Assembly (NCBI GenBank): GCA_002104985.1
Contig: MCGO01000172.1
Span: 16,694-80,693 of the forward strand
Direction of reading: 5' to 3'
Origin: Rhizoclosmatium globosum
Lineage: Eukaryota > Chytridiomycota > Chytridiomycetes > Chytridiales > Chytriomycetaceae
Length of the DNA: 64,000 nt
Numbering within the stretch: the stretch's first letter is position 1; each line of letters begins with the position of its first letter. Under the pieces are notes generated by a model, which searched no databases, was not told the DNA's origin, and saw only the letters and a program-made list of their open reading frames with translations. The translations under genes and the position numbers were made by a program. Below, one piece after another: positions 1 through 64,000 of the stretch.

Positions 1-930
1 GTCGCATATGTTGGATTGATCAAAAACCACCATAAAAACTTTAGGGTATGTACAGCCGTAGTATAGTCCGCTGAAATATTTGACGGGTTTATCAAATAGT
101 TTACTACAATCGTCAAGGGATATGCTTCTTTGATAGGAACGTCGATTGCGACGGCGAAGTCAGTGTAAGGATTCAAAGAATTTGCAGATTCAAAATCGAT
201 GGAGTTGATTGAATTCGAAAGTGTCTCCGTTGTACAGGGGATAAAGTCTCCATTTATGTGTTGTATGCTCGCCATATCCGCGTTCTGTGCTAATGCATCA
301 ATTGGACTTAAATATGTGATAGTATACGGGTAATTTCCAACAATAACACCAGATTGTTGACTTGTATCAACCATTACAGAGTTGTTTTCAGCTATTTTGA
401 AAGTATCGCTTTCATATGGTGACATTGCAAATCCCGTCGATCTATCCATAAGGGACAAAGCCTTCTTGAAGAGAATCGTACTACCAGACATGTCGTATCG
501 TTTTATAACCATGATTGGTTGATGAACTTGCGCCAGTGTTGGATTGTCAACAACAAGGCCTGGATCATCCCAGCTGTGAATCGTCCCATCAAATATTCGT
601 GGAAGAACTTTTCGTGACAGAAGCAACTCAGTTAAGCCAGGAAGATTGAACGCGACGGCTAAACCACCTCCCAGCGCCTAACCCAGAATGTTTCATGCTA
701 ACATTTAGGACGCTCCCTCCCCATTGATATGCTCCTGTATATACAAAGGGTTCTCCAACATCACTCGCAGGAGTTGTATAGGAGAACTTATCCTCTGGAT
801 AGATATATGTTGAAAAGTTAAGTGCGGCGGCTTGAAACGCAGTTGCAGGAAAGCTGGAGCCGCCACCCACCACCGTTACTCCAGGCATACTTTTTTTGAG
901 GTTAAGGTTACTAAAGGAAAAAAAAAGCAT
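1..930 (-). CDS. PstS-like phosphate-binding (PBP) domain protein, partial, one frameshift
   Basis: The protein runs off the left edge, so its C-terminus is missing. Near the N-terminus it reads VVGGGSSFPATAFQ, then LPRIFDGTIHSWDDPGL, then QPIMVIKRYDMSGST, and near the edge HTLKFLWWFLIN. These match, in order, the phosphate-contacting GSGSSFP loop, the IFxGxIxxWNDP segment, the RxDxSGT loop and the AxxFLxWF helix of bacterial PstS-type periplasmic binding proteins. The start is ATG 930 or ATG 888; anything further upstream would enter the aldo/keto reductase gene, whose stop lies at 1008. I see no clear signal peptide. The frame shifts by one base at the CCC run 670-672; removing one base joins the two halves. 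Such domains are normally bacterial, so transfer is a plausible origin. Confidence 0.7.
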
Positions 931-1007
931 CGTATTTTTATAAGTTGGTTGCAACAGCGAGTAAAACAATCTTGAACGATTCAACAGTATTTTGGCAAAG
1001 AGTGTTT

Positions 1008-2603
1008 TCAAGAGTGACCCATTATTGGCTTTGGCAAATACGGCTCCTCCAGATATTCAACTTCTTCCTTCGTCAAAACAAATCGCGATGCCTGCACAAG
1101 TTCATCCAAATAGCTGGTTGGAAATTTAAGTACAAAAGAAACTTAAAAGAGAAGTACTCAACTGTGCCTTCGTGACACCAGCAATAACAGCCCCGACACC
1201 TTTTCCAGCACCCTTTCCATCTCTTCCACCACCGAGCAACCACGCCAACGCAACAACGGCATTCCCAACACCACGTTTACCCGCCAACTGCTTGACACGA
1301 TCCAAAATCATGGAGTCCTCTTCACTTTCCTTCGGAAACCACCGCTTCAATGCAGCATCTGTCGAACTTCTCAAAGTCGGTGCACCTTCACCTCCGGAAG
1401 CGAGGAGTCCACGAGCGAGTGGGGACCACGGGAGGATCGCGATTCCTTCGTCATTGCAGTACTTGATCATCTCGCGCTCTTCTTCACGGTACAATAGATT
1501 ATAACTTTTTAATGATGTTCATGAGCACATGAAGATATTGTACTCTGACACTTACAAGTTTTGCATTGTGGAAAACTTTGTCCAGCCACGTTTTTCGGCA
1601 ATGTGGTTCATTTTAGCGAATTGCCTACGCGTTGACATAATAAACATTATTCGATGGGATTTACTTGGAGTTAACATACCAGCAGTACATACTACTTGCT
1701 CCAATGTAACGCACTTTTCCCATGCGAACAAGATCGTTCAAAGCCTCCATCGTCTCTTCAATTTCAGTCTGTGTATTTAGGTTAACTTTCTGTAGATATC
1801 CAGTTTGTGTTGGTACATTGTAATCAAACCGATGAATCTGGTACAAATCAATGTATGAAACACCGAGTCTCTTCAAGCTAGCGTCTACGGCTTCAAACAA
1901 GTGCTTTCTGCTGAGTCCTGGCTGAAATTATAAGATTTAACTCTAACTCATCATAAATACTGACCAGAACGGTTAATCAAACTAGGATCATCTTCTCCGC
2001 GAGCGAGAGTGTTGACACCAATATCTTCGCTGACAGGAAAGTACACTTTGGTGGCGATGACAACTTGGTCTCTCGGGATATTGTATCGTCTCAAAGCTTC
2101 TCCAAGAATAAGTTCGGATTGACCGTTAGAGTACGCGTCAGCAGTGTCTAAGAGGTATGGCACAGTTAAGGAATACGTCGCTGTCTTTATTATGGCTTCC
2201 ACTGGGGCACATACCGAAAAAGTTGATTCCAAGATCGTACGCGCGTTTAATGATTGGAAGAGACTCATCTTTGTCAAGAACCTACAAACAGATATGTAAG
2301 ACGCAAAAATAGTTTAGGAGAGTAGGGTGGCGCTATTGAGGGCGAGGGTTGTATTCTTCCAGATAATCTAACTCCATCGTATTTGTCTACACTCATCAAC
2401 CTTAATCAAATCTTCCCTCAGTTTGTAGTTGCGATCGTTACAATGCCCAGCGAATACCATCTATTAGTACGTACCCATTTCTGCCACTTTGTAGATCCAA
2501 AAGACATACAGCCCAGACACAGACGCGATACTTTCAACCCGGTCTTTCCGAGACGAGTGTACTCGACCATATCAGGTGGGAAATCCTGCGATGCTGCAGC
2601 CAT
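1008..2603 (-). CDS. Aldo/keto reductase (voltage-gated K+ channel beta / YakC-type)
   Basis: NADPH-dependent carbonyl reductase with a TIM barrel, probably cytosolic. The first exon (2475-2603) gives [20 protein letters not shown]. Exon 2 (2215-2281) joins FF to the catalytic [12 protein letters not shown] motif of exon 3 (1965-2147, catalytic Asp and Tyr). Later exons give [39 protein letters not shown], and [20 protein letters not shown] followed by [10 protein letters not shown]. The protein ends [15 protein letters not shown], a usual family C-terminus. About six introns are needed. The last junction (near 1130-1170) does not keep frame with a plain GT..AG intron, so that splice or the sequence there is doubtful. 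It is transcribed divergently from the DET1 gene. Confidence 0.88.
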
Positions 2604-2668
2604 TATTTAAGCGTTGGTTTTTTGTTGAAATTGTCAGTTTGAAAAAGCAGAGAAAAGAAAGGAAGAAA
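2604..2668. promoter_or_regulatory. Shared divergent promoter, AKR / DET1
   Basis: Only 65 bp separate the ATG of the minus-strand aldo/keto reductase (2603) from the chosen ATG of DET1 (2669). Both genes must start transcription from here or from inside each other. The stretch is A-rich on the DET1 side and shows no obvious TATA box. Confidence 0.5.
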
Positions 2669-4909
2669 ATGTACGCGGCACTTCGACGGCGTGAGACATT
2701 TGCATCAAACCACGGATGTGTGTACCGGTCAATGCGGAAGAATGCGGCAAGAGTTTCTCTGGGTGAGAGTGCTAACCCTAAGTGTCGTGGTGGAGTGTGC
2801 TGAGAGACATCGCAGACAAGGTGGATCGCTGCATTGCCCTTCCGTCGGCCGTCTCGCACGTACTCGGCTTCACTTTGGACGGGACACTGTTGCTCTGTCT
2901 GGGCCAGGTAGAGTGCGCCAACCCTAACCCTACCGCCAACTCCCTCCGAAGCATTAACGCCATCACAATCCAACCAGACGGCCATGTCCATTCTCGCATT
3001 CCACTACGACCCGCACAAACCACTCTTTCAACGACCCGCCTTCGAAACGCACTTTCAAAAGCACCTCGCACGTGACTTTTGTATTGTAACTCCGAACAAC
3101 AAGTTCCTCATCGTCGCTTCAGCAACTTCGTCTTCTTCCACGTCGGCTGTCAATAATACCATGACTTATCCACATGCTCTGACTTCTCTTCGTTCTCTCG
3201 ATGACATTTCCCTCTTTCTTCTGTGTGCTCGTACAGGGACTGTTCTGGATAAACTCGTGTTCCCCGCGGACCACATTCTCCTTGCTCATGCGGCCGGTGT
3301 TCAGATTTATGGCGATTTTATGGCGGTCACTTCAGTAAAATATCAGACCGTTCATTTGTATCATCTTCAGGTGAGTACAATGTGAAATGTGATTGAATGA
3401 AAGAATCTACAAAGGAATATTGGCTCTCTGTGTAGTTATTGGACTGGCTAATACTAGTTTTAGGATTCGGGACGATTTGTGAAGCTACACGAAATCGGCT
3501 GGCTAAACTACGACGATGATCAATTCCACCTCGACAAACAAGCCACTGCTGCTGCTGCATACGCGCAAGAGAAAGTTCCAATCATCTCTTCTGCATCGAC
3601 TTCGTCATCTTTCGTCCCTGCTTCTATGTACCGAAATCAGCACCTCTCCCAAAATCAAACTCAAGAGCCAACAACCAATAGCAGTACAATGGCTGGAGGC
3701 CCTATTCGAGGATTGGACCTCCGACGATCTCTTCGTCGCGTTGGTAGAGCAATTCTCTTTCGTACCCCTTCAACCGATGAACCCAACCAACCACTTGAAT
3801 TAGCGCCAACGGCTCCTCAGCAACCAATCCCAACAAATGTGAACCCAATTACGTTTGATGCGTATGGATTTGGTGCCGTATATCCTCTTCCAAATCGGCC
3901 TCCGCAATGGATGGATATGCTGGGACAAAATCCAGGGTATTTAGAAGCCAGGCGTACTCAGCATATACCTCTCAACGGTCCAGACCTATGCGATCCGAAA
4001 GTTAGTGTTTAATTCTATCATAAATCTCATTTAACCCTCACGACAGGCACTTCCTCTAAGTGGACTCAAACAACGAATGCTTGCTTTCCTTTACCGCCAA
4101 GCCCTCGACACAGGAATCCCCTCCGCCCTCCGCCACTTCCACCTAACATTCGACCAATTCGCAAACCTAGTCCTCTGGCGCCTCCAATTCCTCTCTCCAA
4201 CAACCCTCCTCCTAAAACTCGGCGCAATAGAAAACACAGTTGGCAGGAACCAAGAACCCTCCACATCCCAACCCTGCTTCCACCTAATCTACGAAATCCC
4301 CACAACAAAAGTCCTCGCCGTATTCGACAACGCATCCCAAGAACTCCTCGAACTCTTCCAGTCATACCCACAGTTCAGACATACCCCGGAAACACGGTAC
4401 CTCTCTACCCCAGCAACAAACCTACACGCCCGGGAATACGTCAAAAAACAGCTCTACTCAGTTCGAAAAGCCAAAAACGGGGGTGTATCGCAATCCGTGA
4501 AACGAGTCCTCGCGTCACTCCCCATCAACCCGCATTTATACATACACAGTCCATGGCTCGACCAGCACGTGTTTCATTACGACGAAAGCGTGATCAATAA
4601 TGTGAATCGGCCGCGGACGTGGACGTCTGGGGACGTTCCGGTGAAGATTTGGGATAGAGCGACGGGGAGGGTTGTTGTAAGGATTGATCCGAATCCGGCG
4701 GTTGCTGGGACTGCATTTGCGAATGTGTTGGCGCGGTCAAAGTTAGTATATCTTGATTTCTTGGTTTGAGTCTTTGCTTATGAACTATTGGTGGTAGGAA
4801 ATACGTGACATATCACTTTCATCCAACGGACCCGGTCATATTGACCGCAATGACGATTATGGGACAGGGAACGTCACACAACTTGCATTATCGTGAATTG
4901 ACGGGTTGA
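2669..4909 (+). CDS. DET1: DET1 homologue (De-etiolated-1, CUL4-DDB1 adaptor)
   Basis: DET1 works in the DDB1-DET1-DDA1 module that partners CUL4 ligases and COP1. Six exons can be joined in frame: 2669-2762, 2816-2907, 2978-3370, 3464-4000, 4047-4741 and 4798-4909, giving about 640 residues against about 550 in human. Diagnostic stretches are SHVLGFTLDGTLLLCLGQ (the SPDGRYF region), SLFLLCARTGTVLD, QTVHLYHLQ, LKQRMLAFLYRQAL, FDQFANLVLWRLQFL, VLAVFDNASQELLELF, SVKRVLASLPI and the C-terminal YVTYHFHPTDPVILTAM. The extra length is a Ser/Gln/Pro-rich insert in exon 4, roughly residues 230-350. The start was chosen because a 53-nt intron with a GCTAACCC branch joins it in frame. DET1 is absent from most well-known fungi, so its retention is notable. 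Confidence 0.88.
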
Positions 4910-5085
4910 TTGCCTGTTTTCTCTTTTCCATTGAAATTGAATATGGCTGTAGTATTAGTTGTAAAAGTAAATATTCAAATCATTGTTGAGAACATTTGTC
5001 AGTCTGATTTGTTGATGCTCATATAACAAAGTGATAGACGAATTTACTCTGGACCCAAATACAAGTGATGTAAGAGTGAAAATGA

Positions 5086-6571
5086 TTACAAGGAAAAGAA
5101 ACTTTTGGGAGGAACGGCTGTGGGTACATTTCCAGCTGCAGTAATAAACGCTGGTATTTGAGCCTTCAGTATTGCCCTAAACAAATGGTTGGATTCAGTT
5201 CTATAGATGTGTTATATATGTGAACGAAAAAAGACTCACCGAAGTTCCTTGACATTCTCGTCCACAGAAGCATTGAGTGTAATGGAGACGGGAACTACTT
5301 TCGTGAATGGCATATACTCATCCTCTCGACCTGAACGACTCAAAATAGGGCTCACAAACGCCATACGAGGTGATTTCGCATCATAAAATTCAACTAGAAA
5401 AGGTATGCGTTAATAAAAAGATGTCTCCCAGAATCAATTAAACGGCGACTCATAAACTCACATAAAACAACAACCCCTCTCGCCTCCTTCTTACTCGTCG
5501 CACTCCTTTCCTCAAAATAGAAACTGGCTTTCGAAAACCCAGTGTCATCCCATTCCAAGACTTGAGTTGGAAAAGCAGCAACAACAGCTTCACAGAGTCG
5601 TTTCTTTTTTCCAACAAGTTCACGCGCAGAGACAAGGTGTTGTTTCACTGCAATTTCGAGGTCACTCAAGAAATCAATTGCGACTGTTGTTGGAGGGAAT
5701 GGAGGGAGAGTGAAGGATGTGGAGAGAGTTGGATGCGAAAAGTCGACGCGTGGAGTGATTTTTGAGACAACTGGAGAGACAGGTGAGAGTGTATATGTTA
5801 GGTGGACGGTTGCTGTGTGGACGAGACGTTAGTGAACGCATGTGTTGAGGAGAGATGGAAGCGAACCAGCTATTGGGTCTAATGACATGTCAGCTGAGTC
5901 GCCAGGAGGATGTTGGTATTGTGTATCAAAGCGGATATGGACCTGATAATGGGGTAAATAAGCAGAGATGAGACACTTTTGAATCGCACCTCATTTTCAC
6001 CGTTCTCCTCCACCAGCACATACTCCAGATTCTGATAATGATCCAGAGTCGACACGTCAAAGACAACGGACTCGACACCGGTTGCCTGGATCCGCAACAG
6101 TTCCCGGTTCTACCAAATCAAAGCCCAATTATTCGATTGCCACCGAGTCCAACGATGCAATACCAGATAAAAGGCTGTCAAACAGTCCATCACTTTGAGC
6201 AGAGCAAGATCGTCCTTCGAATCCCACGTGGCCAGCGGAGACACGTCCTTCAGCTTCAGCCCAACAAGACCGCCAAGTGGAATGATGTCTGGACCCACAC
6301 CCGCGGCCGAATCAGATGCATCAAAGAGCACATCGCCTGTTTCGAAGATAGTTTAATTACGCCAAACAACACAACACAACACAAAACAAAACACACATTC
6401 AAAGGCCGCACGTCCGCAAAGCCGCGTTTGGATGCAGAACACGTGGCACTGTGTTTGGTCTGGGCCGAGGCTCAGCGATCGCAGATTCGATGTTGTGTGG
6501 CGCCCTTCGCTCTTGCGTTGCACGGGGAGCAGGAGCGGCAGCAGCGTCGATGCAATGCGTTTTGAATTCAT
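5086..6571 (-). CDS. BRE/BABAM2-like subunit of BRISC / BRCA1-A deubiquitinase complexes
   Basis: BRE (BRCC45) is a non-catalytic scaffold with two UEV-like folds that bind the K63-specific deubiquitinase BRCC36 complex. Joined exons show a first UEV-like unit (DVLFDASDSAAGVGPDIIP, then VSPLATWDSKDDLALLKV, matching the human LASWNPSNPECLLLVVKEL region) and a second (LSDLEIAVKQHL, then EWDDTGFSKASFYF, matching VVEYDAEGFTKLTLLL). The C-terminus, ILKAQIPAFITAAG, matches the KTFVPQFQEAA end of BRE. An intron at 6337-6396 fits in frame, as do others near 6120-6165, 5935-5990, 5790-5870, 5400-5465 and 5178-5240. The first exon is poorly conserved, so the start is less sure. It converges on DET1. 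Confidence 0.62.
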
Positions 6572-6634
6572 TTGCTTTCCATCAATTAAATAAAGAGAAA
6601 GAAAAGAAGAGAGAGAAAAGGAAAAAAGGAATAA

Positions 6635-7091
6635 TCATGCACATTCTTGCTTCAACGTTCCTTTGGCTTCAAGCTCTTCGAGGTGTTCGTCTCCTCCAAG
6701 GTGCTTCTGCTTGACGAAAATGTTGGGGACTGTCTTTTGGCCAGTCTTTTGGTGCTATTATTGCATGGAGCACGATCAATACAAATAAAGAAGTGTAGAG
6801 CAACCTACCAAGTAGTCTTGGATTGCAGCACCATCTTGAACAATGTCAAGCTCAATCACCTGGAAAGGAATACCGTGTTTGTTCAAAATCTTCTTCGCAG
6901 AGGTACAATATGGACAGTAGCTCTTTCTATTTATATGATTGATTGTTGAATGGAATGCGAAAGTACACAAAAAGGAGTATGATTAGAAACTTGAATCAAC
7001 AAACATAGTGAAGTCTGAAGGCAACTTACGAAAAGACCATAACCTTGTTGGCTGCAATCGCGTCCTCTGCGATAGTTTTGGCGTTCGACAT
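6635..7091 (-). CDS. Glutaredoxin, dithiol CPYC type (first of three in tandem)
   Basis: Glutathione-dependent thiol-disulfide oxidoreductase of about 105 residues. Three exons: MSNAKTIAEDAIAANKVMVF, then SKSYCPYCTSAKKIL, then TGQKTVPNIFVKQKHLGGDE. The CPYC active site, the TVP cis-proline loop and the GGDE glutathione-binding turn are all present. The protein ends KQECA. The donor GTAAGT after VMVFS and the donor GTAGGT after QDYL give standard junctions. It lacks an N-terminal extension, so it is probably cytosolic. Confidence 0.92.
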
Positions 7092-7217
7092 GGTAGCTCC
7101 GGAGAAAGATGGAGTTTCGAGCAAGTTTCCCATTGTTTTGAAATCCAACAAAACCACTTGAATAGAAAGATAATTATATCTGAACGGACACAGTTTTCAC
7201 TAAAACAGCTACATCGT

Positions 7218-7677
7218 TTATAAACAAAATGATTCCAATTCCCCCTTCTCCTCCAACTCCATCAAATGCTCATCCCCACCAAGGAACTTCCCCTTCACAA
7301 ACACAAACGGAACACTATTTTGACCCGTCTTTAAGAATAAATACTCTTGTATCGCTTTCCCTTCCTTCCCTTCCACGCCCATCAGATCCAAATCCAGAAA
7401 CTTGAATGGAATATTATGCTTGTCCAACATTTCTCGTGCAGCTTTGCAGTAGGGACAATAGCTTTTCGTGAATAGAACAACGTTATGTGATGCAATCGCA
7501 GATTCTGTCGTTCCAATCGCTTTTTCCTTGGTTGTGTTTTTTGAGTTTGGTACTTTCTCATTTACAAAGCTAAATACAGCGACGTACATCAGCAGACGCC
7601 TTCTCTGGCTGTAATCTTGCTGTAGTGTCTATTGTCGTTGCAGCAACGGTGTTGGCTTTGGACGGACTGCACCCCAT
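7218..7677 (-). CDS. Glutaredoxin with predicted N-myristoylation signal
   Basis: Dithiol glutaredoxin: TKSYCPYCKAAREML active site, NSVPFVFVKGKFLGGDEH for the cis-Pro and GG motif, ending ESFCL. A 61-nt intron (GTACGT..CCAAG) joins the core to a first exon starting MGCSPSKANTV. Gly2-Cys3 with Ser at position 5 or 6 is the classic N-myristoylation plus palmitoylation pattern, so this copy may be tethered to membranes, unlike its two neighbours. The insert DLMGVEGKEGKAIQEY before the cis-Pro region is longer than in the other two copies. Confidence 0.88.
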
Positions 7678-7798
7678 TTACAAAGTCTTTCAAACAAAGA
7701 GATTTACGACGATGAAATAGAACCACTAACTTGTATTTTGACAATATCTTATAAAATAATATAAGTTTGAAGATTTCAGATCAACTCAGACACGGCAT

Positions 7799-8209
7799 TT
7801 ACTCCTCATTCACCAACACATGCAATTCCCCTTTATGAAAGATAGCATGAATCGCATCACATCCACCGATATGTTTCTGGTTGATGAAGATGTTGGGGAC
7901 TGTTCGCTGACCAGTCAACTGGGCTAAGTATGCCTGGATCTCATCGCCATTGTCCAAAGAATCAAGCTCAACGGCAGTGTATGAGATATTCTCATTCTTG
8001 AGGAGAGATTTCGCTTTGGAGCAGTATGGGCACCAGGACTTTGAGAACACAATCACCTAGATGGTTGTTAAAACTTTGAGTGTGATAGTACATATTGGCA
8101 AAGCACAGCTCACTCCGCCAGAGCTCCCCTAATCATGAACATTAATGCAATAGAAACACACCTTGTTCTTTGCAATGAGAGTATCTACAAACTTCTTGGC
8201 AAAGGTCAT
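7799..8209 (-). CDS. Glutaredoxin, dithiol CPYC type (third tandem copy)
   Basis: Two exons. The first encodes MTFAKKFVDTLIAKNK; an intron starting GTGTGT and ending CATCTAG leads to VIVFSKSWCPYCSKAKSLL. The CPYC motif, TGQRTVPNIFINQKHIGG and the final helix are intact. About 100 residues, same strand as the two preceding glutaredoxins, with a similar intron position just before the active-site strand, so the three arose by tandem duplication. Confidence 0.9.
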
Positions 8210-8384
8210 CGGTTGGTAGATTTGGAATAATTTTGTATTGTAAACAATTTCGAATGCAAATCAGAAACAACGAATCTGAAAGCTTTAAATCTCCTTCTCC
8301 CTCTTTCTTTGAAATAAATACGCAAATAATTCATTTGAATCTTAAATACGACAAACCATACAACTTAAACAGGGCCAGAATCTC

Positions 8385-10112
8385 TTAGTCAAAAACCATC
8401 GCATCATCTCCACCCTTCGGAATAACGCCACCAAAGAACCCAACGCCGCCACTCTGTCCCATAACAACATCTTCTTCATTTGCAACACCCCACTTGACAC
8501 GACTCAAAGTCTTTTCAATCAAAGTATGAGTAAATGGCTCTTAACCACAAAAAAACAAAACTCACCTCAGGAACACCCCCAACCTCTCTCGCCACATCCA
8601 TTTCATCACAACTCATGACACCAACACCCCCCTGAACACCCCCCAAAAACCTCTTGACATCCTTCACATCCCCGCCCTCCCTCTTTTCAAAAGCCGCAGC
8701 CACGGCATTTGCATTGGTACGCCCCAAGTACGACAAAAGCACCGCATCCATCACACTTGAAGCCCCCCCATCAGTAGAATACGGAATCGCACCCCCACGC
8801 TTCTCAACAGCATCTTGCAACGAAGCAGCAGCAACATGTCCGTCTTCTTCCATCTCCGAGACAGCAGCCTCCAAATCGGCGAGTTGTTTTTCGTAAGGGT
8901 TGGGTTGTAGGTAGACCCCGAGGGGCTGTGATGGACTGGAGGGAGGCAAGGAGGGATTTGAGGGAGGCGTTGTTGGATTCGAGGGTTGCAAGGGATGTGT
9001 CGACGGTGTTGGCAAAGTAAGATGCCTGTTGTGGGGGTTTTTTTTATGTTAGATGGGTAAAGTGTTTTTTTAAAAATACTCGTGCTCGTTTGTTCCTCGG
9101 CATCATCATCGCTTTTCTCGTTAATTTCATACTCGCTTCGGTCGTTAAATATTCTCCTCACAACATGAAAGCTCGTCCCTCGCAGTCATTCCTCTTCCCG
9201 TACAAACACAAAAATATAAAACAACTCACCGCAGCAACCTTTTTACTCAGCTCCATTACCTCTAATTCCAAAGCCTCGACCGACAAGTCTTCCGCCCCCT
9301 CCTCCTCCTCCAACTCTTTTTTCAAGTCCTCAATTTCCTTGTACCTGTCCAATACGACTTTCGTATTGGGTGGAATACCCATGAGTTTGTCTTTACAAAA
9401 GACATCGAATCTGTCAAACACTTTATCGACCGTGTTTTCCATGAGTGTCGTAAGAGAAGTGATGCCCTTGTTATCATTATCATTATTATTATTGTTAGTG
9501 TCTTAGTTTGTCAAATTGTTCGGACACACTCACCTCTTCAATGGCGGCATCGTCCAAGCACGCGTTGTTCACGGTGTCCGAACGACCACCACCACCACCA
9601 ACTACATCATCATCATCAACCTGTTCCAACAAAAACGCCTCACAGGCTTCAAGTGCCTGCATCAAAAGAGCATTAACGATATTGATTGCCTCGTCAACAA
9701 GATTCTGAGGAGCAAAGCCAAAGTGTTCGACAATAATGTCTTTTGCGCGGCGGGACTGGGCCGTGGCAAAGGCGAGCGCGTCGAGGTTCTTTTTTGCGTT
9801 GGTACTTGTTGTTGAGCTAGTACTCGTTGTACTCGTTGTGGTAGTACTGGTAGTAGTAGTACTAGTACCAGTTGTCGCAGTAGGGTCGCCACCACCACCA
9901 CTCGAGGCAGCAGAGCCACTCGAAGCGCCAATCAAATCACTCAATTCGCGTTCAAAGTCGCGTGGCGTCGCAGTCGAAGTCGCAGTCGCAGTCAAAGTCG
10001 AGTCAAAGCCAGTTTCAGCCACCAAACCACCGCCCTCAATTCCACTTTGTCGCCGCTTTCGAAGGTCCGCAATGGCCCGAAGATTGTGCGAAAGCGTTTG
10101 ACGTCGGTGCAT
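8385..10112 (-). CDS. MIS12: Kinetochore protein MIS12 homologue, one frameshift
   Basis: MIS12 is a subunit of the MIND/Mis12 complex that links inner centromere and outer kinetochore. After a low-complexity Ser/Thr/Gly leader of about 100 residues comes IIVEHFGFAPQNLVDEAI, matching the conserved EAQFFGFTPQ start of the family, then ALLMQALEACEAFLLEQ. The next exon gives MENTVDKVFDRFDVFCKDKL, IPPNTKVVLDRYKEIEDLKK and a coiled coil. The next begins ASYFANTVDTSLATLE. The reading frame then slips by one base in the run CCCC at 8916-8919; beyond it the frame YEKQLADLEAAVSEMEE continues the coiled coil. The last exon ends GGDDAMVFD. The start lies 43 bp from the NAA30 start. Confidence 0.75.
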
Positions 10113-10155
10113 TGGTTTTTGTTTGTTTTGTTTTGTTTATTAATCTTCAAAGAAA
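10113..10155. promoter_or_regulatory. 43-bp divergent promoter, MIS12 / NAA30
   Basis: The two start codons face away from each other across 43 bp, which contain T-rich TTTGTTTTG repeats on the plus strand. The 5' untranslated regions must be very short or overlap. Confidence 0.45.
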
Positions 10156-11303
10156 ATGGAGACGTTGGCCTTGGATTCACTTGTTTTGTCTGCTGAGCCT
10201 GGGCCGGTCAAGTCGAAGGATGCTGTACCTAGTGGCACTCCTGGCACTGCTCCTAGTAGTACCCTTGAACAAGTTAACTCAGATGACCTCTCCATCGCTG
10301 TTTACTCGGGCGAAGACGACCTCCACAAAATAATGAACCTGATCGAATCAGATCTCTCAGAACCATACACAATCTACACTTACAGATACTTTCTCGTCGA
10401 TTGGCCTCACCTGTCCTTCCTGGTGCGTTTTGCCCATCCCCCTCTCCACCACCTCCATTCAACCCCCTCTACTTACACTCCCTCTCCACCCACATGAATA
10501 GGCTCTCATCAACAACATCTGTGTCGGTGTCATTGTCTGTAAACTAGAACCACATCGGAATGGTCGGAACAGAGGTTACCTGGCAATGCTTGCTGTCAAA
10601 TCAGAGTACAGGAAACAAGGAATCGGGAGGAAATTGATTGTTAAAGCTGTTGAAGCCATGGTTCAACAAGGTGCTGATGAGGTTGGTTATATTTTTGTTT
10701 TGTGTGCGTGTGCGAAGGATTGGTGCGAGTGATGCGACGAATTGTGCGAGTTATACGAGTGAAGCGAGCAATGAAAAGATGAAGTTGGCGAGTGTAGCGA
10801 GCTTGAAATTGGTGAGCAAAGCGAATAATATTTGCGAAGCGGGATTCAGAAATAGTGAACGTAGCGATCATCAAAATGGAATAGGTGGATGATGTGAGTG
10901 AGTACAGAGAGTATGGAATAAGAGGATGACGTTGGCGAGCGTAGCGAGCTTGAAATTGGTGAGAGAAGCGAACAATCTTTGTGGAGCGCGGGAGTTACAA
11001 AAATGAGAGGAGAAAACAAGGTATCGATTGAGGGGTAAAGCGAGTGAACCGATGAAAATATGCGAGCGGCTTAAATGAGGGGTAGATTAGTAGTCGGCAT
11101 TGTCGGTATTGAAATGTGTAATTGAGTGAAACCTTGTCTGGAAATGAACTTACCATTTCGCACAGGTCGTTCTTGAGACTGAAATAACAAATAAGGGAGC
11201 CCAGTCTCTATACGAAGGGCTTGGTTTTATTCGGGATAAACGAATGGGCCGGTATTACTTGAATGGAAATGACGCCTATAGGCTGAAACTTGTGTTAAAA
11301 TAA
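10156..11303 (+). CDS. NAA30: N-alpha-acetyltransferase 30, NatC catalytic subunit
   Basis: GNAT-fold enzyme that acetylates N-terminal Met before hydrophobic residues. Three exons: an N-terminal part ending [34 protein letters not shown], then [20 protein letters not shown] (acetyl-CoA motif Q/RxxGxG/A) and [17 protein letters not shown]; and [20 protein letters not shown], then [14 protein letters not shown], the Naa30/Mak3 signature ending. Intron 1 lies near 10422-10500. Intron 2 (about 10681-11166) is near 485 nt, far longer than others here, and contains repeats described separately. The last exon ends 71 bp from the convergent gene. Confidence 0.92.
10715..10985 (+). repeat. Degenerate GCGAG..AGCGAG repeats in the second NAA30 intron
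   Basis: The intron holds a roughly 45-bp unit twice, starting near 10786 and 10931, with core GTTGGCGAGTGTAGCGAGC in the first and GTTGGCGAGCGTAGCGAGC in the second, each followed by TTGAAATTGGTGAG and an AGCGAA tail. Looser GCGAG/AGCGAG motifs fill the space between and around them. The GCGAGCGTAGCGAGC core is partly palindromic. Confidence 0.6.
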
Positions 11304-11374
11304 ATGTGGCTTTATATATGTATTCATAAATAGACAATGTTCCAGAATGCAAACAATTCATGTCGAATAGGTGA

Positions 11375-12259
11375 TTAAAAGACGTGCAAAAACAGATTCA
11401 TCTCCTCCCCCATCCGAACCTGCGCTACCCGCAATCTCCATTCAACTTCGTCATGGACTCCCAACTCAACCCAAGCCCTCCGATCCCGACTTTGCACAAG
11501 AACGCGTCCCACCCGAATCCTCGGTGACCCAAAAGCAACCTTTGCCTGCGCCTCCAACGAAAACCAAATATCCCTAAACGAAGCAGCAACCCTCGAAACC
11601 TGAATACAAACAAACTTTGCTTCTCGTTCGTCCTCTTCCCCAACCCCTCCCACCATCACCCCAACATCAGAACCAACATTCCACACCCTCGCCTTAACCG
11701 AAACCCACTCCAAATTCTGCCCCACACCACTTACCTCCACCAACCCGAAATCACTCCCCCGCCTCAAGCTACTCTTCCGCACAGGCCGCCCACCAAACAC
11801 CTCCCCAACATGCCGCTCCAACAACGGCGTCCGGTTCCTCGAGAACCGAACCTGCTTCCGTCCCAAACTGTCAAACTGCCTAAACGACTCCTGACTCCGC
11901 GTTTCAAGCAACCGGCCCAGTGGAAGTGTATCCTCGTCAACGTCTTCATCGGCAGTTTTGTGCGAGGAAGAGGAGCTGCTAGCAGAGTCTTTATCAGAGA
12001 GTGGAGGTGTTGGCGGCGGAAGTGGAATAGAGTGATTATCAGAACGCGTGGGGGTTTTCGTGATTGATAAAGGAGTTGTTGTCAATTCCGTGGTTGGAGT
12101 AGCAGACGCATGTTTCCTTCCGAACAAAGATTTGAAGAAAGTGTGAGAAGATTTGCGGCCAGCCTCGGCATGTACCGCTTTTTCTGGTTGTTGCTGATGG
12201 TGGTGATAAGGTTGATTGCCGTGGGGGTCCATCACTGATTGCACCTTGAGTTTGAGCAT
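11375..12259 (-). CDS. Hypothetical protein with RVxF-like motif, paralogue of the next gene
   Basis: I do not recognise this family. A single exon of 294 residues. Residues 1-125 are low complexity (His/Gln, Ser, Pro). Then comes SLGRKQVRFSRNRTPLL, which contains KQVRF, a good fit to the PP1-docking RVxF pattern. The last 120 residues look like a beta-rich globular domain: WVSVKARVWNVGSD, an acidic EEDERE loop, FVCIQVSRVAASF, IRVGRVLVQS, VELGVHDEVEWRLRVAQV and FLHVF. The neighbouring gene at 12560-13404 has the same order of elements. PP1 binding is only inferred from the motif. Confidence 0.65.
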   Translation of the reverse strand: MLKLKVQSVMDPHGNQPYHHHQQQPEKAVHAEAGRKSSHTFFKSLFGRKHASATPTTELTTTPLSITKTPTRSDNHSIPLPPPTPPLSDKDSASSSSSSHKTADEDVDEDTLPLGRLLETRSQESFRQFDSLGRKQVRFSRNRTPLLERHVGEVFGGRPVRKSSLRRGSDFGLVEVSGVGQNLEWVSVKARVWNVGSDVGVMVGGVGEEDEREAKFVCIQVSRVAASFRDIWFSLEAQAKVAFGSPRIRVGRVLVQSRDRRAWVELGVHDEVEWRLRVAQVRMGEEMNLFLHVF

Positions 12260-12559
12260 GTCAAGTCGATAGAACCTCAGATAGAACCTTTTGGTTTAGA
12301 AGGAACTTTTGTTGCGTAAGTCCTTCTTATGAACCAGGGGGTCTTACGTCTCGAAAAATCCATTGTAGACACGGTAGAGGTATCTCTAATATTTCCCGCC
12401 AGGCAAGGCCAGAATGTGTCTGAAAGCTTTAGCTTTACTGTCTCATCAAGATAGATAGATAGTCATGGCCCCTTGTTGTCGTCACTTTTACGATTTTCGT
12501 GTTCAATTAAAGTATATATGACTAAGATATAAGCACCATACCCTCAAGATAAGAAAAAA
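12260..12559. other. 300-bp intergenic stretch between the two paralogues
   Basis: AT-rich spacer upstream of the 11375-12259 gene and downstream of the 12560-13404 gene. I see no coding exon or RNA; it should hold the promoter of the former. Confidence 0.4.
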
Positions 12560-13404
12560 TTAAACAGAAACAACGACATTCACTTCTTGCCGATCAAAGC
12601 TTTCAGCAACGCAGATCCTCCAATCCGCCTCTTCCTTGATCTCCCACCATCCACCTCGCCGCTTTTTTGAAAACGGCCGAAACACTTTCACTCCCTTGAT
12701 TTCAATATCGTCTTTCGTCAATCGACCTCGCAACTGTGCGTTCAGTAACCTCAAAACAGTTTCATACGTCGTCTGAGACCTTGACACCCGCACCTTCAAC
12801 AGAATAACTTGCTCCTCCTCCTCTTCCTCTTCGTCCTCTCCACTGATCCCATCGCGATGTAAACTGTTGATGAACCAAACACGCGAAACAACAAGAATCC
12901 GATCATTCTCAATAGGAGCATCAACGCGTCCGTCTCTCGACTGCCGCCTCAAGATCCCTTTCGGATTCAATTTTTTCTCGGGAAGCTATTGAATAAATGG
13001 TCAGTAACTGATATCCCACTCACTGTATGGCGGAGGAGAGGTGAGTGGACAAGGCAGGCGGGCAAAAACCCAAACCTCCCGTCTCGTTTACGTACCGCAT
13101 TTCGTCCAAGTGTCATTCGTTCCTCTTCTTTGAAACAGACAGTTCGTTTGAATCCAGTGAGTCGTTTAAGCGTCGAAATTAAGGGTGCGCTGAGTGTGGG
13201 GGTTGGTGGCGACCGAAGAGTGGAATCATCGCTTTCCAAGTCCTCAATGTCCGCATCAGAGATGTATGGTGGGTACGTAGGATCTTCCGAGATCAAGAAA
13301 CGTTCTGTTGAACAGTTGGTGGCTGGAACGACTTGGCGTTTGCGTTTGATGGAAAAGCCGCGTGAGAGACTCGCCCAGAATTGCGGCATGATGGTCGCAG
13401 GCAT
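12560..13404 (-). CDS. Hypothetical protein with RVxF-like motif, tandem paralogue
   Basis: Two exons joined by an intron with donor GTACGT and acceptor TTCAATAG, phase 0. The N-terminal half is polar (ISDADIEDLESDDST) and leads to LTGFKRTVCFKEEER, where RTVCF fits an RVxF PP1-docking pattern. The C-terminal half repeats the layout of the neighbour: ILVVSRVWFINSL, an acidic run of Glu, VILLKVRVSRS, LLNAQLRGRLTKDDIEIKG, ADWRICVAESF and VNVVVSV. The similar order of strands and the acidic loop argue for duplication of a common ancestor. No known domain name can be given. Confidence 0.65.
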
Positions 13405-13620
13405 TATGGCTCAGATGATGCAGAAACGAATGACAGGTGTTGGAATTCGCGACGGCAAGACGGTTCCCCACGTGTTTTCTGACGCAATTATGTTTGGGAG
13501 CTTTCTCACGCATTAGTGGCGGGGTCTAATCTAAAACTGAGTTCATTTTTTTCGGTTACGCAATGTAAATATGACAGGTATTTTATTTGACAGCTAAACC
13601 CTGTTTTTGCAATATCGGCA

Positions 13621-14721
13621 TCAACTTTTATCTTCAGCTCTCTGGGCGTACTTCATATGCTTTGCTTTGTGCTCCTTCCATGCAGCCCTCTGACATTCCG
13701 TTCCACAATACCAGACTCGACGGCAGGGACATACCTTGAGTCTGGTTATTTAGACACAACCAAGAAAATGAGTTTATCTCACCGTGAGTTTTGCTGACGG
13801 ACTGGCTTCTCTGAAACGGAATTTGCAAGTCCCGCATCCCTTCTGAAAAGCAAGAGTCGAGTGGTGGTCAGTCTTGTGATTTTCCCAATCAGCCTGCTGG
13901 CAATCAGACCCACAATAGAACGTGAAACTGCAAGCACACGCTTTTAACGGCGCTCCAGAGTCTTGCGTCTTCTTCTTGCATGAATTACAACCGTGAGCGA
14001 GCTTGATAGTCTTGAACCCAGAATTACCGCCTTTTCCCAAAACCTCCGACTTATACTCTTCCGCAATGATACTCAACGTGTTAACGGTATAATATAAGCG
14101 TTTTTGCAAGAGGTTCCACTCCTCAGCATAGCACCAAAGTCCAGCGTCCCGATATTCATCCATCCGCTTCTGGCCCTTTGCAAATTCAACGGGATCAACG
14201 TGTTTAGGTGCTTTTGTATTCCTCTGGAGACGACGGCCAATGTTCTCTCCGACCAATTGAATAAATGTATTCGGATATTCGTTTCGTTTGTCAAGCAGGA
14301 AGCCTTTGCGAATCTGGCCCCTGAGAATGGTCAACTGGCCCACAGCAACCACCTCCAATGTACATTCTTCAACTTTTTTACGTGCCCATCCAAGCAAGTT
14401 GATGGGCCCCGTAGCAAGATCCCCTTCGCCCGCCCAACAAAACTGCTCAAACAAAGCCGGAATATCCGAGCAAGCCTCAGGAACCAGTTCAGGGATAATA
14501 AAGTGGGTATTGTCGTTGCGAACTCGTTTGAAACCAAGTTGAGGTGAAATAGGCGACACGTCAAGAAGGAACTCGAGTTTCGCTTTTCGGTCAAGCGATC
14601 TCCACCATTCTGTCACTCCGGCTTTGTGCGTGTTCCAGAAAGAAATGACGGAATTGTGGATTGCGCGGGTTGCTGCGATCTGCTCATCGTCGTCTTGGAA
14701 GGAGTTGTTTCGTTTCATCAT
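13621..14721 (-). CDS. Protein with two consecutive MYND zinc fingers
   Basis: About 350 residues. The N-terminal two thirds are helical and unnamed (SVISFWNTHKAGVTEWWRSL, then KAKLEFLLDVSPISPQLGF). The C-terminus has a first MYND finger starting CNSCKKK, continuing ACACSFTFYCGSDCQQADW and closing with ENHKTDHH. A second starts CGTCKFRF and, after an intron (donor GTGAGA at the codon for Thr, acceptor CAAG), continues VCPCRRVWYCGTECQRAAW and closes HKAKHMKY. Both keep the C-C..C-C..C-C..H-C spacing. MYND domains bind proline-rich partners and occur in chromatin and signalling proteins. Not a SET protein as far as visible. Confidence 0.82.
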
Positions 14722-15029
14722 TTGACTTTGGCTGTTTCAGATCAAAGAAAAAGATTGAAAGGACAAAGGAATAACATGAGTTCGATAAATTAAATATCAT
14801 ATTTCTCCAACCAAGGGCTTGGATTTGTGTTGGCTCATGTTTCCTGAAAACAAAGAACCAGTTGCAGCCAGGGTTTCCACAGTAACTGCATCCATTAAAA
14901 TAATTTTGAATCAAAATTTATGTATGTGATTACTTGATTCGTTTCCTTGGAGTTGACTTTGGAGTCCCGACCCAAAGATTGTCATCAAAAAACTTGAGCT
15001 ACAGCCAGGGCCATCTTCCTATCAAACTT
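14722..15029. other. 308-bp spacer, divergent MYND gene / split PAN-LRR gene
   Basis: No convincing exon. A short minus-strand open frame with CSYCGNPGC reaches into the MYND start but has no family support. The stretch should contain the promoters of both flanking genes. Confidence 0.35.
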
Positions 15030-16017
15030 ATGAAGTTAATTACAATCCTTCTCTGCGCTGTATCCACTCAAGCAGTGGTGCTGTTTCTGACAATCAGTCT
15101 CCTTCATTATTCTGGGGGTGCATCTGACATTTTCACTTCGACTGGCTACACATTGGAGGATTGCCAAAACTATTGCCTTACCGCACAATCAAATAATCCT
15201 CCTTGTGTAGGTGTTAGCTTCTATACGCCTAGTGGTGCCGCAATCGGGACATGCTATGTCAAAAGTCAAGGAGGTGTCGACAGTGGATCGTCTGTCGCGT
15301 TTGAAAACCACTGGAAGTTTTCCTTCTACAAATATCAAGTCACAACACTTTATGGCTTAAGTTTCAATAGCTATACGCTTTCTTCTGTGACCGGAAATAC
15401 CAAAGAAGATTGTGTTGCGAGTTGTTTGCAGGATTCAAATTGTAAAGCTGTTCTTTTCTCAGACGCCAATGGCTGTGTCGGGAAATCAATGATTAATCCC
15501 AACATAATTGCAAACGGCTATCTTATCAATGTTGGGCGTCCATTGACGACAACGACATCCACGACAACAAGTACAAAGACTTCGACCACGTCGTCAAGTA
15601 CTTCGACTGCAACAACTTCCACAACATCTAACTTCAGCACTCCTATTACATCAACCACTTCGTCGAGCACTTCAACTTCAATCACAACTGCAACATCCAG
15701 TACTACGTCATCAACCACTTCATCGACTCCCAACTGCAACTTCAAGTTTCAGAACAATTTATTCCAGTATTTCAGCAGAATTGACAGTTACCACCGCTGA
15801 TACTGCCATTCCATTTTCATCTGCAACTTCATCAAGTTTCGCAGTGACAATTACAGAAACACTGAAATTACCCTCCACCTCAACACCATTGGTTGCGATT
15901 AAAATATCGACGGAAACAGCAAGCTCCTTCACCTCAATCCACTCTATAACTAGAAGTGCGACTTTAATTACGACAGAAGCTACAACCATATCTTCGTTAA
16001 CATCATTATTATCTGCG
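15030..16017 (+). pseudogene. 5' half of a secreted PAN-like/mucin/LRR gene, cut by the transposon
   Basis: Starts with a hydrophobic leader (MKLITILLCAVSTQAVVLFL). Two cysteine-rich PAN/Apple-like units follow: TLEDCQNYCLTAQSNNPPC, and KEDCVASCLQDSNCKAVLF. Then comes a Ser/Thr-rich mucin-like stretch. The frame slips by one base at CCC 15729-15731; after removal of one base the Thr/Ser-rich frame stays open to 16017, where the inverted repeat of the transposon begins. The paralogues at 30636-32831 and 33109-35193 continue from this kind of linker into a conserved C-x-x-L-K-x-x-F-P-S-V segment and leucine-rich repeats. Those missing parts lie on the same strand at 24189-25667. Confidence 0.7.
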
Positions 16018-16035
16018 GCGGATTGCTGTTTTATT
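16018..16035 (+). repeat. Left terminal inverted repeat (18 bp)
   Basis: GCGGATTGCTGTTTTATT, perfect inverted match to 24171-24188. Just inside, CAGCAAT at about 16051-16057 is the complement of ATTGCTG within the repeat, so the left end can also form a local hairpin. Confidence 0.75.
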
Positions 16036-16412
16036 TTCTTTTGGACCAACACAGCAATTTTTCTTCTTCACAGAGACACAAAATTGTAGTGTTGGTGGAA
16101 AATTGTGTTGACACACACACTCCCACCTCCAGTACATAGAGACCATAAAAACCTTGATGGCAGATTTCCCCTTTTGCCAATGAGATTTCTATATAAATTT
16201 GAACATATATCAACACAGTATAGCAGTTTATCAGCTTTGATTCAGTTCTGATGTCAGTTTGTTAACAGTGTGGATATGGTACCAAGAAGCATCCAGAGAG
16301 TGTTGCACATTATCTTTCTCTCTCTTTCTCTCTCTCTCTTTCCTCATATTTATAAAGTAACAGATCCTGAGTTTGCTTTTTTTATTGTTTTCAAACTGAG
16401 TTGTGATCGTGA

Positions 16413-19289
16413 ATGGCTGCTCCAGTTCCACCAGGCTGGGGTAAATGCCGCAGATGTCCTGGAATGTTCCATGAAGCATTATTGAGCAAGGCAGACCTTT
16501 GTCCGCAATGTGCTTCAAATGAAGTTGTGAGCAATAGTTTGGCGCCATCCAACATGCCTGGACCAGCTGAATCTTCAGGAACCAGGTCTTTAGCTTGAGA
16601 GAGATATTTCTAAAAATACTGATTACAATATACCAGAAGTACAGCCCGTGCGACGGCTGTCAACGATTTTAGAGGGGCGATGATTGACTTACTCCGTTCA
16701 CAGTCGTCAACTGTTGGCGGATCACAAACAACCCCAACAGCAGCAAGAAATGAAGCTGTGTCTAAATTTGGCCCATACACTCCAAAGACCAATTTTATAT
16801 CTGGAGCATCAAGGGTGGTGAAACGGTCAAGTAAATCTTCAGACGCCACCTCGTCCATGGCTAAGAAGGCAAAGAACGGATCAGTACCAGTTCCAAAGAT
16901 CCTTCCAACGTACACTTTTACTGCGACATACTTGTTTGGTTTTCGAGCTTCCGATGGACCCAACGAAAAAGACAGAATTGATGTCTATCCTCAGCCAGAC
17001 GAGGCAGTGTAATCTATCTTTAAAATTACACATCAATCACTAAATTTTCTTCAGGAAGAAGAGATTGCGATTGTTGCATTGCCTGAACCGACCATTTGTT
17101 ATACAGCAAGGCGAACTTCTTCAAGAATTAAAGACCTTTGCGTTCGAAACTTTCCGAACAGCATCAAGACTTACCTATGAGTTGGCAAAGCAGAACATGA
17201 AAACTGCAGTTCAGCAGGGCGACATTGAAGCCAAAAGTTTCTCAGAACTGAAAATGGAGACTGCATTATCTGAAAGCCGATCCTCCGATTATGAGCTTGC
17301 TTTTGTGATACTTTCCCATTCACCAGGTCCTTCAAAATCATCTCACGTTCAGTTTAATGTGACTCTCTCAGCAGAGCAAATAATGCAACAGCACCAGCAG
17401 TTGCTGGATCAAAGGGGTGAACTTGGCTCTAAAAAGCCTATGGATGCCTTCCTTAAAACCAAGAAAAACATTGGTACTAATAGAAGCACTTTCTATGTGA
17501 CTGCATATTGCCGAAACAACCCGCCTCTTGGTAAGTTGAAAAGTAGGTTGTATTCATTGTCTTAAATTTAAGTAGGTGACAATCATGCTTTTGATGGGCA
17601 GGAAATTGAGTGGGATGTGCCTGAAGATGAGGATTTGGAATCATTGGACATTGAATTTATCAAAACAGGATATCATTCCTTTACTTCTGTTGCAATGAGC
17701 CCAAACGTTGGCCTTGTTTACCAGCCTCCAGCAACAGCAAGAGCTCCATCAATGAAACCAATTGCCACAATTGTCTCTGATGACAGCGATGATGAGTTTG
17801 CAGGTGTGGCGTCCTTCAATAATTTTGTGTTGGTTCTAATTTCATGAAAGCTAACATGGAGTGGGCAATGACGGAGTCAATGAAATTATCCGGGTCTGTT
17901 TTACTGAGCGACTCAACTGTTACACTTGATGACGATGATGACAATGTTACGCGTACTGATGGACAGCTACCAGAAATCCACATTTCTCATCAAGCATACT
18001 TAGACGAGAGTTTCGTGATTGACGACGCGCTTCAAGTTTGCGAAACTATTCGAGTTGGCGAAGGGAAGAGATTGAATGGAAACTTTGATCCAACTGTGAA
18101 ACGAGAGTTGAAAGGGGCCGGTCGCGGCCTCACAAGTGATGAAGTTGTATCTTTGGTGCATGACTTGTCTGAGGACAACGATCCTGTGAAGCGAAGCCAG
18201 TTCTTTGTTACTCCCATACTTCAAACAAACGATCAAAACAAAGCAATTGATTGTTACAGTCATGTTGTGGCAAAAGAGATGCAAGACTTTCATGAAACCA
18301 AGTTTGCACTACCGCGGCTATGGACGCAGACTGCAAAGCGTCATACTACAGAGAAATTCAAAACAGAGTATTTCTCTAAAATGGAACAAATGAGTTTGAT
18401 TGTACAAGGATCGGTCAGTAAATGTTTCACCTCTCGTCTAAAGTTAATCGGCCATTTACTGTAGTTACTTGCTTATGCTTTGGTGCATGAAAAAGAGTGC
18501 AGCATGTTTCCAAACATCAGTGAAGCTGTTTTGTTGAGTTTGTGTGGAGCACCAGACACTTTGTTCACCAAAACTATGGTTTATGAAATGGGGTTTCAAA
18601 ATGCCTTTCGACGCAGCGAAACAGAAGAATTAATTATGGACTACCATTCTGAAGTTATCGAGCTAATTGATAGATACAATGAATTAGCTGGAAAGGAAGG
18701 TTTTCCAATATTCAAACTCCCCTGCGAGTACGAGGATGTTGCGAATCTAACCACACCCAAAGTATTTGAAACGTTTGTTATTCTCAGCGAATGCAAGTGG
18801 AGGAGGTTACTGGGTCTTTCTTACATCAAGACTGGGTTTATTCAATGGTTTCCTCGGCATGAGGTCCTTTTGCCTCTCCTTCCATTTATTCCTAACTTTT
18901 TTAAGACTGTTCACTCCTTTGAGGATTTTCGCAAACAGTTTAAGGAACCAAATGGGACTGATTCGGAGGAGTTGCGAATTACGTTTGCAGCTTATATGCG
19001 CCTGGCAAAGACATGGAAACCAGTCTTTTGGACTCACGTTCTTCGATTTGTCAGTGGACAGATGCATATTCCAGTTAAAACAAAAATATCTTTGAATATC
19101 GTCTTAAATGGAGGTTCTGGTGTGTACGAGGCTCGTACTTGTTTTGCTAAACTTGATTTGAGTCCTTGGAAGACGGAATGGAATGATGTTGAACAAAAAA
19201 CGGATGAGATTATGTTCTGGGAGGCACTAGTGACTCCTTCAGATGATGAGGCGGCACGTAACAAGGAACTTTCTTTTAGTTCAGTTTAA
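16413..19289 (+). CDS. Transposon-borne protein with zinc ribbon and HECT-like C-lobe
   Basis: HECT domains form a thioester with ubiquitin on a C-lobe cysteine. Five to six exons: an N-terminal zinc-ribbon-like pair (KCRRCPG, then DLCPQC); a Ser/Thr and nuclear-signal-like region; a middle part ending EIEWDVPEDEDLESLDIEF; an acidic stretch; RGLTSDEVVSLVHDLSED; then the C-terminal domain: IKTGFIQWFPRHEVLLPLLP, HVLRFVSGQMHIPV and EARTCFAKLDLSPW. The last matches the HECT catalytic consensus (A-x-T-C-F-x-x-L/I-x-L/I-P-x-Y) with the active Cys, and RFVSGQ matches QFVTGS. Introns are visible at about 16588, 17011, 17531, 17802 and 18415. Around 17040-17120 the frame after the acceptor is uncertain. 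Confidence 0.65.
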
Positions 19290-19341
19290 CGAGGGTTTTT
19301 TGGAGAGGAGAGAAAAGGGATCACTTGTTTATGAATATAGT

Positions 19342-21170
19342 TCATTCATCCTCACTATCTTCATTGAAATTGACATCCATAACACCACCATTTTCGTTAA
19401 TCCAAGCTTGTACCGCAGCTTTCGCGTCAAGAAAGATTATGCGTCCATCCTCACCGTCATCCTTCAAAACTTCGTGTTCGGACCAGGTTGTCTTAAATTG
19501 AACCAACTGGTTCTCAGTCAATGGACATTGTACTTTTCCAACTCTTGCTCTCCTACTTCTCTCATACGGCATAAACGTAGCTGCGTCCGCTTCACTAATT
19601 TCGCCAACGCCATCATGCTCTTGACGATACCTCCCTCTTGGATCTGTTCCATAAAGTCTTATATCCTCTTGTTGCAAAGCATCACCAGGATCTCCTTGAT
19701 TGTTTTCCTGGATGTGAAAGTCTGAAAGTTGGCTTCGTCTTTGAATCAAGCCAATTAAGAACACCTGGCTTGGAGTTTTATACTTGTGCATTCGTTTTTT
19801 GTGGTTATTATGTGCTCCAACAAACTCATTCAAAATCTGTTGGATCCTTGGCTTGAAGACTTGGTGAAGAACCCAGAGCTCCCAGCCATTAATAACATTA
19901 AGCTCTTGCGCTTGCTCCATTGTCTGAAACAATTCCTTAAAACTGGTAATGACCTTGTTTCCAAGATCTAGGTTGAATCGTTCAATGCGCTGGTTGTGTA
20001 CAGATCGTCCGGCAATTACAGAACCTCTATTCAGACCTTGAACTCGAATCATCTCCTCAGCCACAAGTATGTTCTCTCCTCCTAAAATTACGTTCTCATT
20101 AAATAGAAAACAGGAAAACAGCTCTTACCTTTGTCACAGCGGAGGCGGGATGGGTACCCATACAAAGCAACACCTCTGCTGAACGCTTCATACATTGTCT
20201 CAGCCCTGTTATTTGTTGAAACAACGCAAAAAACACACAGATGGGAGTAGCCGTCAATTCCTATAAAAAGTTAGCCTTCACAGAATCAAAGTCCAAGCTT
20301 ACCAACGTGTATCACAAACTTGTATCTTACAAGTTTGTGATTGCCATCAATATGTTGTAACGAATGGGGTCCTGCAACAGTATACTTTCGCCTAACGATG
20401 GCCTTTATCAATCTGTTGAAGACACCTATGGGATCTGCATCTTTCACTGCTTTTCGAACGCGCTCCCTTGTCACGCGTATTCCCTCCTCAGAAAGCAAGT
20501 GGGCCTGAACAAAGTCGGCCCCACTGCGGCGATGTCGATTGATTATTCTATGCACCGCACGCAATAGGTTGGGTTCAGTCACGTCGCTCCATACAAAGGG
20601 ATCCCTAAACGTCCCTGCTAACGTGGCTTCTTTAACTTGCTTAGCAATTGTTCCACGATCAAGACCGGCTAATTCTGAAATAGTGACCCACTTTACACCA
20701 AACTGCCGTAATGCTTCAACTTGTTTCAAATCCACTATTTCGGCAGGTCTTCCTGGAAGACCAGTTTCAAGTTTAGATACTCTGAGTTTTCCGCTGTACA
20801 TGTTTCTTATTGTTTCGTCTACCCGGGATAATAGAGATTGCAATTTTGATTCGGCTAGGTTTAGAGCCCCTGTCAGTTCTAGTACAAGAACATCACCAAG
20901 AAGTTCTTGTTTAGAAAGTATAAAATGGCATAGAGGCGTCAAATAGAGGATTGCTTGGTGGAGGGCGTCACGATCCATAGACTGGCGTTCCATAACCCGA
21001 TATGATCGTCGCAAGATTGTCACTGCATATTCTGTGATGGATTCTATGAGATATATATCTCCTGTACAGTAGTCTCCGTCGTCTTCGTTGGCTTCGTCGT
21101 CATTGTCTGCAACAGCGTCAAGTTCCGCTTCATCATGAAGTTCTTCCAAGTGTGTCAAGTGCGCCTCCAT
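19342..21170 (-). CDS. DDE integrase-type transposase
   Basis: About 550 residues in three exons. The N-terminal part carries a helix-turn-helix-like segment: GLPGRPAEIVDLKQVEALRQ, then WVTISELAGLDRGTIAKQVK. The catalytic core follows with HSLQHIDGNHKLVRYKFVIH (first Asp), GIDGYSHLCVFCVVSTNNRA, PSRLRCDKGGEN across the second intron (second Asp) and GRSVHNQRIERFNLDL (Glu). The order HIDGNHK / D-K-G-G-E-N / HNQRIER is the retroviral-integrase-like fold used by a class of eukaryotic DNA transposons. The acidic C-terminus ends in repeated Glu/Asp. ATG 21170 is the first in-frame start; the frame is unbroken, so the protein may be functional. Confidence 0.85.
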
Positions 21171-21774
21171 ATTCCTTGTCAAGAAAAAAAAAAGAAAAAG
21201 AAAGCATTCTGTTATACTTTGAGAATGTCATTTATTTCATTTATTTCATTTGTTTGTCAGATTTGACAGTTGGCGGGATGCACCAAATCCTGACAACACT
21301 CTTTTGCCTTCTCAAAAACCTCTCCCAAAAACAGCAGCGTTCAATACACTCGCGTCCGTTCAAGGGGCACTCTCTTTGACGTCATGCGGGCTGGCCCCCT
21401 GCAGTTAGCACGTCATTGTAGCAGTGAATCCGTCACCCCTTAGCCCCTTGCCAAAAAGAGTGATTGAGCCATGCAGCTCTATTTCATCAGCTTTTTCTTT
21501 CATCTGCTTTTGCGTCAAACAATTGGGTAAGTGAAAACTATAATGCGACGCGTCCTGACTCCATTTATCACTACGCAGACCTGCTGTTCCTGTGATATCT
21601 TGACATAATTCTCCATACTGTTTGTGTTGGCTCATTGTTCTGCATTTTTTGTGTTTTGAATATCTATTTAAGTTGCGGGATAGTTGAATATAGCTGTATG
21701 AATAAAAGGAAGGAGGAAGTGGAGGGGAGGAGGAGTTTCCAATTCAAAGCAGCTAAGCAAAAAGCACCATCCCA
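21171..21774. other. 604-bp divergent control region inside the transposon
   Basis: Lies between the transposase start and the third gene start. It contains a short palindrome, GTCAGATTTGAC, near 21256, and one minus-strand open frame (about 21405-21635, 76 codons, Cys-poor, no family). I regard it as promoter sequence for both genes. Confidence 0.4.
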
Positions 21775-23342
21775 ATGGCAGCGCCAATCAACTGCGACGA
21801 ACGCCGTCGTCTCGCTCGTATCGCGGCACGACTAGTCCTCAATATCCCCGCACAGCAAATTCAAGCGCGATTCGCGATTCTCCAACATTACGACCCAGCA
21901 TTCCTACATAATTTGTTCTCCGACGCCTCATGGCCTACATCTCCGTCTACATCTCTTGGGACTATGTCTCTTAGCGACCCCCTTTCCGTTGATTTGGCAC
22001 TTTCGCTCCCGCCTCCAGTTGTTGGTCAAATTGAGGCTCGTATATCAAAGCTGAGAGCTGATCTTGAGGAAAAGGTGCTGGATATGCACCAGCCAAAAGG
22101 ACGCGGAAAGTATAAAAAACGTGTAGGAGAGACGCAGGACGCGTTTAAAAGGCGCAAGCGAGAGAGTGTTGAGGTTAGTTATAACAGTCTAATCACCCTC
22201 TTACCATTCAACAGACATCTCAAATCGAAAATTATATCGTCAAGGTTACATTGGCACTTTTGGATCCTAATCAGCACGCATTCATTGATTTGGGTAAAAC
22301 AACCCAAGACGCAGCTGATAAATTCTTGAAAGGCCCAAACAAAAAGCCAATGGTCTTGATATTTTTGAACCAGAGTCTTGTTGCCACTCACCTTTCTGGG
22401 AATCTGTCGTTCCCGCAGCCGCTTCGAGATAAATACTCAGACGCGCTCAACAGTATTATTAAACTACATAACCCTTTGCCTCAAGCGAATACTCGATCCC
22501 ATGCAAACAAATATCCTGATAGAGTCACTCGCTCAGGAGTCATTGATAACAGCCTTGGTTTCATGAATGGTCATCATATGAATACTCTTACTAATCTTAA
22601 GATACGTGAGGAGCGACGTAAAACATCTGATAAAATGACTGGCAGTTTGAGCTATTTGTATCGTACTGCATCGGCTGCAAAAGTTGTTGAGAGATTAAAC
22701 TCTGTGTTATTCAAGGAGAGTGTTGACAGAATGAACCGAGTAAATGAATTGGTTGAGGAACACAACAATGGGAGCTTAAAGCTTTTGGAGGCAAATGGTG
22801 GATTTCTGATAAGGTCTGTTGCTTTGGTGCTTTGAGTTTGGTAGTGAATTCAACTCTTGTTTCTCGTAGATATCTGGCTGTCAACGTCTTTAATGAAGAG
22901 CATCACGATCAACATGATTGTCGCAAGATTCCATCTACTCTTTTGTATTCAGGAGATATCAGCAAGAATTCCAATTACCTTTGTTTCACGGATTACGACA
23001 TTCGTCTTCCCATTGCTGCATGGACTATCATCCAAATGATGGCATGGAGTCTCAATCATGAGGTTGGAATTGTTGACACCTTCACCGACAAGTTCAACAA
23101 CAGACGTGTTGAAGTTTTTGGTTCATACGATTCACTTTACCGCAACTTCAACAAACGAGAGGAGCAAAAGGTGTGTATATTCAAACCTTTGTACTTTTTT
23201 ATAACTCGAGTTCTAGTCTGCTAAATACAGCGCGCCTGAAATAAACACCCCCGTTGCGTCTGGCATTTCTAAACGTAAGTCAACTGTGGACAAAGTAAAC
23301 GAATTCCATGCTGTAGCAAAGAAAACGAAGGGGGAAAAGTAA
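21775..23342 (+). CDS. Third transposon gene, unknown function
   Basis: Four exons give about 470 residues. Exon 1 starts MAAPINCDERRRLARIAARL and ends in a basic stretch, KGRGKYKKRVGETQ and KRRKRESVE, which looks like a nuclear signal or DNA-binding arm. After an intron (GTTAGT..CAACAG) come VTLALLDPNQHAFIDLGKTT, KPMVLIFLNQSLVATHLSGN and RKTSDKMTGSLSYLYRTASA. Exon 3 has CFTDYDIRLPIAAWTIIQMM and FGSYDSLYRNF. The last exon is basic and ends KKTKGEK before an AATAAA-type signal (about 23353). No domain is recognised. Its position between the terminal repeats makes it part of the element; DNA binding or help in transposition is a guess. Confidence 0.7.
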
Positions 23343-24170
23343 TATTGAGATTGAATAAATCATCTTTATTGTCAACGTTGTTCTTCCAAATTCAAGCAAT
23401 CAGTGTGTCAGTGTGCAAAGTACCTCAATAGAGAGACGTACTTGTTTCCAAGGAGTCTCAACAACCTCACTAATTCCTCGCAAAATCCAAACTAAATCGT
23501 GAATTGTTTAAACGCTGCGTTGACGGATTTCGGGTTGGAAAAGTAGGTCGATCGATCGGGCAACAACAGATTGCACCCTTCTGGTTCCTCCACAAACTGG
23601 TTTGTTCCTGTCAAATGTCAGCAACTTGCAACTGCGATGATTCGGTTTGTATGAACGCGTTTCGTGTGAAGACTGTGATGCCGCTTGAACGAATTGCGAT
23701 GTTGGCTGCTGATAGCATATCGAGTGCTTACTTCTTGAAAGCGATTCTTAAGATCCACTATCGTGACCTCCTGATTGTTAAGAAGTCAGACGAAGAGGCT
23801 ACTGTGGAATGAGATTACAGCCCCTCAAATCGTACCCATATTTGGCCCCATTTCTCGTCAATCATGATTGCCATCTGTGTGATATGGTTAGTTCTCGATA
23901 CTACATCAGCAAATGCAACCTTACCTGCAGTCGTGTTGTCCCGACGGCCGACAAAGAGCGAGATCGTTGTGAAGTCAACGATATCTCACTCGAACAGATG
24001 ATACGTACAAGTTGCTGGACAAGAGCTCTGTGTAATCATATGGATACTCTTGGTGTCTGCAGTTATGATGTGTCTGTTGTCATTTTTCCACCTATCACTG
24101 CGGGAAAATTAGGTGTCAATGCGGGAAAAACACTCTGTTTGATGAAATTTCCTTTCTCCCTTCTTCTTTT
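23343..24170. other. Right non-coding arm of the transposon
   Basis: 828 bp between the third gene and the right terminal repeat. A plus-strand open frame at about 23504-23812 (102 codons, with CNCDDSVCMNAF) and one continuing past 23809 have no recognisable family and no start or splice context I trust. The outer part holds the subterminal repeats. Confidence 0.4.
24096..24133 (+). repeat. Subterminal direct repeats TGCGGGAAAA
   Basis: TGCGGGAAAA occurs at 24099-24108 and again at 24120-24129, 21 bp apart, within 75 bp of the right end. Short repeats of this kind near transposon ends commonly bind the transposase. Confidence 0.45.
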
Positions 24171-24188
24171 AATAAAACAGCAATCCGC
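24171..24188 (-). repeat. Right terminal inverted repeat (18 bp)
   Basis: AATAAAACAGCAATCCGC, exact complement of the left end. By chance the outer part also resembles a 3' splice site (pyrimidine tract then AAACAG), which could let a transcript of the 3' host half be spliced from within the element. Confidence 0.75.
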
Positions 24189-25667
24189 GAGCCATACATT
24201 ATATACCACGACAGCACAGTTGTTCACAAATTCAGGAGGCCCCACTTTTCGCACTTCCTTTTGCACACCTTCGAGCAGCAGTTCGTCCGTTTTTCCATAT
24301 ACAAGCATTTCTTGCTCTTCATTGAGTCGAACCGAACAAACTGCTTCCTCAAAAGGAACCAGTGGATCCTTTTGTACTGAAGTCGCAACTACATCAACGG
24401 TCAGCTCAACCGCAACTCCTCCATATTTATCCAATACCTCAGGCTCCACTTCTACTTCAACACCAACATCGACATTAATCTCAACGTCAACTTCGTCCAT
24501 AAAACAAGACGAAATCAATGTTACAAAAAATACAGTGGAACCCACAGCTATAACTACTAAAGTGAAGCAACCGAATTTAATTCAAGAATGCAACATCCTT
24601 GTCAAGACTTTCCCATCTGTTGCATATCCATTTGACTGTCTTACTATTGAACCAAACGGAAGATACACAATCACCGGCCTCAAGAACCAACGTCGCAACG
24701 AAAAGCGAGATGAGTTGAGATGATTCATTTGTACAAACGGCCGTTAACGTGGCATCACCATAATTTTCACAGCATCAATGAAAAATACGTCCTCTTTTCA
24801 GAATATTGCGTGAGCTATATCGTATTGCCAAGAATCGGTTTGTCACAGACAATCCCATCTTCGATTTCAGCATTCGGAATGCTTCAAGTCTTGTAAGTGA
24901 TACGATAAGAGATGATACAACTTACGCTGTTTCCAGAGATCTTTCTGGAAATCAAATCGTGGGAAATATTCCGACTGTGTTTGGGTTATTGACGAGTTTG
25001 CAAACTATGTACCTGTCCATTACAAATGCATTGAAGCTCATATATTGTTTGAACAGAAATCTAGCTCAAAATGAGGTAACAGGGTCAATACCTGCAGAGC
25101 TTGGAAGAATGATTGGATTGACCACCATGTAATACCTTGAGCTATATTCAATATTTAATTAAAGATTTTTAAGGGACCTATCAGGAAATCAGTTATCGGG
25201 AGGAATCCCAGCTCAACTCTCTCAATTGTCAAATATGCGCTCTATGTAAGTTTTCGCATTGGGATGAAGAGCATTTCGTAACCATGATAAGGTCGTTGAT
25301 GGGAAACCAACTCACGGGCGCCATTCCAGATACGTTGCTCCTTAATATCGCAGCTAAAGGAATCGTTGTCAACTTTGGAACAAACTGCCTCGCAGGAACT
25401 TCCAACCAGCGCATCGGATGTAGCAGAAAAATCCCAAATTGTCGTGCTATCTCTCTGGACAGTGGATATTTAGATTCACGTTGGACATTCATGTGGAGTG
25501 CACTTGCAGCTGTGGAGAACGATTTGAATGCCTTTGATAAGGCTGTCAGCTCGTTGGGTGCTGAACACTTTGGAGTGCGTGAATATGAGTTCCAGGCTTT
25601 CAAATACTATGTTCAACGGCGCGCTTGGTGTATAGCTAAACATCCAGAATATGTTTATTTGGGCTAA
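24189..25667 (+). pseudogene. 3' half of the split PAN-like/mucin/LRR gene
   Basis: Begins directly after the right transposon repeat in a Ser/Thr-rich frame, then reads ECNILVKTFPSVAYPFDCL and EPNGRYTITGLK, matching the CVNLKATFPSVDYQFDC and PNGKYVVLGLK segment of the two paralogues. Leucine-rich repeats follow, one per short exon: LSGNQIVGNIPTVFGLL, LAQNEVTGSIPAELGRM, LSGNQLSGGIPAQLSQL, LMGNQLTGAIPDTLLLN. The conserved C-terminal domain includes CRAISLDSGYLDSRW, LNAFDKAVSSLG, HFGVREYEFQAFKYY and QRRAWC. All LRR exons keep frame, so decay since the split has been slight. The exon joining the Ser/Thr region to the first LRR (24720-24800) is not resolved. Confidence 0.7.
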
Positions 25668-25868
25668 TTATAAATGGAATGAAATCATTTTATCAATATG
25701 TGTCTGAGTCACTAAATCAACACAATAAGAGCATGGATATCGCATGATCGCGCAATACTTACAAAGAAAAGAGTATTACTAAACTTGTGGACGAACAAAT
25801 TCGTGAGCCACAATCTAACAAGTTTCGGGTGATCTCGCGGCGAGAAGGACGACAAAACTTTCCATCAA

Positions 25869-26483
25869 ATGGATATCGCCGCTCTTCTCAATCCTCTTCC
25901 AGAGGAGACCAAGCCGCCATTCTTCCGAACAGTATACCCGTCTCCAGAGCAGGATATCATGTCCACATTCTCTGCATCACCAACACAATCACCAAAGGAC
26001 ACACCACCAGCCTCTCCCCCTAGAACGTATTCCACCCTCCCATCTGCTGCCACAGCTTCCACAGCCCGCAAAAAGATCCACGCCTGTCAAATATGCAACA
26101 AGGTCTGCTCGAACTCGACCTCCCTCAAGTCACACATAAGAACACACACAGGCGAACGGCCCTTTGCCTGCCCATACACCGGCTGCACCGCCGCATACAC
26201 GACCAATCAACGTCTAACAATCCACAAGCGATCGCACTCGCTGGAATTCCCGTACATTTGCGAACGCAACTGTGGATTCGCTGCAAAACAGAAATGCGAG
26301 CTTGTGCGCCATCGGTTGGTCCACATGTCCCACCAAGAGCGCTTACAACATCACGCTGAGAATCAACGGACGCTACCATGTGCCGGCTGTGGGAAACTCT
26401 TCAAGAATAGTTTGAGTCTTGACAAACACTGTTGGAATGTCCATGGGCACGCTCCAGCTGCATTTCCTTTTCATTATCTTTAG
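25869..26483 (+). CDS. C2H2 zinc-finger protein
   Basis: Single exon, 204 residues. After a Pro/Ser-rich N-terminus there are four finger units from about residue 70: CQICNKVCSNSTSLKSHIRT followed by the linker HTGERPFAC; CPYTGCTAAYTTNQRLTIHK; CERNCGFAAKQKCELVRHR; and CAGCGKLFKNSLSLDKHCWN. The TGERPF linker is classic Kruppel type, so sequence-specific DNA binding is expected. It ends 20 residues after the last finger. The short upstream spacer (25668-25868) follows the 3' half of the split gene. Confidence 0.85.
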   Translation: MDIAALLNPLPEETKPPFFRTVYPSPEQDIMSTFSASPTQSPKDTPPASPPRTYSTLPSAATASTARKKIHACQICNKVCSNSTSLKSHIRTHTGERPFACPYTGCTAAYTTNQRLTIHKRSHSLEFPYICERNCGFAAKQKCELVRHRLVHMSHQERLQHHAENQRTLPCAGCGKLFKNSLSLDKHCWNVHGHAPAAFPFHYL

Positions 26484-27630
26484 AATATGTAGTTTGCTCT
26501 CTTTATTTGGTGTCAAAATAGACGTAACGTTGTTATATGAAGGTGGTCATTTTCAGGCCTGGGATCAGCCTGGTTTGTTTTTCAGCGGCGAAACGGCCAA
26601 TCTTAACAGACTTATATTTGTAATGAAACGTACCAACTTATCTTAGTCGTTGTTTGGCATCGAGCCATCGATACCCATACTTCCTTTCTGATGGGTGAGT
26701 TGCCATTTAACGTCCAATGATTGAGTGAGACGGTGAAGAATTCTTCAATTCTTTACTTCCCACAATCATCCAGAATTTTCTTGTATGCAATCTCTATATG
26801 TTATACAGATTCAAAGTTGTTGTGCTTTGCTGTCATTGGATCGTAGGGAGCGGTTCCAATTGCACGGAATGGCAGTTTCATCGCTTCGTTCAATTCTGAT
26901 GGACGAGCAGTTAAAATCTTTGTATTTAACATAAAAACAACGATCAAACGAAAGTCGCACCATCAGGACAGTCTGTGCCATTGGCTGTAGTTGTGGGCAG
27001 ATTGAATACCATTCCAGGTCAAATCTGGGTTGAATCCATTCTTCAGCCTCCATTCCAATAAAAAGTTGGGTCAAATGCGGCTACTTCTGGAGTCATGTAG
27101 CCAACTGTTCCGCAAAGAATTCAGAAGTAGGGCCTCAGTGAGGAGAAAATAACGAGACCGAACGGAGATGCGCCTCCCATTCAAGGGGCTGAATGACTAA
27201 CAAATTCCAATAGTCAAAGGACACTTGCTTGAGTTGCAGGGTTTTGGTAGCAAGGATGTCATGAAGTCGTTCGACTTCATTAACCGAGCTTTCTTGTTTA
27301 ACCACAAGGTCTCTGTAGGCTACTGAGGTAGTTTGCGCAAAATGAAGCTCCTCGCGCATACTTGTCATCAACTGACAGTTCTCTGACAAGCTGGGCTTCA
27401 TTTTCAAATTGCTTGACACAATCTTCAGCCTCTTTTCTTGTACAAACAAAGTCAAGTGTTGATTATAGAATATTCTGCTTTTCTCTTTTGATTTTGACAT
27501 CTGATTGAAGTTGACTCCAGTTATAGGTTCTCTTTATTAATTTGGTTTCAAGGGGTTCAGAATTCGGGGCTTCACCCTGAGTATATGTATGGAAAGGGTG
27601 AATAAACAACAGACTTCATTCCAACTACCA
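26484..27630 (-). pseudogene. Gene debris, no intact gene
   Basis: About 1.1 kb without a convincing gene. On the minus strand, 27120 to about 26990 reads ILCGTVGYMTPEVAAFDPTF then, in another frame, NGFNPDLTWNGIQSAHNYSQ; further on LNEAMKLPFRAIGTAPYDPM can be read. The first piece resembles a kinase activation segment ending in a P-E motif, but the rest does not follow a kinase. At 27135-27500 there is a coiled-coil-like open frame (SSVNEVERLHDILATKTLQL). Frames change often, so this looks like one or more decayed genes. Confidence 0.35.
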
Positions 27631-29001
27631 TCAAATCTTTGCCCACGGATTCTCCAACTCTAATGCTCTATCTGATTCTCCGTTTCCATCGTCTTCTTGA
27701 CTTCTCGTCACATGCTGGCAAGCCATAACTTCGCCATTCACTATCCCATCTGGTACTACAACTGTCATATTTACGGCACCCACTTCACCCACCAACCCAC
27801 TCTCATTCCCACCAACCCTTTCTTTCCCATCGTTCCCAACCCCACCACTTACCCCACTACCACTACCACCACCACCACCCGAACACTCACTCCCCCCAGC
27901 AACCTTCAACAACTCCCCCGCATTCACAAACCGAAACCCCTTCCCCGCAACAATCGGCACCAAAACCCTCAAAGTCTCCGCCGTCCACGCGCGTCCATCA
28001 TGCAGCACAACAACAGCCCCAGGATGCACACCCGCCGAGACATGCCAGGCATTCAACCTCGGATCCCGCGACGTAGTATCCACAGGAAAGCGACACCCAA
28101 GCACAGTCGTGTACCCGTGCTTCTCCGCTGTGTCGATCATATCTTGACTGAACACGCCGCTTCCAGGTCTGAACCATTTCACGCGGCGTGGGGTGCTAGG
28201 TTGATACTCTTGCAGCAGTTTATCGACGGTTATGAGTTCATCTTCAAAGACTTCGTGGGTGAGGGATATAGTTGGTCTGTCGTACATTGTGTGGTTTCCG
28301 AGTTCGTGGCCTTCGGCAATCATGCGTTGGAGGAGTTGGCGTCCGTTCGGGGTGGAATCAACGTGGGTTCCGATTATGAAGAAGGTTGCTTTCGCGTTGT
28401 GTTGTTTGAGGACATCGAGAATTTCAGAGGTGTGCTGGAGAGTGGAATCGATGAGTTAACAAGATCAAATTTTAGTGTTAAATTGACGATGCTTTACTTG
28501 ACTTGGAGAATCATCGATCGTAAGAGCCATAAGCTTTTCTTTTACGCCAGGAAGTGGTTGGGGTGGCTGCGGAACGGGAACAGGTTGAGGATCCACATCT
28601 TTTGTTCCTTCTTTCGCAGTTCCTTTTCGAGTGAGAAACGTTGACATTTTACGCGTAAGCTGCTTTGTACTTGATGACACACTTGACTTTGTTTGTGAGT
28701 ATATTGTCTGTAGTTCCTTGTACGCCAGCGAAGGCTGCGACGAGGGTTTAGCTGAAGTTGCTTCATCTTGCGGTTGAGAAGGTATGGATGGTGCTGAAGG
28801 TGAAGATGGTGATACTGATGAAGGAGAAGGGGCCGAGGGGGATCCCTGCTGATCCACCACAGTTGAAACCGACGAGGACAAGCACCAAACAACGCGCGGA
28901 AACTGTCGAACAAGAATGGCAATAACGTGGTGTGGCTGGCCGTACAAAGTGGCTCCAATTGAACCAAGGAGCATTGCTGCTCCGCCAATCATCAACTCCA
29001 T
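27631..29001 (-). CDS. Polysaccharide deacetylase (CE4/NodB-type), tandem copy 1
   Basis: Removes acetyl groups from chitin or a related polymer. ATG 29001 is chosen because the paralogue starts with the same MELM/MEMM motif; ATG 29010 is also in frame. The N-terminal 45 residues include FPRVVWCLSSSVSTV, conserved in both copies, then a Pro/Ser-rich linker. The catalytic domain starts KLMALTIDDSPSQ (motif 1), then crosses an intron to KATFFIIGTHVDSTPNGR, GHELGNHTMYDRPT (motif 2), KWFRPGSGVFSQDM (motif 3) and GAVVVLHDGRAWT (motif 5). In motif 2 the usual second His of H-x-x-x-H is Asp. A Gly-rich tail follows. Localisation at the cell surface or a membrane is likely but not shown. Confidence 0.85.
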
Positions 29002-29055
29002 TTCTTTCAACTCTTTCTTTTCTCCCTTTCTATTCTAATTTAATTACTGATTTAT

Positions 29056-30509
29056 TCATGCATTCCATGGATTCCCCCCACCTTTTCCTTGTTCATCAGT
29101 ACTTGACGCAATCGTACCTACACCTGTCAATAATGTCTGCGCCTCATCCATATGATCCAATCCATCCTCTTCTCCAAGATACACTACAGCACCTTCATTT
29201 GCATTCGCATTCAAGTTTGCACCCAAACTCCCATTGGTGACCACAATACTTTGCAACGGAATCGCTTCACCGCCATCGTGACATGAATGAAAAGACTCCC
29301 GCACATCATCCGATTCTCCTCCCAAACAAGCAACCCTATACAACTCCCCAGCATTCACAAACGCATACCCCTTTGTTTGCAAGGTGGGCAGTAATATCCG
29401 CAACGTTTCATGAATCCATGGTCGCATGTCATGCAGTACCACAATAGCACCTGGATGCATCCCCGAAGAAACATGCCATGCATTCAAACGTGGGTCACGC
29501 GAAGTCGTATCGACAGGAAATCGACAACCAAGAATAGTACGGTACGCATGTTTTTCAGCAATTTCAAGCATTTCTTGGCTGAAAACACCACTCCCGGGCC
29601 GGAACCACTTGACTTCAGGAGACGGCTGGAATTCTTGTAGCAGTGCATCGACAGAGACAAGTTCATCTTCAAAGACTTCACGGGTAAGTCCAATGGTGGG
29701 TCGATCAAATTGAGTATGGTTTCCGAGTTCATGGCCTTCATCAATCATGCGTTGGAGCAGTTCTCTTCCGTTTGGTGTGGAATCAACGTATGATCCAATA
29801 ATAAAGAAGGTGGCTTTGGCGTTGTGTTCCTTGAGGATATCGAGAATCTCTGCCGTGTGCTATTTATACTGAATCAGTGCCATTACGGCCACAGCCCAAT
29901 CGGATTACACGCACCTCACTCGGAGAATCATCGATAGTAAGTGCCATCAGTTTAGTCTTCACGCCAGGAACAACCTGAACCTGTCCTTCGTCAATCTGAT
30001 CAAGGGTGCCCTCCTCCAACGCCGCCAGTCTCTCATCGCCAGGCACCGCCAGACCACCAGGCAGCGTACCCGTTCTAGCCGCCAACGCCCTCGCATAGCT
30101 TGAAACCGTGTTTGACAGGTGACTCGTGGCCGCCGCAATCTGAGTTGTTGATTGCGAATACAACAGCCGAAGTTCGGTCCACGCCATCGAAGTCGGCGTT
30201 GAAGAAGAAGAAGACGAAGAAGGTGATGAGTCATCGGATCCAGGCGGAACAGGGTTCGAAGCCGCGGACTCGTTTGACGGTGTTCGGTCGCGCACTGTCG
30301 ACACATTCGAACTCAGACACCAAATCACTCGAGGGAACTGCGCAGCGAGAACAGCGATTAGACGGTGTGGCTGGAAGTAGAAGAGCCTGGTGTGTTGGAT
30401 GTTAAGCTTCGTGGTTAGTGATGATGTCTCCATCCCTATGACACTCTGAGGTATCTCACCCTGAGAGCGTTGCTAGCACGGATACCGTGCCGCCAGCCAT
30501 CATCTCCAT
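29056..30509 (-). CDS. Polysaccharide deacetylase (CE4/NodB-type), tandem copy 2
   Basis: Same architecture as its neighbour 55 bp downstream. A short first exon, MEMMAGGTVSVLATLSG, is joined (donor GTGAGA, acceptor CACACCAG) to LFYFQPHRLIAVLAAQFPRV. The catalytic motifs are LMALTIDDSPSE, KATFFIIGSYVDSTPNGREL, GHELGNHTQFDRPT, KWFRPGSGVFSQEM and GAIVVLHDMRPW. It has the same Asp in motif 2. The C-terminal tail differs and is rich in Asn/Gly. The two copies are clearly a tandem duplication. Confidence 0.85.
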
Positions 30510-30635
30510 CTTGTCTTAATGTATCAGGATCCCAAACACTTGATGTGTTGGGGTAATGGATGGACAAATATAGAACAAAATTAAACTTTATTGATTTCTC
30601 TCTACCTCTATTATTACATATTACTACTATCGAAT

Positions 30636-32831
30636 TCAAATATTAAAGAAACTAGGATTGTTTGCCATGCACCATTTACGTCTGACAGCATAGTAGCGAA
30701 ACGCCTGAAACTCATATTCACGTACACCAAAGTAGGAGTATCCCATTTCATTCACAGCTTTATCAAATGCGTTCATATCCTCGCCTACATTCTGAAGCGC
30801 ATTCCACAATGGATTCCATCTTGCATCCAAGTATCCAGAGTCCAACGAAATGGCTCTGCAATCTGGCGTCTTGGATCGACAATTGGAACGTTGGTTTGAT
30901 TGTCCAACCAAGCAGTTCGTTCCAAAGTTGACTGTTGCTCCTTTTTTGGCCATGCTTTGGATCACCTGCGGAGGAATGGCTCCTGTGAGTTGGTTTCCTG
31001 CCAAATACCTATTATTCGATTTAAGTACATCAATTAAGAAATTTATGCGCGTACAAAGCCTTGATGTTGGATAATTGAGCAAGTTGGGTTGGGATTCCCC
31101 CAACTAGTTGATTTTGGGACAGCTCGCTATGAACAAAAAATCATAGCGTTAGAGCTACTGGGAAAGAAAACATAGCATATACATCAACTCAAGGCTTTTT
31201 AGTTGTCCAATTTGTGATGGGATACCTCCCGAAATCTGATTCCCTGACAGGTTTCTGCATAATCATAATTAGCTTACAAAAAAGAACAAGAAATCAGACG
31301 CACATGGTCGTCAAACTCAACAAAGATCCAATCTGCGTTGGAATAGGCCCAACCAAGTTATTCCCAGAAAGGTCACTTGCAATTCAAAATCATCTTAGAA
31401 GCCTGATAATCACAACCAACAAAACAACTCACATGACTTGCAACCCAGCAAACTGCCCAATACTCGTCGGAACCTCTTGATTCAGCCCCATCCGTGGAAA
31501 AACAACTTGGACGACGCGATATCCCTCAAACAAGACGTATTTACCCCTATACAATAGTGAAAAATTCCATCAAACTAAAACCCCAATTAAAAACTCCCTT
31601 ACACATCTACACGCCTCTCCCTCTCCCTTCGTCTATTCAGCGTCTTCTTCAACCCAAGAACCACGTATTTCCCGTTTGGCGAGATGTTTGCACAATCGAA
31701 TTGATAATCGACTGAAGGAAAGGTTGCTTTGAGGTTGACGCATTCAGTTGGATTTGGTGACGCTGAAGCCGCGAACTGTGTCGTGGTTGTGGCGTCTACG
31801 AGCCGGTTCTCTTGCGTAGTAGCTGTATGAGATAGATTGCTGATAAGACCTGAATTAAAGGTGCTTATAGAGGAAAGAGCTGACGATGTGGTTGTTGTGA
31901 CGAGTGAAGTTGTGCCAGCAGATGTGCTACCTGTGTGCATTGATTTCGTCGAAGTTTGGGAATATGCTGGTGTTGTCGTTGATGTAGACGTTGTGGATGT
32001 GTTGGAAATAATGAGAGTTGTTAATGTTGTAGTGGAAATAGTCGATGTTGTAGGAGTTGTGGAAGTGGTAGATGTGGAAGATGTTGTTGAAGTTGAAGTT
32101 GTTGAAGTTGTTGAAGTTGTCGAAGTTGACGAAGTTGACGTAGTTGAAGTCGTTGTTGTTTTTGTCGAAGTCGTGGACGAAGTGCTCGTAGTCAAAGATG
32201 TGGTTGTTGAAGTGCTGGATGTGCTTGTACTTGTACTTGTTGTCAAAGTTGTTGAAGTTGCGGACGTTGTTGTGGAAGTTGTTGTGAAAGTCGTTGTCGA
32301 AGTTGTCGTTGTTACGGGTAGTTTCATAATAATCAAACCTTTTTTTTAAATGAGCCAGTTCAATAAAATGAAACTAAACTCACTCCCAGAAAGAACTTTG
32401 GTCAAGCTGAACTGTCCACTTTGCATTATGCAATTATTTGAATTGAATGATGCGAACTGGCAATTCGTAGTTTGAGAACAGAGTGTCATACAATTCACCA
32501 GATTATTTGTACTACTTGATATAACAGAAGCTGATGCCTGCAATCCACCAAGAGTAGTAATGGTGATGCCGGAGACGTAAATCGTAAATGTGCTGTCAAT
32601 GACGACTACTCCCGTAAAAGCAGAGTGCAGTGTACAAGTTTTGGTGGAAGACTGGTAGATAGCCCCGATACAACCTTGCTGTTGTTCACACGCACTAGTG
32701 CATTGATCTGAAGAATCAGGGAAGGTTTGGCTGCCAACTATTCCTGACGGATAGGTTGCTCCAGGAACAGGAATCCACTGAATCGCTGCAGTGAGAGCCG
32801 CGAGTATCAACACACTTGCGATCGTCCTCAT
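30636..32831 (-). CDS. Secreted PAN-like / Thr-rich / LRR protein, copy A
   Basis: Signal peptide MRTIASVLILAALTAAIQW; then two PAN/Apple-like cysteine units (QCTSACEQQQGCIGAIY and NCMTLCSQTTNCQFASF); an intron; a Thr/Ser-rich mucin-like linker of about 200 residues; TECVNLKATFPSVDYQFDCA and GKYVVLGLKKTLNRR. Then four short exons each give one plant-type LRR (LSGNNLVGPIPTQIGSL, LSGNQISGGIPSQIGQL, LSQNQLVGGIPTQLAQL, LAGNQLTGAIPPQVIQS). The last exon also carries a conserved C-terminal domain, CRAISLDSGYLDARW, EDMNAFDKAVNEMG, YSYFGVREYEFQAFRYY and RRKWC. No membrane anchor is visible at the C-terminus, so the protein is probably secreted or wall-bound. Confidence 0.78.
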
Positions 32832-33108
32832 ATTAAGTTCTTTTTTTTTTGAGGCGAGATGTAACGATTCAGGACCATTTCGGGATGAGTATTGACAATC
32901 ACGGGTAATCACGATGCCGAAGAAATTTTTTGCAAAGGCTGTGACTCACAATCTCTTGATCATGTATCAGATGCGGAGAAGATAAACCAATAGTAGCACA
33001 GTGAGTTACCTGATTGCACAATATCATGACAAGTGTCAATATTGAATTAAGTTTGAATACTTTCATAAACGCAAAATTCTTCTGACACCATACGTATTTA
33101 TTAAACTC

Positions 33109-35193
33109 TTACACATTATTAAAGAAACTAGAATTGTTTGCCATGCACCATTTACGTCTGACAGCATAGTAGCGAAACGCCTGAAACTCATATTCACGTA
33201 CACCAAAGTAGGAGTACCCCATTTCATTCACAGCTTTATCAAATGCGTTCATATCCTCATTCACATTATTGAGTGCAGTCCACAATCGGTTCCATCTTGT
33301 ATCCAAGTATCCAGAGTCCAACGAAATGGCTCTGCAATCCGGAGACTTTGATCTACAGTTGGAACGTTGGTTTGATTGTCCAAGTAAGCAGTTGGTCCCG
33401 AAGCTGACAGATGCTCCCTTTTTGGCGATATTTCGTAACAATATTTGAGGGATGACTCCTGTCAGCTGGTTTCCTGCCAGAGATCTGTTATTTTTCAATC
33501 ATTACGTAAGCAATTATAAAGAGAAGGTATACACATACAGAGCTTTGATGTTAGGCAACTGGGCAAGTTGTGTTGGGATTGATCCAACCAGTTGATTTTG
33601 AGAAAGCTCACTGTATCAAGCCAAGGAAATGAGACACCTTAGGGCAATACAACAACAGCTAAATAAAGCATATACATTAACTGAAGCCCTTTCAATTGTC
33701 CGATTTGAGATGGGATTCCTCCCGAAATCTGATTCCCAGATAAATTTCTACACATGATTCAGTATGGTGTGACAAAGATCCCTGACTCACATAGTCGTAA
33801 GACTCAACAATGCCCCAATCTGCGTCGGAATGGTTCCCGCCAAGTTATTTCCAGAAAGATCACTGTAAAGGGAACCATTTATAAGGCATTGTCAAACTAA
33901 AATAATAACCAACATGATTTGCAACGCAGCAAAGCTCCCAATACTCTTTGGAACTTCCTGAGCAAGTCCCATCCGTGGAAAGACAACATGAACGACGCGA
34001 TACCCTTCAAACAAAACGTATTTTCCTCTGTAAAGTAAAAAAATTCACTTTAACCTTAAAGAAAACATAATAGAAATTTACTCACTGATCGACCCGTCTC
34101 TCTCCTCTTTGATTCAGCACCTTTTTCAAACCTGGTACGACGTATTTTCCGTTTGGGGAGATGTTTGTACAGTCGAACTGGTAATCAACGGAAGGAAATG
34201 CGGCTTTCAAATCAGCGCATTCTGTCGGTTTGGGCAATGCTGAAGTCAAGGTAGCCGTCATAGTTGCTGGATATTCTTGATTGGGTATTACCGTCAGTTG
34301 GCTTGATTGACTTGTACTGAAAACGCTGATTGAAGAAGCTAGCACGTTCAATGTTGGTAGAGTGGTACCAGTTGACGTGTTGAGAGTTGCTGAGGATGAT
34401 GCAAATGTTGTCGCTATTGTCCGAGTAGTAGAAGTTGAAGACGTGATGGACGTCGTTGAAGTTGATGAAGTTGAAGAAGTGAAAGTAGTTGTGGATGTTT
34501 CCGTGGATGTTGTTGGTGAAGTGTTTGTAGTTGATGAGGTGGAGGTCGAAGTAGTAAACGTAGTTGTTGTACTCGTAGAAGTACTGAATGTTGTTGTAGA
34601 TGTAGTTCGAGACGAAGTCGTTGAAGTCGTCGTAAAAGTCGTCGTAGACGTAGTCGTTGTTTGACGAACCTTAGTAATCAGCAGGACTGTGGTTCAACTT
34701 TAGTATTACTTCCAATACAATAAAACCGACCCCAAGTGTAGTCTATTTCAATTTCATATCCACCATTATTTTTTTTCGCAAGACAAACCTTTGAAAGCGG
34801 ATGATACACTGCCCACTCACAATTCGCAGTCTGATAGCACAGATTTACACAATCAACTTGATTATTCTGCTGTGGCAAAGATGCCACAAATGTTACCCAC
34901 GGATATATTCCATTCAAAACCGTGGTTCTGTCACCAGGGACGTAAATCGTCCACGTTATGTCAATAACAGGATTTCCGGAGAAGTGAGCATGGATTTTGC
35001 ATGTTTTGGTGGATTCTTGGTATATGACACCAACACACCACGGATCTTTTTCGCAGGGTTCGGTACATTGATCAAGCTCAACGTTTGTCTTGGTACTCGA
35101 GACTTCTGTGAGATATTTTACTTTCGGGACAGGGATCCATTGAAGTGCAGCAGACGCGGCCGCGAGGAACAGAACACTTGCGATCGCCCTCAT
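33109..35193 (-). CDS. Secreted PAN-like / Thr-rich / LRR protein, copy B
   Basis: Paralogue of copy A in the same orientation, 277 bp upstream of it. Signal peptide MRAIASVLFLAAASAALQW; PAN-like units QCTEPCEKDPWCVGVIYQ and DCVNLCYQTANCEWAVY; a shorter Thr-rich linker; ECADLKAAFPSVDYQFDC and GKYVVPGLKKVLNQRGE; LRR exons of the same 72-nt length; and the C-terminal domain CRAISLDSGYLDTRW to YAVRRKWCMANN. The last exon is nearly identical to that of copy A at DNA level over more than 300 bp, while the PAN-like exons are diverged, so gene conversion or a recent partial duplication at the 3' end is likely. Confidence 0.78.
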
Positions 35194-35407
35194 GTTTTGA
35201 ACTTGAGTTTTGTTTTTAAAAAAATATGCTGATGTGATAATCAAGTGGTCTGGGCCTTTTTTTCAGGATTACTCGTTTTTGACAATTTTGCACGAAGTTG
35301 ACTTCTAAACCGGACTTTTCAGGCTCTACATGTTGTTTGGAAAGGCTCTCCAGATTCTAAAAAATAAATTGAACTTAAAAGTTTAACGCACTGGAAAGAA
35401 TTTTACT

Positions 35408-37309
35408 TTAAACTAAGTCTGGAATTGAGAATCCATAAACCACCGATTCATCCGCATGATTCATATTTTCGACATGAATTTCAACTTTATACGATCCATT
35501 CTCTTGAGTTTCAAAGCATGACCAGTTACGACGTGGAAGGAGACGCTTGTGCTTGAGAACCTTACCGTCAACATCCTTCTCAAACAATTCAAACATTTCT
35601 TCGACCGTGTTTGGCAGCTTTGTAACTTTGGGGGAAAGTACGCGAGGATTACTGTGCAAGAGCGAGACGACAAGATCAGGGCCAGGAGCTGTAAATATTC
35701 AGGTTAGTCTGGTTTTCAAGAAACCCCAAAAGTTCAAAGAGACGCTCACAGTTTACAATCGCGCTAGAAATAACTTGATACATAGCCTTAGAGTCCATTC
35801 TAACATTTGCCCCTAGCAAATCTGGCACAACATCGCTCCCTTCCGTCCTAAACCGCCCAACCCCACATATATGAACATCCCCCGAAAGAAATGTCACACG
35901 AACCCTCTTCTCCTCCGCAATTTGTTGCAACCGCTCAACCATCCTATTTCGCTCCTCTAAATGATTCGGATGCGTCCACTCATCCATCAAGTCATCTCTC
36001 AAATCTGGTTGTCCAAATGAACCCCTCAACCTATGCATAACAGCACCGTGCCCAACACCTCCCAAGAAAACCTTTTCCTCCTTTTCGGGGAGGATGCATT
36101 TTATCAAGGGACCAAAGACTCTCCGGCCGACGGATTGGAGTTTCGAGATTGCTTCCATTGCATTGTCGACGGCGAGTAAGCGTGGGTATACGACGGGGAC
36201 TGTTGCGACAATGTAGAGATGACGGATTGGGGTTGGGGAATCTTGGAGTCGGGTTTCGAGGGTGTTCCAGATGGAAGTCCAGCAATCTTCGTTGATGACT
36301 GTATGATCTGTGCGACTGGATCGGTTGTCAAGGGCGAGGACGAGAGTGTTTGAGCCGAATTGCTTGATCCAGTTGTATCCTTTATTTTCTGGGAAAAGCG
36401 AGTCTTGGAATGCACGCTGGAATGTAGTGTGGTGTTGGAAGAGGAGGTAAAATCGGTAACCAATGCGTCCGATGTTTTGAATCACAGGGGATCCTTGTTG
36501 TGCCGCAGGATAACTTCCGTATCCATCGAATATATCGCTTTTTTAACAACATAATTAGTGTGATACCTATGAGCGGATAATAAAACGTACTGGTCATCGC
36601 AAACAAAGGTGTAAGGAATCGTGGCAAGCGCGTCAGCAAAACCTTCCTCCTGGAACCAATGAGCATAACCACAGAAATATCTTTCTGACACCGTTTTTTC
36701 ATGCTCGAGAGTCCATTCTACCTTCTCTCTGTCCTTCAAATCCGCCGTTTCCATAAACTCATTCAACAACGGCAAATTAAACAAGTCCATGTGTGGACCG
36801 TCAGCATAGATTTGGTCACCTCCCCCAATTTGAATATGGTACGGACGACGTTCATGATTCTTGAGAAGATCATTCCATACTGACGAAGTCTCATATTTCT
36901 CGTGAGGATGGAGCCCGCCAAACCCATTACAACTCCAAAAGGTAAAGCGGGCCGATTCTAAGACCGAGGGGACATGGAAGGAGTGTGAGTGAGTCTTGAA
37001 GGAGGACGTTACTTTGTAAGACACGTGTTGTGGCTGATGGGTGAGAACAATCACAAGATCAAAGCGGTAGAAGGAGAAGGATCCAAACGAGTCAATTAAA
37101 AGCGTTTTCCAAGAACCAATTGAGACTTCAAAGTGAGGCTCTGATCCAATTGGAGCAATTACGAGCACTGATCCCTGCCAACAATTGTCGCTAATGTCAG
37201 CAAACCGGAGAAGCGGTCCAAGCTCAGTCGGCGATCGGAAGAATTGTGCGTTGGGATCACTCGTTGGTTGGCTTGGATCAAGTGTGAAGGATGGCGCGGG
37301 GAAGACCAT
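35408..37309 (-). CDS. PhoD-like metallophosphatase (fungal PhoD_2 type)
   Basis: Three exons, about 600 residues. Motifs of the PhoD-like fold are FTFWSCNGFGG, IQIGGGDQIYADGPHMDL (metal-binding GGDQIYxD), VCDDQ followed after the intron by DIFDGYGSYPA, LVLALDNRSSRTDH, VFLGGVGHG and VTFLSGDVHICGVGRF (SGDVH metal site). The last exon ends GFSIPDLV. No signal peptide is visible. Fungal members of this family are large cytosolic proteins of unclear substrate; phosphodiesterase/phosphatase chemistry is inferred from the retained metal ligands. Introns start near 36596 (GTACGT) and about 35750 (GTGAGC). Confidence 0.85.
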
Positions 37310-37538
37310 TTGTGTGATTTGGACGCAAGTGTTCTTCCTCAGTTTTTAACCAGCAAGCGGTCGAACTTGTGCAAATTTAGTGCTCTTAATTCTATTTAAA
37401 GTAATTGTAGTTTTATATGTTCCGAAAGAGGTTTATTGGCTTTCCGAAGCTTTCATAAATATGTAACATGTATTACTGTCTAAGTACAAGAATCAAATGA
37501 GCGAGTCTGGGGTATATTGCAGGTGTGGAAGATATATT

Positions 37539-37799
37539 TTAGTGGACCCATCGTCTTGAGCGGTGACGTTGAGCAGACTTTGCTCGTTTCTGAGTTTCTT
37601 TGAAGGAGAGACCCGAAACCTGGAATGCACTCGCTTCTTCGGTTTGCGGTGTTGGAATAGACGACAGACTGAACTTGCTCATGACAGCGGAAAAGAGTTG
37701 GGCGGCCGATGAAACAGACGAAGTGGATGATGTGGAGGACACGGACGATGAGCGGGATCCGGTTTCAAGAGAGACAGTGCGGGTCATTGTGACAGTCAT
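37539..37799 (-). CDS. Small Ser-rich protein, unknown
   Basis: 86 residues, starting MTVTMTRTVSLETG. Residues 15-35 are almost only Ser/Thr; the middle, AAQLFSAVMSKFSLSSIPTP, is amphipathic; the end, KRAKSAQRHRSRRW, is strongly basic. No family recognised. The open frame is compositionally biased and could be spurious, but it has an ATG and a following AT-rich 3' region. Confidence 0.4.
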   Translation of the reverse strand: MTVTMTRTVSLETGSRSSSVSSTSSTSSVSSAAQLFSAVMSKFSLSSIPTPQTEEASAFQVSGLSFKETQKRAKSAQRHRSRRWVH

Positions 37800-38569
37800 T
37801 GGAAGTCTTAACAAGGTTGTTTAGGTTGTTTTTACTTCAGTGGGACGGGAAAATGACTCCCTTTATGGAGAACCACAAGGGAGATGCGTCACATTGATTC
37901 TGATTGGTTGGCGATGGCAACCAGGTCCCGAAGCTCCGTGATTGGTCAGTTTTCTCCCGAGAAGATTCATCATTGATTTCGCAATCTTGTCAACTTGAGA
38001 AATTAAAGAGATAAAAAAGGAGCTGGATGCTTTGTGAGCGCATTTATTTGCGAATCCAGAATCCGTTTGAGCCCGATGCTTTTCGCTTTTGGAAAGTATA
38101 ACTACGACAGGGAACTTTTATTCAAGAACGTGGTTGAATATTATGAGTGCTGCAAAACACGGGTTCATTTCATTGAGGCTTGAGTTCATAATTGCATCAC
38201 AATGTTTATTGGGCCATTCAATGGATGATTAAGCGGAACCTGCCAGAAGTGTATTAATTGCGACAACTGTGAATGACAGCTGTTCCAAGTGATCCTTGCA
38301 ATATGGGCTGTAGAACATTTGAAGACATATATATCAAACCAAACGCCGCTTTGTACTTACAACGTACAAATTCACAAAGAATAATAAACTGACAAAAACT
38401 CAGCTGTTGTATAAAACAAATCTCCTCACGTTGAATCGTTTTTATGGGGCGGGAATATGTGGGATAAACGCGCATTGTAGTTTAAAACGCCAGGATATTG
38501 ATAAGACCAATCAGAATTTCGCTCGGAACTACCTTCCAAGAATCTTTCGGTAATTTCATATTCAACAAG
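37800..38569. other. 770-bp divergent intergenic region
   Basis: Between the small Ser-rich gene and the first GST gene. I see no exon, RNA gene or long repeat. AT-rich, with scattered short open frames on the minus strand that lack starts or family support. Confidence 0.4.
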
Positions 38570-39371
38570 ATGGGCTCTGGCATCACACTTTACACTGTCG
38601 GTATGTTTTCGTAATCCATGAGCCTTTTGCTTCAAGCTTACAGCCCAAACTGATAGGAACACCCAACGGCCAAAAAGCCAGTATCGCATTAGAAGAACTT
38701 AAAGAACATTACAACTTGGAATACAAGCACTACGCAATCGATTTTGACAAGAATGAGCAAAAGGCGGAATGGTTTCTCAAAATCAATCCAAACGGAAAGA
38801 TTCCTGCTATTGTCGACCACAACCGTGGAGACTTTGCTGTCTTTGAAAGCGGAGCTATTCTCTTGTATCTTGTGGAACATTACGATCCGGAACATGTCTT
38901 GTTTCCAGAAGAAGCGAACGAAAAGAGTGAGGTGATTCAATGGATTATGTGGCAGATGGCTGGCTTGGGTCCGATGCAAGGTAAACATTGAAGTTTAACT
39001 CCTAACAAGTTACTAATACTCGTACTCAAACAGCACAAGCCACGTATTTTTCCAAGTTCGCCACAGAAAAGGTACCCTTCGCGATTGATAGGTTCAAAGA
39101 CGAATGTCACAGACTGTATGCTGTCCTCGAGAAACATCTTTCCTCTGGTGGAAGAAAGTATATCGCCGCTGATCGTTTCACGATTGCTGACATCTGTTCG
39201 TTCGGATGGATCGCTGGGCACTACGTATACACCGGCTTGACGTTGAAAGACTATCCACACGTGAACGCATGGTTGAGACGAATCGCGGGAAGGCCAGGAG
39301 TAGTAGCTGGAATGAATATTCCACAAATCAATAAGTTGATTCAAAACGACTTCAAGGACACCACCTTATAA
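38570..39371 (+). CDS. Ure2-like glutathione S-transferase, copy 1
   Basis: Three exons, about 230 residues. Exon 1 is [10 protein letters not shown]; the intron splits the codon before [16 protein letters not shown]. The N-terminal thioredoxin-like domain shows [17 protein letters not shown] (NPNGxIPA loop with cis-Pro) and [18 protein letters not shown] (glutathione-binding E-S). The helical domain has [17 protein letters not shown], then [17 protein letters not shown] and [17 protein letters not shown]. This is the Ure2p-like subgroup, which reduces peroxides or conjugates with glutathione. Confidence 0.9.
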
Positions 39372-39658
39372 GGGGATATGATTCGAATTTCTTGGATAAC
39401 CTAGTTAGCATAATTATTTAGCAATAAAGCAATAAATCTCATTAATGGCGGTTTTGTTCGACGCATCATCTTCCTTCGAAAAGACAAAAAGACATGTTAA
39501 TCGCGCAACCATCCACATCCTGCTGTTCCGATAAGAATCACGTGCAAACAATTACCAACCCTTTGTTTGTTCAAATTGGGGTTTGTCGAAAGCACAAAAC
39601 ATACAAAAAGGAAATCAACCTCCCTCTCCTCTTCTCAACATATACCCTGCCAAACATA

Positions 39659-39913
39659 ATGCGCACACACGGTCTCTTTGTCCTTTCCATTGGCTCTTTT
39701 GTGACCCTCACTTGTGTTCTTCTTGGAGCTGTGGCTGTATCTGCAAGTGGGCCTCAACGGAATCAAGGACTCTCAACAGCACAGTCAACAGCGATTGCGA
39801 CTGTAGCTTTCAAGGAAGTCTTGTCAACAGTCTCCATCTTCGCAAATGGATTCATGTTTACACTGTTTTCGGCGGCATTGTTATCGATCATTGTCGTTGC
39901 CATTCCGATTTGA
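39659..39913 (+). CDS. Small two-TM protein A
   Basis: 84 residues: MRTHGLFVL, then a hydrophobic segment SIGSFVTLTCVLLGAVAVSA, a polar loop of about 30 residues, and a second hydrophobic segment FTLFSAALLSIIVVAIPI at the very C-terminus. No known family. It resembles in size and layout the proteins at 40238-40513 and 42789-43118. Confidence 0.55.
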   Translation: MRTHGLFVLSIGSFVTLTCVLLGAVAVSASGPQRNQGLSTAQSTAIATVAFKEVLSTVSIFANGFMFTLFSAALLSIIVVAIPI

Positions 39914-40237
39914 GCCCGTCGAAACTGTTTTCGCACACACTTACCACCATGCTGTCATGTCTTTATAGTTGCCCTTCGACCATTGGCAAACCCGTACTTA
40001 TCACTTTGTAAAATTCATTTGTATTATTAAGGCTGCTCTGTATACTTCCCTCCTTCATCCAATAAAGGCATGAACATAACTGTTCTATTCCACTCTTCTG
40101 TCCAAGCACACTGACATTGATCCGAAAAATTCAGAGAAAAATCAGGGTTTCTGATTTTCGCACCCCTTCCTTTTGTTTCCAACACTTCAGTGCCTTTCAA
40201 GTCACACACGCCACGTTTTCTCTGGAACTGCGTCGAA

Positions 40238-40513
40238 ATGCATCAAGACCACAAAGCCACATTCTACGTCTTTACAAAGTACTCGCTCTTGTTATCGTGT
40301 GTCTGCGTCCTTGGGGTTTCTGTTGTCTCAGCCTCCTTTCAACATCCGCAATATGTTTCAGTATCGCATCACAGCAATGCCACGACTGTTATTGAGGCAC
40401 CAGACTTTTATGATGTTCTTGGGATACTTGGTGGTGGCTTCTTGTTTGTGCTTCAGTGCTCAGCGGCTCTGACGTTGACTTTGAGGTTGTCGCTGTTTGG
40501 GTTGAAGCTGTGA
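40238..40513 (+). CDS. Small two-TM protein B
   Basis: 91 residues: short His-containing N-terminus, TM1 YSLLLSCVCVLGVSVVSASF, a loop with an N-glycosylation site (NAT), then TM2 ILGGGFLFVLQCSAALTLTL. Similar layout and loop content to the small proteins on either side. Function unknown. Confidence 0.55.
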   Translation: MHQDHKATFYVFTKYSLLLSCVCVLGVSVVSASFQHPQYVSVSHHSNATTVIEAPDFYDVLGILGGGFLFVLQCSAALTLTLRLSLFGLKL

Positions 40514-40746
40514 AACTTCCCCCTTTATACCCCCCTATCTCTTCACACCCTGTATATTACTTTCCTCTCTTTATATATGTTTGTTCTCTCTTTCGGGCAA
40601 ACCAATCTGCCAAATGAACAAGTGTCTGTTAAACCCAATATATATAACACAACAATCCATGCCAATGACGCAATGATCAACCTCACCGCCACCTTCCCCC
40701 CGTAAAATCATCCTGCCAAAAAAACAAACTCCGAAAACAAAAGGAA

Positions 40747-42601
40747 ATGACTTTATCCGACTCCAGTGCCGATTATCCAAACACGGACCCTCCCCCCAAT
40801 TATTTCCCTCCACCAAGTCCAACCAAAATGCAACCACTCGTCACCGCCGCCCGCCGTCTCTCCATTCCCCTTCCAGACAAAATACCCACACTACCACTCA
40901 AGAAGATTGCCCTCGTCCTCGTCTGCGTCATGCCAGAGGTAAATCGAAACACCTCCCGCACCCTTCCATCCCAAGTGGCAAAACCTGGAACCATCAACCG
41001 TACACTGCCACACGAAACGAAATACCCATCAGAAAGCTGCGTCAATCACTCTGTGTATACAAAGTGTCAATTAGACGTGCAGGAGGCACTTTGACAGCAA
41101 CCCATGTCGCTCAGAAAACTGATTCGTTTTCGATAACTACAGGTCCTCATATATCATATGCTTCATCCTTTGTATCCGTACATGGTGCAAGCGTTGATAC
41201 CGGGCGACGATGCGATCGGATATCATGCTGGGATCCTTCAATCTGCGTACTTCCTGCCTTCTATAATTAGCGCGCCGCTCATGGGTGAGTTTGGTTCCTC
41301 GCTTTTGATCCTAGATTTCTAATGAGGTTTTATTGGGTTAGGTCGGCTGAGTGATGTTGTTGGGCGGCGGCAAGTGTTGCTTGTTGGGTTGATTGGGTAT
41401 GGGTGTGGAACACTGTTGTTGGGGGTTAGTGTGCATTACTGGGTTTCTGTGTTTTCGATGGTTGTCACTGGGTTCTTTTCGGGAAATGCGACGGTTGCTA
41501 AGAGTGTTATTGGTATGTTGTTGTTTGTGTATGTTGAATGAAACTAACTTCAAAAATGGGAACATAGGGGAGTTGTCGAGTGATGATCATACAAGGGCGT
41601 TAGGTTATAGTGCGTATGGAATCGCGTATGCTGTGTGTTCGATTCTTGGGGCTGTGATGGGTGGACAACTGGCTGACTCGACGCTCTTCAATTCGATACC
41701 GTACCTTGCAAAGCGGCCGTACTTTACAGCTTGTTTCTTTGGATTCTTGCTCGCGGTTGTGTGCATCATTGTCACGTTCTGGCTACTGGACGATGACTCA
41801 AACAAATCAACCGGAAAAGACGGATACGTTCCACTCAAAGTCGAGGAAGAAGTTGCACTTGGAATGGCAAGCCCTAGAATCAGGCTCGCACCGGGTGTAA
41901 CTTACACGGCGATACCCGCACCGAATGCAGGCACACTGTCCGAACGAATTTGGAAGTCAGTCGCGCCATACCTCTCCATCTTGAATCGGCATACTTTGGC
42001 ACCACTGGCTTTGTACACTCTGTATGCATTGACAAATAGTGTGCTCCACACTGCCATCCCTTTGATTTCAGCAAGCGAAAAGGGCTACAAACTACCTCAA
42101 AAACGAACAGCCCAAATCAGTATGTACACTGCTCTCGCGAAACTCTGTGCCAAGACTGTATTCATGGGTGTGCATTCTTTTGCTGGGAGTCTGGGTACAT
42201 ACCGTATTGGAACCGGGTTCTTGATTCCAGCACTTATTTTAGTTTCTGGAGTTGTGTATGGACTGGAAGGACTTGTTCCTGGTTTGGTATTTGTAGGGAT
42301 TGGAGAAAGTTGGGCGTACTTGTCGCTTGTGATGCTTATTACGGAAGGTGCTCAAGTGCATGAGAAGGGGGCAACCTTGGGACTTGTTCACGGAGTGAGT
42401 GGGTGTTTGGCAGCGATTGTGAGGACGGTGGGGCCAGCGATGGCTGGAGTATTATGGGAAACCAGTGGCGCTTTTGTGCTGTTTTCAGTGATTGCTGCAT
42501 TTGTTGGTGTGCAAATCTTGTTGAGTGTCGTATTTTTGAGGACGAGGAAGTTTAGAGCAGTACAGGTTGGAGTTGGAGAAGGAAAACGGGATATTGAGTA
42601 A
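40747..42601 (+). CDS. Major facilitator superfamily transporter (ZIFL/TetA-like)
   Basis: Four exons, about 500 residues, 12 likely membrane segments. A Pro-rich cytosolic N-terminus leads to LPLKKIALVLVCVMPE. Exon 2 gives LIPGDDAIGYHAGILQSAYF. Exon 3 starts with the MFS loop motif GRLSDVVGRRQVLLVGLIGY. Exon 4 has GYSAYGIAYAVCSILGAVMG and LADSTLFNSIPYLAKRPYF, a central cytosolic loop, then FVGIGESWAYLSLVMLITEG and the A-T-L-G-L-V-H-G motif. The G-R-L-S-D-V-V-G-R-R motif with Pro-Tyr-Leu before TM6 fits the drug:H+ or zinc-induced-facilitator-like group. Substrate unknown. Confidence 0.85.
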
Positions 42602-42788
42602 GTAAGTCAAGTTCGAATCAGCAGCAATAATCTAAAGCATGTAGTATGATTTGGGGATAGTATACAATTTCATTTCGTTTGTAACATAGTTTTATTCAAT
42701 ATGAGATACTGTGGAGCGGTATAGTAACAATGAAAATGAGATATGAGGTTCTTTTTGGGGGGGGTTACGCTTGCTAAGTGGGCGTAGT

Positions 42789-43118
42789 CTAAGCAGTCTC
42801 ATCTTCCAGGCCTATGACTTGCGGGGCAAACACAATAACCCCTGAGAAGCACAGGGATACTTGGACAACAAACAGGTAGGCCCGGTACAGCTTCCCCGTG
42901 GTCGACACGATGCCCCAGTCGGGCAGAATCGAGTACGCCGCATCCGAAGCAATCTGCGACGACACCGACGCAGCGATCAAAAGCGGCTCAGTGCCCGTCG
43001 TTGCATTTGAACCGGCGGCAACCATGGCCACAAAGGCGAGAATGAAGAGGATTACTAGGCCAATGCGCGTGAAGTGCCCGTGGGTCTTGTGGTCCCGGTG
43101 CGGTCGATAAGCGGCCAT
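42789..43118 (-). CDS. Small two-TM protein C
   Basis: 109 residues. Basic, His-rich N-terminus MAAYRPHRDHKTHGHFTR, TM1 GLVILFILAFVAMVAAG, an N-glycosylation site (NAT) at the start of the loop, then TM2 AYLFVVQVSLCFSGVIVFAP and an acidic tail. Its layout, with the loop glycosylation site, parallels the protein at 40238-40513. Function unknown. Confidence 0.55.
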   Translation of the reverse strand: MAAYRPHRDHKTHGHFTRIGLVILFILAFVAMVAAGSNATTGTEPLLIAASVSSQIASDAAYSILPDWGIVSTTGKLYRAYLFVVQVSLCFSGVIVFAPQVIGLEDETA

Positions 43119-43461
43119 TTCTATGAAGGTATTGGTTGGTAGGAGGTTGTTGCAGGAAATTGGAGGCCTGAAAATTGTAGAGAAACGGAAGAGAAGAGAT
43201 CACATGGGAGACACTGGAATATTCCTTACTTGGATTGCCTTGCTCTGTCCTTTTATTGTTGTTTTACACTGTTATAACTTGCATTGGAGAGTTAGCTACT
43301 TTAGTTTGCCTCGCAATGTATTCACTGAACACCTGAATACCTGACCTGTTTTTCTTATCGTAATCTTCATCATTCATCAAATAGTGATATTTATCTTTTG
43401 TTGATTATTTATTCGAGTAAATTCTTAGCACCACAAATTGGTTTGAAGTGGAACAAGGCAC
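43119..43461. other. 343-bp divergent intergenic region
   Basis: AT-rich promoter region between two divergently transcribed membrane-protein genes; nothing else seen. Confidence 0.4.
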
Positions 43462-45047
43462 ATGGCACGGCTACAACTCCCTCAAACCACTGAAGAATGC
43501 ATTGTGGTATACGGAGCAGTAATAGTTGGTCTGAGGACGCTGGGTACGATTCAGTGGGAGGTAGTTGTGCCAATAGTGCTGCTCTCGGTAGTATCATTTG
43601 CAATCGCAGTAGCAGCATTTGCATACACATTCCCACATGATACACTCCTCTTTCTCATGAAACCCGGACAGCCACTCTTCCACAACGTGCGAGTATCATA
43701 CTTTACCTCAAATGGGCTTGTCGCATCATTGGACACTGAGGTTCCGTTCCCACGACTGTTTTGGGTTCCACCGTGGTCCTTCTTTACTCTTTCGATGCAT
43801 GAAACGGCAGTGAATCAGTCGCTCAAAACACTCAGTGCCAGTCTGTCGCTGAAGAAGCCGTACATTCGCACTGTTGATCTGACATCCTTCTCGGCTTCAT
43901 CTTTCTCTGAAACGGAACTTCTTACACTTACGCTGTCCGATCCGATTAAGCTGTCTCGTTCTACATCTACTAGTCAAACTACTCTGAAACTGGTCCAACA
44001 TGAAGTCCAACTTTCAATCACAAACGATTCTGCTCTTGCAGACCTCATTCTTGCTCTGACAAACCCTGAGGCCTCAGTACTTGATCCGGAAACCGAATTG
44101 TCTCTTTCATTACGGGGGAAACTCATGCTCTTTAACCGTTTCACAATTTATCGGGGGGCTCTCCCTGCCATCCCTATATCTCTCTCAGACCTCATCAGTA
44201 CCAACAAGATTCCAACCTCCAATCGTGGTACAGTCACAACCATTGAGCATATCGATATCTATCCACATGAGGAAGATGCCCTCCTTCAATCAAAAAAAGA
44301 ATCTGAGTCATCAAAACTTGACTCAGAGGAGGATCACGAGGACGAGGAATTAGTTCCAACAAGACCTCCTGGATTCGCTGGTTTGCTTCCTGGAATGTAA
44401 GTTCCCTCTATTTCTTAACTCCCTCCACATCTTAACCCTATTCCCCTCAAAGAACACTCCACAAATCCCCCTTAACAACCGAAGGCCTCCACCTCTCCCT
44501 CGACGCCTCCCTCACATTCACATTCCCTCCAGCCCTCGACTTACACATCCAAGAAATCGCATTCGGCGTATACCTAAACCGCAAAATGATAACCTCAGGA
44601 CTCATCTCCGCCTTCCACATTGAATCCAACCTCTCCTACGGCGTCGATTTTTCCATCCAATTCAACAACCCACAAACCCTCAAGAAAGTGAACCTATCGT
44701 CGCTGTTGATGGATGTGACGGGGCTTGTGTCGCGGGCGCTTGGGGTTGGGATTGGGGCGATTGAGACGCTTGCGTTGGAGACTGTGAGGGCTACGACGGG
44801 GGTTTCGGTTGCGTCGCAGGTTCATGTGAAGGTGCTGAGTGTGAAGGGGTTTGACTGTGTGGGTGGGGTTACGGATGTGGAATGGTTGGCGAGGATTTTG
44901 AGTCGGTTGGATCATTTTGGACGGGACTTTTCGTTGTTTACGGATAGTAGCTTGAGTTCGAGTGGTAGTGGGTATATTAGTCCAAGGAATGTTGGGTCGC
45001 CGGCTCCTCCTGAGGAGTACGAGTTTGAGACGATCCCGCCTTATTAA
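43462..45047 (+). CDS. Single-pass membrane protein, LEA_2/DUF3712-like
   Basis: Two exons (donor GTAAGT after residue 311, acceptor CCTCAAAG), about 510 residues. One membrane helix near residues 35-60 (VVVPIVLLSVVSFAIAVAAF) leaves a large C-terminal domain. That domain has repeated amphipathic beta stretches (VRVSYFTSNGLVASLDTEV, LHLSLDASLTFTFP, IAFGVYLNRKMITSGLI, VDFSIQFNNPQTL), typical of LEA14/DUF3712 beta sandwiches found in fungal vacuolar or ER membrane proteins. An acidic Glu/Asp linker lies before the intron. Family assignment is by impression of pattern. Confidence 0.6.
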
Positions 45048-45193
45048 AAACAAATCTCATAATAAAAAAAATCTGCTCGTTCATCACGTTTTCGTATTTA
45101 ACCTTCGAGGGAGTCGACGACGGAAAGCATTAAGTTTTATTACGAAGTATCCAACAAATAAATCAGCAAAGATAACCGAAAACCAAAATAAAT

Positions 45194-45658
45194 TTAAGCC
45201 TCTTCTTCAGCAGCGTACACAGTGTCAGAACTAACCGCGTGTCCATGCTGCAATTTGGCCTGCTTCTCCTTGATAAACTCAACAGCATCCAACTTTCTGT
45301 CAACAGCAAGCGCAGTCTTGAGGTCAAGCTCTTGTTGATACAAGCTCGTCGTAGATTCTCTCACAGCATCACGAATCTCAGCGCGAGCGCGAGCAGCTGT
45401 CAACCTACTCATTAGTATCCCACACCTCAAAGCAAACGCGTGTAAATAAGCAAAGAAAGACTCACCAGACACATCGTCTAAGCTTGCGTGTGCCTTTTCT
45501 CTCTTTTGGTCAATGTTTTGTTGCTTGAGTTCTTGGGCTCTGTCGTCTTTGGCTTCCCATTGACGTAGCTCGGCGGCGAGGGTTGCAGCTTGTTCCGCGT
45601 CGAGAGACTCGCGACGCTGGGATGCGGCATTGATACGGTCGTTGATTGTGGAATCCAT
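45194..45658 (-). CDS. Small coiled-coil protein, unknown
   Basis: Two exons joined near 45400-45460 (donor GTGAGT, acceptor GTTGACAG), about 130 residues. Almost entirely helical and charged: AAELRQWEAKDDRAQELKQQ, then, after the intron, ARARAEIRDAVRESTTSLYQ and KLDAVEFIKEKQAKLQHGHA. No catalytic motif. Could be a structural or adaptor protein. Confidence 0.65.
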   Translation of the reverse strand: MDSTINDRINAASQRRESLDAEQAATLAAELRQWEAKDDRAQELKQQNIDQKREKAHASLDDVSGESFFAYLHAFALRCGILMSRLTAARARAEIRDAVRESTTSLYQQELDLKTALAVDRKLDAVEFIKEKQAKLQHGHAVSSDTVYAAEEEA

Positions 45659-45918
45659 ATTCTCGTGTGTGTGTGTTTTTGTGGGGTTGTTTTTGAAAGC
45701 GGGGTGGAATCAAAGGAAACGACAAGGCGTTGAATTTTTTGATCGTCTTTTTCGATCATGATGAGTCATGTGAGGAAACAATAACCTTGTTTCTTTTTGC
45801 TTCTTCTTCTTCTGGATGAAATCTTGATTGTTTTTGTTTTTGGATATGGAGTTTGTTAAGAATAGGAGTTGTTTTACTGGAATCTCTACTAATGAACAGA
45901 TCTAATGCGGAAAAGACT

Positions 45919-46975
45919 TTAAGCAAAGAGAGCACGCAAGTTGATTTCAGCAGCCTTGGCGGCAAAAGCAACAGGTCCAACAGGATGCACAGGTTTCTTG
46001 TACGATTCGGGAATCCGTTCCTCCAAAAACAGTGTCTCAATAACATCCACTGGCACTTTGTAACCGTCTAACATGATTGAAAGAAATATCCATAAATTGT
46101 CAACAAAGTATAAAAAGCAATCACTCACCTCCCATCAATAGCAGCATAAAGCATGTCTCGCCAGTAACCAAGAAATGCTTCTTGAGCGAATAGAAAAACT
46201 CTGGATTCTTTGCCTTACACTCATTGTACCTCTTCTTTCTGTACTTCAGTAACTCGCCCATATGCAAGTACTTGCCATCAGCAGCCTGTGACAACAAGAC
46301 CTTGACCAACTCTGGCTGCACAGCAACAGCATCACCAAAATGAGCATCGTTCCTTGAGAGAGAAGAATCGTGTTCGATACGGTTGTGTTTGTTCAGATCA
46401 GAGAGATCAATAAACTCTCTCCCATCTTGGGTGATTTGGTGTTCAGATCGGACTCCGATGCCATCGTGGATTGTGTCCAGACTGTATGCCCCGTCGATTA
46501 ACCTAAATAAGTGGTATTAGTAACAGTAATATAGTTGATTTGCATGTATGCGGATTGCGGAGTACGAAGTGCGGGGGTCAATTTGTTCTGGTATGTATGA
46601 TGGGGACTCACCCGTCAGCCATCTTGTCACTAGCACCAAACAAGTGCTGAACGGCCTTTGACATCATTTCTTTTGTAATGTTTCTGCCGTCACGGGGAAG
46701 GTAGCCCATGTTGGACAGGGCATTTAAAGCGGGACAGGGCGATCGCAAATCACCCTCTTTTGGTGCTTCAAAGTGGCCTGGATTCGTGCCGTATCCTGTG
46801 AATGTCTTGAATTGGATGTGGATTAGGATTGAGATGACAATGCCAAGATGGGAGACGCAACTGTGTCTGACATTGAATTGTGGTGAACTTTCCTTCAACT
46901 TCTTTCCCTCAGCATCCTTGGCGTTGTGGGAGAAAGGTCACGCATGTTTTCAATTAACTTGCGAATGCATCTAGG
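45919..46975 (-). CDS. Haem-thiolate peroxidase (chloroperoxidase / unspecific peroxygenase family)
   Basis: Secreted or vacuolar haem enzymes that oxidise or halogenate small organics. The axial-ligand motif is present in GDLRSPCPALNALSNMGYLP (P-C-P). After an intron comes DTIHDGIGVRSEHQITQDGR, then HNRIEHDSSLSRNDAHFGD (E-H-D, Mg and propionate site), FFYSLKKHFLVTGETCFM and, in the last exon, GYKVPVDVIETLFLEERIPE with GPVAFAAKAAEINLRALFA. The 5' end is uncertain: I found no ATG or signal peptide that joins in frame, so 46975 is a rough limit. Divergent from CHO2. Confidence 0.8.
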
Positions 46976-47210
46976 TAGTTTATCACTCGTTAAAGTCCGA
47001 GTCAGCAGGAATACAATGAACACTATTGTGTGAATTTGACCGACTTACGAGCAAACAATGAATCACCTTTCTTTAAATTCCTTGAAACTTCTCTTACTCT
47101 TTAACCGATAACTAATTGCAGTTACAATCTAAGTTCCAGCACTTCACTTTCTCCTTCAAAGAAAGAAAGCAACAGAAACACACCACCTCAGCCAACCAAC
47201 CAACGCGCAC

Positions 47211-50200
47211 ATGGATGCAAACCACCACCCACCACAACCACCTCCTTCACAAACAACAACAACAAACAACAACCAAAGCCAGTCCAAACTCGAAGCCCTC
47301 TTTTCACAGCGAAACAAGCTCCAGGAACCACTCGACTCATCGTCAATTTCAATGGTCACTGTGGGACGCACCCGCGACGGAAAAGGTGAACATTATTAAT
47401 ACCCCTTAATAATAGCAGGTGGTGGTTCTAACAACAACAATAACCATCGACAGTCTTTGCCCTGCCCAACGTGCATCCCCTTCTCCACTCTCTTCTGTTT
47501 CCTGCTGCTCTCTTTGACTGGGCCATTCTCGCTTCAATTGCCCTGTCGCTCTCCCTCTTTCTGCTTGCTCCACTTCCAAAGGAGGCCTTTCTGGCTCTCT
47601 TTGTCTTTTGGCGTATCTCATACAATCTGCTTCTGGGCGCTCTCCTCCGCTTACAATCTGACTACAATATCCTTGTCAGATATGCGAAACGATACGGATT
47701 TGGGCCTAATGCTGGGAAACGGAGGGGGCCTTGGCAATCTTGGCTGATTGGAGAGGTTTTGAAGAAACTGGAGTTGGACGATAAGGAGTTTAATGTACGT
47801 TTGATTTAGTTTAATGGAATTTTGAGTGATTCTGAGTGAGATGATGGCCGAGAAGTGTTTGGTGAATATGGGCCCATGTCTGGTAGTGTCCGAGAGACAT
47901 GGAAAGATACAAACTATCTGCGTTCAGGACATATCAAAATAGTCCATGAATACAGTTATGGATCACGAAAATATTGTTGGACTGAGGGAGCACAAAGCGA
48001 TTACAAAGTCCCATCACACGTTATTAACAAAATATTATCAGACCCTTCCCGTCGAATTCACAACATGGATTCTCTTTCGCTCGTTCGTCGACACTGTATT
48101 GGTGAACGATTTTCTGTCGCACACGCTCTTTGGAATAGCATACTTCAAACCTCCCGTATACGATGGGTCCGGTCCTGAACTATTTGGTATCGGATGGCGA
48201 GACTGGCTCCGTTATTCTGCAGCCACACTACTCTTACTCATAAATTACGGAATCAAAATGGAAGGAAACCGCGTCGTTAGTGATTTTGCATGGTGTAAGT
48301 GATGTCATTTATCTTCATCTATTCTCAATTCTCAATCATCTTTTGCAATTCTCAATCATCTTTTGTAGACTGGGGCGACTTCTTCTTTTTCCAAGTCTCA
48401 GAACCTCCTCCAACTTCAGGAGCATCTTCAACAACCTCATCCTCGTCAAACCAAAACACAAATCCAACCGCAGAATCCTCCTCTTTTGAATTAGCTCCAC
48501 ACCCAATGTACTCTGTCGGATACATTGGATTCTATGCAACGGCGCTCATTGCAAAATCATACACTGTCTTTTTCGTTTCGCTTGGAGCTCATATTTCTCA
48601 AATCCTCTTCTTCTTTTTCGTCGAGAGTCATCATTTTGAGCGAACATATGGAACAGGTGTGTCCGAAAGCACTTCAACAGAAGGTAAACTTTTCTTTCGT
48701 TTTGGCGATTTCTAGAAATCACTGATATCACATGTCATAGTCTTGCAATCCTTGTTTCGACGCGATTTGCTTATTTTTAAGAATTTTGACGCATTTCGGA
48801 GTACGGACTTGTTGACAGTTTTAGTGTGGATCCTGACGTTAGTGAATGCAATGATTGTTGGACGTGTTGGCGAGGAGCATGAAAAGAATTGGAAAGTTTG
48901 GTATTTTGTAGGGTGAGTTTTTTGCACTTACAAAGGTTTTACCCTCTGACACCTCGTTTTAGACAAGCGCTGTTTTGGCGGGTTATGTTCAGCGGAGTCC
49001 TTGGTTATATTTTACATTTGCAGAGCAAGTATACGTTTTGGAGCCGACACTTTATCAAATTCGGTGAGACGTCATTTGATGCCTTCAGACACTGGAAAAT
49101 GTGAGTATCAAGGAATCCCGTAGTATGTGATCTAAACCGAATATCAGCATTTACAACCTCTGCCAATCCATGACCTACATTTCTTTTTTCCTCTGTGCGT
49201 TCATGTTGTACAAACCACCAGAAGTATGGCTTGTTGGAAGCGTAATGCTCAAACACACTCTCGCAGTCGTAAGTTCTAGAGTCTCCAAAAACATCCATCA
49301 TTTACTTACCCATACCCCCGCCCAGCTCCTCATTCTCCTCCACATATGGACAACCTTTTCAATCCACAAAACCCTCGGCGAATACGGCTGGTTCTTTGGC
49401 GACTTCTTCATCGACAGCCTCACAACCCCATCAAAGCAATCCACACACCCAACCTTAACCCAAGGACCCACATACACCGGTCTCTACCGTTTCCTCAACC
49501 ACCCAAACGCATGGGCAGCAGCCGCAAGCGCATGGGGGATCACAGTCGTAACCGGAAGCCCGCACGTGTTGATGGTGACGGTGATTGGGCAGTTCCTCGG
49601 CTGGTGTTTTGTGTTTCTTGTTGAAGCCCCGCATATGAGGAGGAGGTATGGCGCACGGGTTCGGAGTGACGCGGAGGAAGTGTTTGATGTGGATGTGTAT
49701 CGGCCTGGAGGGGCTGTTAGTCCGCGGTTTGGGAGTTTTGTGGGGTTGCGTGGGGGGAGGCGGAGGATTGGGGGTGGGGCTGGAGGGATTGGGAGTCGAC
49801 GGGTTAGTGAAGGTGCTTTTAGTGCGTTTAGTCGGGTTGGGAGTGGTGCAGGTGGTGCAGCTGGGGGTGTAGTTGGATGGAATGGGCCGAGGTATGGGTT
49901 TTCTTCTGAGGATGATCGGAGGGGTGGTAATGGTGGTGAGGATGATGATGAAGACCAAGGAATTATGATGAAGGGTGCTGCTGGTGGGTTGGCAGGGGGT
50001 CAGATGTCTGGTAATGTTGATGATGAAGATGGGTTTGTTGGAAGTGGATCTGATGGGGACGATGAAGATGATGTCGAGCCAAGGAGTACTGGTGGTGTGA
50101 GTATGAGTGGAAGGTCTTACTCGAATCCTCTTGGTCGGAATAACGCTGGTGCATCGAGTGCCGCTATTGATCGCATGTCTGCGTCTATGGACAGCTACAT

Positions 50201-51594
50201 CCCACCTTCAATGTCCAAAAGTTATGACGGAGGGTCATCTGGGTTCTTGGCCAAGAACTTGAGCTCGGGAAGTCTCAAGAAGGTCAAGTCTCCAATCGCG
50301 ACGGCTGTTCAGGATGCTGTCAACAAAGCCAAGCCACGAGTTGACAAGATTGTGAAAGGGGCCAGAAATATTGTTAAGTCGAATGTGGAAAAGTTTGCTG
50401 GGTTAGTCTAGTTTATTTACATGATAATGTCGCTGATTTTGAGAAACAGTTCTCATTGGTCGCAGACTCAACAGCTTCCTCGCCACTTGTACACAGTTAC
50501 GATCCCTATTATAAGTTCATACCCAGTGTTTTCGAGCAGCACCAATACCCCACGATACCAGCTCGGAACACCAATCACAATCGATTTTACGTGTGTCCGT
50601 GAAACGTTGAAGAGAAGAGACTGGATTGGAATCTACCCTGTGGGAGAAAATCTATCAACTGAAGTCACAACATCAAAGTCCTACAGTCGCTGGATGTTTC
50701 TCACTGCACAGGTTAAAACAGAGGATGATGATGCAACTACGCCCCTCATGACAAAGATTCCCGCAGGAATGATTGTTGATGACGAGAATAGCACTTTGAG
50801 TGGGCGGTCGACGCCACTTCCTTCGATTGATGAGCCTCGACAAACTCGAAGTGCTCGAAAGCGAACCATATCTCTCCCATTGGAACAGAAGCTGTTGTTT
50901 GGAAACACTGTCGTACAAGTTCGTCCCAGTGATGAAGATGAAGGGTTGCGTATTGTTTCTGGAAGTCTATGCTTCAGAAGAAGTAAAATCCCATGGCAAG
51001 TTGGGACGTATGAAGCACGATACCATTATGACGGCGGATATTCTGTTGTTGCCATCTCAAAGCCTTTTGAGATTGTTGCGGAATGTTTTCAATGGATGGA
51101 TGACGGAACCGGCAGTTTTGGAATCGATGGTGGGTTGGAAGCGAATGAGAAAGAGATTGAACGGATTGAAGTGTTTTTGCGGAGTCATGTGGAGCGATGT
51201 GTGGATATTGATGTCCGGAGAAATGAAGAGGCTCTTTTAGTGAATGAGGATATTTTGTCGCGTGTTGTTATGGATGAATGGATTCCTGATTTGAGTAAGT
51301 CGTTTTTGTGGGTTGTTTGAGGTTTAAACTATTGTTGACAGATCAATTTCGGTTGTACAAGGAGAATGTTGCGAAGCGTATTGTATATGGGATCAAGCAG
51401 ATGTTTGGGATTGATTTTTCGTGGCACGTTGTTGGCTACATGGGGACTGTACGACTTCTGGCACGAAGAGTTGAGTATTTGTCATCGACGTGATTCAGAA
51501 CTGACATAAATATCTTCGCTAGATCTTTGAAGCTAAGCAGGCTTTGTCACCGTCGCCACCGCCACTTGTTGATGGATACTCTGAGACTTATTGA
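47211..51594 (+). CDS. CHO2: Phosphatidylethanolamine N-methyltransferase
   Basis: Makes phosphatidyl-monomethylethanolamine in the ER, first step of the methylation route to phosphatidylcholine. Many exons. Visible landmarks: VFALPNVHPLLHSLLFPAAL; FFVSLGAHISQILFFFFVES (first methyltransferase repeat); the second repeat GEYGWFFGDFFIDSLTTPSK, GPTYTGLYRFLNHPNAWAAA and LGWCFVFLVEAPHMRRRYG; and the C-terminal domain ETLKRRDWIGIYPVGENLST, GSLCFRRSKIPWQVGTYEAR, RLYKENVAKRIVYGIKQMFG and FGIDFSWHVVGYMGTVRLL. About 10 membrane segments. Unlike yeast CHO2 it has a long Gly/Asp/Ser-rich insert (49730-50400). The start MDANHHPPQ is the only ATG in frame with the splice to VFALPN. Confidence 0.9.
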
Positions 51595-51756
51595 AGCTCT
51601 CATTTCTGTTCTTAATTGTGTAATAAAGTCTAATTCGTAACGTTAAGTTGCAAGGAAGGGCATTTCAAATGCAAAGTGGGAAACAAGAGCACTCCAGAAA
51701 TGTTGAGGAGACCATTCGAAATCATCCCAAAAAGAAGCTTCGCATCCATCCGAAAC

Positions 51757-52786
51757 ATGAGCCTTACTCTCTACACTGTTGGAACTCCAAACGGCCAGAA
51801 GGTATTAACGACTGAGGCGATATGCTGGAATTAAGCTTATTAACGCGAATGCCTGTTTGTCTATGCAGGTCAGCATTGCCCTTGAAGAACTCAAGGCCCG
51901 CTACGGCTTTGACTACAAAACATACACAATCTCATTCGCCAAGAACGAGCAGAAGGAGGAATGGTTCCTCAAGTTGAGTCCCAGCTTTGTTCCCCTCCAA
52001 CTTATACCATCTAACTAAACTCTCAACATCCCTCTAAAAAAGGTTCAACCCAAATGGCCGAATCCCAACCATTGTTGACCACGCGCGCGGAGACTTCCCC
52101 GTTTTTGAGTCTGGTGCCATCCTTCTGTACCTTGCTGAACACTACGACCCAGACCACATCCTCCTCTCCGCCGATGCCAACAAGAAGTCTGAGGCAATTC
52201 AGTGGCTCATGTGGCAGATGGGTGGGCTCGGTCCAATGCAGGGCCAGGCAAATCACTTCAACCGATATGCCCCAGAGAAGATTCCTTACGGTATCAAGAG
52301 ATACCAGGACGAGACTGCTCGTTTGTACAGGTTTGTTTGTATAAAGTGATTCGGGCGTATTTCTAATATGTCGTCAGTGTGATGGAACGTCAGCTCTCTG
52401 ATGGCAGAGAATACCTTGTTGGAGAGTATTCCATCGCGGATATCGCTTGTAAGTTTTTATTATATCTACTCGGTTCCTGACTAGTACGTCTTTGCAGGTT
52501 TCGGTTGGGTTGCTGCCCACGAATGGGCAACCGACAAGGACTTGTCTGAATACCCTCTTTTGAATGCTTGGTTGCACCGTTTGGCCAAGAAGCCAACTGT
52601 GATTGCTGGAATGAGTAAGTGAATCGCTCCTATCTTGAGTGGAATTCTGATAGCTACAAATTCGCAGACGTCCCAACCAAGAACGACTTGATTGCGAATG
52701 ACTTCAAGATTCAATTGAGTAAGGAGGAGCAAGAAAAGAGAGCTGCGGAAGCGCGTGACTGGATCTTGAAGAATAATCAAAAGTAG
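51757..52786 (+). CDS. Ure2-like glutathione S-transferase, copy 2
   Basis: Six or so short exons, about 240 residues: [75 protein letters not shown], then [54 protein letters not shown] and [19 protein letters not shown]. It ends in a Lys/Glu-rich helix. Closest to the copies at 38570 and 54877; the intron after the WFLK codon is shared with the copy at 54877. Confidence 0.9.
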
Positions 52787-53119
52787 GGATTCTTCATGTA
52801 TCCTGAAACTCTCCTTCTGAAGCCCTGACAGTAGCTCACACCTACGCAATAAAAGTGTATTGTAGTTTGTGAATTTGTGAAACACACATGTATAAACATC
52901 AAACTGAAACACTGATTTCCAAAGAAACCAACTCATGTACATTTGAAAGTACGATGAATCGCGGGAGGTTGGGGGTAATGAATATTGTTCTGACAAGTCG
53001 ATTCAAAAACAGTTACAAGCTGACACGTCGTCTAGCGTCGTCTTAAGATGAGATTTATTGGAAAGGTGCAGCCAAGCAAATGAGCAAATAAGCAGATCGA
53101 CCAATGAATCAACATGTTT

Positions 53120-54716
53120 TCAACATCCCAAATCAAACTTATGACGTTCCAAATCTGCTTCCCTTTGAAACGTGCGACCACAACAATGGTACACTTCGTG
53201 AGTATTTGTGTAAGACTGATGCATATCTAAAGCAGCAAGAGAACCAAAAATGCGATGGCAATAATGACATTGATTGTGTTGAAGGAACCGTGTGAGCCAA
53301 TTTGGAAGTCCTTTTAAACCTCTGTTCGACAATCCTATTTGTCGTCCTCTTTGACCAAATGCAACTTGCCTTCTGGGAGCTTCCTGAAGAGGTTCCGCGA
53401 TTAATAGTAAATGAAACTCTGGGCCTTCAATTGGCACTTCAAATAAGTCACAACCACAGCTGGCTTGACCGTGAGGGTTGTTTACAGAAACAGTTGTCGT
53501 ACTCAAGTATTCCTTGTTGCATTTCCAGCAAAACTCGCATTTACAATGACACCTTATTTGTTTTAGAGTCAGTCTTCTGCGTCAACCCATTTCACTGAAA
53601 CTCACACAACGTGATTACATCCATCCACCTTATCAATCGGAGAATGGCACTTTGGACAACGCGTCCACTTTTCTCTTTTGATCATCAAGTGTATTTCCAA
53701 GTCCTCCTTACAACGCTCATCGAGGGGAAGGTTTTGGAATTGCGCACAAGACATTCCCTTGTGCCAAAGTACGTCACACACCACACACACAGACTCAGAA
53801 CAAGTCAAACAAATTTCTGGATAATTCTCGTACAAAATTCTCAAGCTTTCCTTGTCAGCACCCAAATCCATCACAGCACTACATTTCTTGTTGGGACAGA
53901 AAAACTTATTGACGATTGAGAATTCGAGAAGCTTTGTCTCATACGTAGTCAGTGCATCACTTTGCAAGTATTTACTCGCGATCGAAGGAGTGATTTCAAT
54001 GGAACAGCCAACAGCTGCACAGGATATTGGGAACGACGAGTTACCGACTTTTGAGGCGATATAAGACTTGAAGCAAAGGAGGCAGTAAATATGGTTGCAT
54101 TGTGGAATATATAGCCCTTCTTTGTAGGTCGTAGAAGAAGACGACGCCGCTCTGTAGAAAACGACAGGGTCGAAACAACAAATACATTCAGGCGCAAGTG
54201 GACCAAGCTCTGCAACCACCTCAGGATCTTCGATATCTGATTCTGGTATCATTTCAGCGCGTTGCTTTCCTTTATCGATTCGTGGTAGTGGGTATTCCGA
54301 GGGAAAAGCCAAGTCGATGACTGAAGCTTGTTCGGTATCCGTGGTTTCATACTCTGAATAACCACTCGCATTACATCTTCCAGCTGACAAACAAATGTTA
54401 GACGGTGGCGAAAGACAACAAACAAATAAAGTGACTCACCTCCAACAACTTTCGCTTCCAACGACTCCAACTCCGCACGCCAGAATTCCAATTCTTCTAG
54501 GAGAGGATCCACGCTTTCGTCCACTTGTACAAGTGTATTTTCGCTTGAGGTTTCAGGTTCTGTTAGAAACGACAGCGCCAACGTTTGCGATGCTTCAAAA
54601 TCGATAACGGATTCCAAATCTTTTATGAGTACACGAATTGATTCGATTCTATCATAATTTTCTTGACCGCGATTTTGTTCGTCGTGTCGAGGTGGTTCAG
54701 TATTTGGTGTGGTCAT
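53120..54716 (-). CDS. RING-between-RING (RBR) E3 ubiquitin ligase with C-terminal zinc fingers
   Basis: RBR ligases pass ubiquitin through a RING2 cysteine. Order: N-terminal coiled coil; RING1 starting CICCFDP and continuing YIPQCNHIYCLLCFKSY; IBR with FFCPNKKCSAVMDL, CLTCSESVCVVCDVLWHKG and SCAQFQ; RING2 with RCPKCHSPIDKVDGCNHV, spliced to VCHCKCEFCWKCNKEYL. RING2 contains the catalytic-Cys position in GCNHVVCHC. The last exon adds GCDLF and a pair of finger-like motifs, CHYCHRIFGSLAALDMHQSY and CCGRTFQREADLERHKFD. Three exons. It is divergent from GST copy 3, 160 bp away. Confidence 0.85.
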
Positions 54717-54876
54717 TACTAGTAAGGTCAAGAGTTTAAATGCGAAATTTGTTTGCTTGATGAATTTATAATCGAATTTGTCGAAATGGCATGACAGTGA
54801 ATTTCGAATCGATTTGAAATAGCGACGTTTATAAAAGCAGACAGGGAGCCCGTCCACTTTCAACGAAAACCCAACT

Positions 54877-55805
54877 ATGATCACTCTCTACGTCGTCGGT
54901 GTGTACTTCTTCACGTAATACTGATAACACAAACTCATTGCTGCAACAGGCACCCCAAACGGTCAAAAGCCTACCATTGCACTCAATGAGCTCAAGGCCC
55001 ACTACGGCCTCGAATTTGAGATTTACCCAATCTCATTCGCCAAGAACGAACAGAAAGAAGAATGGTTCCTCAAGTTGAGTATCTCCTTCATCAAATCCAC
55101 CTCTGCTGTCAAACTGTCAAACTGACAAATCAACTGGTTCTTCAGGATCAACCCCAACGGCCGCATCCCCGCCATCATCGACCACAATCGAAACGACTTT
55201 GCCGTCTTTGAATCCGCCGCGATCCTTCTCTACCTCGCTGAGCACTACGATCCAGACCACATCCTCTTCCCAACCGATTCAAACGAACGCTCTGAAGTCA
55301 TCCAATGGCTCATGTGGCAAATGGGCGGTCTCGGGCCAATGCAGGGACAGGCGGGTCACTTCAACGGCCTCAAGGACCAGATTCCATATGCTATCAACAG
55401 ATACAATGAGGAAACCCGTCGTTTGTACTCTGTTTTGAGCGTCACTTGTCTGAAGGACGTGAATGGCTTGCTGCCGGACGATACACGATTGCCGATATTA
55501 ATTCGTTTGGATGGGCGGCAGCACATGAGCTTTCAACTGCTGGGAAGGTTACTATGGATGAGTTTCCAAATGTGAAGGCGTGGTTGGTTCGTGTGGCTGA
55601 ACGCAAGGCTGTTCGCGAGACATTTGAGTTCTTTGGGAATAAGTTGATTGAGAACGATTTCCATCGCCCGGCTCCGGTTGCTCCAGCTGCTCCTGCTGAG
55701 GCCAAGTGGATCAAGACTACTACCACTAAAACTGTTACAACAACTGATAAGGATGGAAAGAAGTCTGTTGTAGAGTCTGTGAGTACTACATATAAGGCTG
55801 TCTAA
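54877..55805 (+). CDS. Ure2-like glutathione S-transferase, copy 3, one frameshift
   Basis: MITLYVV, then [20 protein letters not shown], an intron, [60 protein letters not shown] and [13 protein letters not shown]. At 55437 the frame breaks by one missing base; a restored frame would read on with [19 protein letters not shown], as copy 2 does. The remainder gives [16 protein letters not shown] and [20 protein letters not shown]. The tail, [19 protein letters not shown], is a Thr/Lys-rich extension not present in the other two copies. Confidence 0.82.
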
Positions 55806-55932
55806 TTCATATGAATAGAGCATAAAAATCACAAATAAATCGAGTAATATCCATTGAAAATCTCTTGAAAATCAGCCCAACCCCACACCACACCAACCAG
55901 CATCCAATACCCACAATAACATCGCGTATAAG

Positions 55933-58031
55933 ATGCGTAAAACAAGCAGAAGAAATGCTCCAACAAACTTCGACCCCCAAGAACCCGAAAGACAACCCCT
56001 CCTTCCAAAACCAAACACGACAATCACCATCGAAAAAGAACCCCAACAACAACCTCCCCACCCCATCAAAACACCCTCCACATCCACTTCAACAACCAGC
56101 CTCCCCGAAAAACAACGCGACTTCCCATTATCAAGCCCCTCAACAATGCACCACCCAGACATCTATGCAGCGGAAGCCTTCTCCCGCCACCACTTCTCAA
56201 TGACACCCCGCACCTCCATGCCAAACACAACACGCCACATGTCTCTCCTCCCCGGCCTCTCAACAACATCCCCACCCGCTTTTGTAAACACGCATTTGGA
56301 GAGACGTATTTCGTCGTCTGATCAAGCGATTAGCGCGGCGAGGAAGGAGGTGTGTGCCGGGGGGAGTAGTTTTTCTGAAGGGTCTTTGCGGACGAGTTTG
56401 GAGAGTCGAGGGACGGGTGCGGGGTCTGGGGGGAGTGTTTCGAGTCGCGGTGGGGGTGGTGGGAGTAGGAATAGTAGGAATCATTTACAGAGGGGGGTTG
56501 GGGATGAGAAGGAGGAGCAAGAGGGGGAAGAGGGGGAAGAGGAAGAAGAGGAGGATGATATTGATGATGAGCAATACCTCCGCTTCCTACAGAAGCAGCA
56601 ACACCCGCATTTAGATATACAAGCGATCGCAGAATACCTATCCCAGTCTTCCACCATCTCCCCCTTCAAATCATCTGAAAACGTATTCCCCTCCAAAACC
56701 CCTTCCACCACCCAACACCCACACCCACACCCCCCACCTCCCCACCGCATAACATTCTACTCCCGCAAAACCCAAACCCTCACCTCCCCCACCCTCGAAA
56801 CCCTCCCCTTCCCAAAACCCGCAGGCACCACCACCACCACCCTCCCCCCAGACACCACCCTCCTCTCCCCAGGATCAACCTTCTGGATCGACATATGCGC
56901 GCCAACACTGCAAGAACTCGAAACGGTATCGCGGCTATTCAAGATCCATCCACTCACGAGCGAAGATATACAGACGGGGGAGGTGCGTGAGAAGTGTGAA
57001 GCGTTTCCGAATTATTATTTCGTTGTAATTCGGAGTGTGGAGGAGGAGGCGGCGAAGGGGGTTGTGGTGGTGCCGGGGATGTGTTGGTTCCTATTAATGT
57101 GTATATTTTGGTGTTTCGGGAGTGTGTTTTGACAGTTGAGTGTTTTTTGTTTTTTTTTGAGTGGGGGGGTGAGGGTTTGGGAACTGATGGGTATGAGATA
57201 GTTTCATACGAAGCCGATGGTACATTTGGATAATGTGCTCAAGAGGATTGATCGGTTGACGCAGTATGGGCTTTCTGTTTCACCGGATTGGTTGAATTAC
57301 GCGTTGATTGATGATGTGGCGGATTGTTTTTTGCCGCTTTTAGAGTATATTGAGCATGAAGTGGATTCTATTGATGCATTGGTGTTGATTCTGAAGGAGA
57401 AAGAACAGGTATGTGTGTGCTGCGTGCCTCCTTTGTGACCTCGCGTCACTTGAGTTTTCCAGCTCACAAACCACCGAAACTAACAATTTAAAAATAGTCA
57501 GACATGCTCCTCCGCATTGGACAAGCACGAAGAACAGTAACAAACCTGTTACGTTTACTCAACACAAAAGCCGACGTCATCAAAGCAATCATCAAAAGAT
57601 CCGCACAGAGAGTAGCACCGGACAGTGAAACAGGATTGTACCTTCAAGACATTCAAGATCATGTCGTGACAATGGTACAGAATTTGCATCACTGCGAAAA
57701 GACAGTGTCACGCGCACATAGCAACTATCTTGCGCAGATATCAATTGAGATTACGATTGCGTCTCATCGACAAGGGGATGTAGGAATGAAGATGACTGCG
57801 ATTGCTAGTATACTAGTTCCATTGAATATTGTGACGGGGTACAGTACATTATTTGTGTTGCCTACTTAACTTAATAACAACCGTTTGATGCTTGACAGAC
57901 TATGGGGAATGAATGTGAAGGTGCCAGGGCAAGATGATGACACGATATACTGGTTTTATGGGATAGTGCTAGGAATGTGTGTACTAGGATACCTCTGTTT
58001 CACGTTTTTTCGGCGGTACGAGTTAGTTTGA
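55933..58031 (+). CDS. CorA-type magnesium transporter (ALR1/MNR2-like), one frameshift
   Basis: Divalent-cation channel in the plasma or vacuolar membrane. A long N-terminal cytosolic region is low complexity (Pro, Ser, Gly, acidic run). The conserved part starts STFWIDICAPTLQELETVSR, then IHPLTSEDIQTGEVREKCEA and FPNYYFVVIRSVEEEA. At GGGG 57075-57078 one base is missing; the next frame gives PINVYILVFRECVLT, then after an intron FHTKPMVHLDNVLKRIDRLT. Exons continue with LIDDVADCFLPLLEYIEHEV, RIGQARRTVTNLLRLLNTKA and MTAIASILVPLNIVTG. The signature G-M-N is in LWGMNVKVPGQDDD, followed by a final membrane segment. Confidence 0.85.
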
Positions 58032-58081
58032 AAGCGAACAGAGTTTTGCCCAGTCTTCTTTGTTGTGTTCTTCCAAAGTCA

Positions 58082-59021
58082 ATGCAAACCACCACCACCA
58101 CCAGCAACATCGCCACCAACACCGCCCTCACCCGCCACCTCGAACAACTCCACCAACGGCTTCCACTTCTCCGCCGCCACTGCGACTCGCTCGTTGACGT
58201 GATGAACCAGTCGACGGACGTGGCGCTGCTCGTCAAACTGAACAACGAACTCGGCGCCGCAGAGGCAAAGTTCAACGAATGCGCAACGGAAATCCAACGA
58301 ATTGAATCAATGACCGCGTTGCTTTCCTTCGAATTGGCGTCAAGTCCGAGTCCGGTGCCCAGCGACGACTCTCTTTTCTCTGGCTCTGACTCAGAAGGTG
58401 CGTTGAACTGGTGTGTGGGAGTACCTGCGAACACCTAACGCGAACTCAGACTGGGACGTGTTCATCTCGTACTGCTGGCTTAACTCGGCCGAAGCACAGA
58501 CACTGGCTCAAAAGGATAACAACCAGGACGCTACTCAAGACCATGTCGGCGTAAGTTACAAAGAGTGTTGATTGTATGGTTGTATAATAATCACTCATCA
58601 GAAATGCGACCCTCGCGAACTGAACAGAATCCTCAAAAAACGCGGCTTCTCTACTTGGCTAGACGTGGACCGTATGACTGGCGGAGACGTCTTGCCACAC
58701 CAACTTATGCACGGAATCTCGCGTTCGAAATTTGCTATTGTTTGTGTGTCCGATGAATACGTGCGTTCTCCAAACTGTCAGAAGGAATTCAAATATCTGT
58801 CAAAGAGGCGAAAGATTCCTCATGTGATTGTTGTTGTGGGGCATAATAAGCATAGTCAATGGGATAAGTCTGGGATTGGTCTTATGGATGGAAGTAACTT
58901 GTGGATTGGGGCGCAGGGACCTAAGGAAGAAGAACTGCCAGAGGATATTATTGAACAGATAATATCTGCTGTACGGAGGCATGTGTCTCCCAGACTCAAT
59001 ATCGCTTCATCGGCAGCATAA
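58082..59021 (+). CDS. TIR-domain protein with N-terminal helical region
   Basis: Three exons, about 270 residues. Residues 1-100 are helical (LTRHLEQLHQRLPLLRRHCD, then LLVKLNNELGAAEAKFNECA). The TIR domain follows: DWDVFISYCWLNSAEAQ (strand A), RELNRILKKRGFSTWLDVDR, HQLMHGISRSKFAIVCVSDE, YVRSPNCQKEFKYLSKRRKI and PHVIVVVGHNKHSQW. The CQKEF Glu sits where NADase-type TIR domains carry the catalytic acid, so NAD hydrolysis is possible but unproven. Introns: donor GTGCGT near 58400 and GTAAGT near 58551. TIR domains are scarce in fungi. Confidence 0.78.
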
Positions 59022-59157
59022 TCCCTCCCACCTCCCTGAACTTGAAGCACCAAGTTTGGTTTTTTAGACTTCGTCCATCTATATGTCATTATATAATATT
59101 AAATACAAGTTATGATTATGCATTTGTCAAGTATTAATAGTAGAAACTCTTGAAGAA

Positions 59158-60658
59158 ATGAAGGCAGTGTATGCAGCCCGCCTCGCCCTCGCCGGCTTTG
59201 CGGTATTTGTCGGACTGCAACTGTTCTCGATCACCGGATCCGGATCCAGCCACCCAAAGAGCGGCGCACATGTAACGTTGGCAGCGGCAACAGTGGCGGC
59301 AGTTGAACCGACGAATGCAACAACCGGCTCAACGATAACATTTGCGACACTTTCGACGGCCCGAGATGCGTCCGAGTTCCACGGTTCCGTCGCCACATTT
59401 TGCGCATTCTTTGACTTTACTGGGCTCAAAGAATGGCTCGTGATTGTTCCTGACAACGATGCAAAGTTGTTTGAAGGGTGCGTTGTTGAGTGTTACTGGT
59501 CGACCCCTTTGGAGCCTAGGTACTTACCATTGGAAGTAGATCGGCCTTGCCTAGGTGTCGGCTGAAGAAGGTGGCCATTCCGTTTGTTGTCATCAAAGAG
59601 TCGGAACTCATTCCTCGATTCGCTCCTGATTCACCTCTTAAACAACCTCGAGGTTATCTCAAACAATGCTGCTTAAGCTGGCTATTGCAACACGGGTTAC
59701 TACTGGATACTACCTTGTGTTGGATTCGGATGTGTACGCATACACACCTTTCTCTGTCGCTGACCTCTTTGATGCGTCTACTGGAAGGGCTAGAATAGAC
59801 CTTGAACACCCTGTATACCCTAATGGTATCCGATGGTTCTCAAGCTCTGCAGAAGCCCTTCAGTTGACACCTTTCCTTCAAGCATCTCGTGAATACTGTT
59901 CATCCTCTTCCTCCTCCTCATCGAAATCATACCCCCTCATCACGACAGCTGAATCAACACGTCAACGAAGTCACCCATTCTCCGAAACACTCATACAAAC
60001 CCTCAACACATCCTCTCCTTTCCAATTATACACCACCACAACCCCACAATCCTCCCACCACCTCAACAACCACCACCAAAACCTATACACAGCCTGCCTC
60101 GAAACCCGCCCCCTCGAAATCGGATTCACCCCCATGATCCTCCACACAACCCCAATCCTAACCCACCTCATCCCCCGCCTCGAATCCCTCACCCCCGCGT
60201 CCTCCTCCTCCCCTCCAAACTGGGTATCAACCCTCCTAACCTCCCACGAAACCCAAGTCTCCTCCCTCCCACGCACACTCCTCCTCCTCCTCGGCTTCAA
60301 AGACAAGTCCGTAAGCTGGACGGAATACGGGCTGTACTTCTACGCGGCCGTCGCGGCCGGCGTGTTTGACCGGTACCACGCTGTAGCGACGGCGTCCGGG
60401 CGGGAGGCGGGGGTTTTGGCGTGGGACCGGTGTTTGATGAATCGGGAGGAGTATCGGAAGGCTGATTGGGGGTATATGTTTAGGGAGAGGGAGGAAGGGG
60501 AGGAGGAGGGGAAGAGGCCGTTTTTGATTGTGCATGGGTGGATGCGGATTCCGGAGGAGGAAATTAATGCACGGATTGGGGAGAGGGTTGAGGAGGTGAG
60601 GGTTTGGTGGAAGGAGGAGTTGGAGGAACGAAGGAAAGGTGGGAGGAGGAGGGGTTAA
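59158..60658 (+). CDS. Type II membrane glycosyltransferase-like protein (DUF6492-like), one frameshift
   Basis: N-terminal anchor AARLALAGFAVFVGLQLFSI, a Ser/Thr/Ala stem, then GSVATFCAFFDFTGLKEWLV and VPDNDAKLFEG. After an intron (acceptor TTGCCTAG) comes CRLKKVAIPFVVIKESELIP. At about 59665 one base is missing; the next frame continues LLKLAIATRVTTGYYLVLDS, with the D-x-D-type LDSDV, and HPVYPNGIRWFSSSAEAL. Near the end, KSVSWTEYGLYFYAAVAAGV is typical of the family. A Ser/His/Asn-rich insert lies in the middle. Likely Golgi; the sugar donor is unknown. Confidence 0.7.
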
Positions 60659-60846
60659 GGAGAGGTGAAGGGGGGTTAATGTGAAATGATGTGGGGGGGT
60701 TTTTGGGAAAGGAGTAAATGAATATACATTGCATATTTATCACCGCCTGATTTCGAAGCATGTGTGTGATTTCAAAGCACTCATACTTAAACCACCAGAA
60801 ACTCTCCCTAAGACCTCCCAAACACAACCACACAAAAACCAAACAA

Positions 60847-61549
60847 ATGCCAATCGCCTGGACCGCCCCAACAATCCGCATCAACGCAACAGCCCAACGC
60901 ATCTTCTCCATCGTAAACAAACCAGAACACTGGCCAATCTGGGACGTTGATGCCAAAAAAGTTGTCCTCGAGTCACCCACGTCTCCCGTCGCGAACGGCT
61001 CAAAAGGAGCACTGACAATGACTACGGACAAGACTTCCCATTCACGATCCAAAACGTGAAGGAGAATGAACAGTTGGAGTACTTTACCCCGCTTCCTGGG
61101 TGCTCTGCGGAGTGGACTGGCGCTGGACACCTGTGGAAGGTGGCAAGGCGTGTGATGTTGATATGGGGTTAGAATGTCGGGATGGTGAGTGGTCTTGACT
61201 TGAGCTTGATTTGTCACTGCGTGGTGAGCTAACTCTCAGATAATGCAGGACTTCATGGCCATTGTACCAGTTTGTCTTCCTTCCTTTGTTGCCAAAGGCG
61301 TACGAAGCAATGGGAAAGAACTTGAAGACCTTGGCGGAGGAAGGAAGGTTGATGGAAAGGATTTCAGTGCTATTTACCCATAAGTCGGGTGGAAGAGTGT
61401 ATAGGGAATCATCGTCTTATGCTTCGCTTGAATATGCAGAATATAGAGATTTAGTAACTATATCGCCCTATGTCCTGATTACTTGTATGAAAGTCGAATA
61501 TGGTACGACGCGTCCATTCCAACACCCTGGCGCAATCAAGGGAATGTAA
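60847..61549 (+). pseudogene. SRPBCC/polyketide-cyclase-like gene with several frameshifts
   Basis: Starts MPIAWTAPTIRINATAQRIF and SIVNKPEHWPIWDVDAKKVV, matching the START-like ligand-binding fold (Bet v1/SRPBCC) of small fungal proteins. The frame shifts near 61020-61030 into DFPFTIQNVKENEQLEYFTP, again near 61112 into WTPVEGGKACDVDMGLECRD, then an intron (donor GTGAGT near 61180, acceptor AATGCAG) leads to LPKAYEAMGKNLKTLAEEG. Two or more single-base breaks within 150 bp mean either a pseudogene or local sequence error. The 3' end depends on which frame is used (61382 or 61549). Confidence 0.55.
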
Positions 61550-61751
61550 TCCGTACCGGCCGGCGACTGTTGATTTCTAATTCGCTTATTAATTGGAGTC
61601 GACATTTTTGGAATTTCTCATGAATCACAAACGCCTCGCCGCGATGTTGACGCAATATTTCGAAATCAACTGAATAATGCATATAAAGCCAGCGAGAGGA
61701 GCCAGTTCTTCGCTTCAAAATTAGCTTCTCAGCAGTAAAGCAAAGCAAGAA

Positions 61752-61961
61752 ATGATTCAGACTCAAGTTGCACACTACTCTCCTGTGTTCCCAACAACGC
61801 CAAAGCAATACCAGATGCTCCAACAACCATTTTACGGCTCCAACAGATTCACTTCCTCAAGCAGTGCAAAGGAGATCAAGGCCTCATCTCGCAGACAAGA
61901 AGCAGATGGGCAAACCTCAAAAGTATCTCCCTTGATTCGCCAGGACGCAGTATTCTTCTAA
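61752..61961 (+). CDS. Small hypothetical protein
   Basis: 69 residues: MIQTQVAHYSPVFPTTPKQY to the end IRQDAVFF. Polar, no membrane segment, no family. It could also be the first exon of the downstream WW-domain gene, because a pyrimidine-rich acceptor (TTGTTTTCAG) lies at about 62020. Low confidence either way. Confidence 0.35.
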   Translation: MIQTQVAHYSPVFPTTPKQYQMLQQPFYGSNRFTSSSSAKEIKASSRRQEADGQTSKVSPLIRQDAVFF

Positions 61962-62152
61962 CATACGATAATTCTTCAACTATTTAATAATAAAAATGCT
62001 CTCATTTTTTGTTTTCAGCCGCTGGGGGCTCTTCCAGTTGGACCCGTTTTTCCCATTTCGTGGGGTTCTACAGACACAAAAAAGGTGCAAAAAAGGAGGC
62101 ACACGAATCCAAATCATCTGTCGCAAAACCATTCTCAAAACCATCGTTTCAT

Positions 62153-62609
62153 ATGAACCAACAGAAACCAGCTCCACCACCTCTCCCAACTGGATGGGTA
62201 GCTCAATGGTCTGATCAATACCAACGCTACTTTTTCGTGAATACCGCAACATCACAATCACAATGGGAAGCCCCTCCCGTCTATGCTTCACCATTACCTC
62301 CACAAGGACCTCCACCAGCTTACTACCCAGCTCCTCAACAACAAGTTGTGTACGTGCAACAACCGCAACAGCCGTCATACGTCACCAGTGGAGGAATATC
62401 GACAGGGACAGCTTTGGCGGAGGTGCATTATTAGGAGGAACAGCTGCTGTACTGATGACGGCTCCTTATCATCATCATCACCATCATGATGTAGTTGTTG
62501 TGGAGAATGGTTGGGGAGGAGGTTGGAATCACCACCATCATTATGGACATCATGAGTTTGGGCATCATGGAGGTTTGGACATCATCATCACCATCATCAT
62601 GGGTGGTAG
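62153..62609 (+). CDS. WW-domain protein with Gly/His-rich tail, two frameshifts
   Basis: WW domain at the N-terminus: PLPTGWVAQWSDQYQRYFFV followed by NTATSQSQWEAPP, with both Trp and the terminal Pro. Then a Pro/Gln-rich segment (PPAYYPAPQQQVVYVQQPQQ). One missing base near 62416 separates SGGISTGTAL from GGGALLGGTAAVLMTAPY, and another near 62575 separates GHHEFGHHGG from a final run of His ending GW. The Gly/His tail is typical of fungal WW and glycine-rich surface or annexin-like proteins. WW domains bind PPxY or proline-rich ligands. Coding potential upstream of ATG 62153 to 62020 suggests the true start may be earlier. Confidence 0.6.
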
Positions 62610-62997
62610 GTTGTGTGACTTGTGTCGTAACCTTCATTGTAGTTGTATATCTGACGTTTCAGCCCCTATTAATAAAATGTAACTACCTTACTTTTGATTA
62701 TTGTATAAGAGAGTTCATGAAGAATGGGTGAAAGAACAGCCAGGTTGCATGGCCGATTTATTGAGAGAATGAATATCGCAAGATTGACAAGTTACAACGT
62801 CGGAGCGATGAATTAGCACATCATTCCACAATAATTAGGGGATTGTTTGCAAAAGATTGGTTGTGCCAAGATTAAATCCTACTTAAGAACAGTTTAAGGT
62901 CGCGTGAATAACTATGGCTTTAAGCCTTTGCTAGTGGTTATACTTAATCGAGAAGTCGAACATCAAGGTTATTCATTTTTCCACCAACCAACACTTG
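62610..62997. other. 388-bp intergenic region
   Basis: Spacer between the WW gene and the kinase gene; AT-rich. A His/Asn-containing short frame near 62904 has no support. It presumably holds the kinase promoter. Confidence 0.35.

Positions 62998-64000
<1,003 letters not shown>

Follow-up and report, generated by a model that had tools for sequence, protein, structure and literature searches.

We identified a recently active transposon of the IS3EU type in the genome of the chytrid Rhizoclosmatium globosum. Besides its transposase, it carries genes for two other proteins: a divergent, plausibly HECT-like protein and a predicted TET/JBP-like dioxygenase. We hold with moderate confidence that the best joint explanation is a recently active IS3EU-type transposon whose HECT-like and TET/JBP-like accessory genes have an anti-silencing role.

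Ends, copies and mobility

The element occupies positions 16010-24196 of the window (the whole stretch of 64,000 nucleotides analyzed). It is 8,187 bp long and has the ends TATCTGCGG...GAGCCATA: its start at 16010 reads TATCTGCGGCGG and its end at 24196 reads CGAGCCATA, the termini thus being TATCTGCGG...CGAGCCATA. The initial annotation had placed an 18-bp perfect inverted repeat at both ends. Our repeat search found this pair (16018-16035, plus strand; 24171-24188, minus strand), and the 64-kb window holds no other exact 18-mer inverted pair at a spacing of 3-15 kb. The pair is internal, however: the element extends 8 bp beyond it at either end and is thus 16 bp longer than first described. 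On the left (16004-16009) and on the right (24197-24202) it is flanked by CATTAT, a perfect duplication of 6 bp. A related locus, 86% identical, is an empty site with a single CATTAT.

The initial annotation proposed a search of the same genome for further copies with the same ends and for empty sites; beside this empty locus, we found a second copy on contig C379, identical over the same span at 8,187/8,187 bases (0 mismatches). The C379 copy is flanked on both sides by GGAATG, unlike the CATTAT of the window copy, so that both full copies have duplications of 6 bp. A comparison of 11 kb surrounding the window copy with 10 kb surrounding the C379 copy aligned nothing but the element. Since identical copies have different target-site duplications (TSDs) and an empty site exists, the three genes move as one unit. 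This agrees with the earlier description of an intact cut-and-paste element with three multi-exon genes, all of which are present and mobile together, and the chytrid host presumed there is likewise supported. Both full copies share their ends and all three genes, against the possibility, raised in the initial annotation, of copies that end elsewhere or lack the accessory genes. The chance that three ordinary genes merely lie between incidental inverted repeats is practically nil: no point in its support was found, and it is refuted by a second copy of exactly the same length and sequence, by the differing TSDs and by the empty site.

The element is thus recently active in R. globosum, and apparently autonomous; a DNA search of the genome found at least two full copies and one decayed copy. 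Between Rhizoclosmatium strains, 577/579, 496/498 and 282/282 residues are identical, and there may have been recent horizontal transfer between them.

The transposase and its relatives

The transposase gene (19342-21170, minus strand; exons 21170-20303, 20260-20129 and 20081-19342, stop included) encodes 579 amino acids, and 577/579 residues of our model match the independently annotated protein P0001. The protein matches PF24764 (E 2e-63) and, under the cut-off of 160, the NCBIfam IS3 model (E 5e-7, 29 bits). The integrase-type core with an unbroken DDE set noted previously is indeed there: D275, D332 and E367, of which the latter two are separated by 34 residues (DD34E). The hallmarks of IS3EU elements, in the portion of PMC10045372 available, are TA..TA termini, usually 6-bp TSDs, and an IS3-like DDD/E transposase. 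The termini here, TATCTG...GCCATA, are of the TA..TA form; because these ends occur with 6-bp duplications and a PF24764 DD34E transposase, we classify the element, by its termini, TSDs and transposase core, as IS3EU-type. The transposase would excise the element and paste it into a new site.

There are eight PF24764 loci in the genome. The HECT-like gene is found at three of them, two being the identical full copies, and tblastn (E 0.01) gave no match to the HECT-like protein in 10-kb stretches of C39, C394, C157 and C135 (C410 was left out). The tail-to-tail HECT-like/transposase pair is also seen at C371, a much diverged IS3EU-type locus, and the partnership is therefore probably old; the ORF ends of the pair are 52 and 93 bp apart at the two diverged loci. 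By tblastn, no TET-like gene was detected near the C371 pair, and neither accessory gene at the C39 transposase locus; the transposase relatives at C371 and C39 are diverged members of other families. A convergent (tail-to-tail) ORF at C39 was rejected as a HECT relative, 34/500 shuffles scoring as high, and the slot beside the transposase is therefore not always HECT-like. No convincing ends emerged from a TSD/TIR search around the loci C371, C39, C405, C413, C359 and C394; thus, the Plavaka near the TET-like gene of C405 reflects proximity only. The transposase profile had no match in viral contigs. In bacterial and archaeal genomes it matched three loci, all on short contigs of one sponge-symbiont bin, where no HECT-like ORF was recognised by eye; these contigs are too short to weigh against the pairing.

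The tail-to-tail arrangement at two diverged loci, at such short distances, together with the low copy number, is consistent with a HECT-like protein that mainly tunes the transposon, ubiquitinating the transposase (or competing with it as an inactive E3) and limiting copies, with no anti-silencing role. A low copy number, however, has many possible causes, and the targets are conjectural; we regard this explanation as doubtful.

The two accessory proteins

The HECT-like gene (16413-19289, plus strand) was delineated by profile searches and by protein P0121. Its six exons (16413-16585, 16637-17008, 17055-17530, 17576-17803, 17851-18413 and 18465-19289) encode 878 amino acids. The model agrees with annotated P0121 at 496/498 positions over residues 381-878, while residues 1-380 rest on the gene model made here. 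Sequence comparison pointed to a candidate catalytic cysteine, Cys830 (codon 19140-19142, plus strand; in ARTCF), near the C-terminus in the TCF-like context ARTCFAKLDL; the C371 relative reads GCCFGDLTLP at the aligned place. The two proteins are clearly similar (z 8.4, 0/500 shuffles as high), although the C371 ORF has no Pfam match and neither it nor P0121 alone matched the PDB. A profile of the two sequences, in contrast, retrieved six PDB matches at E 10 or better, all six being HECT E3 C-lobes (E 0.08-2.1), and the two alignments displayed cross the catalytic Cys. Comparison with the host HECTs by hhalign gave 84% and E 7e-6, against E 0.37 and 0.62 for control comparisons. The Pfam HECT model PF00632 reached E 0.0029 on the last exon; its scores of 15.6-17.7 bits are under the curated cut-off of 23.9. 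With HECT E3 ligases such as pub2, HUWE1 and WWP2 the protein shares, by eye, the C-lobe pattern of W, G and P residues and the catalytic TCF..LdL; it differs from them in scoring under the family cut-off and in an N-lobe that went unrecognised in the profile searches.

The HECT assignment of the initial annotation is therefore plausible, on the C-lobe matches and hhalign, but for a divergent protein under the Pfam cut-off. Of the HMM searches it proposed for the three proteins, that of the transposase gave a family (PF24764), and the others gave a sub-cut-off HECT match and, for the third protein, no Pfam match. A single-sequence AlphaFold model of P0121 had a pLDDT of 34.7, too low to interpret. 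A ubiquitin-interacting motif seen by eye was dropped: the protein contains its core pattern four times, and a stricter pattern fails.

Homologues of the HECT-like protein were few in the sets searched. Among 7,994 scored candidates only one, the JEL0117 copy, is a homologue, and none lies outside the genus; none was found in viral contigs. Within its own genome the protein had no match beyond the two full copies and C375, and the C371 ORF matched itself only. This absence of homologues beyond the genus among the scored candidates, the sub-threshold HECT matches and the dissimilar tail-to-tail ORF of C39 would suit a transposon-specific protein that is not a working E3; it might be a target-site or DNA-binding partner in which no more than a C-lobe-like fold survives. 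We consider this unlikely, since the PDB matches of the pair profile were HECT C-lobes throughout, with alignments across the catalytic Cys, and the hhalign match to the host HECTs was specific.

The third gene, missed as such by the initial annotation, encodes in our reading a predicted TET/JBP-like Fe(II)/2-oxoglutarate dioxygenase. It lies at 21775-23342 on the plus strand (exons 21775-22173, 22215-22813, 22870-23170 and 23217-23342; 474 amino acids) and was recognised by profile search and alignment, exons 1 and 4 being models made in this analysis. The iron-binding triad of TET/JBP enzymes is HxD/E...H (PMC12730594, in part). The alignment places an HxD motif at His344-His345-Asp346 (22901-22909, plus strand) and the distal histidine at His396 (codon 23057-23059, plus strand). 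In TET/JBP dioxygenases a 2OG-binding Arg is expected after the distal His, and by analogy Arg411 would be this residue. H344, D346, H396 and R411 are invariant in the four aligned sequences (the window protein and three relatives). Three pairs were tested for selection on the core exon; dN is 0.28-0.32 and dS either 2.8 or saturated, values that indicate purifying selection.

Searched against the PDB, the TET-like profile matched Naegleria NgTet1 (PDB 5cg8/4lt5) best, with E 0.0017/0.0019 in one search and 0.0026/0.0091 in another; the two NgTet1 entries were the sole matches at E <0.3 (two of the four matches listed in each search). The HxD...H arrangement is common to the TET-like protein, NgTet1 and the fungal CcTet. 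An upstream SG(I/V)(L/I)DNS stretch, which HMMER lists without a significant score, is also shared with NgTet1; the match to NgTet1 is only about E 0.002, and the C359 relative departs in the upstream stretch (SGILNFS). AlphaFold of P0122 with P0123 gave a pLDDT of 32.8, too low to interpret.

For none of the four TET-like members was there a Pfam match up to E 10, Tet_JBP (PF12851) included, and hhalign gave no link to two host Tet_JBP proteins (E 0.45). Furthermore, Ser355 sits at the place of CcTet Asp337 (by ungapped count from HxD), a residue essential on 5mC and not on 6mA (PMC12730594, in part). These results, and the hypermodification discussed as an alternative for divergent transposon TETs in the same paper, leave some room for another 2OG dioxygenase, or a base-hypermodifying TET-like enzyme, in place of a demethylase that aids the element. 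That NgTet1 supplied the sole PDB matches at E <0.3 among those listed speaks against it, and we find it rather unlikely.

Proposed role and comparison with known systems

Anti-silencing is the most likely role of the accessory genes. By oxidising methylated bases (5mC or 6mA) in the element or close to it, the TET-like enzyme would keep the element's genes expressed. The HECT-like protein may manipulate host ubiquitin signalling, as previously suggested; its targets would be either host factors for silencing or repair or the transposase, and by ubiquitinating them it would set the level of transposition. Given a TET-like third protein, the likely story is no longer one of ubiquitin control alone: it combines the erasure of DNA marks with a possible ubiquitin ligase, and with both aboard, the element may bring its own anti-silencing tools. 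The host genome has cytosine-methylase and MT-A70 matches, and six Tet_JBP matches, three of which reach the cut-off. In part of the literature on transposon-borne TET an anti-silencing role was likewise proposed (PMC12730594), and a review (PMC13297926, in part) names 6mA as the mark that dominates in early-diverging fungi and counts TET/JBP enzymes encoded by transposons among those still awaiting functional characterisation. A self-defending element of an early-diverging fungus with a two-part anti-silencing kit, in which a TET-like eraser (possibly of 6mA) acts with a ubiquitin ligase that removes silencing or repair proteins of the host and in which at least the eraser gene is swapped among transposon superfamilies as a module, is possible, though we do not think it probable. 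The accessory genes can also be mere passengers. With two identical full copies, the element is a practical one for testing whether a transposon is helped to escape silencing by a base-oxidising enzyme and a ubiquitin ligase of its own.

Among the papers listed in the literature searches we found no description of transposon-borne TET in chytrids, nor of a HECT-like partner for IS3EU, which is thus an addition to these elements; the term HECT is absent from PMC10045372, PMC12730594 and PMC10853768. Compared by description, the Repbase IS3EU superfamily (PMC10045372, in part) shares with the chytrid element the TA..TA termini, 6-bp TSD and IS3-like DDD/E transposase, and the chytrid element differs in carrying a HECT-like gene. 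Styx of Zymoseptoria is, in an extract of PMC10853768, also an IS3EU-type element of ~8 kb with several accessory genes and recent transposition; the domains described in its other genes are GATA, CCHC and DUF3577, with neither HECT nor TET among them.

The partial account in PMC12730594 describes transposon-borne TET in three Dikarya lineages (rusts, mushrooms, and morels/truffles). In the TET+ IS3EU elements of Pucciniales and Tuber indicum, as here, an IS3EU transposase is accompanied by a TET/JBP gene and by another gene that runs opposite to the transposase. There an alpha-kinase is the partner, with TET between it and the transposase, whereas the chytrid element has a HECT-like partner and its TET-like gene is on the far side of the transposase. 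In the rust families the TIRs exceed 30 bp and end TAYGG..CCRTA; the chytrid element agrees with this at its right end only (TATGG), reads TATCT at the left, and has a perfect TIR of 18 bp. The chytrid host is outside the three lineages and its TET-like sequence is divergent. If our reading is true, transposon-borne TET-like genes extend from these Dikarya lineages to a chytrid.

The ends and copies of the element

The element moves as a unit. From ends defined by comparison of its copies, and from a perfect 6-bp target-site duplication (TSD), CATTAT, lying directly outside both, we place it at 16010-24196 (8,187 bp). The initial annotation had bounded it by an 18-bp inverted repeat, at 16018 and 24188. 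This repeat exists and is perfect, and no further exact 18-mer inverted pair 3-15 kb apart was found in the whole 64-kb window; the comparison of copies puts it internal to the true ends, the sequence continuing outward with TATCTGCG on the left and GAGCCATA on the right. Contig C379 holds a second copy that is identical over 8,187 of 8,187 bp (0 mismatches), has the same end bases and is flanked on both sides by GGAATG. When the two flanks of the window copy were joined and searched for in the genome, an empty site was identified on contig C90, uninterrupted, 86% identical and with a single CATTAT. The identical copy with the same ends and a different TSD, together with the empty related locus, bears out the earlier proposal that the three genes travel together.

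The joined flanks of the C379 copy revealed no empty site in the genome. Three other contigs (C368, C145 and C282) matched both flanks at 96-99%, but joined positions 275-511 were absent; since this gap spans the junction, the C379 copy sits in a stretch that these contigs lack. A third copy, decayed but with its left terminus retained, was found on contig C375, all copy counts being lower bounds. Its pieces (159.1-172.5 kb; L053 and L054) have opposite orientations and lie about 10 kb apart; they break off at element position 5434 and resume at 5522, a pattern that an inversion dividing one element would leave.

The window copy interrupts a host gene (14910-15800 and 24203-25800) that contains a stretch rich in Ser and Thr and in which one reading frame is open across the junction once the element and one TSD are removed in silico; L066 on C90 is a related locus with the site intact. 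Many of the loci that family searches gave across the genome come in twos, on separate contigs and with scores that are the same or almost the same (C146/C66, C68/C79, C301/C101, C110/C334), as would result from separate assembly of two haplotypes or of duplicated regions.

The transposase and its HECT-like partner

The transposase gene (minus strand, 3 exons, 579 aa) matched Pfam PF24764 (E 2e-63) and, under the cut-off, the NCBIfam IS3 transposase (E 5e-7). Its model is confirmed by Rhizoclosmatium sp. JEL0117, in which an annotated protein shares 577 of the 579 residues, and the DDE set initially described as unbroken is indeed intact, with catalytic residues D275, D332 and E367. IS3EU elements are characterised by TA..TA termini and usually 6-bp TSDs in the portion consulted of PMC10045372, and this element has both. 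The protein search gave 331 matches at E 0.001 or better among 7,996 scored candidates; among the 120 of these listed, the named relatives come from fungi and animals. Eukaryote-like IS3EU-type transposases were also seen on short contigs in the bin of the sponge symbiont Cycloclasticus (L059, L060, L061), probably sponge DNA; L060 has an additional ORF resembling, by eye, a retroelement polyprotein.

Tail to tail with the transposase gene, its end 52 bp away, lies a plus-strand gene of 6 exons (878 aa), initially annotated as a HECT-like ubiquitin ligase. It matches Pfam HECT weakly: the whole protein gave E 0.013 and the last exon E 0.0029, with scores no higher than 17.7 bits where the cut-off is 23.9. 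On contig C371 lies a related IS3EU-type locus, whose transposase is 40-54% identical by segment and matched only from residue 208 on; it has a 513-aa ORF likewise tail to tail, 93 bp apart. Sequence comparison shows this ORF and the window protein to be homologous (BLASTP E 5e-4; Smith-Waterman z 8.4, with 0 of 500 shuffles scoring as high). A profile of the two retrieved six PDB matches at E 10 or better, all of them HECT E3 C-lobes (E 0.08-2.1), and hhalign against host HECT genes gave 84% and E 7e-6, against E 0.37 and 0.62 in two control comparisons. Counting against a HECT assignment, the C371 ORF alone had no match in Pfam or PDB, nor did P0121, the annotated protein corresponding to residues 381-878, in PDB; structure prediction gave an unusable model. 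We call the protein HECT-like, not a HECT.

The C371 transposase is preceded by hAT-type ORFs (Dimer_Tnp_hAT, DUF659; L048, 6129-8285) in the expected place of its 5' part; a hAT element probably inserted into this gene. The HECT-like gene is known at 3 of the 8 PF24764 loci of the genome (the two identical copies and C371), C410 being outside this comparison, and tblastn at E 0.01 found no match in 10-kb stretches at C39, C394, C157 and C135; its pairing with PF24764 transposases is not general in this genome. The C39 locus (L052, 4992-8982) has a further IS3EU-type transposase and, tail to tail with it at a distance of 117 bp, an ORF of 622 aa that showed no significant similarity to the HECT-like protein, no Pfam match and one PDB match at E 0.87. 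In fish and invertebrates, many HECT proteins with the annotation G2/M-phase-specific E3-like have multiplied; they may be carried by transposons, and the IS3EU/HECT pairing could then extend beyond fungi.

A TET-like third gene

The third gene (plus strand, four exons, 474 aa) was left unassigned in the initial annotation. It is matched by the annotated R. globosum protein P0122, and its product had no match in Pfam. Relatives are present on contigs C405, C413 and C359 of the same genome, with decayed pieces on C375; the surroundings of the C371 pair yielded none. H344-x-D346, H396 and R411 are invariant in the alignment of the window protein and the three relatives and are arranged as in Fe(II)/2OG dioxygenases. 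In PDB, the profile matched first the Naegleria Tet-like dioxygenase NgTet1 (E 0.0026 and 0.0091; core only, 0.0017 and 0.0019), from the HxD through the distal His, the remaining two matches per search being unrelated (E 0.34 or worse). HMMER showed a common upstream stretch (SGILDNSMPF in NgTet1, SGVIDNSLGF in the window), not significant alone and partly missing in C359. The core exon (96 codons) is under purifying selection: when the window, C405 and C413 sequences were compared pairwise (three pairs, C359 excluded), dN was 0.28-0.32 and dS either 2.8 or saturated. Counting against the TET-like reading, no similarity to two of the host's Tet_JBP genes was detected by hhalign (E 0.45), and the predicted structure was unusable.

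On C405 (L049, 4604-9116), a Plavaka transposase ORF (PF18759, E 5.5e-25) neighbours the TET-like gene at a distance of about 1 kb; no common ends were found. Residues 33-314 of the TET-like protein at this locus are identical to P0123, a partial R. hyalinum protein of 282 aa.

Possible mechanism and comparison with known elements

The transposase would cut and paste the element, the TET-like enzyme may oxidise methylated bases near it, and the HECT-like protein could mark host silencing or repair factors, or else the transposase. Since the host genome has matches to cytosine methylases, to MT-A70 (a family that also includes RNA methylases) and to Tet_JBP (six, three of which reach the cut-off with neighbours in frame), DNA methyl marks are plausible targets. 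Base oxidation near the element has been proposed for transposon-borne TETs (in passages of PMC12730594); in early-diverging fungi the dominant mark is described as 6mA, and CcTet is said to act on 5mC as well as on 6mA (in passages of PMC13297926).

Among the papers listed in a literature search covering mostly titles and abstract starts, we recognised none that joins IS3EU with HECT or that describes a chytrid transposon with a TET gene. Fungal TET/JBP genes and transposons are reportedly treated by Iyer et al. 2014, which lay outside our comparison, so that priority is not settled. We found no mention of HECT in passages of PMC12062965. Transposon-borne TET has been reported from Pucciniomycetes, Agaricomycetes and Pezizomycetes in PMC12730594, from which the word chytrid is absent. 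The TET+ IS3EU families described there, in the portion consulted, carry an alpha-kinase gene in the opposite orientation to the transposase and have the TET between the two; here, in contrast, the gene opposite the transposase is the HECT-like one, and the TET-like gene lies beyond the transposase.
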